Source of the DNA: Hydractinia symbiolongicarpus
Lineage: Eukaryota; Cnidaria; Hydrozoa; Anthoathecata; Hydractiniidae
Assembly (NCBI RefSeq): GCF_029227915.1
Contig: NC_079878.1
Span: 10,478,001 to 10,542,000 of the forward strand
DNA: 64,000 bases
Direction of reading: 5' to 3'
Made by a program: the position numbers and the translations under genes. The notes below the pieces were generated by a model, which was not told where the DNA came from, searched no databases, and was given only the letters and a program-made list of their open reading frames with translations. Of this stretch, positions 1-64,000 are shown in pieces (positions within the stretch are counted from its first letter, which is position 1; each line of letters begins with the position of its first letter).

Positions 1-1630
1 GTGTCTTGCGCTGGAAAATATTTTCTTTAAGCACTTATTGTGCAAGATTTACTCTGAAAAATGAGTGAGACGTTTAGAATATCGTAGGAATATGACTAAG
101 CTTAATAGTTTGTTTAAAATATGCACTTTTGTATAACGCACAAAATTGATTAGAAGTTTACTTTTTTATTGTATGTCAAACAAACTGAACTTTTTTCTGT
201 CCGAGCAATAGGCTGTTACATATAACAGAATTTGCCATTAGCTAGCTATAATAACTTATAGCATGCTTTATTTTATTAAGGCATTATATATTTTCAGGCC
301 ATAGTCATGCTAAGAACATAGTGACAATAATGAGGATAGCATTTGTCAAAAAAGTTAAGAACATCAGGCTGAAACCGAAACACACTATTCTTATAAAAAC
401 AGAGTCTATATCCTGGAGAAGAATTTACATAAACTGTAGAAAGTAATTTTTCCGTTGTTACTGTTTTTAAGACTACAGACTGTGTAATTCAGTGTTGATG
501 TCGTTTTAAAAAACCTAAACCTACAACCTAAACTTAAATCAATGTTTACATCTGTTACGTTACGATCGTTTGAAATATATTCGATTCTTACATTCAAAAA
601 CGCTGCATTGTTATCTTCTTTGATTTTATGCGTGATTTTCTTGATTATAAGTTTGGGTCTGTTCTTTTAATATTTTGGATTGAAATATTCCGATATACAA
701 TATACCAAATGATTCAAGTTTTTATATTTCTCCTTTGTTGTGTTTTTATCTATTAATTTCTTATATTTTGAGTATAACTTTGGACTGAATAGCTGATTTT
801 TTATGACTTAACGAAAAATGTTGGATTTTTTTTATTTCCGCCGCGTAAGGCGGAATCTTTAAAATCGCCTTGGAAGATAGAGAGATGGGGACCACCTATA
901 GCCTGTGTCCAGAATAAAGTATTTTACCCTAGGCCTGGAGATTGTTTAATTTCTTAAAATCCAATAGAAATGCGTCCAATAGAAATTTTTTAGCCAATAG
1001 GATCTCAGATTGTCAGAATCTGATTTCGTGGCTTCCTGTGTAGTTTTATTTTGGTTATTTAATAGTATTTACTTCACATTATTTTTCTGGGAATCTAGAC
1101 TTCTATGGTTTACTTTGTCAATTTTACGGAATTTGTATCATCAAATTTTTAAAACTTTCCAGATAGATCCCCAGCTTTTACTTTTTTAGAACTATGTGTA
1201 AATCTGTATATTTTTGTTATTTATTCAGATGTAATTAAATTGAAGTATATATAAATTGCGTTATTTGTCGCTTATATTTAAAAATTTTCAGACCAGGTTA
1301 CTTTAACCCCTTTTTTATATAACCGCATACTTATATAAACCGCAGACTTAAATCATTGTTTTTCCAACTAAAACTACTCAAGAAATGGAATAGTCAAAAA
1401 GCTTCAAAAAGCGATTAAGTCACATAGTTTTGCGCAATTAATCAATCATTTATCCTGTTTTTAAATTGGAAATCTCAGCCTTGGGTCGACCATTGAACGT
1501 TTTGCTCTGTGGAAAGTTTCTCTTGACAAGGCGGAAATCTTCAAGCCTTAAGGCTTCTTGTTTAATGTTTGGTAGTTTTTTGACATTTTCCATTTTTATT
1601 TTATAATTTTTTTTTGTTGCACATGTTTAT
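1..1630. other. Intergenic, no gene seen
   Basis: AT-rich sequence with stop codons in all frames. No conserved protein motif, RNA gene or clear repeat boundary was recognised. The only locally GC-rich patch, near 838-950, does not resemble any family I can name. Confidence 0.5.
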
Positions 1631-1631
1631 A

Positions 1632-2145
1632 TTTTTAGACGTTTTGTTTAAGCAGTTCTAAATATAGAATAATGCAGATTGTGAGCAACCTCGGTCCGAG
1701 GGCTTTTTTCTCTTTTTGCCATCCCGTTATAAAAGAGACAGAGAGCACGGGGTCGAGGATAAAATGTGCGTTTGGAAAATTCAAACTACTGTTTTGTATG
1801 TTTTTGTTTGGTATCCCTTACATCAGTTTAATGAGAGATTCAATGGATTCTTTCATAGGAATTCAGAAAACTGTTATTTCTTAGATTTTGTGTAAAAATG
1901 GACATCCTTATATTTTTAGACGTTTTGTTTAAGCAGTTCTAAATATAGAATAATGCAGATTGTGAGCAGCCTCGATCCCAGGGCTTTTTCTCTCTCTTCC
2001 GTCCCGTTACAAAAAGAGCCAAAGAGCCGATGTTGGGTTGTAAGTTTTAAAAATTCAAATTACCATATGTTTAATTTTTTGTTTGGTATCTTTTACATCT
2101 GTTTAATGAGAGATTCAGTGGATTCTCCCACGGGTACCCAGCTAG
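1632..2145 (+). repeat. Direct duplication ending in a Helitron-like 3' terminus
   Basis: Two diverged copies of the same unit lie 281 bp apart; the shared text TTTTTAGACGTTTTGTTTAA is followed in both by ATAATGCAGATTGTGAGCA. The second copy ends with a GTGG...CCAC hairpin, a short spacer and CTAG followed by T (CTAG at 2142-2145). That order of hairpin, spacer and CTRR is the hallmark of Helitron 3' ends. The short ORFs inside each copy are unlikely to be genes. Confidence 0.55.
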
Positions 2146-2310
2146 TATAATATACTGACGTTAAAGTAGTGTTATTTTCGTCGCGCCGTAACATCAAAAA
2201 ATTTAACATATTAGACATGCATTTTTCGGCAACATCAAAGGAAAATAAAGACATCCACTTTATCTGCCACAGACAGAAAGACAGACGCACTTAGCGTATT
2301 ATTGTAGAGA

Positions 2311-3050
2311 CTAGTCGATAAGGCCCGTGGAGAAATCCACTTAGGCAGATGGACAATGGAAAAGTAGAGTTGTTATAAATGTTTCGCTGACGACAGCAGT
2401 GAAGATCCCACAAAAATTGGAGATACTTATTTTATTCTTTGATTGTAATGTGTAGAGGTTGGAACGCTGATCAAGATAATGTATAGAATAATATGTTTCC
2501 GAGGAACGCCAAAGGAGATATAAGGGTTTAAAAGTTGTGTTGACGTCAGCAAAGGCCCGTGGAAACACAAAAATTTTTTTTGAAATTTATATACCTGTTG
2601 CCTTCCTCGAATAGATCTTGAGATGCTGATCAAGAAAATGTATAGGATCATGTACTTTTAACAAACAGTTGCAGAGATATTAGAGTTTGAAAGTTTTTTG
2701 ATGACGTCATCGACCCGTCTATTCCGAAACGGATTTAAAGACCTAGGTTTGGGAAACTTACCGTAATTTGTTCCAGGTAGCCCTAGTTACCCACGCGCTG
2801 GAGAATCATTGACGTAACCACCTCGTTTCCAAGTTATTTGACCTCAAATTTTAAGTGCGCTGTAATGACTTTACTAAGCTTCATTAACTTTCGTTTGACG
2901 TCAATACTATTTTAACTGTAAAATTGGTAAATTACAGAACAATTTCAGAGGTGATGTTTTATAGAACTTGTTAAAGAAAATTGTGAACAATATAATGCAC
3001 TTTGCTAAAGTAACAGACAGACACACGGAACTGGCGTATTATTATATAGA
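2311..3050 (-). mobile_element. Non-autonomous Helitron-like element
   Basis: Read on the minus strand it begins TCTATATAATAATACGCC at 3050 and ends with a GTGG...CCAC hairpin, a spacer and CTAG at 2314-2311. The next minus-strand base is a T that begins another 5'-like terminus, TCTCTACAATAATACG, so two units abut head to tail. The body contains GATGACGTCATC and no coding capacity. A related stretch lies at 12846-13200. Family assignment rests on terminal signatures only. Confidence 0.5.
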
Positions 3051-3055
3051 CTACT

Positions 3056-3974
3056 CAATAAGGCCGGTGAAAGAATCCACTCAGGGAGAAGATAAGGTTG
3101 TTTTGCAGGTTTTGCTAACGTCAGCAGTGCAAAATGTAGTTTATCTGCTGCCTGTTATGCGTGCAGATTGAAACGGTGATAAAAAAAGTATATAAGATCG
3201 TATGTGTTCACAAACGCATAAGGAGATATAAGTGTTTTAAAATTTTAAAATTTTGATGACGTCAGTAAATCTTCAGTAAAAAGTACAAAAAAAAATTTTT
3301 GTTAGAAATTTGTAATGTAAAATTCACTTAGGGAGAATTACATTGGAAAAGAAAATCGTAACTTGTGTTTTGATGACGTGTGCCAGGACCCGTGAAAACA
3401 AAAAACTTTTTTCTTAAAATTTGTTGACACATTGCTTCTAATGTGTAGAGCTTGAAACGCTGATCAAAATAATGTATAGAATGTGCAACACCAACAATAC
3501 AAAAAAAGTCAGAAATAACACATCTCAAATATTTACATTGTATAGATCTGCAGTGACCTTTACCAACCATTTTAAACGTCAATGTTAAAAAGAATAAGGA
3601 GTAAACTTTGAATCAACAAAGATATTATTTTTGGAAAACATAGTGTAATGGTCTGTTCTCACAAAACTTTACACAAAATGTACAACAGATTGGTTTTTGA
3701 AGAGAACATCCAGATCAACAAAAATCAGTTCATTTAGCATGTTCTATTTTGCTATTGTCCATAAATATTCCACAAGAATGTTATGAAACACATCAAATTA
3801 TAGAAAAATCAGGCATTTCATAAAATATAAAAAAGAAAAAAGTTTTTGTCAAAACAATTAATTTTTATCATCACCAAACACAGTTATTATATTAAATTAT
3901 TATCAAAAACATGAAACCATACAGTTTAGTTTTCCCCAACAAAAGTGTATAACAAATATGAAAAAGCCATTAGC
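3056..3974. other. Repeat-derived intergenic stretch
   Basis: The first part, to about 3590, repeats phrases of the neighbouring Helitron-like element (for example GATGACGTCAGTAAA and GCTGATCAAAATAATGTATAGA) in diverged form. From about 3600 to the end of the ORF at 3975 the sequence is AT-rich and unremarkable. Confidence 0.4.
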
Positions 3975-4757
3975 TTACACAACAGCCATCAGTAGAGTCC
4001 AATTCCACAAAAATTTAGATAGGTTAAAAACATTACTAGACACAAATTTTTTTGTAATACGTCCATCACTCAAATTATCTCTTACTACATCTTTCACCTC
4101 TTTATTACTTTCATTTTCCTCTATGCCAGAGTCATTTTTTCTTTCTACATCGTTGGTATTTCTTTCTCGACAAACGTTAACTTCAGCAGGAAACGGTTGT
4201 TCAATTTCTGCAATCACATTTATTTCGGGTGCGGGTAGTTTTTTGCGTTTTCGTTTTGATACATTTGGAGAAGAAAAGGAGGATTTTATGAAGACCAAAT
4301 CATTAATCAATTGAAACGATTCCAAATATGGCCGTTCTAATTTCTTGATGTCAGTCTTTGAAAGGCCAAGTTTCAGCGACTTTCTTTTACGCTTACCGCG
4401 GATTTCCGACATTAAACAGTTGAGATCTCTTAATAAGCAATCCAAGTATTTGGAAGCGGTATCTGGTACAGCATGTTCAAGAAATTTAACCATTTTTGTC
4501 CAAAACATTAATTCGCTTTCTTTCCATTTTCTAAGATATTCATCGACAAGAATTTTCACAAGGGCGTTACCTCCACAGCGCAAAACATTCTTCCAACGAT
4601 TTAAAGAATTGGAGGACATTTTGCCAACGCAAGGATGTTTTTTAATTGAAAGTCCATTTGGTACGATATTTGATTCGACACATATTGACATAAAAACATA
4701 ATGGTTAAAATTTCTCACTGTCTTTTCTGAAAAACACAACAGCTCTGCGGACGACAT
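3975..4757 (-). CDS. Orphan 260-codon ORF, function unknown
   Basis: A single uninterrupted frame of 260 codons, long for this AT-rich sequence. The first half is ordinary globular-looking sequence with the phrase NGLSIKKHPCVG near residues 35-46 and a helical Trp/Leu-rich stretch after it. The middle is strongly basic (RKRKS, KRKRKK), suggesting nuclear targeting. The last third is acidic and Asn/Glu-rich, probably disordered, and it ends in a short hydrophobic tail. No signal peptide, catalytic motif or splice partner was recognised. It sits alone between repeats, so a transposon-borne accessory ORF is as likely as a host gene. A terminal exon of a larger gene cannot be excluded. Confidence 0.45.
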   Translation of the reverse strand: MSSAELLCFSEKTVRNFNHYVFMSICVESNIVPNGLSIKKHPCVGKMSSNSLNRWKNVLRCGGNALVKILVDEYLRKWKESELMFWTKMVKFLEHAVPDTASKYLDCLLRDLNCLMSEIRGKRKRKSLKLGLSKTDIKKLERPYLESFQLINDLVFIKSSFSSPNVSKRKRKKLPAPEINVIAEIEQPFPAEVNVCRERNTNDVERKNDSGIEENESNKEVKDVVRDNLSDGRITKKFVSSNVFNLSKFLWNWTLLMAVV

Positions 4758-5124
4758 TTCTTTCTACGAGACACTTCTTTACCTTTATGGTGGTCACAGG
4801 ATAAATTTACTGCATGTTAGATATATATTCATTCTTAAAGCAGAATCGTGTAAGTTTAAATATAAGTATATGGAGTCAAAAAAAAACAAGTATTTATAAC
4901 AACGTTTCGATCATTTCTTCGTCAGGTGTACAAAAAGAGTCTCGTTCCAGAATATATATAAAAAAGGTTACAGTTCATTACTTTACAATAATTACAATGT
5001 TTAAAACAATACAATTATGTATATTTTTCTATTCAAAAACTTCTTTTTACACAATAAAAACCTTTATTACAAAAAAAAAGTGATGTAACTAAAAGGTTAG
5101 ATGCATTTTTTGATATCTTAATCC
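4758..5124. other. Intergenic, AT-rich
   Basis: Poly-A and poly-T runs and short open frames only; no recognisable feature. Confidence 0.4.
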
Positions 5125-5780
5125 TCTCGTCACAGAGGGATGCTATTTTATGAAACATTTACTAAGTTCTCTTTGTTCCACTATTGCAAGCTGGTTATGT
5201 CTAGCTAGGCTACCTTGAAGGTCATCTACTTTTAACTCCACAACCTCCTTAAACATATCCTTGGAAAAATTGAAGTTATTGATATATTGATTAATTTAAT
5301 CTTAACATTTGATCGGTTTTGTTGACTTCTCTGTATGTATTTCATATTTCGTTTTGAGACACCAGTACATACTTTGGCTTTCACACATCTTCCAATTTTT
5401 TAACATTTTTTCGGTTTTGAAGCAGCCCTTTGTCTTTTATTTATGAAATCTACATCTCTCTCATGTTCGGTCTTCTCCATTTCTTGGCGAAATCGATCAG
5501 GAACAGATGTCGATGTGTAAGACTAGATGGGACTAGATGCTCTGCCGTTTCGACTATCATACGATTTCCACCTTTAACATTTTTACCTTTGTTTTTTTTT
5601 TTTGTTGTGGTTAATGTCCTCCCATTAATTTGTTCGTGAATGTCTTTGAATGTTTTCAACAAGCAGTCTTATAGTGTTCTTTCTATTGTCGCCATGCTCC
5701 TCAGGCTTTTAAATTATCGATTTCCGATGATCTTTTCATCAATAGCCTGGAAATTTATTCTAGTTCTTCTTACAAAATTT
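5125..5780 (-). pseudogene. Decayed coding-like stretch, unknown origin
   Basis: Minus-strand frames read like protein in overlapping pieces broken by stops and frame changes: a Lys-rich piece with NRMIVETAEHLVPSSLTHRH, another with MEKTEHERDVDFINKRQ, and a last piece with SKDMFKEVVELKVDD and LARHNQLAIVEQRELSKCF ending at a stop near 5145. Composition is Lys/Glu/Arg-rich and low in the Phe/Tyr/Ile runs typical of random frames here. I do not recognise the family. It may be an old processed copy or a transposon remnant; chance cannot be excluded. Confidence 0.25.
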
Positions 5781-6544
5781 AGAGATATGTAACGGTTCTT
5801 AGCTCTTTATCAAGAGAAGATTCTTTAACCTCTGGTTGTGTCTTTTTGGTTTACGACATCTCTTTAAACAAAGGTTCTAATTAATTTAGTATTGTGCTAT
5901 ATTTTTACCTGTTGTAGGTGCTTAGAAAGAAAAAGTGCGTTTCTTTCAGAGTGAAAAGTGTTACTCAAGAAAACAAAAATAACAGATGCATCGTTGAAAA
6001 AACAATATCGAACGTTGTGTCTGTCATAAAATAATAAACCAAGAAGACGTAAAAAAATTATTGCACAATTTTTTTTGATTTGCTGACTCTCGAGCCGAAC
6101 ACAACGGTCAGAAACAGAAGAGAACATAAAATTTTCTGCTAATAATTTCCACTTCACAATATTGCTCCTGTTTCAATATAGAAAGTAAACACACTGCGCA
6201 ATTTTCACGACATAAAATAATCTGATTGACTAAATAATTTTCTACATGTGTTTCCAAACACAACGCAAAGAAAAAGTTGACGTTCACGTGATGTCAACAT
6301 TTAAATTACGCATGCTCAGAAGCTTTTCTATTTTTTTCTTTTCCGTTCCGCCGAAAATTTTCTTGAAGTGAAAAACAGCCTTAAAAGGTGCAGGCATAAG
6401 TTTATCGCATAAAATTTACGCTGTTCAAATATACTCCGCTTCAGCACTAAAAGATATGGTTCGGTTTCGAATCAATATAAATAGTTCCTTTTCGTGCTTC
6501 CAACTGTAGTTAGAAGCACAAATCGCTGTATTCTGTCTGACTAT

Positions 6545-7948
6545 TCTCTTTAATAATAGCCGTATTTTTTCTGTTTGTCCGCGAAATACGCGTCCTGTTA
6601 CTGAACACAAAATTCTTATATCTGCACGAAATACTAAATGCGATATATTTTAGCCGACTGTTTTTTAATCGCCTCCGCGTAGCAGGTAATTGCAATGTCC
6701 TTTTTTTATGAAACACCAATCTGAGATTTTGACGGCCACGAGTAAAGCAGAGAGCAGTGTTATTACGGCCATTTTGAAAGCTGTGTGCCTTTGACGTTGG
6801 TAAGTCTGTTTTTATCTTCTGAAAGCTGTTTATTTTTTCTTTCTGTTTTTATATGTAAGGTAAATATATTTTTACGTTTTTTAGTCACATACAAATCATA
6901 AACTTACCAATTTTGAGATTTTGACTACGAACGTATATATAGATTTCATGGCTAGCTAGCCTTTCATTCAGTTTGACACAACAGCTTTTTATCTTATCCA
7001 GCAATATTACTACTTGTGTTATTTTTACCAATCTGATTTTAACTAAGTTGCAACTCGGGGCTATCTAGCTAGCTGTTAGCTATCTCTTTCCCTAGCTAAA
7101 AAGTGAAGGTATCTAAATGAATACAGTTGGCTACAACAAAATTTTCAAATCTTTCTTACGCTTAATGAAAATCCAGTTTTGTAGCTACACCTTTTTATTG
7201 TCATAAGAGCTTATCCCGAAAAATAAAATTGCTGAAGGAATTTTTTTTTAGCTGAACGGGGTTGAGATGCACTGGTTCCCGTTTTTTCTTTATTTAAACC
7301 GAAGTTGCGATAAAGTTTTTTATGGAAAAGGTGTACACGCCTATACTCCTCTGTAACTCTATGAAACTGTACAAGCGCTTAGCCCAATGTTAACAACGGA
7401 CTGTTTTTTTGGAAAAGGGTATAACGTCTAGACACATGCGCAACACCGCTTACCTGTACTAAGCGCTTAGTCCATTGTTAACGACATATGCAACACGTTT
7501 TACCTGTATATGTTAGGAGCTTAGCTCAGTGTTAACAACAGAGTGCATCCTGTGTTTTTATGTAAACCGAAGTTGCGATATAGTTTTTTTCAAAAGGGTA
7601 TTACGCCTAAACGTATACGTTACATGGTTTACATGATCCAAGCGTTAAGTTCAATGTTAGTGACGAGCTGTTTCCTGCGTTTCTGGGTAGCAACGAGTTT
7701 CAAACTGTGTTTTTATTTCGGCTTAAGTTGTAGAAAGTTATTTTTTGGAAAAATATATTAAACCGAAAACGTAATGTTGTGTGCGCTTCACTCGATTTAC
7801 GACATACTATATACCTGTACTTAAGCGCTCCACCTGAATGTGTGGCGCAGTTTACGGTGCTTATTATTCGCTCTATCACGCATTTAATGTCGGGTAACAG
7901 AGTCACTTTTGGCTTAACCCGGCGTTTCGCCACCGGTCACCTGGCTAG
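6545..7948 (+). mobile_element. Helitron-like repeat (approximate 5' end)
   Basis: It begins near TCTCTTTAATAATAGCCG and ends with a hairpin made of ACCCGGCG...CGCCACCGG, a spacer and CTAG at 7945-7948. The last 250 bp is clearly homologous to 24545-24782, which has a cleaner hairpin and the same CTAG end. The 5' boundary is judged from similarity to 24215 onward; the interior contains only short ORFs. The segment between may include unrelated sequence. Confidence 0.4.
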
Positions 7949-8957
7949 ACTCATTAATAATTGCCGTATTTTGTCTGTCGCTGCGCAGTTTTGTTTAGTA
8001 TTTTTCAAATGTGGTCAAAGGTTTCATACGGCGAATCCGCCGCAAATTCGTTACTTTTTCACACACGTAGGCCAAACAGACAGCGTTAAAAAGTTGCTAG
8101 TCTCATTCTCTATCACGCTTGAATAGCGAAATACGCCACGTCAATTTCAATTTCGATTTCAAATATTCTTATATTTTTCTTGGTGTATGTTTGTGTTTTA
8201 AAAATCTTGAACACTATTATGGAATGCCAGAAAGATTGTCTAAAAACTTTCAAAGTCCCATACTATACTGTACAGTAGTCATGTCCTACTACGCAGTGGA
8301 CCAAATCTACTGCGCAGCGAAGTAGAATTGTTTTTGCTGCACAGTAGTGGTCTTTTCCTGCTGCTCGACAATGGCAGATATGGGAAATTGTATAAACTGT
8401 ATAAGTAATGAACAGAAAAAAAAACAGTCACAACCACACTAGTATAACAAATAGAAACATATCAATGAACAAGACTCAGCTACAACTACCTAACGTCCTC
8501 TTGTTTTTTATTTCTCTAAGCGCTATTAAAATATGTCTGACAATGTCTGACTTCCAATTTCTAATAACTGTGTCGTCTAACTTAATACCATTATATAACC
8601 AGCGTAGAAGGTTAGGTAAATCAATTTAAATGTTAATTACTCACCTTTTCTGTTCTTTAGGCATAAAGAGTATACTCACTTGATTTAATTTCACTAACTC
8701 GTGTGACCCCCGGAATAGGAACAGCACATGAATAAGCACCATATACAGCCATCAGGTGGAATATGATGGACACAAAATTTGGAAGGATCAATCATACACA
8801 TACTTTTTGTTTTGTTCACAATTTGCTTACGCGATTTAGGCAAGAGACAATTATTCGAAAATTCGATGACGAAAATAGGCCTTAAAAAGCTTTAACAAAT
8901 ATAGCTACAGCTTTAAAAAGTGTGAACTTTATTTCACCAAAAGGTTTCATTTAATGC
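7949..8957. other. Intergenic with a second Helitron-like 5' end
   Basis: Directly after the CTAG at 7948 comes TCATTAATAATTGCCG followed by a GTCTGTCGC-type tract, another 5'-like terminus of the same repeat family. No matching 3' end was found before 8957. A short patch near 8255-8350 repeats phrases around TACTGCGCAG/TACTACGCAG. No gene was seen. Confidence 0.35.
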
Positions 8958-9030
8958 AACCTCGTCCCCAGGGCATCTTGTATCTTTTCTGACCCCGGGA
9001 CGGCGATACGAGCATGGCCCTGGAGGAGGC
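8958..9030 (+). repeat. 73-bp interspersed repeat, copy 1
   Basis: This GC-rich block runs from CAACCTCGTCCCCAGGG to CCCTGGAGGAGG and stands out from its AT-rich surroundings. It recurs inverted at 11679-11751 with few differences and in a more diverged form at 57787-57860. The shared core contains GGACGGCGATACG. No terminal repeat or coding content is visible. Confidence 0.6.
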
Positions 9031-11040
9031 CTCTTAATGTGACCCTCCATGACACAGTTTTTCTGTGTGTAATATTTAATGAGATTTATCTCAATTGCCC
9101 AAGGTTTTATATATAACGTTGCAGCGCTAAGCGAGCTCGGCGTTTTACGTCACAGATACGTGCGACGAGTTTGATTTTATTCCTTTTATATGCAACACAC
9201 ATAAACTGCTCGCATATTGCCCTTAATTGTTTTCTAAATGTATGAATATACAATCATGTTATTTAGGCTGCTGTTTACTTGAAGAAATTCAAGCAATTTA
9301 GATATGTGTATTTTTCTGAATTGGTTGGCTAACTAGCACATGGTTGCAAAACTTGTACCTAGGGGAAACTTGGAAATTGGTAAATGATTTGTCCGCACCT
9401 AATCATATCTACAACACTTCGTTGGTTCTCTAAGGTGAAAATATGGCTACATAATTTTCAAATGGCCATGTCATTCTAGGTGTCTGACTGAAAGTAGCTA
9501 GGCAGAAATTTAACTTCATAATAACATTTACACTTTTTATTCATTTTGGCTGAACTTTAGAATTCTTATTTACTCATTTATGTTCATATCTGTGTCGACA
9601 TTTCTGCTTTTATATAAAGGCCAAGATTTTGCTGTACAAATCTCTCGTATATGGTGGACTCACTACTTGCAGTTATATTTGGTGAAAAAGGCTTCAAAAA
9701 GTATTTACTTCAGAAGAAGTTTTTTTGCTTTTATATTTTGTGGCCTTAACATTTCCAAAAAGCCACCCATTACTGATAGATTCTGTTTTTTCTTTTCCTA
9801 ATGACATGTTTTTAAAACGCTTTACAGCCTTTTTATTTCTTACTCAACAAGCTCACATTTTATTGCACACACAGATATACAAAAACAAGGATTTTGTTTG
9901 TTTAAAACATAAATAATCCAAACAATTTATCAAAAGCATTATGCTGGTTGGGTTCAATGCATCACTGCCTTAATAGTTTAGAAAGAATTGGTATAGGACT
10001 TTACCAACAGCAAAGTATTGCTACCTTAAAAGAAAAAAATGTTTGAGGAATAATTTAGGACCAAAATTAGTTCCATAAAGTCCCACTTTTTAGAGCTCAT
10101 CAAAATACATCTATTTATTGTTATCATTCTGCTTGGAAAATATTTAAAATGCCAAACTAGCTAACCGTGAAGATTAATTCAGTATTCTCATAAGAGCATC
10201 CAATCAGAAAAATGTATCAGCAAAAAGATAATCTTTGCAACTAAATTTTTCGTTTACTAGCATAATTTTAGATTGAATCTTATCTGAGCTATTTCTGAGG
10301 TTAGAATAGCTTTAACATTTTCTAAACATGTATATCTTAGTCAAAATTGATATGCTGCCAAAAACGGCTTATCGGCGTCTCTGAAAAGGGCTAAATTCTA
10401 TAAAGTATAATGATAATAGAATTATTTTTTGGCTCATTTTCATCACACCAATCTAAAACGATATCATACCAAATCTCAAGTCAATATTTTAATTTTTACT
10501 GAAGTTATGGGACGCTAATATACTTTATATATATACTCGGTTTAGACTTTTTTGTTATTTTTTATGTTTACTGCGTTGTAATTAGTATAAAAAATCTTGA
10601 GATAATATATCACAGTGGTGAGCTGTTCAAAATCTACCACTATCTTCAGTACATCCTGGATTTAACCATATGCCAGATTGAGCGCTCAATCAAAGTGTGA
10701 CGTAAAATTTGATTGAGTTCGATTTTCTGATATTTCTACATAGCGTGTTAAAAAAGGGCTAGCAAGAATCAGTTTAAGAAAGCCTTCCTATCTTCTCTGT
10801 TCCTCAAAATAGTTGTGTAATTTTTTATGCCTTGCGTAAAATTATTTTTTAATTGGATTGGTCGAAGAGTACTCTATAACAAGTTTCAAGTCAATTACTT
10901 TATTTTTAAAGTTATTGCACTTTGAATTTTCTTGAATTAGGTCGGCTTAATGTGCATTATTAGTATTATTGTTGTTCCGAATATTTATGTGTATAGGTTA
11001 TAGCCGCTTCAATGTTGGAAACACTGTTATCAATGTGGGT
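9031..11040. other. Intergenic, no gene seen
   Basis: AT-rich throughout, with short frames only. A few phrases near 9110-9170 (CGCTAAGCGAGCTCGGCG) look repeat-derived. No exon with family resemblance was found on either strand. Confidence 0.4.
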
Positions 11041-11175
11041 CATGTGTTCGGAATGTGTACATTAAGTATACACCGGTCGTACCTACCCAATTTCCCACAC
11101 ATGGCATGAGGACTGAACCACGGACCTTGTGATTACGAAGCGACCTCCGTAACCACAAGTCCACGCGCCACTGTC
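11041..11175 (-). repeat. tRNA-derived SINE head (candidate)
   Basis: On the minus strand an A-box-like TGGCGCGTGGA (from 11170) is followed about 50 bp later by a B-box-like GGTTCAGTCCT (11119-11109), the layout of an internal RNA polymerase III promoter. The flanks cannot pair into an acceptor stem, so this is more likely a SINE than a functional tRNA. The 3' boundary was not located. Confidence 0.5.
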
Positions 11176-11678
11176 TGTTGCTGTCAAAGTAAGCGACACA
11201 ATTTAACATAACTCGTACTTGTTTTCAACGGCTAAAATAATTATACAGAACTAACTAATATAAAGAATCAATAAGCATAGAAAAACAAACAAAAGCAATT
11301 GGGTGGAAACACACACACAAAGAAAACAAAAATGGGCTGGTCACACTAACCACAACTAAAATTTAATCAGCCCAAAAAGGGGTGTGGCAAAATGGCTGAC
11401 CAAAACAAACTATAGCCAAGTGTGACCAGAAAATGCAACAAAATATCACTATATAAATTATATAATATCTAATAATAAATAGAAACTTACTGGTAAAGTT
11501 TATGCCTAACTTATGCAGTGCAGCAACAAGAACAATGTGTTTGGTAAACACCAAGAATGAACAAATACTTGGTCAACACCAAAAATATGACAGAAACAAT
11601 TTTTCATGTCATGTCTAATCAAGACTAATTTCCAACTGACTGCAAATATGCAGAAATCAAGTTTCATATCGGACCAGC

Positions 11679-11751
11679 CTCCTCCAGGGTCATGTTCGTA
11701 TCGCCGTCCCTGGGTCAGAAAAAATACGAGATGTCCCGGGGACGGGGTTGG
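11679..11751 (-). repeat. 73-bp interspersed repeat, copy 2 (inverted)
   Basis: The reverse complement matches 8958-9030 nearly end to end, including the CCCTGGAGGAGG edge and the GGGACGGCGATACGA core. It is located about 0.5 kb downstream of the 5'-nucleotidase stop codon. Confidence 0.6.
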
Positions 11752-12279
11752 ATTTAATGGCATGGTAAGTGCTAGTATCGCAAAAGTCATCTAAAATATC
11801 ACCTTTGTTATCGAAATATAAAAATGCCTGAAAAAACCCCTGACTTAAGGTGTTGTTTATATTCTGAGAGTGCTCATAAACTTTTTCACTTTAATTACCT
11901 TGACTTTCGTGTAAGTCACTAACACTCATCTTGTGGCCACATTAACATTGCATTTTAAACAAACCTTGTGAGAAACTTGCTTTAGGTAGAACTTTCAAAA
12001 GTACAAAGAGTTAATGTATCCATATGAACATTGCTTCTCTGTTTATTGTTTCTCGAAACATAAAGTAATTCTGCAAAAATCACAGTGCTTTTTGTAAACT
12101 TTAAATAATAATTCCTGCAAAATTCACTATTTCTAACCGCAAATTTCGAAAAATGCAAAAAAATTAGATTTTTATAACCATTATTAGTTTTTCCTGCGAA
12201 ACTTTGACAATAACAAAGCATAAAATCCAGGGCTGTTCAGATAAATATTGTATAAATATTTGTCCAGGATTGTGGCTTC

Positions 12280-15200
12280 TTAATCTCCGAAGCTTAGCCA
12301 CCATCCTCCAAAAACCAAAGGCATTATCATCACCGACATCTTTGTATGCAGTCCTGCTGATGTGCAACCAGGTTCAGTTCTTGCCACAACTTGTTGCACC
12401 CTGTCTTCTGAGGTGATGCTAATGGGAGTTTCTTGCTCGATATACCGACGTACTAGATCAACAGCCGATTCACCTGGGTACCTTGAAACGTTCTTTAACA
12501 TGGTAAATCCGTCCCCTCCTCTTAATAGGAATGTTGAAGTGATTATCTAAAAGCGAAATTGAAATTAATTATGAAAAAACGCATAATTTGTTTGATGTGA
12601 CCAAAAATAAATAACAATTATTACAGTATAATACTTGTCATCGTTTAATTCTTCATATTTTGGATGCTTGCATTCAATACATACTACTCTGACTTCTTGT
12701 AATCGGCTTCCTGTAGGTTTGCTTTTGTCGTATTTGACACGGAGTCCTAAGTTGCATAAAATTTTATTTTTTAGTAAGTTTTCATTATTATCTCTTCATT
12801 TTTTATAGATTGTTATATAGGCTATAGACTATAGATTATAGACTACTAGCCAATAATCCCGTGAAAAAATCCACTTTGGCAAACAATGGAAAAGAGAACC
12901 ATCATTAGAATGTTAATGGCGTCTGCAAGGACCCGTTAATACATAAAAACGGAAATTTGTTTACCTGTTGCCCTGTTGCAAAAAAAATGGAATGCTAATG
13001 AAGAAAATCAAGTGCTTTTGACGACTTGTTACAGAGATATGAGAATTTAAAGGATTTTTGATGACGTCAGTAACCCGTCTGTCCAAAATGGGTAGGATTA
13101 TCCCGCTTTAAAAAGTTGGTCCTAAATTTGGTAGTCCGTAGTTACTCACGCAGGAGATGACGTCAATTATTTTCACCTGTTTCCAAGTTGTTAAACCTTA
13201 AAATAAATGCATGTTCGATTTTGATACTTTTCGAATCCAAGATCGTTCGATTTTAAACTTTTGTAACTTCACAAAACAAATTCGAATCGTTGTTAATGTA
13301 AATTGAAACGAAAAGATGGTTTTAGGTGAGCTACTTTTATATTTTTTGTGTGCTATGAAAATGTTTTTTATTTGTTTACGTTTTTATGTCACCATTTTTA
13401 CCCGAACCGGTTAGTATGGCTTCTAGAGAGACCTGTTAAAATAAGCCGTAAGCCAATCAAATCATTGGATTTTTTCATACTAACCGGTTTTTTGTGGCAG
13501 TCAGGTAATAATAATACAGTAATAACAGATTTTCCCGGGATGTACCGCAAAATATCGCCCGAGGTCTAAGTTCCAACCGAGCTTGCGAGGTCGGTGCAAT
13601 GACTAAGGGCAACATTTTCGGTACAGCATGCGGTAATCGGTTATTATTGTATTTGTTAACCGTCAAGTTAGATAAAATAAAAAATAAGAATTTTATTTTT
13701 AGTGTTCTTATAATAATATAATTCACTAGCACTACTAGGTCCAAATTTGAAACAGTCCCGTCTAAAAACAAACATTCTATTTATAATCCGAAAGCCCCAA
13801 TAGAATAAAACTTTGTAAACAAAGCATTACGATGCTTAACACGTACAGAATAATGTGCAAAGTTGAATGCGCAGCTGAAATATAGTTCGACGAATATTAA
13901 AGTAATTTTTTTAACTAGCTAGCTAGCCAAGAATAACATGAGCTTCAACGAATTTTTTATTGACTCGGTAACCACAAAGCTGCAGGAACGAATCTGAAAA
14001 TGAGAGATGTATTTTTTTTTATGATTCCGTCGACCTGTATTTAGTATTTTTGATAAAACTGGTTATCAGATCATTGTTTTTTATGGCAATGTAGCTAGTT
14101 AAGTAGCCATGTTGAAGAAGCATCCAGACACAATGTTGCTGAATCTGGTTATTTTAACTGTTAAACTTGACATTGTTTTTTTTTCTATCCTATGAAAATG
14201 TTTTTATCAATAAATGAGTTAGATGTATAATCATTTCCAATGCTTCTTAATTTTTTTTTTCGTGCTTGTTTACATTTTGAGCTACCATTTTTCTTAACGA
14301 TGGGCAGTACCATAAAATATCGGCCCGTCGTCGTCAGAAGCGCTAAACCAATCAGAATGCCTAAAAGCCCGTATTGCCCGCTTGAAAAATTTAAAAATCA
14401 AAATTAGGAGCAGATGAATTACAACAACGATTCGTTCAAAAGCTAAGTGAATTGTAGATGAACAAACCGCTCACGATTTGTTTCAAGTCACATCTTGTGT
14501 CAATGCAATAATGTTTAGCCAGGTAAGCACTCCCTTAGATATGTTTAGTATATACTTGAACGATTTACCACAATAACCTATAAGTTATATGGCCTAAGAA
14601 AGTTAAGAAATTTTTAAATAAAATAAACAGCCTACATGTTCAAGAAATGATACACCTACAATACTAATATGAATCTGAATAGACAAACCAAAACAACAAA
14701 CAATTTGTGATTACTGAGTACACTGGGTTGAGCCAAAATATGTTTATTATACATGTATATTAAATGGAAAGGTTAAAGTATATTAGCAGGGGAGTGTGAC
14801 AATAATAACGATACATAGCTGGGCAGCACATCATCCCTGAGTACATGCTAGCTATAACATTCAACCTATAAAATCTGGCTATGAAAAGCTGGGTAACTTT
14901 TTTAGAAAAATAATTATAACCTATATAATTACAATATATATAAATTATAATTATATAAGGTATATGAAGTTTCAGTAAACTAGGTAAACATTTTATAACT
15001 TACAGTATAGAATATAAACTTTTTGTAGGAGTACAAAACAAGATGTTTGTTGGCTAGCCAGCTATAGCTAGACAACTTTAAAGTTGCCATAAATACACAC
15101 TTAATATCAATAAATATTCATAATTTTTGTCACACTACCACTACTAATACCCTCAGTATACTTTTATCCACTACAATCCTTTTAATATGGCAGTTAAAAA

Positions 15201-18200
15201 TTATAAAACCAACATTCGTTGATAACTAAGATCAGAACAACTTGTAAACAACTTGACGTCCTGAACTTTATCTAAACTAACCTCGTTTTCATGCAATGTT
15301 TTGATTTTTTGCCACCACGGCTAATCATGAAAAGGCGATATTGAAATAGATCTATTAAACTTACAGGTGAGAATGCTGAAAATAAACGCATGACGATTGT
15401 GCATGCAATAAACATATTTTTTTGCATGCGTTTAATGTCAAAAAGTTTTGATATTAAAATCATGCGTTTAACATGAGTTTATTTAACATCAAAGAAACCC
15501 GCCAATGCTCAAAGTGAGAGTGTCTTTCATGAGAGCGTTGTACGAGTAGAAAAAAAGACAGTGACAAAAAGCAAAAATAATAATACGTGATGAAATCTAC
15601 AATAGAAATAGTAGCAGGGAAAACACTGTCTGAGCGTTCTCTATGATAAAGCTGATAATAAATGTAAGGAAATAGTCAGACAAGAGAATGCCTGGAGAGA
15701 GGGAGACTAAAAATAGGGTATAAACAAGTGTATAATTTTTGTAAAAAAATATTATTTAGTGAAAAGTTTCAAAATTAAGCTCAGTGTGAACGCATAAACT
15801 TACTGCATAATTAATTAGAAATAAATAAACTTATATATATATTATAAACATGTGTTTAATAATCGCGTTTGGTGGGAACTAAGCTTAAACGTTCAGGTGT
15901 ATTTGAAATAAATTTACCTGACACTTGCAGAAATCGTCCATTATTGTTTTCGACATCCGAGACACCATACTCCAAAGCTTGCCTCAGCACCTGCCCAGAT
16001 ATATTCGCAATATCTGCGGTATTGCCAAAGGGCATTACATTCTGAATATCTTCATATGTTATTGGCTCTAATAGGGAAGTCACAATTGATCAAAAACATG
16101 AACAGCATTTTAAACCACCATTTTATATGAATTTTATTAAACGAGAAGCCACTTGGCCATGGAACTTAAAAAACAGGGATCAAATATCAACATGAAAAGC
16201 GTTGAAATTTGAACACTCGTCCTTACTGCTCGTACCGCTTAACACTCTGTGTGTCATAGATGTTGCCAAGTTGAAATAAGCTTAAGCCAGTGTACACCGC
16301 AAGATTGGCAACCTTGTTCATAAAAGGCTTCTCGAGGATTTAATATTTGAACAGTAGAAAAGTTTACAGGCATTGAAAACAGACACTGATAATGAATCAT
16401 TGAAGAGAAAACACTTGTGGAATATTATTTGCAAATGAATGATCACTTAACACAGGGCTCTACCGTGAAAGTGGCCTTTTCAATAACGTTGCAGCAGTCT
16501 ACTGTGATTGGCTATGAGAGAATTGGTGCTTCGTGTGTAAATATAATTTACCGAATTATTAGTTACTTAAATACAACAGAAGCTGAACTACCGTGTCTCT
16601 TTTTGCTGATAGACGATCTTAGCGCTCCTCCATTCCACAAACCAATGGCAACAGTGGCCCATTGCCCATCATCAGGTGTTTTTTGATTCATTCGAACAAT
16701 TGCATCCGTTACAAGGTTGCCTAAGTTGCAATCTATGACACGACAATCAGGTTTGCCACCTTCTAAATGCACATATGATTTTCCAATTTCTTCCTTTAAA
16801 AGAAATAAAGAAAGACATTACACATATAAAAAATAAGGGGAAACAGTTTATAAATCACGTACTGTTCTTGCTTTCAAAATTCGGTCATCCATCTCGTGTA
16901 CTAATGCCAGGACGATTGGATCTTCTGCGTATGAACCATTCAATAAAATGGGATTTCCTTCGTATGATTTCACTACTCCATTATCGTCAAATATAACTTT
17001 AAGATGACCCATGTATTTTCCGTATGTAAAATCTTGCACAACCAAGGCTTTTGTGCCATCCTTGTGAGATTTGACTAAAGGATAGGCTCCTTCAACCGTT
17101 TCAACAGAAGGAGCCGGACCTATTGTAACACTGATATAATTATTCAAAACAATGCAAGATTATACTGGTGAAGCGTCATAAATTATGCATTGCAACTCTA
17201 AGATAAATGGTAATTTATGCTACAAAGAAAATTATCTTCCTTGTGGACTTACTAAACAAGAAGATCTGCTAAATATTCTAAATATAGCAACAAAAGCCTA
17301 TGTTCGAAAAACTCTAAACATGCATCACCAAAAGTTTTTGAAAATCTTAGAACATCGTGGGGAAAATGAAATTCATATCTCGTGAACGAACACAGCCTGC
17401 GTTTTTTATTTATTCAAAAAAGGTAACCTCTGAATTGATAAATCCTGTTACTACCTTGGCATATCTTAGTAAATATCTCCTAGCTTTAAAAGCCCTTTAC
17501 CGTTGTATAAAAAGGTGTTCGTATGTCCGCCCACAACCACGTCAAGTTCATCTATTTCTTCTGCCACTTTCTTGTCAGTAGCAAATCCAGCATGGCCTAA
17601 TGCTATTAGAATATCTACTCCTTCTTTTTTCAGTCGTTGAGCTTCTTCTCGTACACATGTAATGACGTCCCCAAATTTGACATTAGGACCAGGTGCAGAC
17701 AACCTAGAGCGTAGCATTTTATTTACTAATATAGCTCGAACGAGAAATACACAAATAAATACTTTTTAAGGATCTTACCAAGCAGTTTCTGGTGTAATGT
17801 AGCCAATGACTCCAATCTTTTTTCCACTTCTTGTAATCACTGTTGACTTTGTAATATTTGCTTTACTATTTGTGAATTTTGGCTCTACACTAACATCGAT
17901 GTTACAAGACACAATTGAGAAATTTGCTGCTTCGATAAACGGTATGATTCCTTCGGGGCCGTTATCAAATTCATGGTTTCCTAGCGTCTAAACACAATCA
18001 CAGGACAGCTACAAATAGCGTTATTAATCGAACAAGCCTTCAGTTGTAAATAGCAACTCTTGGATTAAACCTTTGGACATAAAGTTTAGTTTTTGATAGT
18101 AAAGCTTCACTATAAATAAAAAACCCTAAAATTGGACAATTCATATTTCTACTAACTCCTTCTCAAAAGAGAAACAGGAAAACCACCTTGGTGTAACACT

Positions 18201-21200
18201 TTGCAGTTTAACAACGTAAGTGGCAGTTTTTCTGTTTGCACACCCATTATAACTTGGAGTGATAGCTATAACCTACCTATTTTCAATATACCATAGAAAA
18301 TATGACACTAAGACATTTTTGATAAGAGTTTTAACTTTTTTTCTGTAAAAGAAATGTCTTTAGCATACATGGTACCAAAACTTTAAACAATTAATAATTC
18401 TAAACATTTGAACTTAAAATAGCCAGGAGATTCAATGTCATCCTGTGCATGTCGGGTTGTGGTTACTTAGTGCATTTAAACAGTTGATGCGCTATACAGA
18501 ATGTGAACAACCCATCCCATGACTTTTTATGTCTCAGCTTGGAGGAAAGAATACGGAAGGAGAAACAACTTCATTTCTGTACGCTTTAAATGTATTGAAT
18601 TTTCTATTGTTTTTAATTTTAAAAGAATCAGTGCGTGAGGTGCTCGACCGAGTCTTTTTCGCAAGAAAATGATCAAATTCCATATTCTCCTTTAATAGGG
18701 GCTAACTTTTTTCTATTGAAATCTGAGCGCAACACCTTCCAGGCACGTGAAATTTGTATGGAAAGTGTGCCTAATATAAGTCGGTAAACATTGTTGTTAA
18801 AAACTTCAACAATATAGCTGGCTCTGTTTTGTCAGATAAAACCACCTTTAATTTCTTTTCTGAATTACATTTAGCAACTTTTCTTTTAAGAATTTGTAAA
18901 TAACTAGCGATATAAGCTCGTGCTCGAATGTCAATCCATTTTTGTAAGATTTGTCTTTTCAGGATAGTAGCAAGATGACGGTTGGGTAACTGTCTTGACA
19001 GAGATTCCCATGCAGAATCCACTAAGTTATCACTATTTAATTTATTTTCTAATGACTCACGTATGTCCTGCCCATAGTAATTCTTTAGAAAATGAATAGT
19101 TAGAATGGTTCTAATAGCATTTTCGATCCTTCGACAAAAAATAAACATGTCATCGTTCACATATACCAATCCACCTCTGATTACAAGATCAATCCATTCC
19201 CTTGTGAACCTTAAGAAATTGTGCGATGTTTGATCCAATCCCGATGTTTTTAATGTATTTAAAAATTGAATTGCTGAAACTGCAATGATACGAGACTTTT
19301 CACTCTTACTTTTCAAAATTTTTTGATATTTTTGACACAGAGAGAATACAATATAACCTGAAACATAGTACAATACTTTCTGCTCTTCATCACTTAATTT
19401 AACATTAAGTTGGGTAACATCTTTTTGCCGTTGTTTTTGGTCATATTGCAAAACATATTTTGCAATATCAACTACCATGGTGTAAAATAGCATATTAATG
19501 GGTCTGCATTCTAAAGTTACATTTGCCAAGACAGCAATCTCCTTCTTTATACAAGAATTTAAAATAAAATTGTGTATTTCCCTCCAAAATTTTTCTCTTC
19601 CACTTTCCCTGGAGATTGCTGATACTTTCATTATTTCAACGATTGCTGATACTAATTTTGCAGAAACAGGATGAACACGCTGCTTCTGCAATTCTTTGCT
19701 GACAAACTTTGCTAAATGTTGCACATTGTTTCCCAAGGTTGGACTACTTCCAACTTGTTTCGACAAATTTCTATCTTTGAGAAGACCAGATAACGAATCC
19801 AACACCATTGTTTGTGCTACATTTAAAAATTCTTCATCAGGCAATTGTATAGAATCTGACCATATAAATAAAAATATGAAAATAAATTATGTGACTAGAG
19901 GTATAGGTCTAAAGAAAATGAATTATAAGGAAATTTAAAATACATATTTCTTAAATTAAATAAAATTAGCTACCCACATACCATGTTGATTTTTCCTTTC
20001 CTGCTTGATTGTTGAGCTATTTAATTTTTTTACTGAAGGTTCACTGACCTTCTGTGCTGCACCTTAAAAAGTTATAATAGAAATAATGTGTCAGAGGTGT
20101 AAATAATAACGTAAAAATGCAATCCTTTAAAAAATTAATGAAAACATACCACATGTGGCTGCATGTTTCTCCAGGTATGTTATTTTTTTGTACTTCTTAG
20201 AGCAGACAGGACATAATAAATCTTTATTTTCTTCTACTTGACTTTGACAAGTAACGACTTCCACATTGTTGTCATCTACGAACTGTAAGACTGGAAATAC
20301 AACAGAAAAACTTTCTTCTTCGATACCCCTCAAGTCTTCAAGGGTTAAATCATCTTCGATATCTATCTCCACATCTTCATACTCATTAAAAGTTGTTACA
20401 ATTTCATCTGAAATAACAAGTTCGCCGTCTATATCAAAATCCACCTCGTGTACCACCTCAGCCGCCATCTTTCTAATGAGCACGCTTTTCGCCTGGTTGG
20501 GAGAATCCAATCTTTCATCATCAAATTATCTAATTGTTTTTATAACCAATCATAGTTGCGAATTCTTATTCACGAATAATTTAGTCACACAACCGCCAAA
20601 ATTTCAAATTAAGTTTCTATACAGACACCTGCTAGAACCTCACGCAGTGTTTCAATAGAATTAAAAGAGTTGTTTCTCCTTCCGTATTCTTTCCTCCAAG
20701 GTCTCAGCAAACGTATTCACTTAAGAACGAAGTGAAACGGAACGGACAATGGCGATTTATGAAAACTGATTAGTTGATAAAATTTTCCGTTCTGATCCTA
20801 ACTTAAAGTTGAAATCATCTCAAATTCCCTTGAAGACAGTAACTTTCAAATTCAAATATTTTTTCTTGTTCCGTTTTGATCCGTTTTGAAAAGAAACCCA
20901 CCTTAAAGTGGCCATGGAGGAATGAGAACAACAATTGGTTAATTTAGCCACAAATACACGTCGCCATGCTTATCTCGAGAAAATTAACAGTGAAATCAGA
21001 ACTAAACTGAACTCATTAACTAAAAATCTTTTCTTAACAGTCTGGTGATATCCTGTCTAAACATATTTTTGCGGATAATTTTTTTCAGCTTTATTACACT
21101 TAAAAATCCTTTTAACTGGTTAAAGCATTCGTTCTTAAACGTGGCACAAATTTTATATAATTTTATGACCTATTTCAATCAGAAGAATATTTTAAATTTT

Positions 21201-22477
21201 TTAGCACACGCATTTTTGCCAAAATAGATATTCTGTCGAAAACGATTTATCAGCATTGCAAAAAATGGCTAAATTATGGAAGTCGGAAACCATACAAGCA
21301 ATAATGTTTCTAACTAAACTTTATCAAACTATCAAAGGTAGCTATTATACTAATTTGCAAATCATAAATACTTCGAATATTGAATTTATAGATTAAATGA
21401 GACTTTTTACCATTATGTGGGCTGAACGTTTACCACCTAATATAATATATTACAGTGTTTAGCTGTATAGATTGAAGATATTTACAACTGGCTAACCTTA
21501 AAACCATATTAAATTTCAGTAGTGACTCTAACTAGCTACCTTGCCTTATTTCGCCGTGTGCCATAATAAAATGGCATTAGATAGATACATATCACAAACG
21601 ATAAATAGCTACATGCGTGTAGCTACGCGTGTGGTTGCAATTTTATCGTCCTTTTTTAGGAGACTTAAAGCAGGAGCTGATTCCTATGTATCAATGTAGC
21701 GACACACAGACATTCACTTTTATTTCTCCACACTGCCTTATTTCCGCAGTTTTAGTTAAGGTGCATGTAAGAGCAGCACCAATTAATCAACTTTTTATTC
21801 CAGGGAAAACTGCTTTGCGTTGTGTTTCTCACAAAAAGGCAACAAATAAGATACTCCTATCTTTTTTTTGCTCAATACTTTACGGTGATGCGCTTCTAAC
21901 AGTTAAAAAATATCCAGACGTCTTACGTCAAATATTAATCGCAACACAAAGCAACTAAAACAATTATAATAATTTTAGATGTCCGATACCCAAACTAAAG
22001 AATTCAGCAGATGTACAAATATGTACATACCATAGCATCATATTTGGTCATATTCATAAACGTCACAGCAGCTGTACCTTTGTACACACCAAACCATAGT
22101 GTGCCTTGATATTGGTCACCACCGTCCAATAAAATAACATTCTTTTCAGACGCTCTTTTGTCAGCCACTAACTAAAGTGTAGATGGGTAGAAGTAGTTAG
22201 CTAAGTATTAAGACCATGATACAGCTAGGTAACAAATTTTATACAACAAAAACAAGATTATACGTAAACATTTTACTTTATGTCTCCTGGCCACTCCTCC
22301 GAAACATTTCTTATCCGCTTTATCTTTAGGAGAGCAAACTCCGCCATATTTGTTTACTTCTTCAACTCTTGAGTGGACGTCGTTAGTGTGCAAAATATTT
22401 AGCTCAAAGTCGGCTTGTAACGTGGCAATATGTACACAAAGCACGATGGCTTTGATATATACGCGCCTACACATCAT
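12280..22477 (-). CDS. NT5E: Ecto-5'-nucleotidase (CD73-like), nine exons, 583 aa
   Basis: Exons: 22477-22277, 22171-22031, 17987-17779, 17703-17501, 17119-16863, 16793-16592, 16067-15918, 12746-12625, 12546-12280. Every junction is GT-AG and phases join without a break. The family hydrolyses extracellular AMP to adenosine. A signal peptide covers about residues 1-22. Metal-site motifs of the N-terminal metallophosphoesterase domain are present: HTNDVH (30-35), DGGDQ (83-87), GNHEFD (117-122), GHAG (from 220) and GGHTN (from 242). The C-terminal nucleotide-binding domain has NGGALR, GRFLQV with Phe450 and GGDGF with Phe509, the pair expected to stack on adenine. A hydrophobic C-terminus (MSVMIMPLVFGGWW) suggests a GPI anchor. 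Length is close to vertebrate CD73. Intron 2 houses a transposon-like gene in the same orientation; intron 7 carries MITE and Helitron remnants. Exact splice sites are by eye. Confidence 0.9.
12846..13200 (-). mobile_element. Helitron-like fragment in NT5E intron 7
   Basis: The minus-strand 3' end shows GTGGATTTTTTCAC as a hairpin, a spacer and CTAG at 12849-12846. The body shares GATGACGTCAGTAACCCGTCTG and ACCTGTTGCC phrases with 2311-3050. The 5' end was not found. Confidence 0.45.
13505..13656. repeat. MITE-like inverted repeat in NT5E intron 7
   Basis: Imperfect inverted ends of about 45 bp: the left arm starts ACAGTAATAACAGATT, and the reverse complement of the right arm starts ACAATAATAACCGATT. 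An outer pair, CCGGTTAGTATG and CATACTAACCGG, lies just upstream at about 13405-13490. No ORF. The rest of the intron (13657-15917) is AT-rich, with a further TACCATAAAATATCGGCCC patch near 14308 that resembles the interior of this repeat. Confidence 0.45.
18531..18537 (+). repeat. Target-site duplication, left copy (GTCTCAG)
   Basis: The 7-bp word directly before the left inverted repeat is repeated directly after the right one at 20701-20707. A following C on both sides leaves an 8-bp reading possible. Confidence 0.7.
18538..20700. mobile_element. 2.16-kb DNA transposon with 33-bp perfect inverted ends
   Basis: The first 33 bases (from CTTGGAGGAAAGAATACGG) are exactly the reverse complement of 20668-20700. 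A 7-bp duplication, GTCTCAG, flanks both sides. It lies wholly inside intron 2 of the 5'-nucleotidase gene and contains one three-exon gene on the same strand as its host. TIR length and duplication size fit a cut-and-paste element; a P-element-like affinity is only a guess from the 31-33-bp ends and 7-8-bp duplication. Perfect ends and an open gene point to a young or maintained copy. Confidence 0.85.
18771..20510 (-). CDS. Transposon-borne C2HC zinc-finger protein, 508 aa, three exons
   Basis: Exons 20510-20150, 20062-19982 and 19855-18771 join by GT-AG with matching phases and no stop (1,527 nt). The first ATG is at 20510; an ATG at 20468 has the stronger Kozak context (AAGATGGCGG). The N-terminal part is acidic, then a single finger CPVCSKKYKK...HAATC (C-x2-C-x12-H-x3-C) ends exon 1. 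The third exon encodes about 360 residues of mostly helical sequence with the phrase LSDEEQKVLYYVSGYI, reminiscent of the YVAGYI-type motif seen in several eukaryotic transposase families. No DDE triad could be assigned by eye, so it may be a transposase of unrecognised type, a truncated one, or a domesticated gene. It lies between perfect 33-bp inverted repeats within NT5E intron 2. Confidence 0.7.
20701..20707 (+). repeat. Target-site duplication, right copy (GTCTCAG)
   Basis: Matches 18531-18537 exactly and abuts the right inverted repeat. Confidence 0.7.
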
Positions 22478-24214
22478 ATTTAGTCAACTGGTGTATCTTC
22501 GCTTTACTAAACCTTACACATAAAAAAAACTCTTTTATTATCGCTAGTAATCGATCCTTACGGTACTTAAAAACAGATAAAACCCATTATTTACGAAGGT
22601 CTTCATTGTTTTCTTTTTAGTTTGCAGAAAAATGGTTTCCATAGTTTAAAGCCGGCGATAATTGTTCAGGAAATGCCGAAATATAAAGTTCTATGACATT
22701 GGTTTCGAAAACAGGTTAAATGATAGCGCGAGTGTGAGATATTTGTTATTGATTTAAAACTACAAGAATTCAAAGGAAGAATGAAGCTAACTTTAATTGC
22801 TTTAGACACCCCGGGGTTACATACAACGAAGTCTGGGCACTAGTAAAAAGCTTGTATGGACAAACATTATATAATGGTAGCGCAACAAGAAGAGAACAAC
22901 AAAACAACTTAAACGCCATCATGACATCAAAATCAGAAGATTATCTTTAATGGTTTATGGACTGTATCCTATTCAAATGCACAAAACTGTTATTAGTGTT
23001 ATTGCTTACGTCATACGGCCTAGCTAAAAGTCAAATGTCAAACGTGTCAAATGAGAAAGAAATGTTATTGTTGATACCTGCTATGTTTTATTGTTATCTT
23101 AAAAAGGTATTGGATCCAAGAGTTATTACCACTATATAATGGAGTAAAGCGTTAAAGATAAACTAAAGATAGGTATAGTTTAAGTTACCCGCCTAAGTGT
23201 AGTTAGCCTGGCCAGCTAGGCTGGGGGAGGGGGAATATTTACAGTACATCATTGCACTGCAAATACTTTGTTAAAAATCAAAAATCTATCATCCACAATA
23301 ATTTCTGCCCCAAAATTTTCATTTTTGTGCACAGTAAAGTTTTTGTTATTTTAAAATAGACTTTTAAAAGGAATGGTCGCTACGGGTCCGAGTGAGCCAA
23401 AGACGGTTATGTTAAGAACTACCTGAATTGTTTTCTTTGTGCTTCTGCTAGTTTAGGTCGCTAAAGCATCTAATCCTATACCATCCTGACCCTACTTCAT
23501 ATAACTTTATCCAATATATAACAGTTATTTAGTTAATAATTAAAGTATCATATGGTTAGAGTTTTTCTCTAACCATATGATTGGCTAATATACCAAAAAA
23601 ATATGATGCTATACTTTTGTTACAGAAAAACAAGTGCATTTATTTTTAATTTTTTTTATTTTACAGTGCAAAAAGCTAATTATATTTTTTCTCTGATTGG
23701 CTAAAAAGCGTGCAAAAAGCTGTAATTTATTTCCTGATTGGTTAAAAACTTGCTGAGTACAGTTATTTTTCTTTTGAGAAATGAGAATTTATCGGTAAAT
23801 TTGTTCGATAATTTCCTCCTCAAAATAAATTAACAATCAATCATAAATATTCACAGCTTAATTATTCTTTTAATTTGACATGCTTTACACCGCAGAGATT
23901 TTTAGTTCAACTTGTGACTTTAGGTTAGTGACGTTTTATCTATAGCACGATGAAGGAGTTTTGTGTTTAATTTGATTATTTAACTTAACTTGTTATACAT
24001 TAGCGGTACTTATTAAGCACACGTAAATATTTTTTCGAGATAAACGCAATATAGAACGACTTTCCACTACAAGGGAAGAAGAAAATGAGAATTTACAAGA
24101 TAAATCACTGCTTTTACTTCATCTAATTTGTATGAAATTATCATGAATATAGTACTCTAAAATTGATTTTTATTTAATTTCATTGAGGCGTGACATAAAC
24201 AAGCTTTGTTTTCT
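22478..24214. other. Intergenic, upstream of NT5E
   Basis: The NT5E promoter should be in the first few hundred bases, but no clear TATA box or initiator stands out. The rest is AT-rich, with one perfect hairpin at 23547-23581 and no gene. Confidence 0.4.
23547..23581. repeat. Perfect 15-bp-arm hairpin
   Basis: ATCATATGGTTAGAG, a TTTTT loop, then the exact reverse complement. It could be the closed remnant of a small inverted-repeat element or a cruciform-prone site. No gene context explains it. Confidence 0.7.
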
Positions 24215-24782
24215 TCTCTTTAATTATAGCCGTATTTTGTCTTTCTGTCCGCGAAAGATGCGGTCCATTACAGAAACACGAAAATTTTAAAACATGCACC
24301 AATACCAAATGCGACATATTATTACCAACTTTGTTTTGACCGCTCGACGGAAACATGCTACGGAGGCCATTTTAGTTTGGAAGAGATGGTGTCAGGATTG
24401 CGGATCTGTTTGATCTTCTTAGTATTTGTTTTCACATGTTAAGACATATATTTTTGCGCTTTTTACCCACGTTTACTAAAACTTATTCCGCAAAATAAAA
24501 TAATATTGCCCGATTGTTTTTGCTATGACGGAGTAACACGCTTTGTAATTTTTATTTCAGCTTTTGTTGCGGGAAAGTTATTTTTTGAAAAATATGTTAA
24601 GGTCGCAACACTGTAATGATGTATGAGCTTCATTTCATTTACGACATACCGCATACCTGTAATAAAGCGCTGCACCTGACTGTGTCGCACAGTTTAAAAT
24701 ACTTATTAAGCGCTCCTTAGGGCGTTCAACAACAGTTACTTGGGACTTTACCCGGCGATTCGATGCCGGGCCTCCTGACTAG
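24215..24782 (+). mobile_element. Helitron-like element with clean 3' hairpin
   Basis: Begins near TCTCTTTAATTATAGCCG and ends with the hairpin CCCGGC...GCCGGG at 24751-24770, an 8-base spacer and CTAG at 24779-24782 followed by T. It is homologous in its first 130 and last 240 bases to 6545-7948. No ORF of note, so it would be non-autonomous. The 5' edge is uncertain by a few bases. Confidence 0.5.
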
Positions 24783-24959
24783 TCTTTTTGGTAATAGACG
24801 TATTCCGTCTGCCTGTCTCTGCGCGGACCCCCGCTGAGTTAGAACATGATGTTATGGAAACACAAATATCAAATGCAATACATTTATTTCCACTTTGTTG
24901 CGACGGGTAAATATAAAGGGCGGGCGACCCCGTGGATTTTTCCATGGATTAACGACTAG
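24783..24959 (+). mobile_element. Short Helitron-like unit, tandem to the previous one
   Basis: Starts immediately after the preceding CTAG with TCTTTTTGGTAATAGACG and ends with the hairpin CCGTGGA-TTTT-TCCATGG at 24930-24947, a spacer and CTAG at 24956-24959 followed by T. It is 177 bp, nearly the same length as the unit at 53470-53647, with which it shares the end ...GACTAACGACTAG in near-identical form. Confidence 0.55.
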
Positions 24960-25830
24960 TCTCTATAATAATACCCGTTTTCTGTTCGTCTTTCCGCAAG
25001 AAAAGTGTCGTGCAACGCGTACACGAAATAGCGTGTAATTATTAATGACATATACTATATGACAATATATATTTGATCGTGATGTTAACCAATCATAATC
25101 GCGTTTTCAATTGTACTAAGGTTATGTAAACACGAAACAAACATACAGAAGAGCGAGGAAGTATTCAAGAAACAAACATTGCAGGAAGAAAATCTGATAT
25201 CGACACAGACAATTTTTTTCAACAAGCTTAAGAATTTCGTCAAAATTTTCTGCCGTTATTTTCAAGAAATTCTTAATCATTTTCCTCTTCTAAACGCAAT
25301 TAGCAGACCTAAGTCCCATAAAGATGGAGTTGTGATCGCCCACTCCACCCCGGCTTAACCCAATACTTTCTTTTCTTACTTCTTGACTTCTTTTGAGACA
25401 ATTATTACAGCACCAGCCCAAGTACTCGTCGCAAATGTTGATGACGAAAAAGAATGGGAAAGTAAAATTTGATGCGCAACATATAATCGTGTAACACCAT
25501 TGCATATGATGAGACAAGCAGGAGGTTTATATGATCATATATCATATGTCATATAAAATTTGATCGTGTATAAGCGGCTTCTAAAAGTTTAAACATCAAA
25601 AATATATATTCTTCTTTGATTTTTATCGGAAGAAAGACCACCTGTGCTTTCACTTTGCCAGGATGTGGTTATTAAGTTAAACAGGCAGGAATCAAATTTT
25701 AATGTTTTTTGACGGGCGAACGGGGTCGTCCGCCTTTAAATTACACGCTATGTCGTGAGCCCGCTGCACGACGTGTTTTTTGCAGACAGACAGATAGAAT
25801 ACAGCTATTATTATAGAGATACAATGACAT
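24960..25830. repeat. Segment bounded by inverted Helitron-like 5' ends
   Basis: The left end, TCTCTATAATAATACCCG, directly follows the previous unit. The right end, near 25830, is the same type of terminus on the minus strand (TCTCTATAATAATAGC read leftward). About 90 bp from each side share phrases such as CGTCGTGCA and TAGCGTGTAATT in opposite orientation. The 700 bp between has only short ORFs and two ATCATATG-rich patches. Confidence 0.4.
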
Positions 25831-26248
25831 CGCAAGAAACGGAATAGGTACGCGTTCTTAAATTATTTCTTTAAGAAACCTATAATAATTTGGTTGAAGA
25901 AACAAGAAGTAAATATTTCAAATTGGATGCAGATAATATTATATATTATTTATTTATATTTGAGATGTACTATAATTATACTTAACACAATAATAACAGT
26001 GTGTATTAATTAATATGATATAGCCCATTTACGATAAGATACATTCATATTAAATGCTTTAGCATACGGAAAGTTTCTCACTCTAAAAGTCAAACAAACG
26101 ATTCGTCCAGTATTTAAGTGCTATTTTATTAATTAATAAATATTTCATAACTTTAGTTTTTGTATTTAAGCAGTACAATGGCATTTTAACGAAACTGTTT
26201 CAGCTTGGATTTTTGAGAAAAAATAATTTTGTTTTGCTTTTTATTTAT
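25831..26248. other. AT-rich gap, 3' flank of the GPCR gene
   Basis: No coding signal. It presumably holds the GPCR 3' untranslated region, since that gene ends at 26249 on the minus strand. Confidence 0.4.
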
Positions 26249-27235
26249 TTATAATGAAGAGAGTGTTATGGTTATTGTTTCTGTGTCGGGTTCTCTCTTG
26301 AATAACTTGGCAATATATTTCTTGCAATCATGGGAAATCAACATGTAGATAAATGGATCCAATATGGAGTTCACAAAAGCCAAAGTAAAAAACACATACT
26401 CCACGTCCAGTGCATATTTCCAGCCATCCAGCGCACCGCTGGCTTTTATTAGTGCAAATGTAGATAAGGGTAGCCAGCAAGCCATAAAGGCACAGACAGA
26501 CAACACAGCAATTCGTAGAATTTTCCTTTCGTTATCTAACATTTTGTTTTTTTTCTGTTTTGATTTCTTCTCCTTTACCCAATTAGATGTTGATGGTTCC
26601 GATAGATTTGTCCAGGTTATGTCTGATTTGGCAAGTTTTCTTTTCTGCTCTCTTATTGATGCATATATGCTCCAATAGCAGTAACAAAAACCAAACGATA
26701 CCACGTACGTTGACAAGGGAAACAAAATGGTTTCAAATTTGTTATTTTCCTCTACTGTTAGAGTAAATTTCATGGCACAATAGTAACCAGTGACAAAAAC
26801 CAGAGCGACAAGCCAGATGCAGTAACAAATGTTAATGGCAATTCTCCTTGTGATCTTTCTGTAAAACAATGGCTTTCTCGCTGCAAGCATTCTTACAACT
26901 GTAAAAGTCATAAGATTTAAAACTGAGAGCAGCAATGACAACCTCAACATGAAGTTTTTAGTCACATGAAGGGATTCCAAAAGAACTTTATTTCCTTTGT
27001 ACTTTGTTTTTAAAAGAAATGCGAACACTTTAACCATGATGATCATAAATCCGACCATTATATCGGAGATGGATAAATTTAGAATAAACACCAAAGAAGG
27101 AGACAAGACTCTCTGCATATTAGTCTTGAACATCACTACAATCTCAAGTATGTTTAATATTATTATCAATGCTGCATTTACTGGACTGATGTAGGTAAAA
27201 ATAATAGCATTAAGCTTCATGTTGAAGCTGTGCAA
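26249..27235 (-). CDS. Class A (rhodopsin-like) G-protein-coupled receptor, 328 aa
   Basis: A single-exon receptor with seven hydrophobic segments. Landmarks: Asn28 in TM1 (LNILEIV), NLSISD with Asp58 in TM2, a DRY-position VRM (114-116) at the end of TM3, Trp141 in TM4, CWLP (253-256) in TM6 and NSILDPFIY (289-297) in TM7. The replaced Asp/Glu of DRY and the Asp in place of Asn in NPxxY are shared by many amine- and lipid-type receptors, but the missing DRY acid is unusual. A basic third intracellular loop (KEKKSKQKKNK) is present. Ligand is unknown; the intronless form is common in cnidarian GPCR expansions. A degenerate partial copy lies at 34677-34885. A 6-kb transposon sits 320 bp upstream of the start codon. 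Confidence 0.85.
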   Translation of the reverse strand: MHSFNMKLNAIIFTYISPVNAALIIILNILEIVVMFKTNMQRVLSPSLVFILNLSISDIMVGFMIIMVKVFAFLLKTKYKGNKVLLESLHVTKNFMLRLSLLLSVLNLMTFTVVRMLAARKPLFYRKITRRIAINICYCIWLVALVFVTGYYCAMKFTLTVEENNKFETILFPLSTYVVSFGFCYCYWSIYASIREQKRKLAKSDITWTNLSEPSTSNWVKEKKSKQKKNKMLDNERKILRIAVLSVCAFMACWLPLSTFALIKASGALDGWKYALDVEYVFFTLAFVNSILDPFIYMLISHDCKKYIAKLFKREPDTETITITLSSL

Positions 27236-27549
27236 CTTTATCTAAAGTTGCATTTAATACTTTTCCACTTCTCCTTTAACTATATTAATAACAATAATGT
27301 TTGAAAAATTTTTCTTAAATACTCTAATCAAATAACAAAAGATCGAAAATAGAATTTCAATTTAAAATATATAAACCGTTTTTTATTAGCTAATTTTCCT
27401 GTGAGAAACAGGTGATTCTTGAAGTCACGTTTTTCTTAGGAATGCATAGAGAAATAAAATGATTTGAGTAAAAAATGTATCTAAAACTAATGCAACGAGG
27501 GAGTTTAACTTTTGCAGGTGCGTGAAGCCGGTAAACAACGTAAAAAAGG

Positions 27550-27555
27550 CGTTGA
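27550..27555 (+). repeat. Target-site duplication, left copy (CGTTGA)
   Basis: The six bases directly before the left inverted repeat recur directly after the right one at 33606-33611. Confidence 0.8.
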
Positions 27556-28062
27556 TATGGAACGCCAAGGCTGCCTTATTCGATGATTTCATTCGGTCAT
27601 AAAACACTATTTGTCGCTAATTGTATTCGATTTTGTTAAAATTCATTCGATTTTGTAAAAATTCATTCGATTATGCGCTAAATTCATTCGATTATGCGCT
27701 AAGTTCATTCGATTATGCGCTGAATTCATTCGATTATGCGATGAATTCATTCGATTATGCGATGAATTCATTCGATTATGCGATGAATTCATTCGATTAT
27801 GCGCTGTTTGCATGTGATAAATTATTCGATGCGCTGAATTCATGCGCTAAATTATTCGATGCGCTGTTTGCATGCGCTAAATTATTCGATGCGCTGTTTG
27901 CATGCGCTAAATTATTCGATGCGCTGAATTCATGCGCTAAATTATTCGATGCGCTGTTTGCATGCGATAAATTATTCGATGCGCTGAATTCATGCGCTAA
28001 ATTATTCGATGCGCTGTTTGCATGCGATAAATTATTCGATAGTTTTGGCGCCTCAATCAAAA
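27556..28062 (+). repeat. Left terminal inverted repeat with tandem arrays
   Basis: After about 75 unique bases come units of about 21 bp built on TTCATTCGATTATGCGCTAA (around nine, the first two diverged), then eight 30-bp units built on ATTATTCGATGCGCTGTTTG. ATTCGAT occurs in almost every unit. The repeat closes with GGCGCCTCAATCAAAA. Regularly spaced copies of one core are what multiple transposase-binding sites would look like; that role is inferred. Confidence 0.85.
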
Positions 28063-28462
28063 TTAAAATTAAAAAATGGTAACCTCTGAATTTCTTAGAA
28101 AATTAACAATTTCGCGGGAACACTTTACCATAGTGTTACGATTAAGCGTCAGTCTAATCTTGCAAAGTACATCGAAAATTTCTGAAGAAACTACGGAACA
28201 TTTATTCTCCTATAATATAAGAAAATGAATACAAACGATAAGAGCTAAAATATAAAAAATATTCTCTCTGAATAAAACAAAAATTAAGTGTCCCTTTGGA
28301 AAGGGACACCGTAAACAAAACGAAGTTTACAAGTAAACAACTACCAATTATAAAATAAGTTTTGAATCAGTGAAAAGGTAACGAAAGAAAGCATAAATGT
28401 TTGCATTTAATCACAAGAGTTAAGTTCCTAATAGGCATAAATAATAAAACTGTCGACGACTT
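28063..28462. other. Non-coding left interior of the transposon
   Basis: The stretch between the left inverted repeat and the HECT stop codon. It holds a perfect palindrome, GTGTCCCTTTGGAAAGGGACAC, at 28288-28309, possibly an RNA hairpin in the ligase 3' region. No ORF was recognised. Confidence 0.5.
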
Positions 28463-31139
28463 TTAAATTTGTCCAAAAAATCGACTAGAAAAGGCTAAGT
28501 CATATAAACCGAACAGAGCGTTTTCGTCTGGAAGGGAAATAGCATTACTTTCCATTGGTAATTGCAATTGATTAATGCAAGTGTTACTTGTCGGAAGAAA
28601 TCGACCTTCTTCCATCACCGGAACAAATTTTATCGAAGGGGCCAGTGCAAATCCTAACAAAGGCTCTTCTTCACTTCCAGTGACAAACCTTAGTACATCG
28701 GGAAGCGAAACACCCGAACGTTTTCCACCTAAACAGTAACAAAAATAGAAAGTTTATATATAGATATTTCTTCCGCACATAATTTCTTCCCTTAAGGTAG
28801 CAGAAGCCAGCTTCCTTTGTGAAACTCTGCTCATACAAAATAAAAAATGTTTGGCTATTTAGTTTATAGAAAAGCGGAGCGAGCGCGTGGAAATTTAAAT
28901 TTGACACTTACCATGTGCTTGCCTCAAATATTTCATTAATGACGGATAAAGCTTTTTCTGCCTGTAATGTTCGTTTGACCCTTCAGCTGCCCATTTTGGC
29001 TGAAGCAAGTTGACCAGTTTTTTAAAAGTGAAAGTAGCATTAGGATTGGGTCGGAAAAGGTGTAGCATGATAGGAAAGGCTTCCACAATCTGAAAGCAAT
29101 GATAACTAATTATAATGATAAATAAACTCATTGAGTGTAGATGTAAATACAATGCTCAACAGATCTTTTCCTTATGTATTTACTTACCGTATTTCCTCTA
29201 TTAACGCCCCCTCTAATAAACCTTAAAATGCTGAATTTAGGTATTAGAAAACAGACGGATAAGAGGAAATACGGTATGTTAAGAGAAAGCTTTATGAGAA
29301 AAAGCTTCTTTTAGAGAAACATCCAAAAATATATAATACAAACTTGGAAAATTCCAAGATCCTTGAAAGCTCTTCGGAGTTCATTGAATTTGCCAGGTTC
29401 TTCGTTAAAAAATATTTTTTGCAGGTCATCTTCTTCCAAAAACTGTGGAAATGGACCATTCTGAAGCAAACTCAAGCCTAAAAAAATAAGAATAAACACT
29501 CATTTTCATAGAATATTTATCTTTTTAGATTTTTTTTTAGTTTTTAAGAAGCTCACAACAACAAGAAATGTTTTTGTGTTCCTTTTTTCAATTTCTCACA
29601 GTGGTATAACGCTGAGTGTAATTACGTACCAAAAACTATTCCAATATCATAATAATCACTTAAAGGAAACAAGTTTATTTCACAATCAAAGTATTTTTCT
29701 TTGATTTCTCTTATTATCTGTTGAAAAAACTCTTTTCTTGGCCCTCCATAATCTTCTGCCAACTAAAAATATAATAATATAAATGATAAATAATATAATA
29801 TAATGATTACACAAACATGTCTGGTAAAATAAACAAATTAACTGATGAACAAAAAAACAATCTTAATATTAAACATGAAGATAAAAATAATACTCTTTCC
29901 TACCTCACCATAAAACTGCACAGATAAACAAATCAACTTATTTTGCAGTTCCCGTATCTCTTCTAAACCAGTTTCAATAAGATTGGCCCGATCAACCATG
30001 ATAAAATTTGTTGGTCTGTCATCATGAACCGCAATATCAGTTATTTCTAAACTTCGACCTTGAACTAACTTCTGCTGCATATACCGTAATATCTCGACTG
30101 GTGAATTCACTTGATTATCAATGCAATAACTGATGATGTTGTTAATGTTTGCATTGAGATCAAATTCTTCGTTGTTATTAGCATTATCCTGCTTTTGATC
30201 TCTTGTTTCTGGAATGTACTCATAGCTTATTCGAAAAGCAGATTCAGTTTCAGTTATTTCATTGTTTTCCTCTTCATGGGTCACCTCATTTGATAACACA
30301 GGGGGTAATGCAACTTCTGAATCATCACTAGATTCATAGTATGGCATGCATAACTCAGTATGTTGTCTCAGTTCTTCGAGACAAAACTCCTCAAAACAAT
30401 TTAAACATTTTTCTTTGATAGAAGTTGTTACTGTACTTGCCTTTTGCAGAGGTATTACCGACAACGACTTTTGAATTGGACGTATATAAATCTTTCCTTG
30501 TCCTATGGTAGCTTTCAAAGATATGGAATTTAGTTTGCAATTCAAAGGTTCAAGGATCCTGCAATTTGGGATACATTTTAATAACTCAAACCCGCCACAA
30601 TGTTTTAAAGTTGGAAAACCTTCAGTTTCTCCATTCTCTTTGTTTTGTGCATCTGCCATTAATTTGGTGTAAACGTCAGTCTCATCATCATCAATATCAA
30701 AAGAAATCTTTTTTAAACCAAGGCCAGCATTATGTAGCACTTGCTTTTCTGAAGGTGTTGGTAATTTTGTTCTTGTTCTGTCAGCTAAGCAGACAAACTG
30801 GCCTGTCCAAGTTCTTTTCTTTGCTTTTTTTGATCTACCATTTGGTTTACTACTGCTGCTGCTTCTGCTGCAGTTTCCATTTGTCTGTCTTGCATATGGC
30901 GCGAATAGTGTTCTTCTCTCTTCTCTGATTCTACTGGACGGGCCTTCCCTACTATTAGAATTTTTTTGACGACACATGTCCTTAAGACGGATCCTGTCAC
31001 CCAACCTTTGCACTCCCAGACGTTTCAGATCCTCATCCGTAGCAGCCATAACAATATTGATATCCACCTTTTCTTCATTAAATCGGGGGAGAAGGTTTAA
31101 TAAACCTATGTCAGTAAGAATATTTTCGATAGAAGCCAT
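28463..31139 (-). CDS. Transposon-borne SAM-zinc finger-HECT E3 ubiquitin ligase, 648 aa, five exons
   Basis: Exons 31139-29904, 29762-29630, 29477-29344, 29089-28912 and 28728-28463 splice GT-AG with perfect phase continuity (1,947 nt). Residues 1-57 are a SAM domain (LGVQRLGDRIRLKDM near its end). Next come a Ser/Lys-rich linker and a finger CLNC...HTELC (Cys245, Cys248, His260, Cys264; C-x2-C-x11-H-x3-C), similar in spacing to ubiquitin-binding UBZ or C2HC fingers. An acidic linker leads to a HECT domain from about residue 380 to the end: VQFYGE joined to DYGGPRKEFF across the exon 1/2 junction, SLLQNGPFP, FVTGSEEEPLLGF, and LPTSNTC with catalytic Cys611. HECT enzymes take ubiquitin from an E2 onto this Cys and pass it to substrates. 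The domain resembles the short G2E3-type HECT. Transcribed in the same direction as the integrase, 540 bp downstream. Confidence 0.85.
29185..29276. repeat. 92-bp MITE inside an intron of the HECT gene
   Basis: It opens TACCGTATTTCCTCT and closes with the exact reverse complement. The interior has TTAACGCCCCCTCTAATAAA, a phrase echoed near 63440 (TAATAAACGCCCCTTTT). It sits in the third intron of the transposon ligase gene, so it was nested after the host element formed or was inherited with it. Confidence 0.7.
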
Positions 31140-31679
31140 GTATACTATTAGTTGTTGCTAAAGAAGAAAGACAGTATTATATGATAGTATCCCCATAGAA
31201 ATCTGTAATTTAAATAATAATATTTTTTGTTAAAGAAATATAGCTTTATGCATTTTAAAAAGAACTTTTCAATCATTTAAGATGCAATCAAATTACTTTA
31301 AGATACAGGGTGCCACAGGAAGAATTTGTTTGAACATAAAACTTACAACATATATAAAGGCTCTTATATATATACACCATGTTAATAACAAAAAAACAAT
31401 TCAAATCCAGTTAATATAGTTCTTCAACAAGAAGAAAAGTAAAGAAGAAAATAATATATATATATACTATTTACATGGATTATATATATGTAACATAGAC
31501 AACTTTCTGAGCCCTCAAAACAAAACAAATTCTGAACTTGGTTCTCAGTTCATAACTTAATTTTGATGAGTTAATTTTCCAGTTCACATTAAGCGAAGTG
31601 AGAATGTATCCAAAAAATTACTCATAAAAAATAAATCAATCAAAATACACCAAAATTCACAACTTTCAATGTCAGATTA
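31140..31679. other. Spacer between the two transposon genes
   Basis: AT-rich and without ORF. It should hold the integrase 3' end and the promoter of the HECT gene. TATATATA runs occur near 31365 and 31455, but no initiation signal can be fixed. Confidence 0.45.
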
Positions 31680-33047
31680 TTATTCTTGGATATATTTTTC
31701 TATTATATCCAGAGCCCGTAAATAGCTGTTAATTCCACTGTTCTCATGTTTAGAATCATCCGTTATAGTTTCTGAAAGCTCTTGAAAACAATTTTGACTT
31801 ATCTGCTGATGAAAAACAAAGATTGGTCTCTCATTCTCCTCAGGTTCTTCCTCTTCAGTGGATAAATAGCCTTCTACTCCATAAAGTTGATCAACCTCAT
31901 GAGGGGCAATACCCACAGGATTGGTCATCTGTCCAGAAACCCACAATCTGATGGGAGAAGAGTTGACTGTTCTCAATCGGTGAGTAGACCATGCTTGTCT
32001 CCACCATTCAAGCTTAGCAACAATTAGGGGCATATATATATAATGCAATGCAGACAAATGCAATCCATTTGTCGCATCTAAAATACCTTTGTCTTCCATA
32101 AAGTAAAACAGGTTATAGAAATAAGACAACACTCCACTAAAAATGTCTCTCCAAAGTCTTTCCACTCTTTGGTTGTGTGTACTTTTACCTGCTATCACAC
32201 TTCGCCTGTCAGTTCCACGCTTTTCTAGCATGTAATCTGCTACGAGAACATTTTCCTTCCCTTTGTCACACCTCAATCTGCTTGGAAGACCATATTCGCC
32301 GACTGCGAATTGAAAACATTGAAGAATAGTGTCCGATTTATTGTTATCGGTGCAAAATAAACCGACAGGTAACCGGCTAAACCCATCAACGATCCCAGTA
32401 GTTATAAAATACCAGCGCACCAATTTGTGGTTTGTGTCTATATGCCACAAGTGGTTTGGCCCTTGCACGTTATAGATTCGACGGTGCAGCCTCCTTTTGC
32501 TTCTAAACTGAATACCATCTTTATCAATTCTCTGCAAACTTTCTCTTAGCACTTGCCTTTGAATTCGTATCCCACGTTCCCTTAACAGTTCTCGTAACAT
32601 AACTTCGCCACAATTAGGAAACTCTTGAGTCACAGTGCTCAGAATTGAATCACACTCTTCATTAGACATTTCTGTAAAGTTATGCTTTTTAAGCCCATAC
32701 TCTTCCATTCTTCTATAAATTGTTCTTTCTGAAACGCATAAGATATTGCTGATCTCCGAAATAAGACAGCCGTCATTGAGTAGGTTTTGTAGGACTTCTT
32801 CAGGTATTAGGAATTTTGGAGCTCCTCCATTTTCCCACTTTAACTTTTGTGGTTTAATTCCACCAAAGCTGCAAAATTTTACCCTCAAGTTCATTATAAC
32901 TCCATTATCTGTTACACCTAAGCTTTCGAAATGCTTTAGAGAAAGCTTTGGTATCAAATCAGCGGTTATATTTTCTTCACTAAACTTCAAAATAAGGTGT
33001 TTCAATCCAAGTTTCTTTAATATAGCTCGTGTTCTTTCGTCAGCCAT
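31680..33047 (-). CDS. SAM domain-HTH-DDE integrase (transposase), 455 aa
   Basis: The start chosen is ATG at 33047, which opens directly into a SAM domain (residues 1-60, with LKHFESLGV). The open frame continues upstream to 33182 through the inverted repeat, giving 45 extra repeat-derived residues. After SAM comes a helix-turn-helix ([20 protein letters not shown], 95-114), then the integrase core with WHIDTNHKL (Asp204), [20 protein letters not shown] (Asp261) and [11 protein letters not shown] (Glu296). The DDE triad is complete, with 34 residues between the second Asp and Glu as in retroviral-type integrases. [17 protein letters not shown] follows, then an acidic tail. This catalytic type is common in transposon-derived proteins of cnidarians and fish. 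It should cut and join the element ends. The ATG lies 21 bases inside the right inverted repeat, so its promoter is probably in that repeat. Confidence 0.88.
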
Positions 33048-33068
33048 ATTAATTTTGTAATCCTTGAG

Positions 33069-33605
33069 TTTTGATTGAGGCGCCAAAACTATCGAATAAT
33101 TTATCGCATGCAAACAGCGCATCGAATAATTTAGCGCATGCAAACAGCGCATCGAATAATTTATCGCATGCAAACAGCGCATCGAATAATTTAGCGCATG
33201 AATTCAGCGCATCGAATAATTTATCGCATGCAAACAGCGCATCGAATAATTTAGCGCATGCAAACAGCGCATCGAATAATTTAGCGCATGCAAACAGCGC
33301 ATCGAATAATTTAGCGCATGAATTCAGCGCATCGAATAATTTATCACATGCAAACAGCGCATAATCGAATGAATTCATCGCATAATCGAATGAATTCATC
33401 GCATAATCGAATGAATTCATCGCATAATCGAATGAATTCAGCGCATAATCGAATGAACTTAGCGCATAATCGAATGAATTTAGCGCATAATCGAATGAAT
33501 TTTTACAAAATCGAATGAATTTTAACAAAATCGAATACAATTAGCGACAAATAGTGTTTTATGACCGAATGAAATCATCGAATAAGGCAGCCTTGGCGTT
33601 CCATA
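33069..33605 (-). repeat. Right terminal inverted repeat with tandem arrays
   Basis: Mirror of the left repeat: the same unique tip, the same 21-bp array, then nine instead of eight 30-bp units, which accounts for its 30 extra bases. The order of unit variants differs in the array interior, so units have been gained or shuffled by slippage or unequal exchange. It probably also supplies the integrase promoter. Confidence 0.85.
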
Positions 33606-33611
33606 CGTTGA
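33606..33611 (+). repeat. Target-site duplication, right copy (CGTTGA)
   Basis: Exact match to 27550-27555, abutting the right inverted repeat. Confidence 0.8.
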
Positions 33612-34676
33612 CCACAGTTATACAATATCCACATTTTTAACAATCCACTAAACCATCGTAAAGGTAAAAAATAGGTAAGGTTAGTGTGCAAAAATTGGAA
33701 CTGTTTAAATTTTGAACTAATTGATCTAAGAAAAACTGTTTACGAAGATTTACCGCACTTTAATAAATATGTAAGAAGTGGAAAAATTTTTTTCATTCTA
33801 ACTTTTCCTTTTCGACTATCATTTCCGATTAACCAGATCTTCTTAGATCTTAATTGGCAAATCCGTAACTGCGCGTGTCTTACATATAAGCATTCAAATA
33901 ATCGATTGTGGTGTTATATTAAAATTTGGTTGTTCTTTTGCAGTATAATATGTCCGAGACTACAGATTAATTAACGCACTGATGTGAACATCAATTGTTG
34001 TGTATATAAAAAAACAAACAACTTTAATCCGAACACATCTAGGAGTTATCTATCATAAAGAGCTGTTGAAGAATTTTAAGATGCTTTTGCTTTCTCCTTT
34101 AAACATTTATTTTTATTTACTTTCCCAACATTTTATGACGAACATTATATAATTGTTTACATGATTTACTTGTGAGGGATAAGCTGAGTTAAAACTTGGT
34201 TTATTTATGCAGATTAGGCATTAAATAGTGCAAAAATAATTCAAAAAAAGTTGTATTCGCATTATATTACATTATAGTCTATATAAAAAAGCTTATCGCT
34301 ACAAAAGCATCTGAGATTGCTCATTGGTCTCAGCACTTAATGACTGAGTTGCTAAGATTGAAAAAGTTTTTACACTATAATATTGAGATCAAATAACTTT
34401 TTTAACATCTGCACTGAAATCAAAAAACCAATTAAGCAACTTTTAGTATAACCATTATTCCAATTGTGTCCTTCTCCCGCCTCTGACTGCTACGACTCTT
34501 AAACATAGTTGACTGATAAAGAAAATTATTGTCTCTTTGTGCGGGCCTTTCTTCTTTTAGGACTTTAGCTAGAAGTCACTCCATCAAAGTAAGTTTACCC
34601 CATTTTTATGCTTTTTCATTTAAAGTAAGTCCAAAAGTATTAACCATTCAAATTTGGGCAAGTCATGCGCTCCAAT
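33612..34676. other. Intergenic between transposon and GPCR fragment
   Basis: By position this was joined to the GPCR upstream region before the transposon inserted, so it may contain displaced GPCR promoter sequence. Only short frames are visible. Confidence 0.4.
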
Positions 34677-34885
34677 TTACATCGAAGATAATGTTATTGT
34701 TATTGTCTCTCCTTCTGATTTTTTGTCAAATAATTTGGAAATGTATTTTTTACAATGATGGGAAATCACCATGTAGATAAATTGATTCAATATGGAGTTT
34801 AAAAAAGCCGAAGTAAAAAACACATACTCCACGTCTAGTGTGTTTCCACCCATCCAGCACACTTATTAATGCAAATGTAATCGCG
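34677..34885 (-). pseudogene. 3' fragment of a second GPCR copy, frameshifted
   Basis: Matches the end of the receptor at 26249-27235: DVEYVFFT, NSILNQFIYMVISHHCKKYI and the tail ETITITLSS. The shared stretch begins in the TM6/TM7 loop, where TGGATGGGTGG matches TGGATGGCTGG; the segment after it has lost bases, which breaks the frame before DVEYV. NPxxY is NQFIY here. The rest of the receptor upstream is missing or too decayed to see. A tandem duplicate that decayed is the simplest reading. Confidence 0.75.
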
Positions 34886-37800
34886 GTCAAATAATGCAAT
34901 GAAAAAACAGGTTCTTTTTGACCAACCTAGTGTACTCCTGCACAGAGTTCTTTTGTTAGAAGCGTTTCATAAGGAACTGAGGTTCGTGTCCAAAGTTTAC
35001 AGGAAGTCCTGAGACTGCCAGACAGATATATTCTTTTTTGTTACAAATACCGTTTCAATTGACTTTTGTTTGATATGCGTCAATCCTATTCTCTTGGATT
35101 TCATTTGTTCAAAAAGATTTGGAAATAAACGTTTATGCTAATCTTAGAAGTGTCTGAGATCAAGCATTTACAGACTTTGATAGGAGAAAATTAGGAAACG
35201 TAACTGCATCAATCAGAAGCAAAATTAATGTTCATTCTTCTTAAATCTTTTTGGTTCAGAAAATCTGTTGACATTCATCGTGAGTCTATTATAGAACACA
35301 TTAAAAGGAGTTTGTTATTGGTATAAAATTACAAATCCCCAATTAACATTCGGGTGTAATAAAATTTGACCTAGAAAGACCGGCTTGATATGAATCCCAA
35401 TACAAGAACATAAGACGCCCGGAGAGGACTGGTTTGACGTAATGAAACTGAAAATTGAAAAGCAAAAATTTAATTTGAGTTTTCAATTATTTTTTCTTGA
35501 TCTTTTTTGAGTTTTAAATTTTTGTTTTTTCAATTTCCAATTTTTAAATTAAATTAAAAATCAAAATCATCCGCTAATTTTAATTTTTGACTAAAATAAT
35601 TTTGATTTTTGATTTTCAAATTAAATTAAAAGTCAAAATTAGCAACTATTTTTGATTTTTAACTTTTAATTTAGTTTACTCCCTGGGTACAAAAGAGGAA
35701 ATATTCTCAGCATTTTTTTTATTAGGGTAATGATGCAATGATAATACATCGATTGAGATTATAACAAAAGTTATTACCTCAATCGTAAAACTTATTTTAT
35801 TCATTAAATGAAGATAAAAGAATTACAGAGGAAAAAGATGGGTTTTTTTTCACGATTATAATCGTGTAAACGAATAACAAACCTTATAACAAAGAAACGG
35901 TTGTATCAACGTACGGCTGGTTTAAGAAAAAGACATTGGATTTAATTTTGTTTGTGACATTTAGGGACAAAGTGCTTTAAAAAATATTATAAGCCTTTGA
36001 TAAAAACTAGGTCAGACCATATACATATAATGGAAGAGAAAGATACACAACGCGATAATTTCCCTATTGTTCAAACGAACAATGCGGAGGAGGCTCGTCA
36101 CTGGGTTCCACTAATGACCGATTCTTTCAGTGTAGAATGCTGATAATTTTTCTTGTAAAAGATTAGGAAAATACCATAATTCCTCATTATAATCCCCAGA
36201 ATTTCTCAAGGTTTTAAACAGGGGCTCAATAGAAGGTGGGAGGGATAAATAAAGGAAGGGGCTAAATAAATAATAGAATTTTAAACACAATATCTATTTT
36301 TCAAATTAATACATTGTGTTAACTTCATCTGTTTCATCATTATCTTTATCTAACAAAAGAAGTTCTACGTCTGTAGCACGTGGACATCATATTTACAAGA
36401 ATAAGCTCTTCTTCACGTTGGTTATGCCGTTGGAATATATAAACATGATCTAGATAATTCGTTGCCAGTTGGGCATATACCAATCGAACTTTCATTTTTA
36501 ATTTGCAAGTTCTTATCACAAGAAGAATCGACAGGTTTTCCACTGAACTACGCCAAAGTTTATTGTTTACATAGCTCTCAAGGGTTTATCTTCGCCCTTG
36601 AAAATTTTAGCTGCATAATTTGAAAGAGAATTATTTGGAGAAAAAGCTTGAAGGTCAAGCAACCATATTTGTTGTTGTCGTACGTATATAAAAAAGAAAT
36701 GTATTTTTTGTAAGAAATACTGAACGGAATATGAATCCTTCATAGATGCAGGAAGGTAAGGGTTTATTCTTCACTTTAGTAATAACCTTTAAGTGAAGAG
36801 CGATGGCTAGTGAAAGTTTAAGGACAAGATTCAACTGTTAATTTTTGGTGTTGATAAAGTGAAATCTCGTTGCTTTACAAACTTAAAAGGTTTTGTAAAA
36901 AAGCGAGTTGTGGCTAGTTATCTAATTTAAATGTTATATAAAACAGTTTTAGCAATATACTATCTAATTTCTATTTAAGTTTAGGAGCTGCTCTAAATAT
37001 GTAAAATAGATGGATTGCAATGAACCTGGTAGCTAAATAACTAGCTTGTACCCTCGATGAGGGGTAACGGAATTGAATTTAAATCGCTACTGGTAGCCAT
37101 ATGAAGGGTTTCAATCACAGCTATCAGTTTTGACGTGCTACTATTTAGACCACATTTAAGTGATGCAAGCTAAGAATTCAACTGCTTTCAAAGCAGACAC
37201 CTAAAATACGCACTGAAAATTAAATAAAATTCCACAAAACTCATTTTAAACACACGTTCTTTCGAAAACCTTGATCAGTATTCGAAAACCAGATCAGCAT
37301 TACCAGGAACGTTGCTTGGAAGTGTGGAATCACGGTATAATTAACACAAACATGTATATGGGAGCTAAGTTACTTATAAAAAAAAATCCACAAGTCATAC
37401 CAGATGAAAATATCGGTTACATATATCGATCGAGTACAACTACTTGTCGATATACGTTAGACCTATTGAATTTATTATGTTGCACAAAAGTATTGTCTTG
37501 AAAGATCCATTTTTGATCAGTAATAACTAAATTGAGCTATGCAAACATTTTAAAGATATATGCAAAATACTGACACATAAACGGTTATAAATTTACATTG
37601 ATTTGGATTGACAATATTTAAAAATAAAAATGAACAATCTGATACCCAGAAAGTTAAAAAGGTTTTGGTTTAACATAGTTTAATGAGCATATAATGCTAA
37701 TGTTGTTACTAGCATAGTCATGGAGGACAATTGAAATGCGCTAGTCCGTTATGTCCGCATTGTGGAACAAATAACGTGCCCGCACGCGAAAGTCCAGGAA

Positions 37801-40800
37801 AGTGAGAAAACAGGATATGCTGACGTCAACAAGAATAATCGTAGTTCAGGGTATCAGATTTAACCAAGTATGCTGTAAACATTTGATAAATTTAAGGTGT
37901 ATAATATTGAACCGTCGTGAAGGCTGATCTCTATTAAGCGAATTTTGGTTGCTCTAGCTCTAGCGATTGGTGTGTGAGCGTTCGCTTAAGGTTTGTCACA
38001 TAATATTGCGTACCATGGGCTGTTTGCTGAGATTGTCAAAAGAGTTCAAACAATTTGAACTTTTTCAGCGATTGTTTGATTTTAAAAATGTTTAAGAGCC
38101 AATCAGAATCAAAATTATAAACATTATGCTAAAAATATGTGCAAATATTTTTTTTGCATAATAAAATAAAATCCACGTTTTTACTTCAAACTTTTGTCGT
38201 TTACTTACTTCATATGGAGATTTATTAGTCGCTTGCCATTTGGATCGCTGAAGCCAGGGCGACTAAAATTTGCCTAATGGAGATCAGCCTTAAATCAATG
38301 CTCGTTGGTTTAAATTTTAAAACTAAGGGGCTACGAAACTGCTGTCAGTTTTCGACTTTATTAACTTACACGAAGGTCAAGCTAATGGCAGTTAAAATGT
38401 TTATGATCAATGAGGACAAAGCAGCATCCAAAATCATCTTAAAATCTAAATATAAAAATGACAGAGAAGTTTCCTATATATATTTTATATCCATGATTTT
38501 TTCGACGTAAACACTTACCAATTGTTTTATTTTAACCAGCTAACTAGCTATATCCGAATTTTACATAGTGACATACGAGTTTATTCACATAAATCCAGTC
38601 GAAACAACAACACTGATTTTTGTTTTGTATCGACAAACTTGTCTGGAGCCACTTTAGCTGTAAATTTTAAGTTGAAATAGTAAATTTTTTTCGAACTAAT
38701 CAATCTTTTTTAGAAGTAAAAATAAGTTTGTTTACGCAAGTTAAAAGCACAAATCCAAACCGTGCATGTAAATCTTACATTAGTCACACGCGTGTTGTTG
38801 CAATAAGACCTAGTTTAGCGAGCAGAAACCTTTTGATGTAGAAGGTTTGGTACAGAAAAAAGAAATTTAAGACTTTGATGTCACATCACAAAGGACCAAA
38901 TTCAGATTGTTCACATTCACTTCACTTTTCACGGTATCGATGAAAGGATCATTAAAAGAAATGACGCGAATGTTCAATTCAAGCTTTATTGGATGCGATA
39001 CTTGAAGGTTCTCACTTTTGAATTTTTTATTACCTTTACAAGTCTTAGCCGAACTAACTTTTTTCTTTTAAAACTCAAACGTGCACTAAGAACAGATTGC
39101 AGTCAAGATGTTTGAGAGAAAGGTGAGGGATTTATAAAATCATCAAGTTTTAGAGTGCGAGAGATTAAAAATATTTAACAGGGGCAGAAAAACTGTAAAA
39201 AAAAATTTGCGAGCAAGAGATCTGTATTTTAGTTTTCGCATTTTTTTTTAATTTAGAGTTTTTTAAAACATAAACCTTTATACTATCCAAAAAACATTAT
39301 CTAGAAAATAGAAATAATAACAAAACTTCAAGGAGCTATGGAGAATTTTGCCAATTTTTTTTTATTAAAAATGCTGTACCTTATCATTGCATACGAATCA
39401 TGGCAAAAAAAAAATACGTCTTGTTGTGACGCGTCAGATTTTAGCGGAAATTTGAGTTACACGGGACGTATACTAAAAGTGATTTCTTTTCACAAAATCG
39501 ATGACATCAACACAAGTTTTCAGGTATATTTGTGACTCCAAGGGTGAAGAAGGATGTCAGTTAATTATAGGGATTTTACCGTCTGGTCTGTTAAAGAAAA
39601 GAAGTGCTGAGCAATTTTTCTTCCATTGATAAATATTGCTAAGTTAGAAAGTAAAAAAATCTAGCTTACAATAACTTTTTAGGGCATAAAAAATAGAATA
39701 CTTAGGTGGACAGTTTTAACTGTTCACTACTCTCCAAAGCGAAAAAGACCCTGGAAACGAGGCTCCCTGCTCGTAAACAGATACTAACACAAACTTTTAC
39801 CTTCGATACGGTTTGATGTTTATATAGAAGAATCTGTAATTGATTTTTTTTGTATATACTTTATATTTTATAAATTAAACGTTTCCAAAAATTAATTAAA
39901 ACCGTTAAGAAATAAAAACATATCAACACACAAATCATAGAGTATTTACACTACGTTCTTATAAGGTTACTTAAACATAAAAACTTACGTTACAATCATA
40001 AAATACTATAAAATAATTAATCAGACTTTGACGGTTAATGTGTGGGTTATTCCTCTGGCTTAATGTCTTTAATCCAGAGCGTTTCCAAAGTCATCAAGTG
40101 TTACACAGATTTAATATTATCCATCGTAAGGGCACAAGTGCCAAAGTAACTGCCCACTGGTGTTCTCTTACGTGGTTTAGTTAATGACGACTAGTTTGGC
40201 CGATATAGCACGATGTAGATCGTAAACAAGAAATTTTATACACTATACATATTCTGGAGGCTTTATCCACTGAAGGCTTCAAAGATCGTTTTCAACTTTC
40301 TCAACGTTGAAATAACTTTGAATGGATCGTTAATTAGTTTAGGTGAGGTTTAAAATTTGTAAATAAGGATATTAATATTATAATATTGTTTAAGCTTACA
40401 AATCCTGAGCTGCAAAGAGTCCGTTTGTTATGTTTTTAACATTTTTTTCGCCCTAACGCACCTTTCTCTTCGTAGACAACTTAAGGATAAGAGCGGAGAA
40501 GATCGACTGATTATTTTCTGAACAGCTCGTTATTTCCAATCGAGGAGATATCATCCTCCTTTAAATATATTTGGGCAGCTTGAGAGCCAGTGTGAAAAAA
40601 TAAATGCGTTATCCACCCATTATTCATTACACACTCCCATTTCTAAAAGATTTTAATCCGCCCAAGTCTGTTTGCAAGATTTAGAAAACATTTCCTAAAT
40701 TTATAAAAAGATTTCATCAGAAATTTTCGCTGATTTTTGACAATTCCAAAAGGCGAATTAATAAAGTTCGCACTTTTCTACTATAATAAACCATTCAGCT

Positions 40801-42306
40801 TTTGCGACATAGATCATCAAAGATAAAGAATTTTTACACTTTTTTTCAACATTAGAATACAATTTCATTAACTAACAAACGTCCCCTATTCTTAGAATTG
40901 TGACAAAATTTAAAAAGATTCTCTGATTTTTCATGAGCAGATTTGAAGCTGCTTCGATTTCTCCAAATTCCGTGATTTTGCTGAAACCCACAACTACATT
41001 TGCGAATTCTTTTTTTCGAAGAGAAATACAGGAAATGCAAACTTAAGTTGCACATCGAGGTTTTCTGTGGTCTCAAAATTCAAGCCTAAAAATTTTTAGC
41101 TCTGGATTCATATATATCACAAAGCATGCATTGTCTCATTTTAACCTACCCTCTCCCTACAATTTGTATCTCTCATCTAAGCCAAAAAATTTTGCTTCCC
41201 ATTTCTGTAAAATTTGACATTTCAACATAATTTTTAAATGCAACATTAAAAGGAATTTATTTATTTTCAGATCACAAAGCTATAAAAAAATCTAAAAGGA
41301 AACTCGAACAGTATGTCTTCCGAATAATCGCGCCAGAGTGGTTATTCCATGTTTGTAGTAAGCGCAGTAAGTGCAATGAGATGTGACTAATAAGTGGGGG
41401 ACTAACGGCGTTTTAAATGAACAAAATAAATAAATAAATAAATAAAAGCATCTTTTATAATCAGTAAGATATAGATACAAACCAGTTGTATCACGAAAAG
41501 TTTATAGTAAACTACGCCAACATGGATTCAACTGTAAGGACTATCAGATTTTTGTCTTGTTACTCTTCCGATAGGTAGTTTATTCTCTTCTTTAAACCGT
41601 CATTCTCTGATACATCTTGGCAGATGTTATGGTCCTAAATACAAGAGAGTCAATCAACTGTCAGGAAACGGTTTACTTAGTTTAGGGTCACAAGCTGTCG
41701 CAAAAACTTACCTAGTTTAAGAAAAAGTAGGCGCATACAGTAAAAAAAAAGTTCAAAGTTCTGAGCTTGTTGCTTCGTAAAACCTGAGTTTTCTTAGCCG
41801 TAAAATAAGTTTTCTGCTGGCATTGTATAAAACCTTTCTCAAACTTTATTTTTCATTGAGAAAGTACAAAAATAATTACTTTAGATCTATAACCATGCAC
41901 GAAAGATAGTGGGGCAAGCTTGCAACAAATTATATAAAATGTTTCTATACAAGGTTGACGCAATTGAGTTTGCAGCGGCGAACTCAGGTCTTAGGATTTT
42001 AGGTTATTTGGTTAGATAATAACTCCTAAAATGTGCTAATTGTTGCCGACATATTTTTTCTTAAATTCCTGGGCCTTTGTGGACTGTGACAGAAAGTTTT
42101 TGTACGACAATCGTGTTAGAAAGAGCGACTTGCGTATTAAAAAAGGCTGCTTACGTAACCTACGCATGTGCAAAAGTAGCACTTCGACGACAGGATGCTT
42201 TTTTCAAGTTCGTGAAATGGCCGAAAAAAGTACCGTTGTTTTTATATTTTGTTGTTGTTTTTCAGGAGGGGGTGGAGGTTAGCTATGCCCTTGTGGAAAT
42301 TTTTTT
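34886..42306. other. Long intergenic region, no gene seen
   Basis: Seven kilobases of AT-rich DNA with only short ORFs (longest below 80 codons) and no exon with family resemblance on either strand. Local features are the self-complementary A/T tract near 35440-35690, a decayed MITE-like patch near 36170-36260 (GGGGCTAAATAAATAATAG) and two phrases of GATCAGTATTCGAAAACC/GATCAGCATTACC near 37270. Small non-coding RNAs or distant regulatory DNA cannot be judged. Confidence 0.4.
35440..35690. repeat. Self-complementary A/T tract
   Basis: Many alternating AAATTAAATTAAAA and TTTTGATTTTT words with their complements, able to fold on itself in several ways. It looks like a low-complexity expansion, not a defined element. 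Confidence 0.5.
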
Positions 42307-45300
42307 TTAGATTTGCAGAAGCCTGTCGTCTACGAAACCTTCTAGTTCAAAAAGGTGTTTTATTAAAATATTTGTACCTCTCCACTGGCGGTTTTTATCA
42401 GTAAGCGGAACGTAGATAACACCCATGAGAACTTGCTTTTTAATCGAACCGTCTGCTTGCTTGTCATACTGTACCAACTCTTGGTTTCCACCTTCTGGTC
42501 CAACAGGTATAATCAAACGTCCTCCTCTTTTCAATTGGTCTATTAACTACAGAAAAATATTGTCAGCAAATATAAAGAGTATACTGTATCTTACTGAGAC
42601 TGTATTAAGACAAACTTATTCTATATAAACGTAGATCAGGTGCGTGCGCTGAAAACAGTAAATGCTACTTCTTAAAACTTAAAAGAAAATTTGTATTAAA
42701 AATGGTTGCCTTTAACAGTTTAGAGTCCTATCACCATGGTAATGAATAGCAATTTAAGTTATTCCATTATCTACTAAATTAAATTACGCCAAAATTTTCT
42801 TTCGGCCAAAAGCTTTTCATCTTAAAGTGATACAAGTCTTGAGACTCTCTTATTTTTTTGCATTATAAAGCCTAAAAAGTTCTTTAGGCCATACAAAAAT
42901 GAATATAAACTCCAGAATATTTTCAACTCATTGAAAATTTATGCCCAATAAAAACCTTTTGAGCATAATGGATTATCAACTAACGGAAACTTTTAGTTCG
43001 TCATCAATGTTTTGTAATAAGAGAGCAACAATCAGTTATTGATTCGGGAATCAATATTTTGTTACTTCAACGAATTTTTCTTTTGTGGAAAACCACAATG
43101 AAAAATACACATTGAACTAGATATTGAAGAACAGGAAAGAGATTTAAAAACATACAGCTTGTGGAAGAGTAGGGGCAGCTGCTCCTACGTGTATTGCGTC
43201 ATATGGTGCACCTGGTTCATACCCTTGTCGACCATCACCAGCTAAAAGATAGACAGGATGTATAGATTAGAAAATTCACAAAAAGCATAATGCATCTTCT
43301 AAAGATCCACAGAGCCTGCCTCTATGTTCAGGACACATTTTCAAATGGTGGTCGCTTTGTTAATATAATTTGATTTTTAATTTTTCAGCGATTAGGCCAG
43401 GAATTAATTTTCGAGAGAATTAATTGTCGCAGAGCTGGTAAGTTCTAATATTTGGTTAGAATATAGTTCGCAAATTTAGCGAGAGAAAAAAATTGATGAC
43501 TACTTACTATGAAGCTTCACGATACCACTGGATAACAGATCTTTATTCCCTTTCTCGACATTAGCTATTGATTCTTCAACAAGTTCTGGAATATGATCAA
43601 TTCCATGAACCTTCCCTGTTAAACCAACCTACAGATCGCATAACAAAAAACAATCTTTTTGCACTAAAGCAATTTTACTTTTTACTGAAATAATTCGTTT
43701 AGATCGACCATGAGTTAAAACTGCTACACAGAATTTACCTTACGTCACAAAAAACGCTGTTGCAGACCTCGCAGACACTACTAAAGACTGGCCAGGAAGA
43801 TATATTCAAGGTGAATCCAAGAAGATTTGAGATGGAGAAATCTAACTACATTGCTAACGCCTTGGTTTGGGTTTTAATTCCCAGAAAAGTTGTCTGGAAT
43901 TTTAAAAAATAGCAAAAATCATTTATTAAAAAATCTACGGTGCAATGCCAAAAATAATAGCGCAAAGTACATACCAATTTTTTAAAAATTAAAGGTTGAT
44001 CCACAAATTTCAAGGAAGCTCAAGGAGATTTAAAAAGCAATTCAAATTCCAGGTAAATTTCAGGAGATTTTAAAAAGGCCGGTTAATTTGTTGCCAATAC
44101 ATTAATAGTATAGTTAATAGTTTTAAACATACCAACAAAAACGACTAAACAAATAACAAATAATTAACGTTTTTTGAGAAACCACTTTACCATATAACCC
44201 ATACAAGCAGTAAGGTAACCGCTACCAGAACCAACATCCAACGCAGACATTCCTTCTTGTAGATGATTTTCCAAATGCTGCAGAGCATGAACATGCTAAA
44301 GACATTTGCAGTATTTCATTGGTAGTACTGACAGTGACATAACCACGAAAAATTTCAGATGTCTATCAACACCTCTTGAGACATAAATTGCTGGCACTCA
44401 CTATTTAACAACAACAGCAATGATGAACACAATGAGAATCTTTTTGGCAAGAGCTTTAATTTAAACATCAAGAAATTGTAAAAAAAATGTAAGTAAAACT
44501 AAAAAAAACTGATAAAGTTAAAAAACTCAAAACTCTTACCATATGTGGAGCACTGATAGTCACAGAGTAACCTAAAATTGAGAAAGCGTTGTTTATAAGG
44601 CCTAGGGAAGTTGATATCTGTTTTGCATACAAACATAATGCGTTTTATTCTGCTTGACATTGCAAACACGCTCGTACTGTAAAAAGTAAAAAATCAAAGG
44701 TCATAGTCAATTTTTTTTTGTTTTAAAATGAGGCAGAAAAATAGCTACTTTAAATAAAACAAGAACGTTGAATGCGCACCATAAACAACAATAACTAAAA
44801 TAATAAATCCAAACAAACAATTCAACTTAAAAATATTGCTAAATTTGTTATGGAGGGATTTACAAACAGTGAAGTATGCTTGAAAGATGAAATGGAATGG
44901 GAAATGATGGAAAATAACGAAATTAGGTTCCTCTGAGTATCAAATCAAGAAGTAAGGTAAAAAAAACGGTAGGGGGGTCAACCAAAACCGTTAATCAACT
45001 TTCTTTGGCCAACAGCTTGAACAAGGTCATAGCTACGATTTAAGCTACGAGGAGTAGGAAGGAATGTGATCCAGCCCCTTGACTCCATAGGGATACATAC
45101 TGTTTATAAAGACCAAAAAATTTTGATTCTTGAAAATCGGAAGTTTTCTCTGAAAATTTAAAAACACAAAAAATTGTACATAATAAATATATGAGCCACT
45201 CACCTATTGGCTGTGGTGAGTCCACAAATGGATTTCGATGACTATAATGTTCCCGATTTACTTTTCTCATTGCATCCTCCACTCTCTTTGATGTCAACAC

Positions 45301-45662
45301 GTCGTACTCTAGGTAATATAGATAATAAGCCATGACTTAGGTGCTCGGGATTTAAGTTGCCAAAGAAAGCTTGAAAAAGGCTCATTCAGTACCTATATAA
45401 CATGGCAATCATTTTCCCTTAACTGAAAAAGTCTCCAAACTTTAAACTGTTTAACAATATCAGTGCAATGCAGAGAACAAGAAACAAGAAACTGAATTGA
45501 ACCTTCATGATTGTTTTTTTATTTTTCATATTATTTATTGAGCTGTAAACGAACTAACCAAATTTCTGCAATTAATAAATACAATAAATATGCAAATCCC
45601 AACTTACTCCTCAATTGATTAATCAAGTCATTGTTGTCTCTTCCATGGGAACGCCAAGCCAT
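42307..45662 (-). CDS. PCMT1: Protein-L-isoaspartate (D-aspartate) O-methyltransferase, seven exons
   Basis: Exons 45662-45608, 45308-45204, 44571-44540, 44295-44191, 43628-43508, 43241-43156 and 42546 to 42378 or beyond join GT-AG in phase. The enzyme methylates isoaspartyl residues in aged proteins with S-adenosylmethionine, starting their repair in the cytosol. Landmarks: MAWRS at the start, DSPQPIG (48-54), TISAPHM (58-64), the SAM-binding motif [10 protein letters not shown] (82-91), GIDH (108-111), [12 protein letters not shown] (152-163), GGRLIIPVG (176-184) and [11 protein letters not shown] near the end. About 224 residues are accounted for, against about 227 in vertebrates. The last junction is uncertain: a GT donor after QWR at 42377 would lead to an unseen tiny exon; without it the frame reads on to a stop at 42307. 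No neighbour relation is evident. Confidence 0.92.
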
Positions 45663-47797
45663 TGTTCGAATGAAAACACAAAAAGCAAAGTAACTCTGGA
45701 CTGCTTTCATGGAATAAATAATATAATTTATTCACTAAATGTCCATGTATATATATTTGACATTGTTAATATAAACTGAGGAATAACATTTTCTCATGTG
45801 CAATAATTACACCAGTGCTTTTAAGTTGATAGGGTAAAGAAAAAATCAAGCAAAAAATCATTTTATATCCGATTTTCAATCCTTCCCGAAGGTGTGGCAA
45901 AAGGAAGGTAATTTTTTATAAATTTCGGAACTGGACTTTTTATAATCCTTAAGATTAACTATAACACAAACCAATGTAACCACATATACATTTTTACACC
46001 CTAATGTTCCCAGTTTTTATTTGATAACTGTCATGAAAACAATTTTTCAGGTTGTTTTAACAACTTTTTGGCGCGGTCTCAAAAAAAATTTTAATTTTTA
46101 GCATTGTTTTAACTCTGTATTGCTTCAAAAGATAATATCATAAAGAGTAAATTATAAAATTAACCTTCAGTAAACAAAATTTACATGATAGTCACCAGTG
46201 AGAATACGTGTTCTTGGAATAACGATGGCATCATAACAACTGGCTGACGTCAGCAAACACACTAATCAATTTCTTTTATGGCAAGTTTCATTAATATGGC
46301 TTGAAAAACTCAAAAGTTGTATGAGGTGATTAAATCCATGGTACCAAGAATCCCAAAATAAATAAGGTAAAACGATAACATTTTAGCCTTGTTGGACATT
46401 TTAGCAGTTCTATAAAAAAAAGTGATTAAGTGGTGGAATACAGCACAGCCCACCCTACCCCCACCACACCCCCTAACAGAGTATCATTTCACAATAAATA
46501 GGGTTATATAATGTTCTTTGCTTCCATATTTAAAAGTAAATTACAAACTTAAATTTTTTTTTGATATTTTGTCTTAGTTCCAAAAATATCCCTTTGTTTG
46601 TTTGTTATTAACAGCATAATTGTAGATTATTCGAAACAGAACATTCATTTTTTCCTGTTAGCAATGTAATTTACAGTGTTGGCAGTGAAAGACAACTTAA
46701 ATACACACTCGGATGGATGGACTAAAAAATCAAAAAAAAATTAAATCAGTACATAAATTTTCGTTTACATTTTTAACTAATTTTTGTACAATTTTATAAA
46801 TTTGGAAGCATAATATATTAATGATTTATGTTACTCATATATCAAAACTGACTAAATAGGTACTAATGAACATATTTAATAAGATTTCTAAAAAGAATAT
46901 AATATATAAACATAATTAATTAGGTTAAAAATTCAAGATTATAAATATTGCATAAATTATATGGTAAATAATTTATGCACATAAAAATGGTTAATGTTAT
47001 TTCATTCAATATCACCCAGTATGAAAAATACAAATGTGAAAATATACAAAGATATTAAATATTTTTAGAAAATGCTGTCATATTTTTTTACATATCTCAG
47101 AGGTTTTCTTATTTTATTTTTTCTGAATATAATTAAAATGACCAGGTCAACTTTCCTATGAATAGCAAAATCAAAGGAATAATAAAAATTTAATGAGCAA
47201 AATAACACAAGAAAATTGAATAACATCTTTTTGCTAAAAAACATAAGTGCATCCCGAGTAAATTTATTTGCTTCAGTAGATATAATATTTTTTATAGAAT
47301 GCTGATTGCTAAATATTGGGCTGGTTAAATCTTTTGGTAGCGAAGTTAAATATTATGCTAACAACTGCGATTTTTTTTTATTTATAAGCTATAAAATCAC
47401 CCGCTTATACATATGCTATATGTCTCACTAAAATTGGGCTTGGTCATCAAAAAAGTTGTTGTTGACACTTGTAGTGAATTTCAAAGTTATCACTTGCACT
47501 ATGCTTTGCCAAAAAAAAATAATAAAAAGTCAATAAATTTACACTTTAGTTAACAGCTAATTGATGGCTCCTTTGTATCAACAGCTGTACCTCGGATATT
47601 CTTGTCTCTATAATAAGTTTATGTATAAAAAACAAAAACATGTATTATATATAGGGACTTTTATTTAAAACATTACCATAGGAACAAATTATTACACAAT
47701 TGTATTTTGTTTTTTAACACAGAATATTTATATAGGTAAAATAGTATAATCTCTATGTTATACTGTATATGAATAGGAAGGAATAAAGTCTACTTAC
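45663..47797. other. Intergenic / 3' region of the PPP1R14-like gene
   Basis: AT-rich with no solid exon. The missing last exon of the PPP1R14-like gene should lie in its right part. One weak candidate is the segment after ACAAAG near 47577, which would add a few residues before a stop. Promoter sequence of the methyltransferase should lie just above 45662. Confidence 0.35.
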
Positions 47798-49584
47798 AAC
47801 TCTTGCATCCTGATCAACAGCTCCTTTATAAATTCCTGTAAAAATGTCAAACTTGATAAGAACTTTGATTTTAAAAAAATCAAAAGAAAAAAAAACAAAT
47901 ACTAACAATATAATCAATATATTAGTTAGCAATACCATCTAGTATAAAACCTTATATATTTTAATACTTTTAGCCTAAAGTCCTGCAAGATGTGTTTTCA
48001 AAAATGAATTAACGCAAAATAATTGAAGTCAATCAATTTGCAAAAATAAATCCTCATGAAATCCACAAAATTTCACAAACCACAAGCTTTGTGAAAATTT
48101 ACATAATATGATAGCTTTATGTTACCATATTTACTATTATTTCCAGCAGCAGGTAAGGTTGGGTTTACTAGAGAGGCAGGTTTTTTTCTTACCAAAGCAT
48201 AGAAATTTGGTTAATATTATTTCATTATTTCCGACAAAACATAAATCCGCAATTTTTTAAGTCACAGACTTCTGATGTGTGAAAAGCAAAAAGCACATAC
48301 AAATTTAAGACAAATATGCTCCATGCAATAAAAAAACAACTTTTACATCCTTAACATTCAAAATTTAGGCCCATAGTGAAGTATATATGGTACAAACTCA
48401 ACAGAAATTACAGCAATGCTGCATGCAGATTAACGGAGGGACAGGATTATTTTTTCAAACTATATATACATATATACCAAAAATGCGAGTTTTTTAAAGA
48501 GAGGGTAATAGTATAGATGCAGGAAAAACAGAGTAAATACGTATATAATAGAGTGAATACATTTTTTATGTAATAAAATTAACATACTTCTACTGGGTTT
48601 TTTGCATCCTTTAATAGCTTCTAAAGAAAGAAAAACAAGCCTGCACTATAACTGATTTAACTTACATATATAGTAAGGACATAAAGCAAGCCCATATTAG
48701 TTTAATACCTGCAGCATATTTGTACATGTTTCATTATCTTCTTGTTCTAACAGGATGTCAATGTCAATCTCTACATCATATGATTCATCATCCTAAACAC
48801 ATTGATATGTTATATTATTTCAGATCACCCTCTAAAAAAAGTTTCCTTTTCAATGATGGCAAAAAATATATATTGGAGACTGCAGTCATTTTTAGGCACC
48901 TTAAGCATCATAATGTTTTTTAAATCTATCAAAAAGCTCGAAGTCTAAATATTGACATATTTTATCGTCAGAGTATTTAAAGTAAAAATGACTTTGCTGG
49001 TTTCCAGTGCAGGAATGTTATAAAGATCAGGCAAAAAGAAAATTATTTGCATACCTACTGTAGCTATATCTATTAAGGTTTGCAGATTTTTGTACATGCA
49101 AACATATTCTTGAATGTATGAAAAAAGCAGCATATGGGCTGAAATGGCTATTATTGAAAGAAATTCATACATATTCTTTGGAAGCACAACATCTGAAACA
49201 CACTGAAATTAATTTATTTTATGTATGCTCTTTTTCAAAAGAACATTTGCCAATCTTGATAACCAAATATATTTTTTTAAATTAATTTTTTATGGTCTGA
49301 TTTTTATAATTTATCTTTACAGGAATAAGTGCACATGCCGATTGTTTAAAACAAAACTACATATCAAGTGCAAAAATATCTATAACTAAGCTTACTTTAC
49401 AGTGAAAAAGTCTTCGTAACTCAGAGTCAATCCATCCTTCCAGGGAAATCCTTTTGTTTAAAGCTGTGCGGTTATATTTTCCAGTAAACTGATATTTTGC
49501 TTTGTTGGATGCTGTATGTGTTGGACTAGATGTATCAGCATTGAATCGTAGAATTTTTCCTTGAGAATTTTCTGCCTCGCTCAT
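47798..49584 (-). CDS. PPP1R14/CPI-17-like inhibitor of protein phosphatase 1, 3' end missing
   Basis: Exons 49584-49396, 48792-48709, 48620-48588 and 47835-47798 join in phase and give 114 residues plus a split codon. The family inhibits myosin-bound protein phosphatase 1 when a Thr in an (R/Y)V-T-V-K-Y-type segment is phosphorylated. Here YQFTGKYNR has Thr34 at that place. It is followed by the family core LNKRISLEGWIDSELRRLF, VEIDIDILLEQED, LLKDAKNPVE and EFIKELLIRMQE, in the expected order. The three short later exons match the family's compact four-helix layout. The start is the ATG at 49584; an in-frame ATG at 49608 is also possible. The last exon and stop codon could not be placed, so the C-terminus is unknown. 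Confidence 0.8.
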
Positions 49585-52500
49585 TTTTTTTATTGTTTTA
49601 TATTTCAAAGCATGAATTGGTCCTAAATCATTACACTAAAACATAAAAGCATATGTAAAATTAGTTGGCTAGCTAATTTGACCAATATATACATAAATAT
49701 TGACCAACAAACTGGCTTTAATGTTTAGAGGTAAACCTTGGTTGTCTAAAACGCAGTTATAACTAAGGCAGAAGGAAGTCACATATAAGTTTCCTGTTGA
49801 ATGCCTGCATAGTATTGAAACATTGCTTTAAAATATTCATTATATATATACATATATATGCATTTTATAAAAATTCATTATTTTGTAAAAAAATCGAAAC
49901 CTGGAGGAAACAGCATGCAATAAAGTGTTCTGTCTTGCATTATTTATGCAAAATACTAACACTCGAATAGTACCTGCTTAATCATACCACCACTGACCCT
50001 GAACATCTTTATACATCTGCCATTTTACTGATGACTTTGGCCTGTGCATCATGAACCAAAGAATAATCTTGTTCCTATAGGAATTATTGCCTTGTAAAAA
50101 AAGAGAGTGCTGGATTCCAATGAGTCATATTATAATTGTAAACTTGTTGATTTAAAACTTGATATATAATATAATAAAAATGTAAAATAGTTATATTTTT
50201 TATCTTATATATATATACTTTTTTATTGTTAATTATGTGTGCATGTTTTCTAACTTAAAACATTAAATAGTGTTATATTAAAAGTTTAGCATTTGTTACT
50301 TGGGGTTAAAGATGTACAGGTGTGTCTGTACTGACTCCCAGTATGAGATTAACCTGGTTCACTAGTCTTGTTTGGCATCCAACATTATTAGTTTTACTGA
50401 TGTGATGGTGGCCTAACAACACTACACTGACTAAATCAAAACAATAGACTATAACTTAAGACCGTAGCTTTATAACAACAAGCATGGTGGGTATAAATAA
50501 GGAGTGGAACACAATAAACCTCTTGCTCTTGAACGGTTCACACATTTATTTGAAGCCGGCGTGACATATGGTATGCACATGCACTTATTAATCTGATATT
50601 ATTTCTGTTTAGTTCGTGTGGTTTGGTTAGCTAAAGTATATATCTTCCTAGATTTAACCATATCAAATCTGATGTTTTATAGTTAGATTGGCTGAAACTT
50701 GGATCTACCTTGGTTCACATATATATATTTAAAATAGTCAACCAATACATTAAACTTGACAGAAATTTTGACGTTTGGGATACGTTGTTTTGCTTGTTAG
50801 CTATATGCAGATTATTTATTGTAACCAATGTTGGCTGTGGATTCTGAATACAAGAACTACAAGATATTTATGACAGGCGAGCTTAATTGAAACTGGTATA
50901 TGTATAGCAGGAGCATTTCTTGATTGTGGTAAACAAATATGGTGGAATAAAATAATCCAAATCACAGAAGAATCCATTTTGTGTATGAATAGCTAGAGCA
51001 AGAAGCAGCAGACAAAAAGGGGCCTTGCTTTACCTATCTCTTATATCTTATTGCCTGCCTATAAAACCAAATGTGGTTAGATAATTAAATAATTAGATAA
51101 CTCAAAACCTAAAAGATATTTTCATGCATGAAATAATAAAGTAGCTAGAACTAGCTAGATAAAGCTCCCTGCTAGAAAGCTTTAGTAGCTTAGCTCTATT
51201 CAAACTAGCAACATTATTTTGACCTTAAAATTTGTTTCAAGCTAAATAGTATATATGCATATAGCTAGACGAAGATAAAAAATGCGAATTCTGCAACAAC
51301 GAAATAAAAATATCTTCATGCATAAAACAACGTATCCAATCCAAAACCACAGGACGTTTGTTTATTTTCTTTTTCTAATATTCTCGATTAATTTTTCAGC
51401 TAATCGAGGCGGTTATGGAAGGAAAGGGGGTCGAGTAAGAGGGGCGGAGTGTTTAAGGGGTAGGCTACACGTACTCAGATTTGCCAAATTCTGATAAAAT
51501 TTTGTGTTCAAATGTAAGTTTAAGTTGAAATAAAACTTTGCTTCAATTAGATTCAAAGAGTTAACTGCGTTTAAAAGAGTTAAACCCTTTTACAGTTTTG
51601 AATAAATTATCAGGGATGACTCACAATTCAAAAAGTGTATGCAGTAACGTATCCGACGTTTATAGATTTCCATTTGACTGCATTTTCTTTAATAGCGCGA
51701 AAAACTTACAAGCTTTTTTGTTAATGCATGCGCACTTAGACTAAAACTTATAACACTTATTCTACCTTTCTTTTAAAACTAAAACAAGCTCAAGACTGGA
51801 CAAAAAACATTGAGATATTGCTTGACTTTGCGAAGACAATTTAATACCTTCCACATCAATGACTTTTGAAATTACCCAAACTAGAGTTTCTTAATTTTGT
51901 TTCATTGAAAAATTTAGCAATTTTTCCACTCTAGAGAGATCAGTTCCAAGGTTAATTTCAGTTGGGACCTTGAAATGATGTCCGTTATATAGAGGTGTCC
52001 GGTATAAAGTGTCCGTTTTATCCGTTCCCAAGTAAAGTGCTCGTTGTGGAGAGGTGTCCACTGCAAAGGATGTCCACTATAAGGTGGTTCACTGTACTCA
52101 CACACATGCGCTCCATTATTTCATGTGTACAGTGTCTATGCCTGGTATTGTAATTGACCATTTGTTGATAAAAAGATACAAACATATGGTTGAAACACTT
52201 TACATGGAACTGAGGAATTTTGACTTCCTATACTGGGAGTTTAAATAAAAAGACAACCTCTGAAATGTTTTTTAAAATTAATCTTGCTGAACAAATTATG
52301 GAAACAATCTTCCTGAAAAACATAAAAATAACTACTTCTTCGGTGAACATTTGTATTTTGCACTGTCAGAAATCAGAAGTCCTGATATCCGTAATGTACA
52401 AGTACGAGTAATACAAGTAAAGTTTACAACGAGAACATCGACGTGATGTCATTGCACAAAGAATATTACTTTTATTGTAATCGCCTCCTACTCTAGGATA

Positions 52501-53469
52501 ACAACCACCGTATTCTGTAATAGCCAAACTAATAGCTCTGATGCTTTTTTCGGTTGGGAAAGCTTTTAAGATTGTTTTTCAATGACGACGTAAGAAATTA
52601 CTAACATAATTCCTTATTTAATAATGTTTAGACAGATTAATAAATATTAAACTATCGTTGATAGTTGCATCATTCTTTATCTCCAAGGTTTATTTTGGGA
52701 GATGTTTCATGCTTTTGAATTGATTGGGGCTTCTTGCTTTCGTCGAGGTCGACATAATATAAAAAAGAAAGAAAACAGCTGTTAAGTACGTCTTATTTAT
52801 AAAGTTAACGATAACAGCTTGTTGTGAGAGGGAAAGAACAGTATTGAACCATTGAATTTATATTAGACGCGCTTTTAACAGCGCATGCGCGAAATTTACG
52901 CACTGATTGCAGCGCAAAATCCGAAAAGAACCCTTGTTTCCCGAAATCTTCGAAATCGGGAAACATCGCTTGCTGATGGAGTTTGGCATTGATAACACTA
53001 TCATTCCGTACTTGAATAGTTGCACTGTGTAAATTTAGCGTCATCCTAAAATTGCTTCCTTGACATGTTATGCATTGTTTTTGAGAAATGTAAGAAAGGC
53101 TTACCTAGAAATAAATATTATTTCGCCTCGGTATTTACTTATTGTCAACTCCTTCTGCTTAGTGTACAGCCCTTCAACCCTGTGTGAGAAAGGAAAACTA
53201 TGACATGTGACAGCAAATACAACATATTTGTACTTTGCAAGTTGAATATAACATAATGCTCTCATATTGCATGATAATCGCAAAATGTTGTAGTAGATTA
53301 TTTGCTCGTTAAGCGATTATGGCTATGCTTTACATGGATTTTGTTCTACCTGGATTTTTTTCTTAACTTATATAGATTTTTGTAAAATTGGTGGATCCTA
53401 AACCCTGTTTCATATAACTTCAAAATGCCTTTAACAAGAGCCATTTCAATAAAATAATTTAACCCCAAA
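49585..53469. other. Intergenic, no gene seen
   Basis: AT-rich with short ORFs only. Near 51960-52090 there is a local repeat of GTGTCC(A/G)(G/C)T phrases (AGGTGTCCGGTATAAAGTGTCC and AGGTGTCCACTGCAAAGGATGTCC, in pieces). TATATATA runs occur around 49850, 50200 and 50720. Regulatory DNA of the PPP1R14-like gene is expected near 49600. Confidence 0.4.
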
Positions 53470-53647
53470 TCTATATTATAATACCCGTATACGTCCGTCC
53501 GTCCGTCCGTCCGTCCGTCCGTCCGTCCGTCCGTCCGTCTGTCTGTCACGCAAAATGGTAGCTAAGCTGCGCAGGTAGCGAGACGCACGCAATGCGGTAT
53601 AAAAAGGACGGGCGAACTCTTGGATTTTCCCACGGACTAACGACTAG
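53470..53647 (+). mobile_element. 178-bp Helitron-like element with CGTC expansion
   Basis: Begins after an A with TCTATATTATAATACCCG and ends CACGGACTAACGACTAG followed by T, preceded by a small TGG...CCA hairpin. A-T insertion, a TC start and a CTAG end are all as expected for Helitrons. A CGTC tetranucleotide array occupies 53492-53547, where related copies have a plain GTCTGTC tract. No coding capacity. Confidence 0.6.
53492..53547 (+). repeat. CGTC/CTGT tetranucleotide microsatellite
   Basis: Nearly pure CGTC units ending in two CTGT variants, inside the short Helitron. Its expanded length probably arose by slippage from the GTCTGTC tract of the element. Confidence 0.8.
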
Positions 53648-54514
53648 TTTTAACGACAAATTTGACAAGTTTGGAGTTTGAATTATCTATAATCTGGCCC
53701 ACCTGCCTTTTTCAAGACATTTGTTAGAACTGTAAATTTTTTTAAAAATTTTAAAAAAGGCCTTTCTTTTTTTAAAATTCCTGAAATTTTATTTTAAATT
53801 AACAGACGCAACCCCAGCGTTCAATGGTATTGCGTCCCATTCTAACCGTCCCAATTTCTTATATCGCATAGTCTCTTATATTGCGAATATCACAAAAAAT
53901 AAAGAGCTCTTTATCAACTGAGATTTGGTTAATGTCTTCGTGCATCTTGTAAATATTTCCTATTAATCATTGGATACAAAGTCGTTCCTTGATCCTGATA
54001 TTTTTTGCATTCATTACTTCGGCACCTCAGTTTTTAGCCAATGAAATTGTTTTTCTCTTTAGATCAAAAGATATTGGACGACAAGACATGCGCAGATGAA
54101 TAATTGTAGCACTTGATAAAGAGATTACTTTAGATAGATTTGATTGTTTGTAAAAAAATATGAAGAAAGTAAAGTTATATATAGGTCAGTTCTTTAATAC
54201 TTCACATTCGTGAAATGTGCAATGATAACAAATGACCTATATATAAGCTATCCCGATAAAATATCTACATGCATCACTAACATATTGCAGCACGTAGTAT
54301 AGTGGGTTCATCTGCGGCTCCCAGTTCTGGGTACCGTGTAAGTTGAAATACAAGGTGCTACAAGACGAATTTAAAAACAGAAAAACTTAATTGTGTTGAA
54401 AACGCAAGAAAAGATTGCGCATCTTATGTCAATTATGATCAAAAAGAAATTTGCTGAATGTTCCATGATGAAATTGCACACACTTATAACTGCCTGATTT
54501 AAGTTTTTCAAACG
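53648..54514. other. Intergenic, no gene seen
   Basis: AT-rich, no coding or repeat signal beyond simple poly-A/T runs. Confidence 0.4.
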
Positions 54515-54547
54515 ACTAACTAACTAACTAGCTAGCTAGCTAGCTAG

Positions 54548-54581
<34 letters not shown>

Positions 54582-54582
54582 T

Positions 54583-54633
<51 letters not shown>
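54515..54633 (+). repeat. CTAA/CTAG tetranucleotide microsatellite
   Basis: About 29 tetranucleotide units: CTAA at both ends with an internal run of CTAG. It ends about 50 bp before the tyrosine-recombinase relic. Confidence 0.85.
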
Positions 54634-54683
54634 TTTCTACAAAGTGGCGAATTTGTTACCCAAAAACATTTCTCTGCCATGTC

Positions 54684-54923
54684 TTGTGTCTCCCAAAAAT
54701 GCAGTGTAACTTGAACACACACAGTTCTGGAATTGGAGAGGCATTAGCGGCGGCATCCTGCGGCATACCCGTAACGGCTATGAAAATTCTAGGAAGTTGG
54801 TCTAGCGACTGTTATCGCAAATTTATTCACTTAAGTGACAATGTTTTAAAAAACTTGTGTAGTAACATTGCTGATGTTAATAAAAGTCACTATGCTATGG
54901 GATGTGTTGGCTCTGTAGTGTAA
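54684..54923 (+). pseudogene. C-terminal relic of a tyrosine recombinase (DIRS/Crypton-like)
   Basis: Reads THSSGIGEALAAASCGIP then MKILGSWSSDCYRKFI. This is the catalytic end of tyrosine recombinases carried by DIRS/Ngaro retroelements and Cryptons, where the usual pattern is HSFRIG, then GRWSSDAYxxYI with the nucleophile Tyr. Here the catalytic Arg of HxxR is Gly, and the upstream catalytic domain is absent, replaced by the microsatellite. Only about 80 codons remain, so this is a dead fragment. The parent element type cannot be told from so little. Confidence 0.65.
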
Positions 54924-56343
54924 TATATTGGGTGTAATTTGTTGGAACATCTCATTTGTCTTGACTCTCCTTCGCCAGCTGTTTAGGAAAGTAATCTGTA
55001 GATACAAGTCATTATAGTCATGGTAACGTACCTGACTCTCAGTTCATCACAATCAGCAGCACTATTATAGAAAACATGCGCCTTACCCTCAGGGCATGTC
55101 GATTCGCTGACGCTCAGAGCATGTCGATACGCGTAAGGCTCACAGCATCTGAATTGTCTCATACACCTGACTCTTAGGGTATGAATGAAAGTACCAGTAA
55201 TTAGCATGTGCCTGACGCTCAAGGAATGTTGATGTGCCTGACGCTCAAGACATCTCATCTGTCCCAAATGCATGATGCTCAAAATATGAATTATATTTGG
55301 GTGCATGTGTGTGAAGGAGGCAGTGGAAGCAGAACATGTTGTATCGATTTTTTCTAATTCCAATACATTGTTTTAGATCAATTTTATGTCATTACTCAGG
55401 AACCCAAACCAATTAAATGGAGTGCAACTGCAAGTTGTGCTTAGGTTAATTGTGGTGACAGGGAGGATAATAAGCACTGTGGTCAGTATACATTTGGTTT
55501 ACCGTGGCTATTGATAATGCCCAGTAGAGCCTTGTGGAGGTGGTTTCTAGCTATATACAAGGTCTTAAAAGTTACAAGGACTATCAGTCCCACTTGCCTG
55601 CAGAAGACATGAACCATACTCAGGTCTTCAGGAATAATTTGCATTACGCAGATGTATCTTGAGCTGAACATTTACATTTCGCAGCAAATTTCAAAATGTT
55701 TTAACGATCACCTGCCTGTTGCTTCTTGATTTGTAAAAATGTTCTTGATTTGTAAAAATGTTCGTGTTCGTGTTTTTGTATAACACGGGATGGTTTCTGG
55801 ATAACTAGGTGGTATTCTGTATTTTGCAGACCAGAATTTATGAAAATTAACTCCGTTCGATAATTCGAAAGTCACTTTTTCAAAAAACTACTTGTACCAA
55901 ATTTGCTTCTTGCGTTATAGAGTTATGGTTTGGTAAGTGTCAAAAACTCTAAATTATCTTTTTTGCTGATGTCAGCAATTCTGTGTTACGTTTTTTAACT
56001 AAATGGAATCATTGGAAAGAGAAAGTGTTTTGAAAAAGTATGGCTTTATCTATCACGATTGGTCGTTGAGTCAATGTCTTACTTGGCCAGGATAGTTTTC
56101 TGAATTTAATTTTTTTTTTCCAAAATTTCCTTGAACACTCTGAAATTTCCGAAATGTATAACACATTTAGAACAAGGTCAAGTATGAGAAACAAGAAACA
56201 CACATATACGGATATATGATCATAAAAAATAATTTATTTTACAATAAAAATATATAAAATTACTTAAAATATACAAATAAATAGAGTTTATTTTCAGCAT
56301 GTACAAAGATGGAACTGTAAAGATTTATTGACAATTGATTGAT
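54924..56343. other. Intergenic, downstream of the BTB gene
   Basis: Contains the degenerate repeat at 55030-55290 and AT-rich sequence. The 126-codon minus-strand frame at 54983-55363 is produced by that repeat and shows no family resemblance. Confidence 0.4.
55030..55290 (+). repeat. Degenerate minisatellite, about 30-40 bp units
   Basis: Variants of TGCCTGACGCTCAAGGAATG and related GACGCTCAGAGCATGTCGAT recur six or seven times with drift in sequence and spacing. Confidence 0.6.
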
Positions 56344-58627
56344 TTATTTACTTTTGTCTTGCCCTAATTTCCAGCTCTCTTCTTTGATGAAGCTCCTAAG
56401 AGTGGAAGCTTTGCAAACTTGACATATAAAGTGTGGATTGTTGCAATTTTTCGGTTTGTGTCCACAGTGAATATGTGTTATGATGGGCATAAACCTAACA
56501 GTTAAGAAAAGGAAAAGTTACAACGGATTACATTTGCTTCCTTGTTGATTCTTGCTTAAGATAATGCTCGTTTTTTAAGTTTTTTGCTACAACCCGTAGT
56601 AATTTTCAGAGATGCTTTGATGAAATGTCAAATATTAACATTTACTGTATGGCATCTAAATTTTATATTCAGATCCTCCTATCTCAGGAACAAAACTAGG
56701 AAAAACAATTGGCTGGGGAAACAATTAGTGGAATAACCTAAGAAATCTGTAGCGAGAAGTACCTTTTGAACCCGATTTACTGACCGCTTTAGATGTCAAA
56801 CGCATCCATGCCTTGGCTTACAAATCAGCTTCACTGAACCAAACCTTCGTCGGTCAAATTTTAATCAACGCCTTTTTCGTCACCTCTTCATAATTTAGTA
56901 ATTTAAGGACGACGGAATTTGGTATTTCTAGTATCTTATTAGGAAAAAAGGAACAGTTCATTCTCTTCCCCTGAGCTCCTTGAGATTGGAAACCTCGAAA
57001 GTGGATTTATCTCAAAGAGCTCTGTGGTCGAGAATGGGAACAGCTCTTTATATACCTCATATCGGATGCTTGCGCAATCTGCGAAATCTTTTTGCAGTAA
57101 ACTTGCAACTTCTTTAATTGTTGCTCCATTATAAGTATGCGATTTTTATCATTGATTTCACTGAATCGAGGATGATCTTGCAAGCCATTTAAAGCTTTGT
57201 CAGAAAGTTGCTTCAAGCATTTATCTTTAAGAAGCGGCAAGTCGTACTCTTGTGCTATAATGAGTTGATCAATCGTGGGTACTTTTCGAAGTAAGTACGC
57301 TTCACACAGGTCTTTGATTTTCTTTATTTGGTATTCTCTGGATAAGTTTAACAAGCTTTCAACATCGGTGTTTTCTGAAATTAAAATAAAAACATTGAAT
57401 CTCGGGCCTTGCGACTGTTTTAAATAATTAAATGTATCTTATCAATTTGTTTGGAACGCTTTCACTAATTAACTAACTAGTGACTAACTAACAAAAATTA
57501 GTACAGCTTTGTACTGTTTTTTTTACATGCGAGGCTACGCTCGCTCGCTGTGACAAAATGGTAAACACTTTTACAAAAAAAAAATGTTCATTCAAAGTCT
57601 ACGCTTATGATATTCTGACGGGACTGCCGTCATAAAAGAGTCCTGGGGACGAGGTTGATGTGCTTCTAAGCCAAAACTCGCTCTATTGACAAGTTCCCTA
57701 TCGCAGGAGGGATTTGATGGTGCATATAAGGATCACAGTAATTCGGTTAACGGTTTAAGACTAAAAATTGAAAGCAAGAATAATCATCAACCAGAACGAC
57801 ACAACACCTTGTCCCTAGGGCATTTTGTATCTTCTGACAGTGGACGGCGATACGTCTCGCCGTACCGGTTATAGAAAAGAGAAAACAGACGCTGGGGACG
57901 AGTGCGAACTAGTGGAAAACCTGAATGAGTTCTATAACAGCTAAAATATTATTTATGTGTTTTATGTTATAAAATTACTACCGTTGATGAAATAATTTTT
58001 TGCGGTTATTTTGCACAAGCTTAAAGCGCTAAGCAAAAAATATTAAAGTTTACCATTGCCCAGGGTAGTTTCGGGTAATGGCCAAAATCTAAGGCTCCGA
58101 AAAGTACAGGACCCTAAACATTTAGCAAGCGCATGGATAAATATTAAAACTCAGCAACTATGATAGCTAACTATTATTAGAAAATCTAGCAAGAGAAGGA
58201 TGAAACAGCGCCCCTTGATTGAACAGAGTTAGACAACCTCATGACAAGAATTGCTTTATAAACCATTGTTGGGCCTGTTAAAAAGGTAAGGGGGGGGGGT
58301 CGTTTTCGATTTTGAGAAAAGTGTCAGATCTGCAAAAAAGAGACTTTACATGAAAGTGGTACCTGTAATTTGATGACCAAAAGGATAAATGAAGTTGAGC
58401 AGCTGTTGAATATCTGCAGAGCTTTTGTCAGGAAACGTTATACTTGTTTGGTGTTTCTCGATGAAGTGGTCCGATTCTAACATCACTTGAAACACAGGTG
58501 AGCAGTGAGACAAGATGGAACGGTGAACATAAAATTTCCTTCCTTCTACCTGCAAAACCAAATCTGCGGACTGAGTGAAATCCCAAAATTGTCTGTTGGT
58601 TTTGTACGGTGAACGAAATACACTCAT
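56344..58627 (-). CDS. BTB/POZ domain protein with Cys/His-rich tail, 244 aa, three exons
   Basis: Exons 58627-58363, 57374-57056 and 56494-56344 join GT-AG in phase. An acceptor (TTGTTTTAG) five bases before the ATG shows an upstream 5' untranslated exon. Residues about 17-88 are a BTB domain (FTQSADLVLQVEGRKFYVHR, SPVFQVMLESDHF, LLNFIYPF). A helical second half follows (LLNLSREYQIKKIKDLCEAY, then DLPLLKDKCLKQLSDKALNG), as in short BATH-like or TNFAIP1-like BTB proteins that bind cullin-3. The third exon adds HIHCGHKPKNCNNPHFICQV and a basic tail, a Cys/His cluster that could bind zinc. No kelch or MATH domain is present. If exon 2 is read through, a different tail with a stop at 57007 results; phase agreement and the Cys/His content favour the spliced form. 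Function is inferred from the family only. Confidence 0.75.
57787..57860 (+). repeat. 73-bp interspersed repeat, copy 3 (diverged), in BTB intron 2
   Basis: Shares CACCTTGTCCCTAGGGC, TTGTATCTTCTGAC and GGACGGCGATACG with 8958-9030. Flanking phrases CTGGGGACGAGGTTG (57643) and CTGGGGACGAGTGCG (57888) repeat its edge in the other orientation. It lies in the intron between BTB exons 1 and 2. Confidence 0.5.
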
Positions 58628-59937
58628 GTTTCTAAAACAAAAAACAAATATGGGGTAATTCACGTTTGTTACTGCGGTTTCTTGTGACACTTTCTTCCCA
58701 TTTAAATGTTTTTATAGCTACAAAAAAGTTTATCCCCTCACCAATTTTATTGAGAATTCACTGCTGCTGCAACTTTCTCAGCACTCAAGATGACGCGAAC
58801 CACTTACAAAACGTGGAAAGTAAATTTATCGGTTAACCTTCGTCCCTCGGGTAAAATTTTACTTTTTATTTTACTTAGTGGTAATTTTGGGATTACTGAA
58901 CCGTATCTTAAGGCTGGTTTCCATCAGCGCTTTCATATGCAGCTTCCAGCGTTTGGGTGTCCACGCTTAAGATGTTTGATTTCTATCATCTAAAAAAATG
59001 ACGGCGTTTTCTGATTTTATTTATTGCTTAAAAAAATTTCTGCTATAAAAGTGTTGGGAAATGACTCGTCTCAACTTCCAAAGTCTCTAAAATACATGCG
59101 CCATAGCCGGAAAATGCACATGCACGGAACACTAAGTTGCACGAAAATGGTTGGTCAAAAAATGGTGTTACAAAATTAAGAACGTAAATAAACTTTGTGG
59201 CATCTCAGAGCAACGACGTCCAGAAACAGCTGACAAGCTGTTCTGTTGGAACATAAAGGTGCAGAAATAAGCCTACAACTTCAAGACACTCCTAACCGAC
59301 AATCTAGGACTGTGTAAACTGGGATATTGGTCTTTTGCAACACAAATCTTATTCTGTCACAGTTTTTGTCCCCCCGAAACAGTTTTAGAAGGCCCCGATG
59401 TCGTGCTCAATCAACACTGTTCGTGGGGAAAGGGGGGATTAATAGGGGGGGAGGCCGTAATTATTTTAAATCCCATTTACACTGTCCGAGATAGCCATTT
59501 CCAACTGTGTAAAGAAAAAGGGGGATGAGAAGACTTTTTTCTTCTTCTCACTTAAATTGTAGTTGGGCGTGTCGTTTTCTCTAACTCTTGGGTGTCTTGG
59601 GGTCTGACAATTTTGCTTTCATCAACAAAAAGCTTCTTTGATGTTGTATCTTTTTTCGCCCGCCATTTCTAAACTAGCTAAGGCGAGCACGAAATTTGCA
59701 TCTCATTATCTTTGGAATTTCAAAAATGCTCAGTATAACTGGGCATTTTTGTATCAAGTGACCATCCTGTTCCAGGGTCATTGTTGCCCACTCCGTAATA
59801 GCGACTTAAACCACAAGACCCTTGGGACGAGGTTGTTTCCGAAGTGCTATGGTTTTCACGGTACATTTTGCTGCATTTCGCTGATTTTGTTGCTCTCGAT
59901 TCCTTTGTTTTCTGCTTAAAACATTTGACTTCGGCTG
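58628..59937. other. BTB 5' region and intergenic repeats
   Basis: Should contain the BTB gene's upstream exon and promoter, not identifiable by eye. A piece of the GGGACGAGGTTG repeat edge lies at 59822. No other gene was seen. Confidence 0.4.
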
Positions 59938-60065
59938 CCGCCAAAGTGTGGACTTTTGGACCCTCTTAAAACAAAAGAATTATGGTGTCAAGAACAATCC
60001 CGCCGAAGTTAGGACTTTTGGACTCCCTTAAAACAAAAGAATTTGTGACGTCAAGAAGAATCTCG
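59938..60065 (+). repeat. Two direct copies of about 60 bp
   Basis: CCGCCAAAGTGTGGACTTTTGG and CCGCCGAAGTTAGGACTTTTGG begin units that each continue through AAAACAAAAGAATT and GTCAAGAA, with a third partial start CGCCGAAGTCG. Confidence 0.65.
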
Positions 60066-60624
60066 CCGAAGTCGTCGAAATTTACGGTAAAAGAATGATT
60101 GATATTACGGGATGGGTGCCAGGAAAAAATTTAATCTTCCTATTGCTTCTGACTTGCGGTAGCCGGTCTGTTTGATGGGTTCGGCCAACTTCGGCGAGCT
60201 GCAATTCCGAAGTTTCCTTCCAGTTCTACATGTCTACTAAAAGGAATCGTTTTGTATTGACTTGTAGCAAGTAAATGGAAGTTTTGAATATATGATTGCG
60301 GAATGAAAATTGAGCAATGGTGCAAAAACGGAACATTACTGGAAAACATTTATTCTCTGTGCCGCTTGTGATTGCAGAAGGAAACAGTTTCGCAGAAAAG
60401 CAGGTTTTCACTTAACAAAAAATCATAGCTTCAACTCAATGACTTCGCTTTCAGGTACATCTGTTTACTTTTAATTCCATTGATCTTAGAGAAAGATACA
60501 CAATTGCTTATCATTTCTGTGTCAGCAAGTGTGAACATAAAACTGTTTCTAGTTTTACTTTCAACAAGTTTGAAAAAGCGGAGCGAGTTTAGAATACTCC
60601 CTGCAATATTTAAGAATTCTAAAC
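60066..60624. other. Intergenic, no gene seen
   Basis: Short frames only; GCCGAAGTT-like words from the preceding repeat recur near 60190. Confidence 0.35.
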
Positions 60625-61320
60625 AACGCGACCAACGCGTGCTATGTATTGTTAACATGGAATTCCTGCAAAAGTAACCAACGTGACGAACGCGTGCTAT
60701 GTATTGTGACGATGGAATTCCTACAAAAGTAAACTACGTGACCAACTCGTGCTGTGTATTGCAACCATGGAATTCCTACAAAAGTAAACTACGTGACCAA
60801 CGCGTGCTATGTATTGTGACGATATGGAATTTTTACAAAAGTAAACTACGTGACCAACGCGTGCTATGTATTGTGAAGATAGAATTTTTACAATAGTAAC
60901 CAACGTGACTAACGCATGCTATGTATTGTGACGGTGAAGTTCCTACAAAAGTAACCAACGTGACGAACGCGTGCTATGTATTGCCACCATGGAATTCCTA
61001 CAAAAGTAACCAACGTGACCATGGCGTGCTATGTTTTGTGACGGTGGAATTCCTACAAAAGCAACCAACGTGACCATGGCGTGCTATGTTTTGTGACGGT
61101 GGAATTCCTACAAAAGCAACCAACGTGACCATGGCGTGCTATGTATTGTGACGGTGGAATTCCTACAAAAGCAACCAACGTGACCAACACGTGCTATGTA
61201 TTGCAACCATGGAATTCCTACAAAAGTAAACTACGCGACCAACGCGTGCTATGTTTTGTGACGGTGGAATTCCTACAAAAGTAACCAACGTGACCAACGC
61301 TTTATATTCGTATCGGGAAT
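60625..61320 (+). repeat. Minisatellite, about 13 units of about 50-58 bp
   Basis: Each unit carries GACCAACGCGTGCTATGT, a TTGTGACGGTGGAATTCC-like phrase and TACAAAAGTAACCAACGT. Unit variants alternate (CAACGCG versus CATGGCG; GTGACGGTGG versus GCAACCATGG). The frames across it on both strands are repeat artefacts. Two telomere-like CCCTAA words follow at the right edge. Confidence 0.85.
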
Positions 61321-62985
61321 TGCTACAAAGGTACCCTAACCCTAACAGACGTGATTGCAATGCATTTCTTTTATGCGCGACTTACGTAGGTTCATTTTAT
61401 TGTAAAGTTAACATTAGAGGTGGTATTCTTAAGTCATGCCGAAATAATTTTGTGTCGAATTCAAAAGAGCTTTGTGTTGTCTTGGGTTTCATTTTTAGTT
61501 AATAACAAGACATTTTATAACAGCACAAACCGAATAGCTGGCCAGCTGGTTATTTTTTGTAGCTGGTAAATGTGTAAGGTATAACAATTTGTTGACTTCA
61601 TAATAACTTTGTATGTCAACTTTTGTAGATTCAAAACTTCTGGCAGTAGACACTTTACAAACGATTTTTTCACATGCCACAAGGCCAATAAAGGAGGAAG
61701 ACTTTGACAAGACTAGGTGATGTTTTGGTTTAAAATCTCTGGCATCATATCAAAAGAATTCCTGGAAATAGTGCTAATTACATACATTTGGAAGAAGATG
61801 GGCATAGAAATGTGTAATAATGTAGTTAACGTTAATAACGAATAATGTAGTTTCTTGAATAATTTTGTTTTGTTAAAAAATTTCAAGTATTTATAGTAAT
61901 TATCGCATTTATGCGATAATTACTATAACTTGACAGCTACAAGGTATTTTCAGCTACAAGGTATTTTCAAGTTTGATTCCACATTCTAAAGGTTTGTGCC
62001 AGAAACGCTTGCTGAAAAAAAAAGAAGTCTTTTTCTTGTTATTAGGCTAATAGGGCTAAATATTTTATGATTGAATGTTGTGCTGAATTAGTGTTCATTC
62101 TTTCGTTTTTGTAGGTTGTTGTGTTGTAAACTTGTTTCTATTTTTACTTAAAAACTAACTTTCAAGTAGCTGTCTTTACCTATAGAAAATCCTGACATAA
62201 TCTTGTCATTTTTAATTTATTGTATTTATCTGTTGTTGTTTATGTTGTTGTTGCTATGATCTAATAAAACAAACAAAGCCTATTCACATAAGTATTTTTG
62301 TGTTGTTGTTTTTTGCTTATTTTTCTCTCAGGCCTCCTTTTTCATGTTATTAAATGTTTTGAATGGATTAAATGTCAAATGCATTACTTAATTATAAGAA
62401 TTTTGTACGTCTTTTTACTGAAACTAGTTTCCGAGATCTTATAGCCTCAAGATTAGCTATTATATTCACCCATAACCTGCAAAAACGAAGTTTACCTTTT
62501 GCAAAAATTATTAGAAGAGAATGGTGTTTACTTTCAGAGTGTTTGGTAATAATGTTACTTTCAGAGTGTTTGGTAATAATGTAGCAATGTAAAAACTTTC
62601 TATTTGGATATGTTGTCATCTAATCTTAAACAAAATGATTTTTCGCAATGTTGCAATGTAAAATCCAATTTTTTTTCTTCATTGAATGACTTTTTTTTGG
62701 AAAATACTGTTTTCGTCATACGGCAACTCACATCAAATTTAGCAATGCAACAAGCCAGGGATTGCACTAAGATAAAGAAAATTTTTAGTTTTTCTTTACG
62801 AAGAATTAACAACATATAAATTCAACACAAATTACAAAATAATTTATTCTTACAAAATAACTATTTCTAAAAAATTCTTGTATTAACAACATCTGAGTGC
62901 AAAAAAAAAAGAATAGAAAATAAAATCGAACTAAAAATTTATTATTGAAGGGAAGAACAATGTAAAGGAACAAATATATTTGTAA
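61321..62985. other. Intergenic with one perfect hairpin
   Basis: AT-rich. Contains the hairpin at 61892-61927 and a direct 22-bp repeat (TACTTTCAGAGTGTTTGGTAAT, written twice around 62530 and 62553). No gene was seen. Confidence 0.4.
61892..61927. repeat. Perfect 17-bp-arm palindrome
   Basis: TATAGTAATTATCGCAT, two bases, then its exact reverse complement. Near-zero loop length makes a cruciform or fold-back remnant likely. Confidence 0.75.
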
Positions 62986-63361
62986 GTATGAGTTGGGGAG
63001 GGTACGACCAGTTTTAATTAAATTCATTAAAAATGTTGAAATTTTACTAGAATTTTTAAATACGTTTTAAAATGCATCTTTGTGCTTATTGCTAGTCTTG
63101 TTAATAAAAATCTACCTTGAAAAGAAACGAATAAATTTATAGGTATGAGTTGGGGAGGGTACGACCAGTTTTAATTAAATTCATTAAAAATGTTGAAATT
63201 TTACTAGAATTTTTAAATACGTTTTAAAATGCATCTTTGTGCTTATTGCTAGTCTTGTTAATAAAAATCTACCTTGAAAAGAAACGAATAAATTTATAGG
63301 TATGAGTTGGGGAGGGTACGACCAGTTTTAATTAAATTCATTAAAAATGTTAAAATTTTAC
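62986..63361 (+). repeat. 157-bp tandem repeat, about 2.4 copies
   Basis: GTATGAGTTGGGGAGGGTAC starts at 62986, 63143 and 63300, exactly 157 bp apart. The first two units are nearly identical; the third is cut off after TTAAAAATGTTAAAATTTTAC. Confidence 0.9.
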
Positions 63362-64000
63362 CTTAAAATTCCCTAAACTGATGATTCCCTAAAATGACTG
63401 ATTTTACGCCTCTTATTTATAAACCCATTAAAAAAATCATTTCTAATAAACGCCCCTTTTAAACAACCCCAAAATTTATCAGCTAAATAAGATAAACGCC
63501 CAAATTTATCACCTAAACAAGATAAACGCCCATTCATTGTTACTTGTGACACAGAAGAACTACAATGGTTTTTCTACTTCTTAAAATATTTTTTTATCGC
63601 AATTTCGTATTATTGTACCTCCAAAGTAGATATCCAGAGACGCCCAATTTTAGCGCCTAGTTTTTTTGAGGATCATTTACATTATCAAATTTTTTCCTCC
63701 GATTATTCACCTATTTTGGAAAAGCGAATTTCAAGTTTATTTTCAGAGTTTTCTTACCTTTTCCTAGAAGTAAGCTGGTTTGAAACAAACAGAAATTTCA
63801 TTGAGAAAAAAACTTTACAATTCCCATGTTTAAAAAAAAAAACAAGTTAACCAAAACATATGCAGAAAAATTATTTAAAATTGTTTCCAACTTTCAAGGA
63901 CCTTTTTTAATAAGCATATTCAATTTCCAGGTGTTTCCAGTTGCGGTGACTCCCCTGACTTGAGAAAATATAGACTGCACGTGACAATGCATGAAAAAGT
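63362..64000. other. MITE-like patch and AT-rich end of window
   Basis: 63400-63540 has repeated AAACGCCC words (TAATAAACGCCCC, then GATAAACGCCC twice), similar to the MITE inside the transposon HECT gene. The remainder is AT-rich with no gene. Confidence 0.4.

Follow-up and report, generated by a model that had tools for sequence, protein, structure and literature searches.

The window analysed here is a 64,000-nt stretch of the Hydractinia symbiolongicarpus genome (GCF_029227915.1, contig NC_079878.1, 10,478,001-10,542,000, forward strand), and window coordinates are used throughout. It holds an intact transposon with inverted repeats, a 6-bp target-site duplication, a complete DDE transposase gene and a complete five-exon HECT gene with Cys611 (Table 1), all of which a reading of the sequence alone had proposed and which were confirmed to the base.

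Table 1. Features of the transposon and its flanks, in window coordinates
Feature	Position	Strand	Remarks
Whole transposon	27556..33605	.	6,050 bp, ends TATGG..CCATA
Target-site duplication, left	27550..27555	.	CGTTGA
Target-site duplication, right	33606..33611	.	CGTTGA
Terminal inverted repeat, left	27556..28040	.	97% complementary to right repeat
Terminal inverted repeat, right	33121..33605	.
21-bp subterminal tandem array, left	27625..27803	.	Possible transposase-binding sites
30-bp subterminal tandem array, left	27799..28040	.
30-bp subterminal tandem array, right	33091..33362	.
21-bp subterminal tandem array, right	33358..33521	.
HECT exon 1	29904..31139	-	SAM-like domain, conserved middle module, C2HC-like zinc finger (below cut-off)
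HECT exon 2	29630..29762	-	Conserved HECT block begins, DYGGPRKEFF
HECT exon 3	29344..29477	-
HECT exon 4	28912..29089	-
HECT exon 5	28463..28728	-	C-lobe with catalytic Cys611
Cys611 codon (predicted catalytic)	28577..28579	-	Motif TSNTCIN
Transposase	31680..33047	-	455 aa, rve/rva_4 core

The catalytic core of the transposase (D204, D261 and E296) is of the DDD/E, rve type, and the protein also has an N-terminal SAM-like region and an HTH-like region, both matched below the cut-off. IS3EU transposases are expected to have no HHCC motif before the core; on this point a Pfam profile scan showed that no zinc-finger profile matched that region at E ≤0.1, nor did a Ulp1 or OTU protease domain, the criterion for Ginger1 (PMC2836005), find a Pfam match on the transposase at that threshold.

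The second gene is separate from the transposase, with no fusion between them, and encodes a 648-aa SAM-HECT protein identical to NCBI LOC130647115. Both lobes of the HECT fold are present in the predicted protein, and the C-lobe Cys611 is retained in no fewer than 90% of the 32 relatives aligned, which come from several phyla. The product is a predicted ubiquitin ligase. Viral contigs gave 72 pattern matches, none of them a relative.

Copies of the element

The window family is represented in the Hydractinia genome by at least ten near-identical copies at different sites, each with a nearly full-length transposase. Seven of the ten have perfect 6-bp duplications that differ from each other, and in one more the duplication matches at 5/6 bases; L006 has no duplication, with repeat-like sequence after its right end, and the right end of L004 was not found, hence no duplication was called there. 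The HECT gene is complete in six copies, with 0-1 amino-acid differences, every splice site kept and no stop. The other four are internal deletions with HECT pieces still inside: most of the gene is missing from L008 and the beginning of exon 1 from L005, each with an open transposase frame and a perfect duplication. All ten share one arrangement or are deletions of it. The HECT gene therefore travels inside the element, as had been supposed, and the element is almost certainly a transposon with an integral HECT gene, apparently recently mobile.

Assignment to IS3EU

IS3EU transposons have TA..TA termini and a target-site duplication that is usually 6 bp long (PMC10045372), and PMC12730594 gives their ends the form TAYGG..CCRTA. 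The window element agrees with these published hallmarks in its termini (TATGG..CCATA at both ends), in its duplication (CGTTGA) and in its DDD/E, rve-type transposase, and I assign it to IS3EU with high confidence, which bears out a link that the sequence-only reading had suspected. That reading had also asked whether the pairing of the two genes might already be a named family. IS3EU is named, but I found no description of a HECT gene on it in the literature searched, where the terms 'IS3EU' and 'HECT' co-occur in no paper. The words 'HECT' and 'ubiquitin' are absent from the main texts of three papers on IS3EU, PMC10045372 and PMC12730594 included, and 'HECT', 'Ginger' and 'IS3' from the main text of PMC11067881. 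In the available part of PMC6431247, ubiquitin is mentioned solely for Burro retroelements and OTU for Helitrons, and the available part of PMC10641963, on transposons misannotated as genes, has no HECT.

A recurrent pairing in differently arranged families

Across the Hydractinia genome, for 32 of the 40 HECT loci of this type a transposase match is listed no more than 6 kb away, where 0.095 would be expected; three of the remaining eight were examined, and all three have transposase remnants. Furthermore, several IS3EU-type families of this genome have homologous HECT genes, in three gene arrangements. A diverged family at C3:23042991-23049515, with perfect ends and duplication, has its HECT gene upstream on the same strand (Pfam HECT 5.6e-14), and a 641-aa open frame is kept in 9/11 HECT-search rows of this type. 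Another, at C11:17041921-17047615, likewise with perfect ends and duplication, has its HECT gene tail to tail with the transposase (Pfam HECT 5.9e-18). Weak HECT C-lobe matches beside copies of the 503 family are, in the one fully read copy (L049/L022/L050), part of a 641-aa ORF, and an empty site is available for this family: the joined flanks of one copy match, at 400/400 bases, two units of the surrounding tRNA array that lack the element. The L044 copy is broken and its ends are weak (14/20 bases complementary).

Seen from the transposase, a HECT locus is listed within 6 kb of only 32 of the 88 loci, and in the L046 family (4,555 bp, perfect ends) there is another ORF, of 215 aa, while no HECT gene could be detected. 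Thus, not all of these elements carry the HECT gene. Nor does the pair mark one distinct transposon family, as had been suggested, because it recurs in several IS3EU-type families of one genome. Outside Hydractinia, HECT relatives are present in several phyla and some public contigs are common to relatives of both proteins, a linkage count that leaves out a contig of length 1,544 (too short to be informative) and a Pinctada chromosome of length 62,650,966. That the two genes turn up together in several relatives with differing layouts suggests that the predicted ligase likely assists the movement or persistence of the element.

Do the two proteins act together?

Distances among the transposases and among the HECT proteins are correlated (r 0.948, p 0.00015, 8 pairs). 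SAM-like regions occur in both partners of the window family, L011, L044 and, weakly, L015, and were found in neither protein of the 503 or the 526 family, a concordance over only six families, in which first exons may have been missed. Together these observations point to contact between the HECT protein and the transposase, and they are also compatible with a silencing factor as the target of the ligase.

The SAM of the HECT protein resembles those of ANKS3, ANKS6 and BICC1, which self-associate or hetero-associate. A special SAM kinship between HECT protein and transposase was considered and dropped: the SAM profiles of the two align (hhalign 98.4%, for one pair with no control), but this kinship is unsupported because the HECT SAM matches ANKS3 (26.7 bits) better than any of 121 transposase sequences, of which 54 matched, the best at 23.5 bits.

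Possible roles of the ligase

The reading that I favour, by a modest degree of confidence, is that this is an intact IS3EU-type transposon whose predicted HECT ligase partners the transposase during transposition. Its homology suggests that the transposase would excise the element and integrate it at a target cut with a 6-bp stagger. The ligase would dock on the transposase, in the SAM-bearing lineage through a SAM-SAM contact, and would ubiquitinate the strand-transfer complex or adjacent chromatin proteins, whereupon the complex may be taken apart and the gaps passed to host repair. That the strand-transfer complex or the chromatin proteins beside it are the target is a tentative suggestion, with rather less than an even chance of being right.

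Alternatively, the ligase could direct the destruction of a host silencing factor, be it of the piRNA, chromatin or innate sensing machinery, instead of acting on the transposition complex. This is somewhat unlikely, though it has precedents: TET/JBP dioxygenases on fungal IS3EU have been proposed to serve in escaping silencing (PMC12730594) and Helitron deubiquitinases in protecting transposition proteins (PMC9741609); the HECT gene's separation from the transposase also suits it. The concordant SAM regions and co-varying distances lean towards contact with the transposase, although neither is incompatible with counter-defence. If instead the ligase tagged its own transposase for degradation, copy number would be kept low, consistent with a window family of only ten copies with nearly full-length transposase (a lower bound) and with L008 and L005, where the HECT gene is damaged beside an open transposase and a perfect duplication. 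Selection within the genome should, on reasoning, act to remove such a gene, yet at least two families here retain complete HECT genes and relatives occur in several phyla, and I regard self-limitation as improbable.

It is more doubtful still that a host HECT gene was caught once and has been carried along without function. Gene capture by transposons does occur, the transfer of TET/JBP among fungal transposons being termed passive in PMC12730594, and dN/dS gives no clear signal of selection: against the decayed copy L017 it is 0.54 for HECT and 0.70 for the transposase, for HECT against L013 and L014 it is 0.14-0.25 from very few differences, and against L011, L018 and L044 it is saturated. 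A passenger would nevertheless have to account for the three arrangements, an active-site cysteine kept across several phyla, the linkage of 32/40 HECT loci to a transposase match, the correlated distances and the lack of a stop in all six complete copies. Finally, the HECT gene might be a separate mobile element nested in the IS3EU copy, which is scarcely credible. No support for this was found; the nearest candidate for its ends is a 21-nt, 81% inverted pair (28251-28271 / 31111-31131), the right arm of which falls within HECT exon 1. The sequence-only reading had named HECT-free copies and independent boundaries of the HECT gene as what would speak against its claim; copies short of the gene exist solely as deletion derivatives, whereas no boundaries of its own were found, none of the 24 listed inverted pairs flanking the whole gene. 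Furthermore, a single arrangement, whole or with deletions, is common to the ten copies, and in other families homologous HECT genes occupy other positions.

Comparison with other transposons

The element resembles IS3EU in its ends (TAYGG..CCRTA form), 6-bp duplication and rve-type DDE transposase and differs in having HECT as a second gene. Fungal IS3EU also carry extra enzyme genes beside the transposase, but these are TET/JBP and alpha-kinase cargo in fungal hosts (PMC12730594). Ginger1, present in Hydra, likewise combines an integrase-like transposase with a ubiquitin- or SUMO-related activity; however, most of its transposases are fused to a tag-removing protease, Ulp1 or OTU (the entry for one listed family is NA), whereas the Hydractinia element has a separate gene predicted to attach them (PMC2836005). 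VTD- and OTU-bearing Helitrons share a ubiquitin-pathway enzyme, in their case a deubiquitinase on a rolling-circle element (PMC9741609). Chapaev and RAG1 also tie a ubiquitin ligase domain to a transposase, as a fused RING finger, in contrast to a HECT of the thioester-forming type encoded by its own gene (PMC4411706).

Thus transposon-borne enzymes that remove ubiquitin or SUMO (Ulp1, OTU, VTD; PMC9741609, PMC2836005) and RING fingers fused to transposase (PMC4411706) are already known. A separate HECT ligase gene, kept beside an integrase-like transposase in several families and in differing orders, would open the long-suspected role of ubiquitin in transposition to experiment, through one catalytic cysteine and an element that seems to have moved recently in a laboratory animal. 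More broadly, the chances seem about even that animal IS3EU are a two-gene system in which transposase and HECT ligase have evolved together as partners although their order was shuffled repeatedly, that this ligase is the first known case of a HECT protein as a transposition cofactor, and that many genes annotated as host 'HECT-type E3 ubiquitin transferases' in cnidarians, molluscs, hemichordates and fish belong to transposons. Mobile copies may inflate the HECT gene counts of invertebrate genomes, and the HECT gene of the window is itself annotated as an ordinary gene.

HECT as a recurrent component of IS3EU-type transposons

Judged from its sequence, the window element is an IS3EU-type transposon that carries a gene for a predicted HECT ligase as a second, recurrent component. 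The sequence-only reading had proposed a transposon with a HECT gene of its own, and as a sequence finding this is solid. The spliced window HECT protein and NCBI LOC130647115 (Hydractinia symbiolongicarpus) are identical at 648/648 residues. Used as a query against the Hydractinia genome, it gave at least 88 matches falling into 40 loci, and a listed transposase match lies within 6 kb of 32 of these, where the fraction of the genome lying near listed transposase matches would predict 0.095; both match lists are lower bounds, and the 32 linked loci are not independent events because members of one family share descent. Three of the eight loci without a listed transposase nearby were examined, and all three have transposase remnants: the first lies inside window-family ends with a GTATAC duplication and has about the first 53 transposase codons left, at the second, residues 1-111 of the transposase of the diverged 503 family come after HECT, and decayed transposase pieces adjoin the third. 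Conversely, a listed HECT locus lies within 6 kb of 32 of 88 transposase loci. This count speaks against HECT being universal in these elements, as do two further loci: L046, an IS3EU-type element of 4,555 bp whose ends are perfect, has no detectable HECT beside its transposase and 215-aa ORF, and L047 (2,877 bp) has a weak HECT trace (E 0.0054). The 215-aa ORF may represent a partner gene of a different sort.

In the window family the transposase comes first and the HECT gene after it, on one strand; two diverged families of the same genome, 503 and 526, are arranged otherwise (see table). Their transposases are 37% and 40% identical to that of the window, their Pfam HECT scores are 5.6e-14 (via P0235, the same 503-family protein taken from a public source) and 5.9e-18, and their active-site cysteines, assigned by eye, lie in SAC and MSC motifs, respectively. 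The 641-aa frame is kept open in 9 of the 11 503-type rows of the genome HECT search. At L011, L015, L018 and L044 the two genes form decayed tail-to-tail pairs, and at L045 the middle module of HECT lies upstream on the same strand. P0235 has a CUE domain, a ubiquitin-binding type, at residues 209-246 (Pfam, 1e-5), for which the window HECT protein gave no Pfam match. The conserved middle module of the latter (residues 110-221), also without a Pfam match, is predicted to contain strands and helices whose order looks beta-grasp-like.

Coordinates of partner genes and neighbouring frames
Feature	Location	Strand	Remarks
503-family element	C3:23042991-23049515 (6,525 bp)		HECT 641-aa frame upstream of transposase, same strand; duplication CACATC
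526-family element	C11:17041921-17047615 (5,695 bp)		HECT and transposase tail to tail; duplication CACCCC
215-aa ORF	L046 4042-4686	-	tail to tail with transposase; sub-threshold ubiquitin-family match (0.074)
Rhodopsin-like 7TM receptor frame	window 26249-27241	-	Pfam 7tm_1, 1.3e-23; directly left of element
Frame resembling left-hand receptor	window 34677-34862	-	likeness by eye; directly right of element

Copies and transposition

The window transposase gave at least 102 matches in the whole Hydractinia genome (480.9 Mb), ten of them near-identical and almost full-length, and all ten loci were read. Perfect 6-bp duplications, every one different, flank seven of these copies and 5 of 6 bases agree in one more; the L006 copy has no target-site duplication, and the right end of the L004 copy was not found. 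Six copies hold a complete HECT gene, stop-free, with 0-1 amino-acid differences and every splice site kept, and the remaining four are internal deletions retaining HECT pieces, one of which (L010) has a broken transposase too. L012 and L014, shorter copies whose duplications are perfect, are likewise internal deletions.

Transposition of the 503 family is directly demonstrated by an empty site: the flanks of the copy at C3:4459693-4464605, once joined, match two element-free tRNA-array units over 400 bases at 100%. That copy has itself undergone internal deletion: its transposase is retained, and of HECT just the middle is left. For the window copy, joining the flanks in the same way revealed no empty site inside the 64-kb window. 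The array (L040, L041 and L020; G000:C3:4456600-4475367) consists of ~1,302-bp units that carry six tRNA genes apiece (Ala, Met, Leu, Ala, Lys, Asp), and 503-family copies occupy two places in it, ~10 kb apart.

Relatives in other organisms

I found 114 HECT relatives, among them proteins of Clytia, Dendronephthya, Porites, Pinctada, Saccostrea, Pecten, Ptychodera and Antedon, and 706 transposase relatives, 120 of them listed. Taking equal size as the same contig, 5 of 53 HECT-relative contigs of 5 kb-2 Mb also occur among the listed transposase rows, against 0.0095 expected with jittered sizes. The two short ones (11,836; 30,226) point to close linkage, and in the three long ones (459,999; 468,268; 749,193) the two genes may be far apart. 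HECT and transposase distances correlate across eight pairs (one each from the window, 503 and 526 families and five from the shared contigs; r 0.948, p 0.00015), two of which are closely related (HECT part 90% alike); P0158 was chosen for a contig with two transposases. Leaving out the 503 and 526 families gives r 0.953 (exact p 0.0028). The 503-family HECT query also matched fish proteins, six in all and 23-26% identical to it, of which two are named HECT domain-containing.

Possible role and novelty

Transposases of this type cut paired ends and then insert at staggered cuts, and for the window type the stagger would be 6 bp. Both proteins of the window family have an N-terminal SAM-like region, as do both at L011, L044 and (weakly) L015; no such region was found in either partner of the 503 or 526 family (L018 allowed no judgement). 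This both-or-neither pattern suggests that the ligase, whose activity is predicted from its fold and active-site motif, docks on the transposase. The window HECT SAM is closest to those of ANKS3, ANKS6 and BICC1, which are associating domains, and is no closer to the transposase SAMs. A docked ligase might ubiquitinate the strand-transfer complex or nearby chromatin, whereupon host factors would dismantle the complex and repair the gaps. The main rival is that the ligase serves counter-defence instead of acting on the transposition complex. A passage of the Ginger paper proposes that ubiquitin and SUMO enzymes possibly act on repair during transposition (PMC2836005).

The IS3EU hallmarks applied here come from passages of PMC10045372, which count 45 IS3EU families in Repbase 2022, 17 of them autonomous. 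The further genes described in passages on fungal IS3EU are instead TET/JBP and alpha-kinase genes (PMC12730594), and transposon deubiquitinases (PMC9741609) and RING fingers (PMC4411706) are also on record; the passages of these four papers do not name HECT. No description of an IS3EU-HECT pairing was found in the literature searched, which covered few subscription papers, and Repbase may mention one. IS3EU itself being already known, it is HECT on such a transposon that appears new within that literature.

Surroundings of the window element

With a receptor frame on its left and a similar frame on its right, the window element apparently lies in a cluster of receptor genes. Intron 3 of its HECT gene holds, at window 29179-29282, two 21-nt inverted arms separated by 62 nt, which may be a small palindromic insert.
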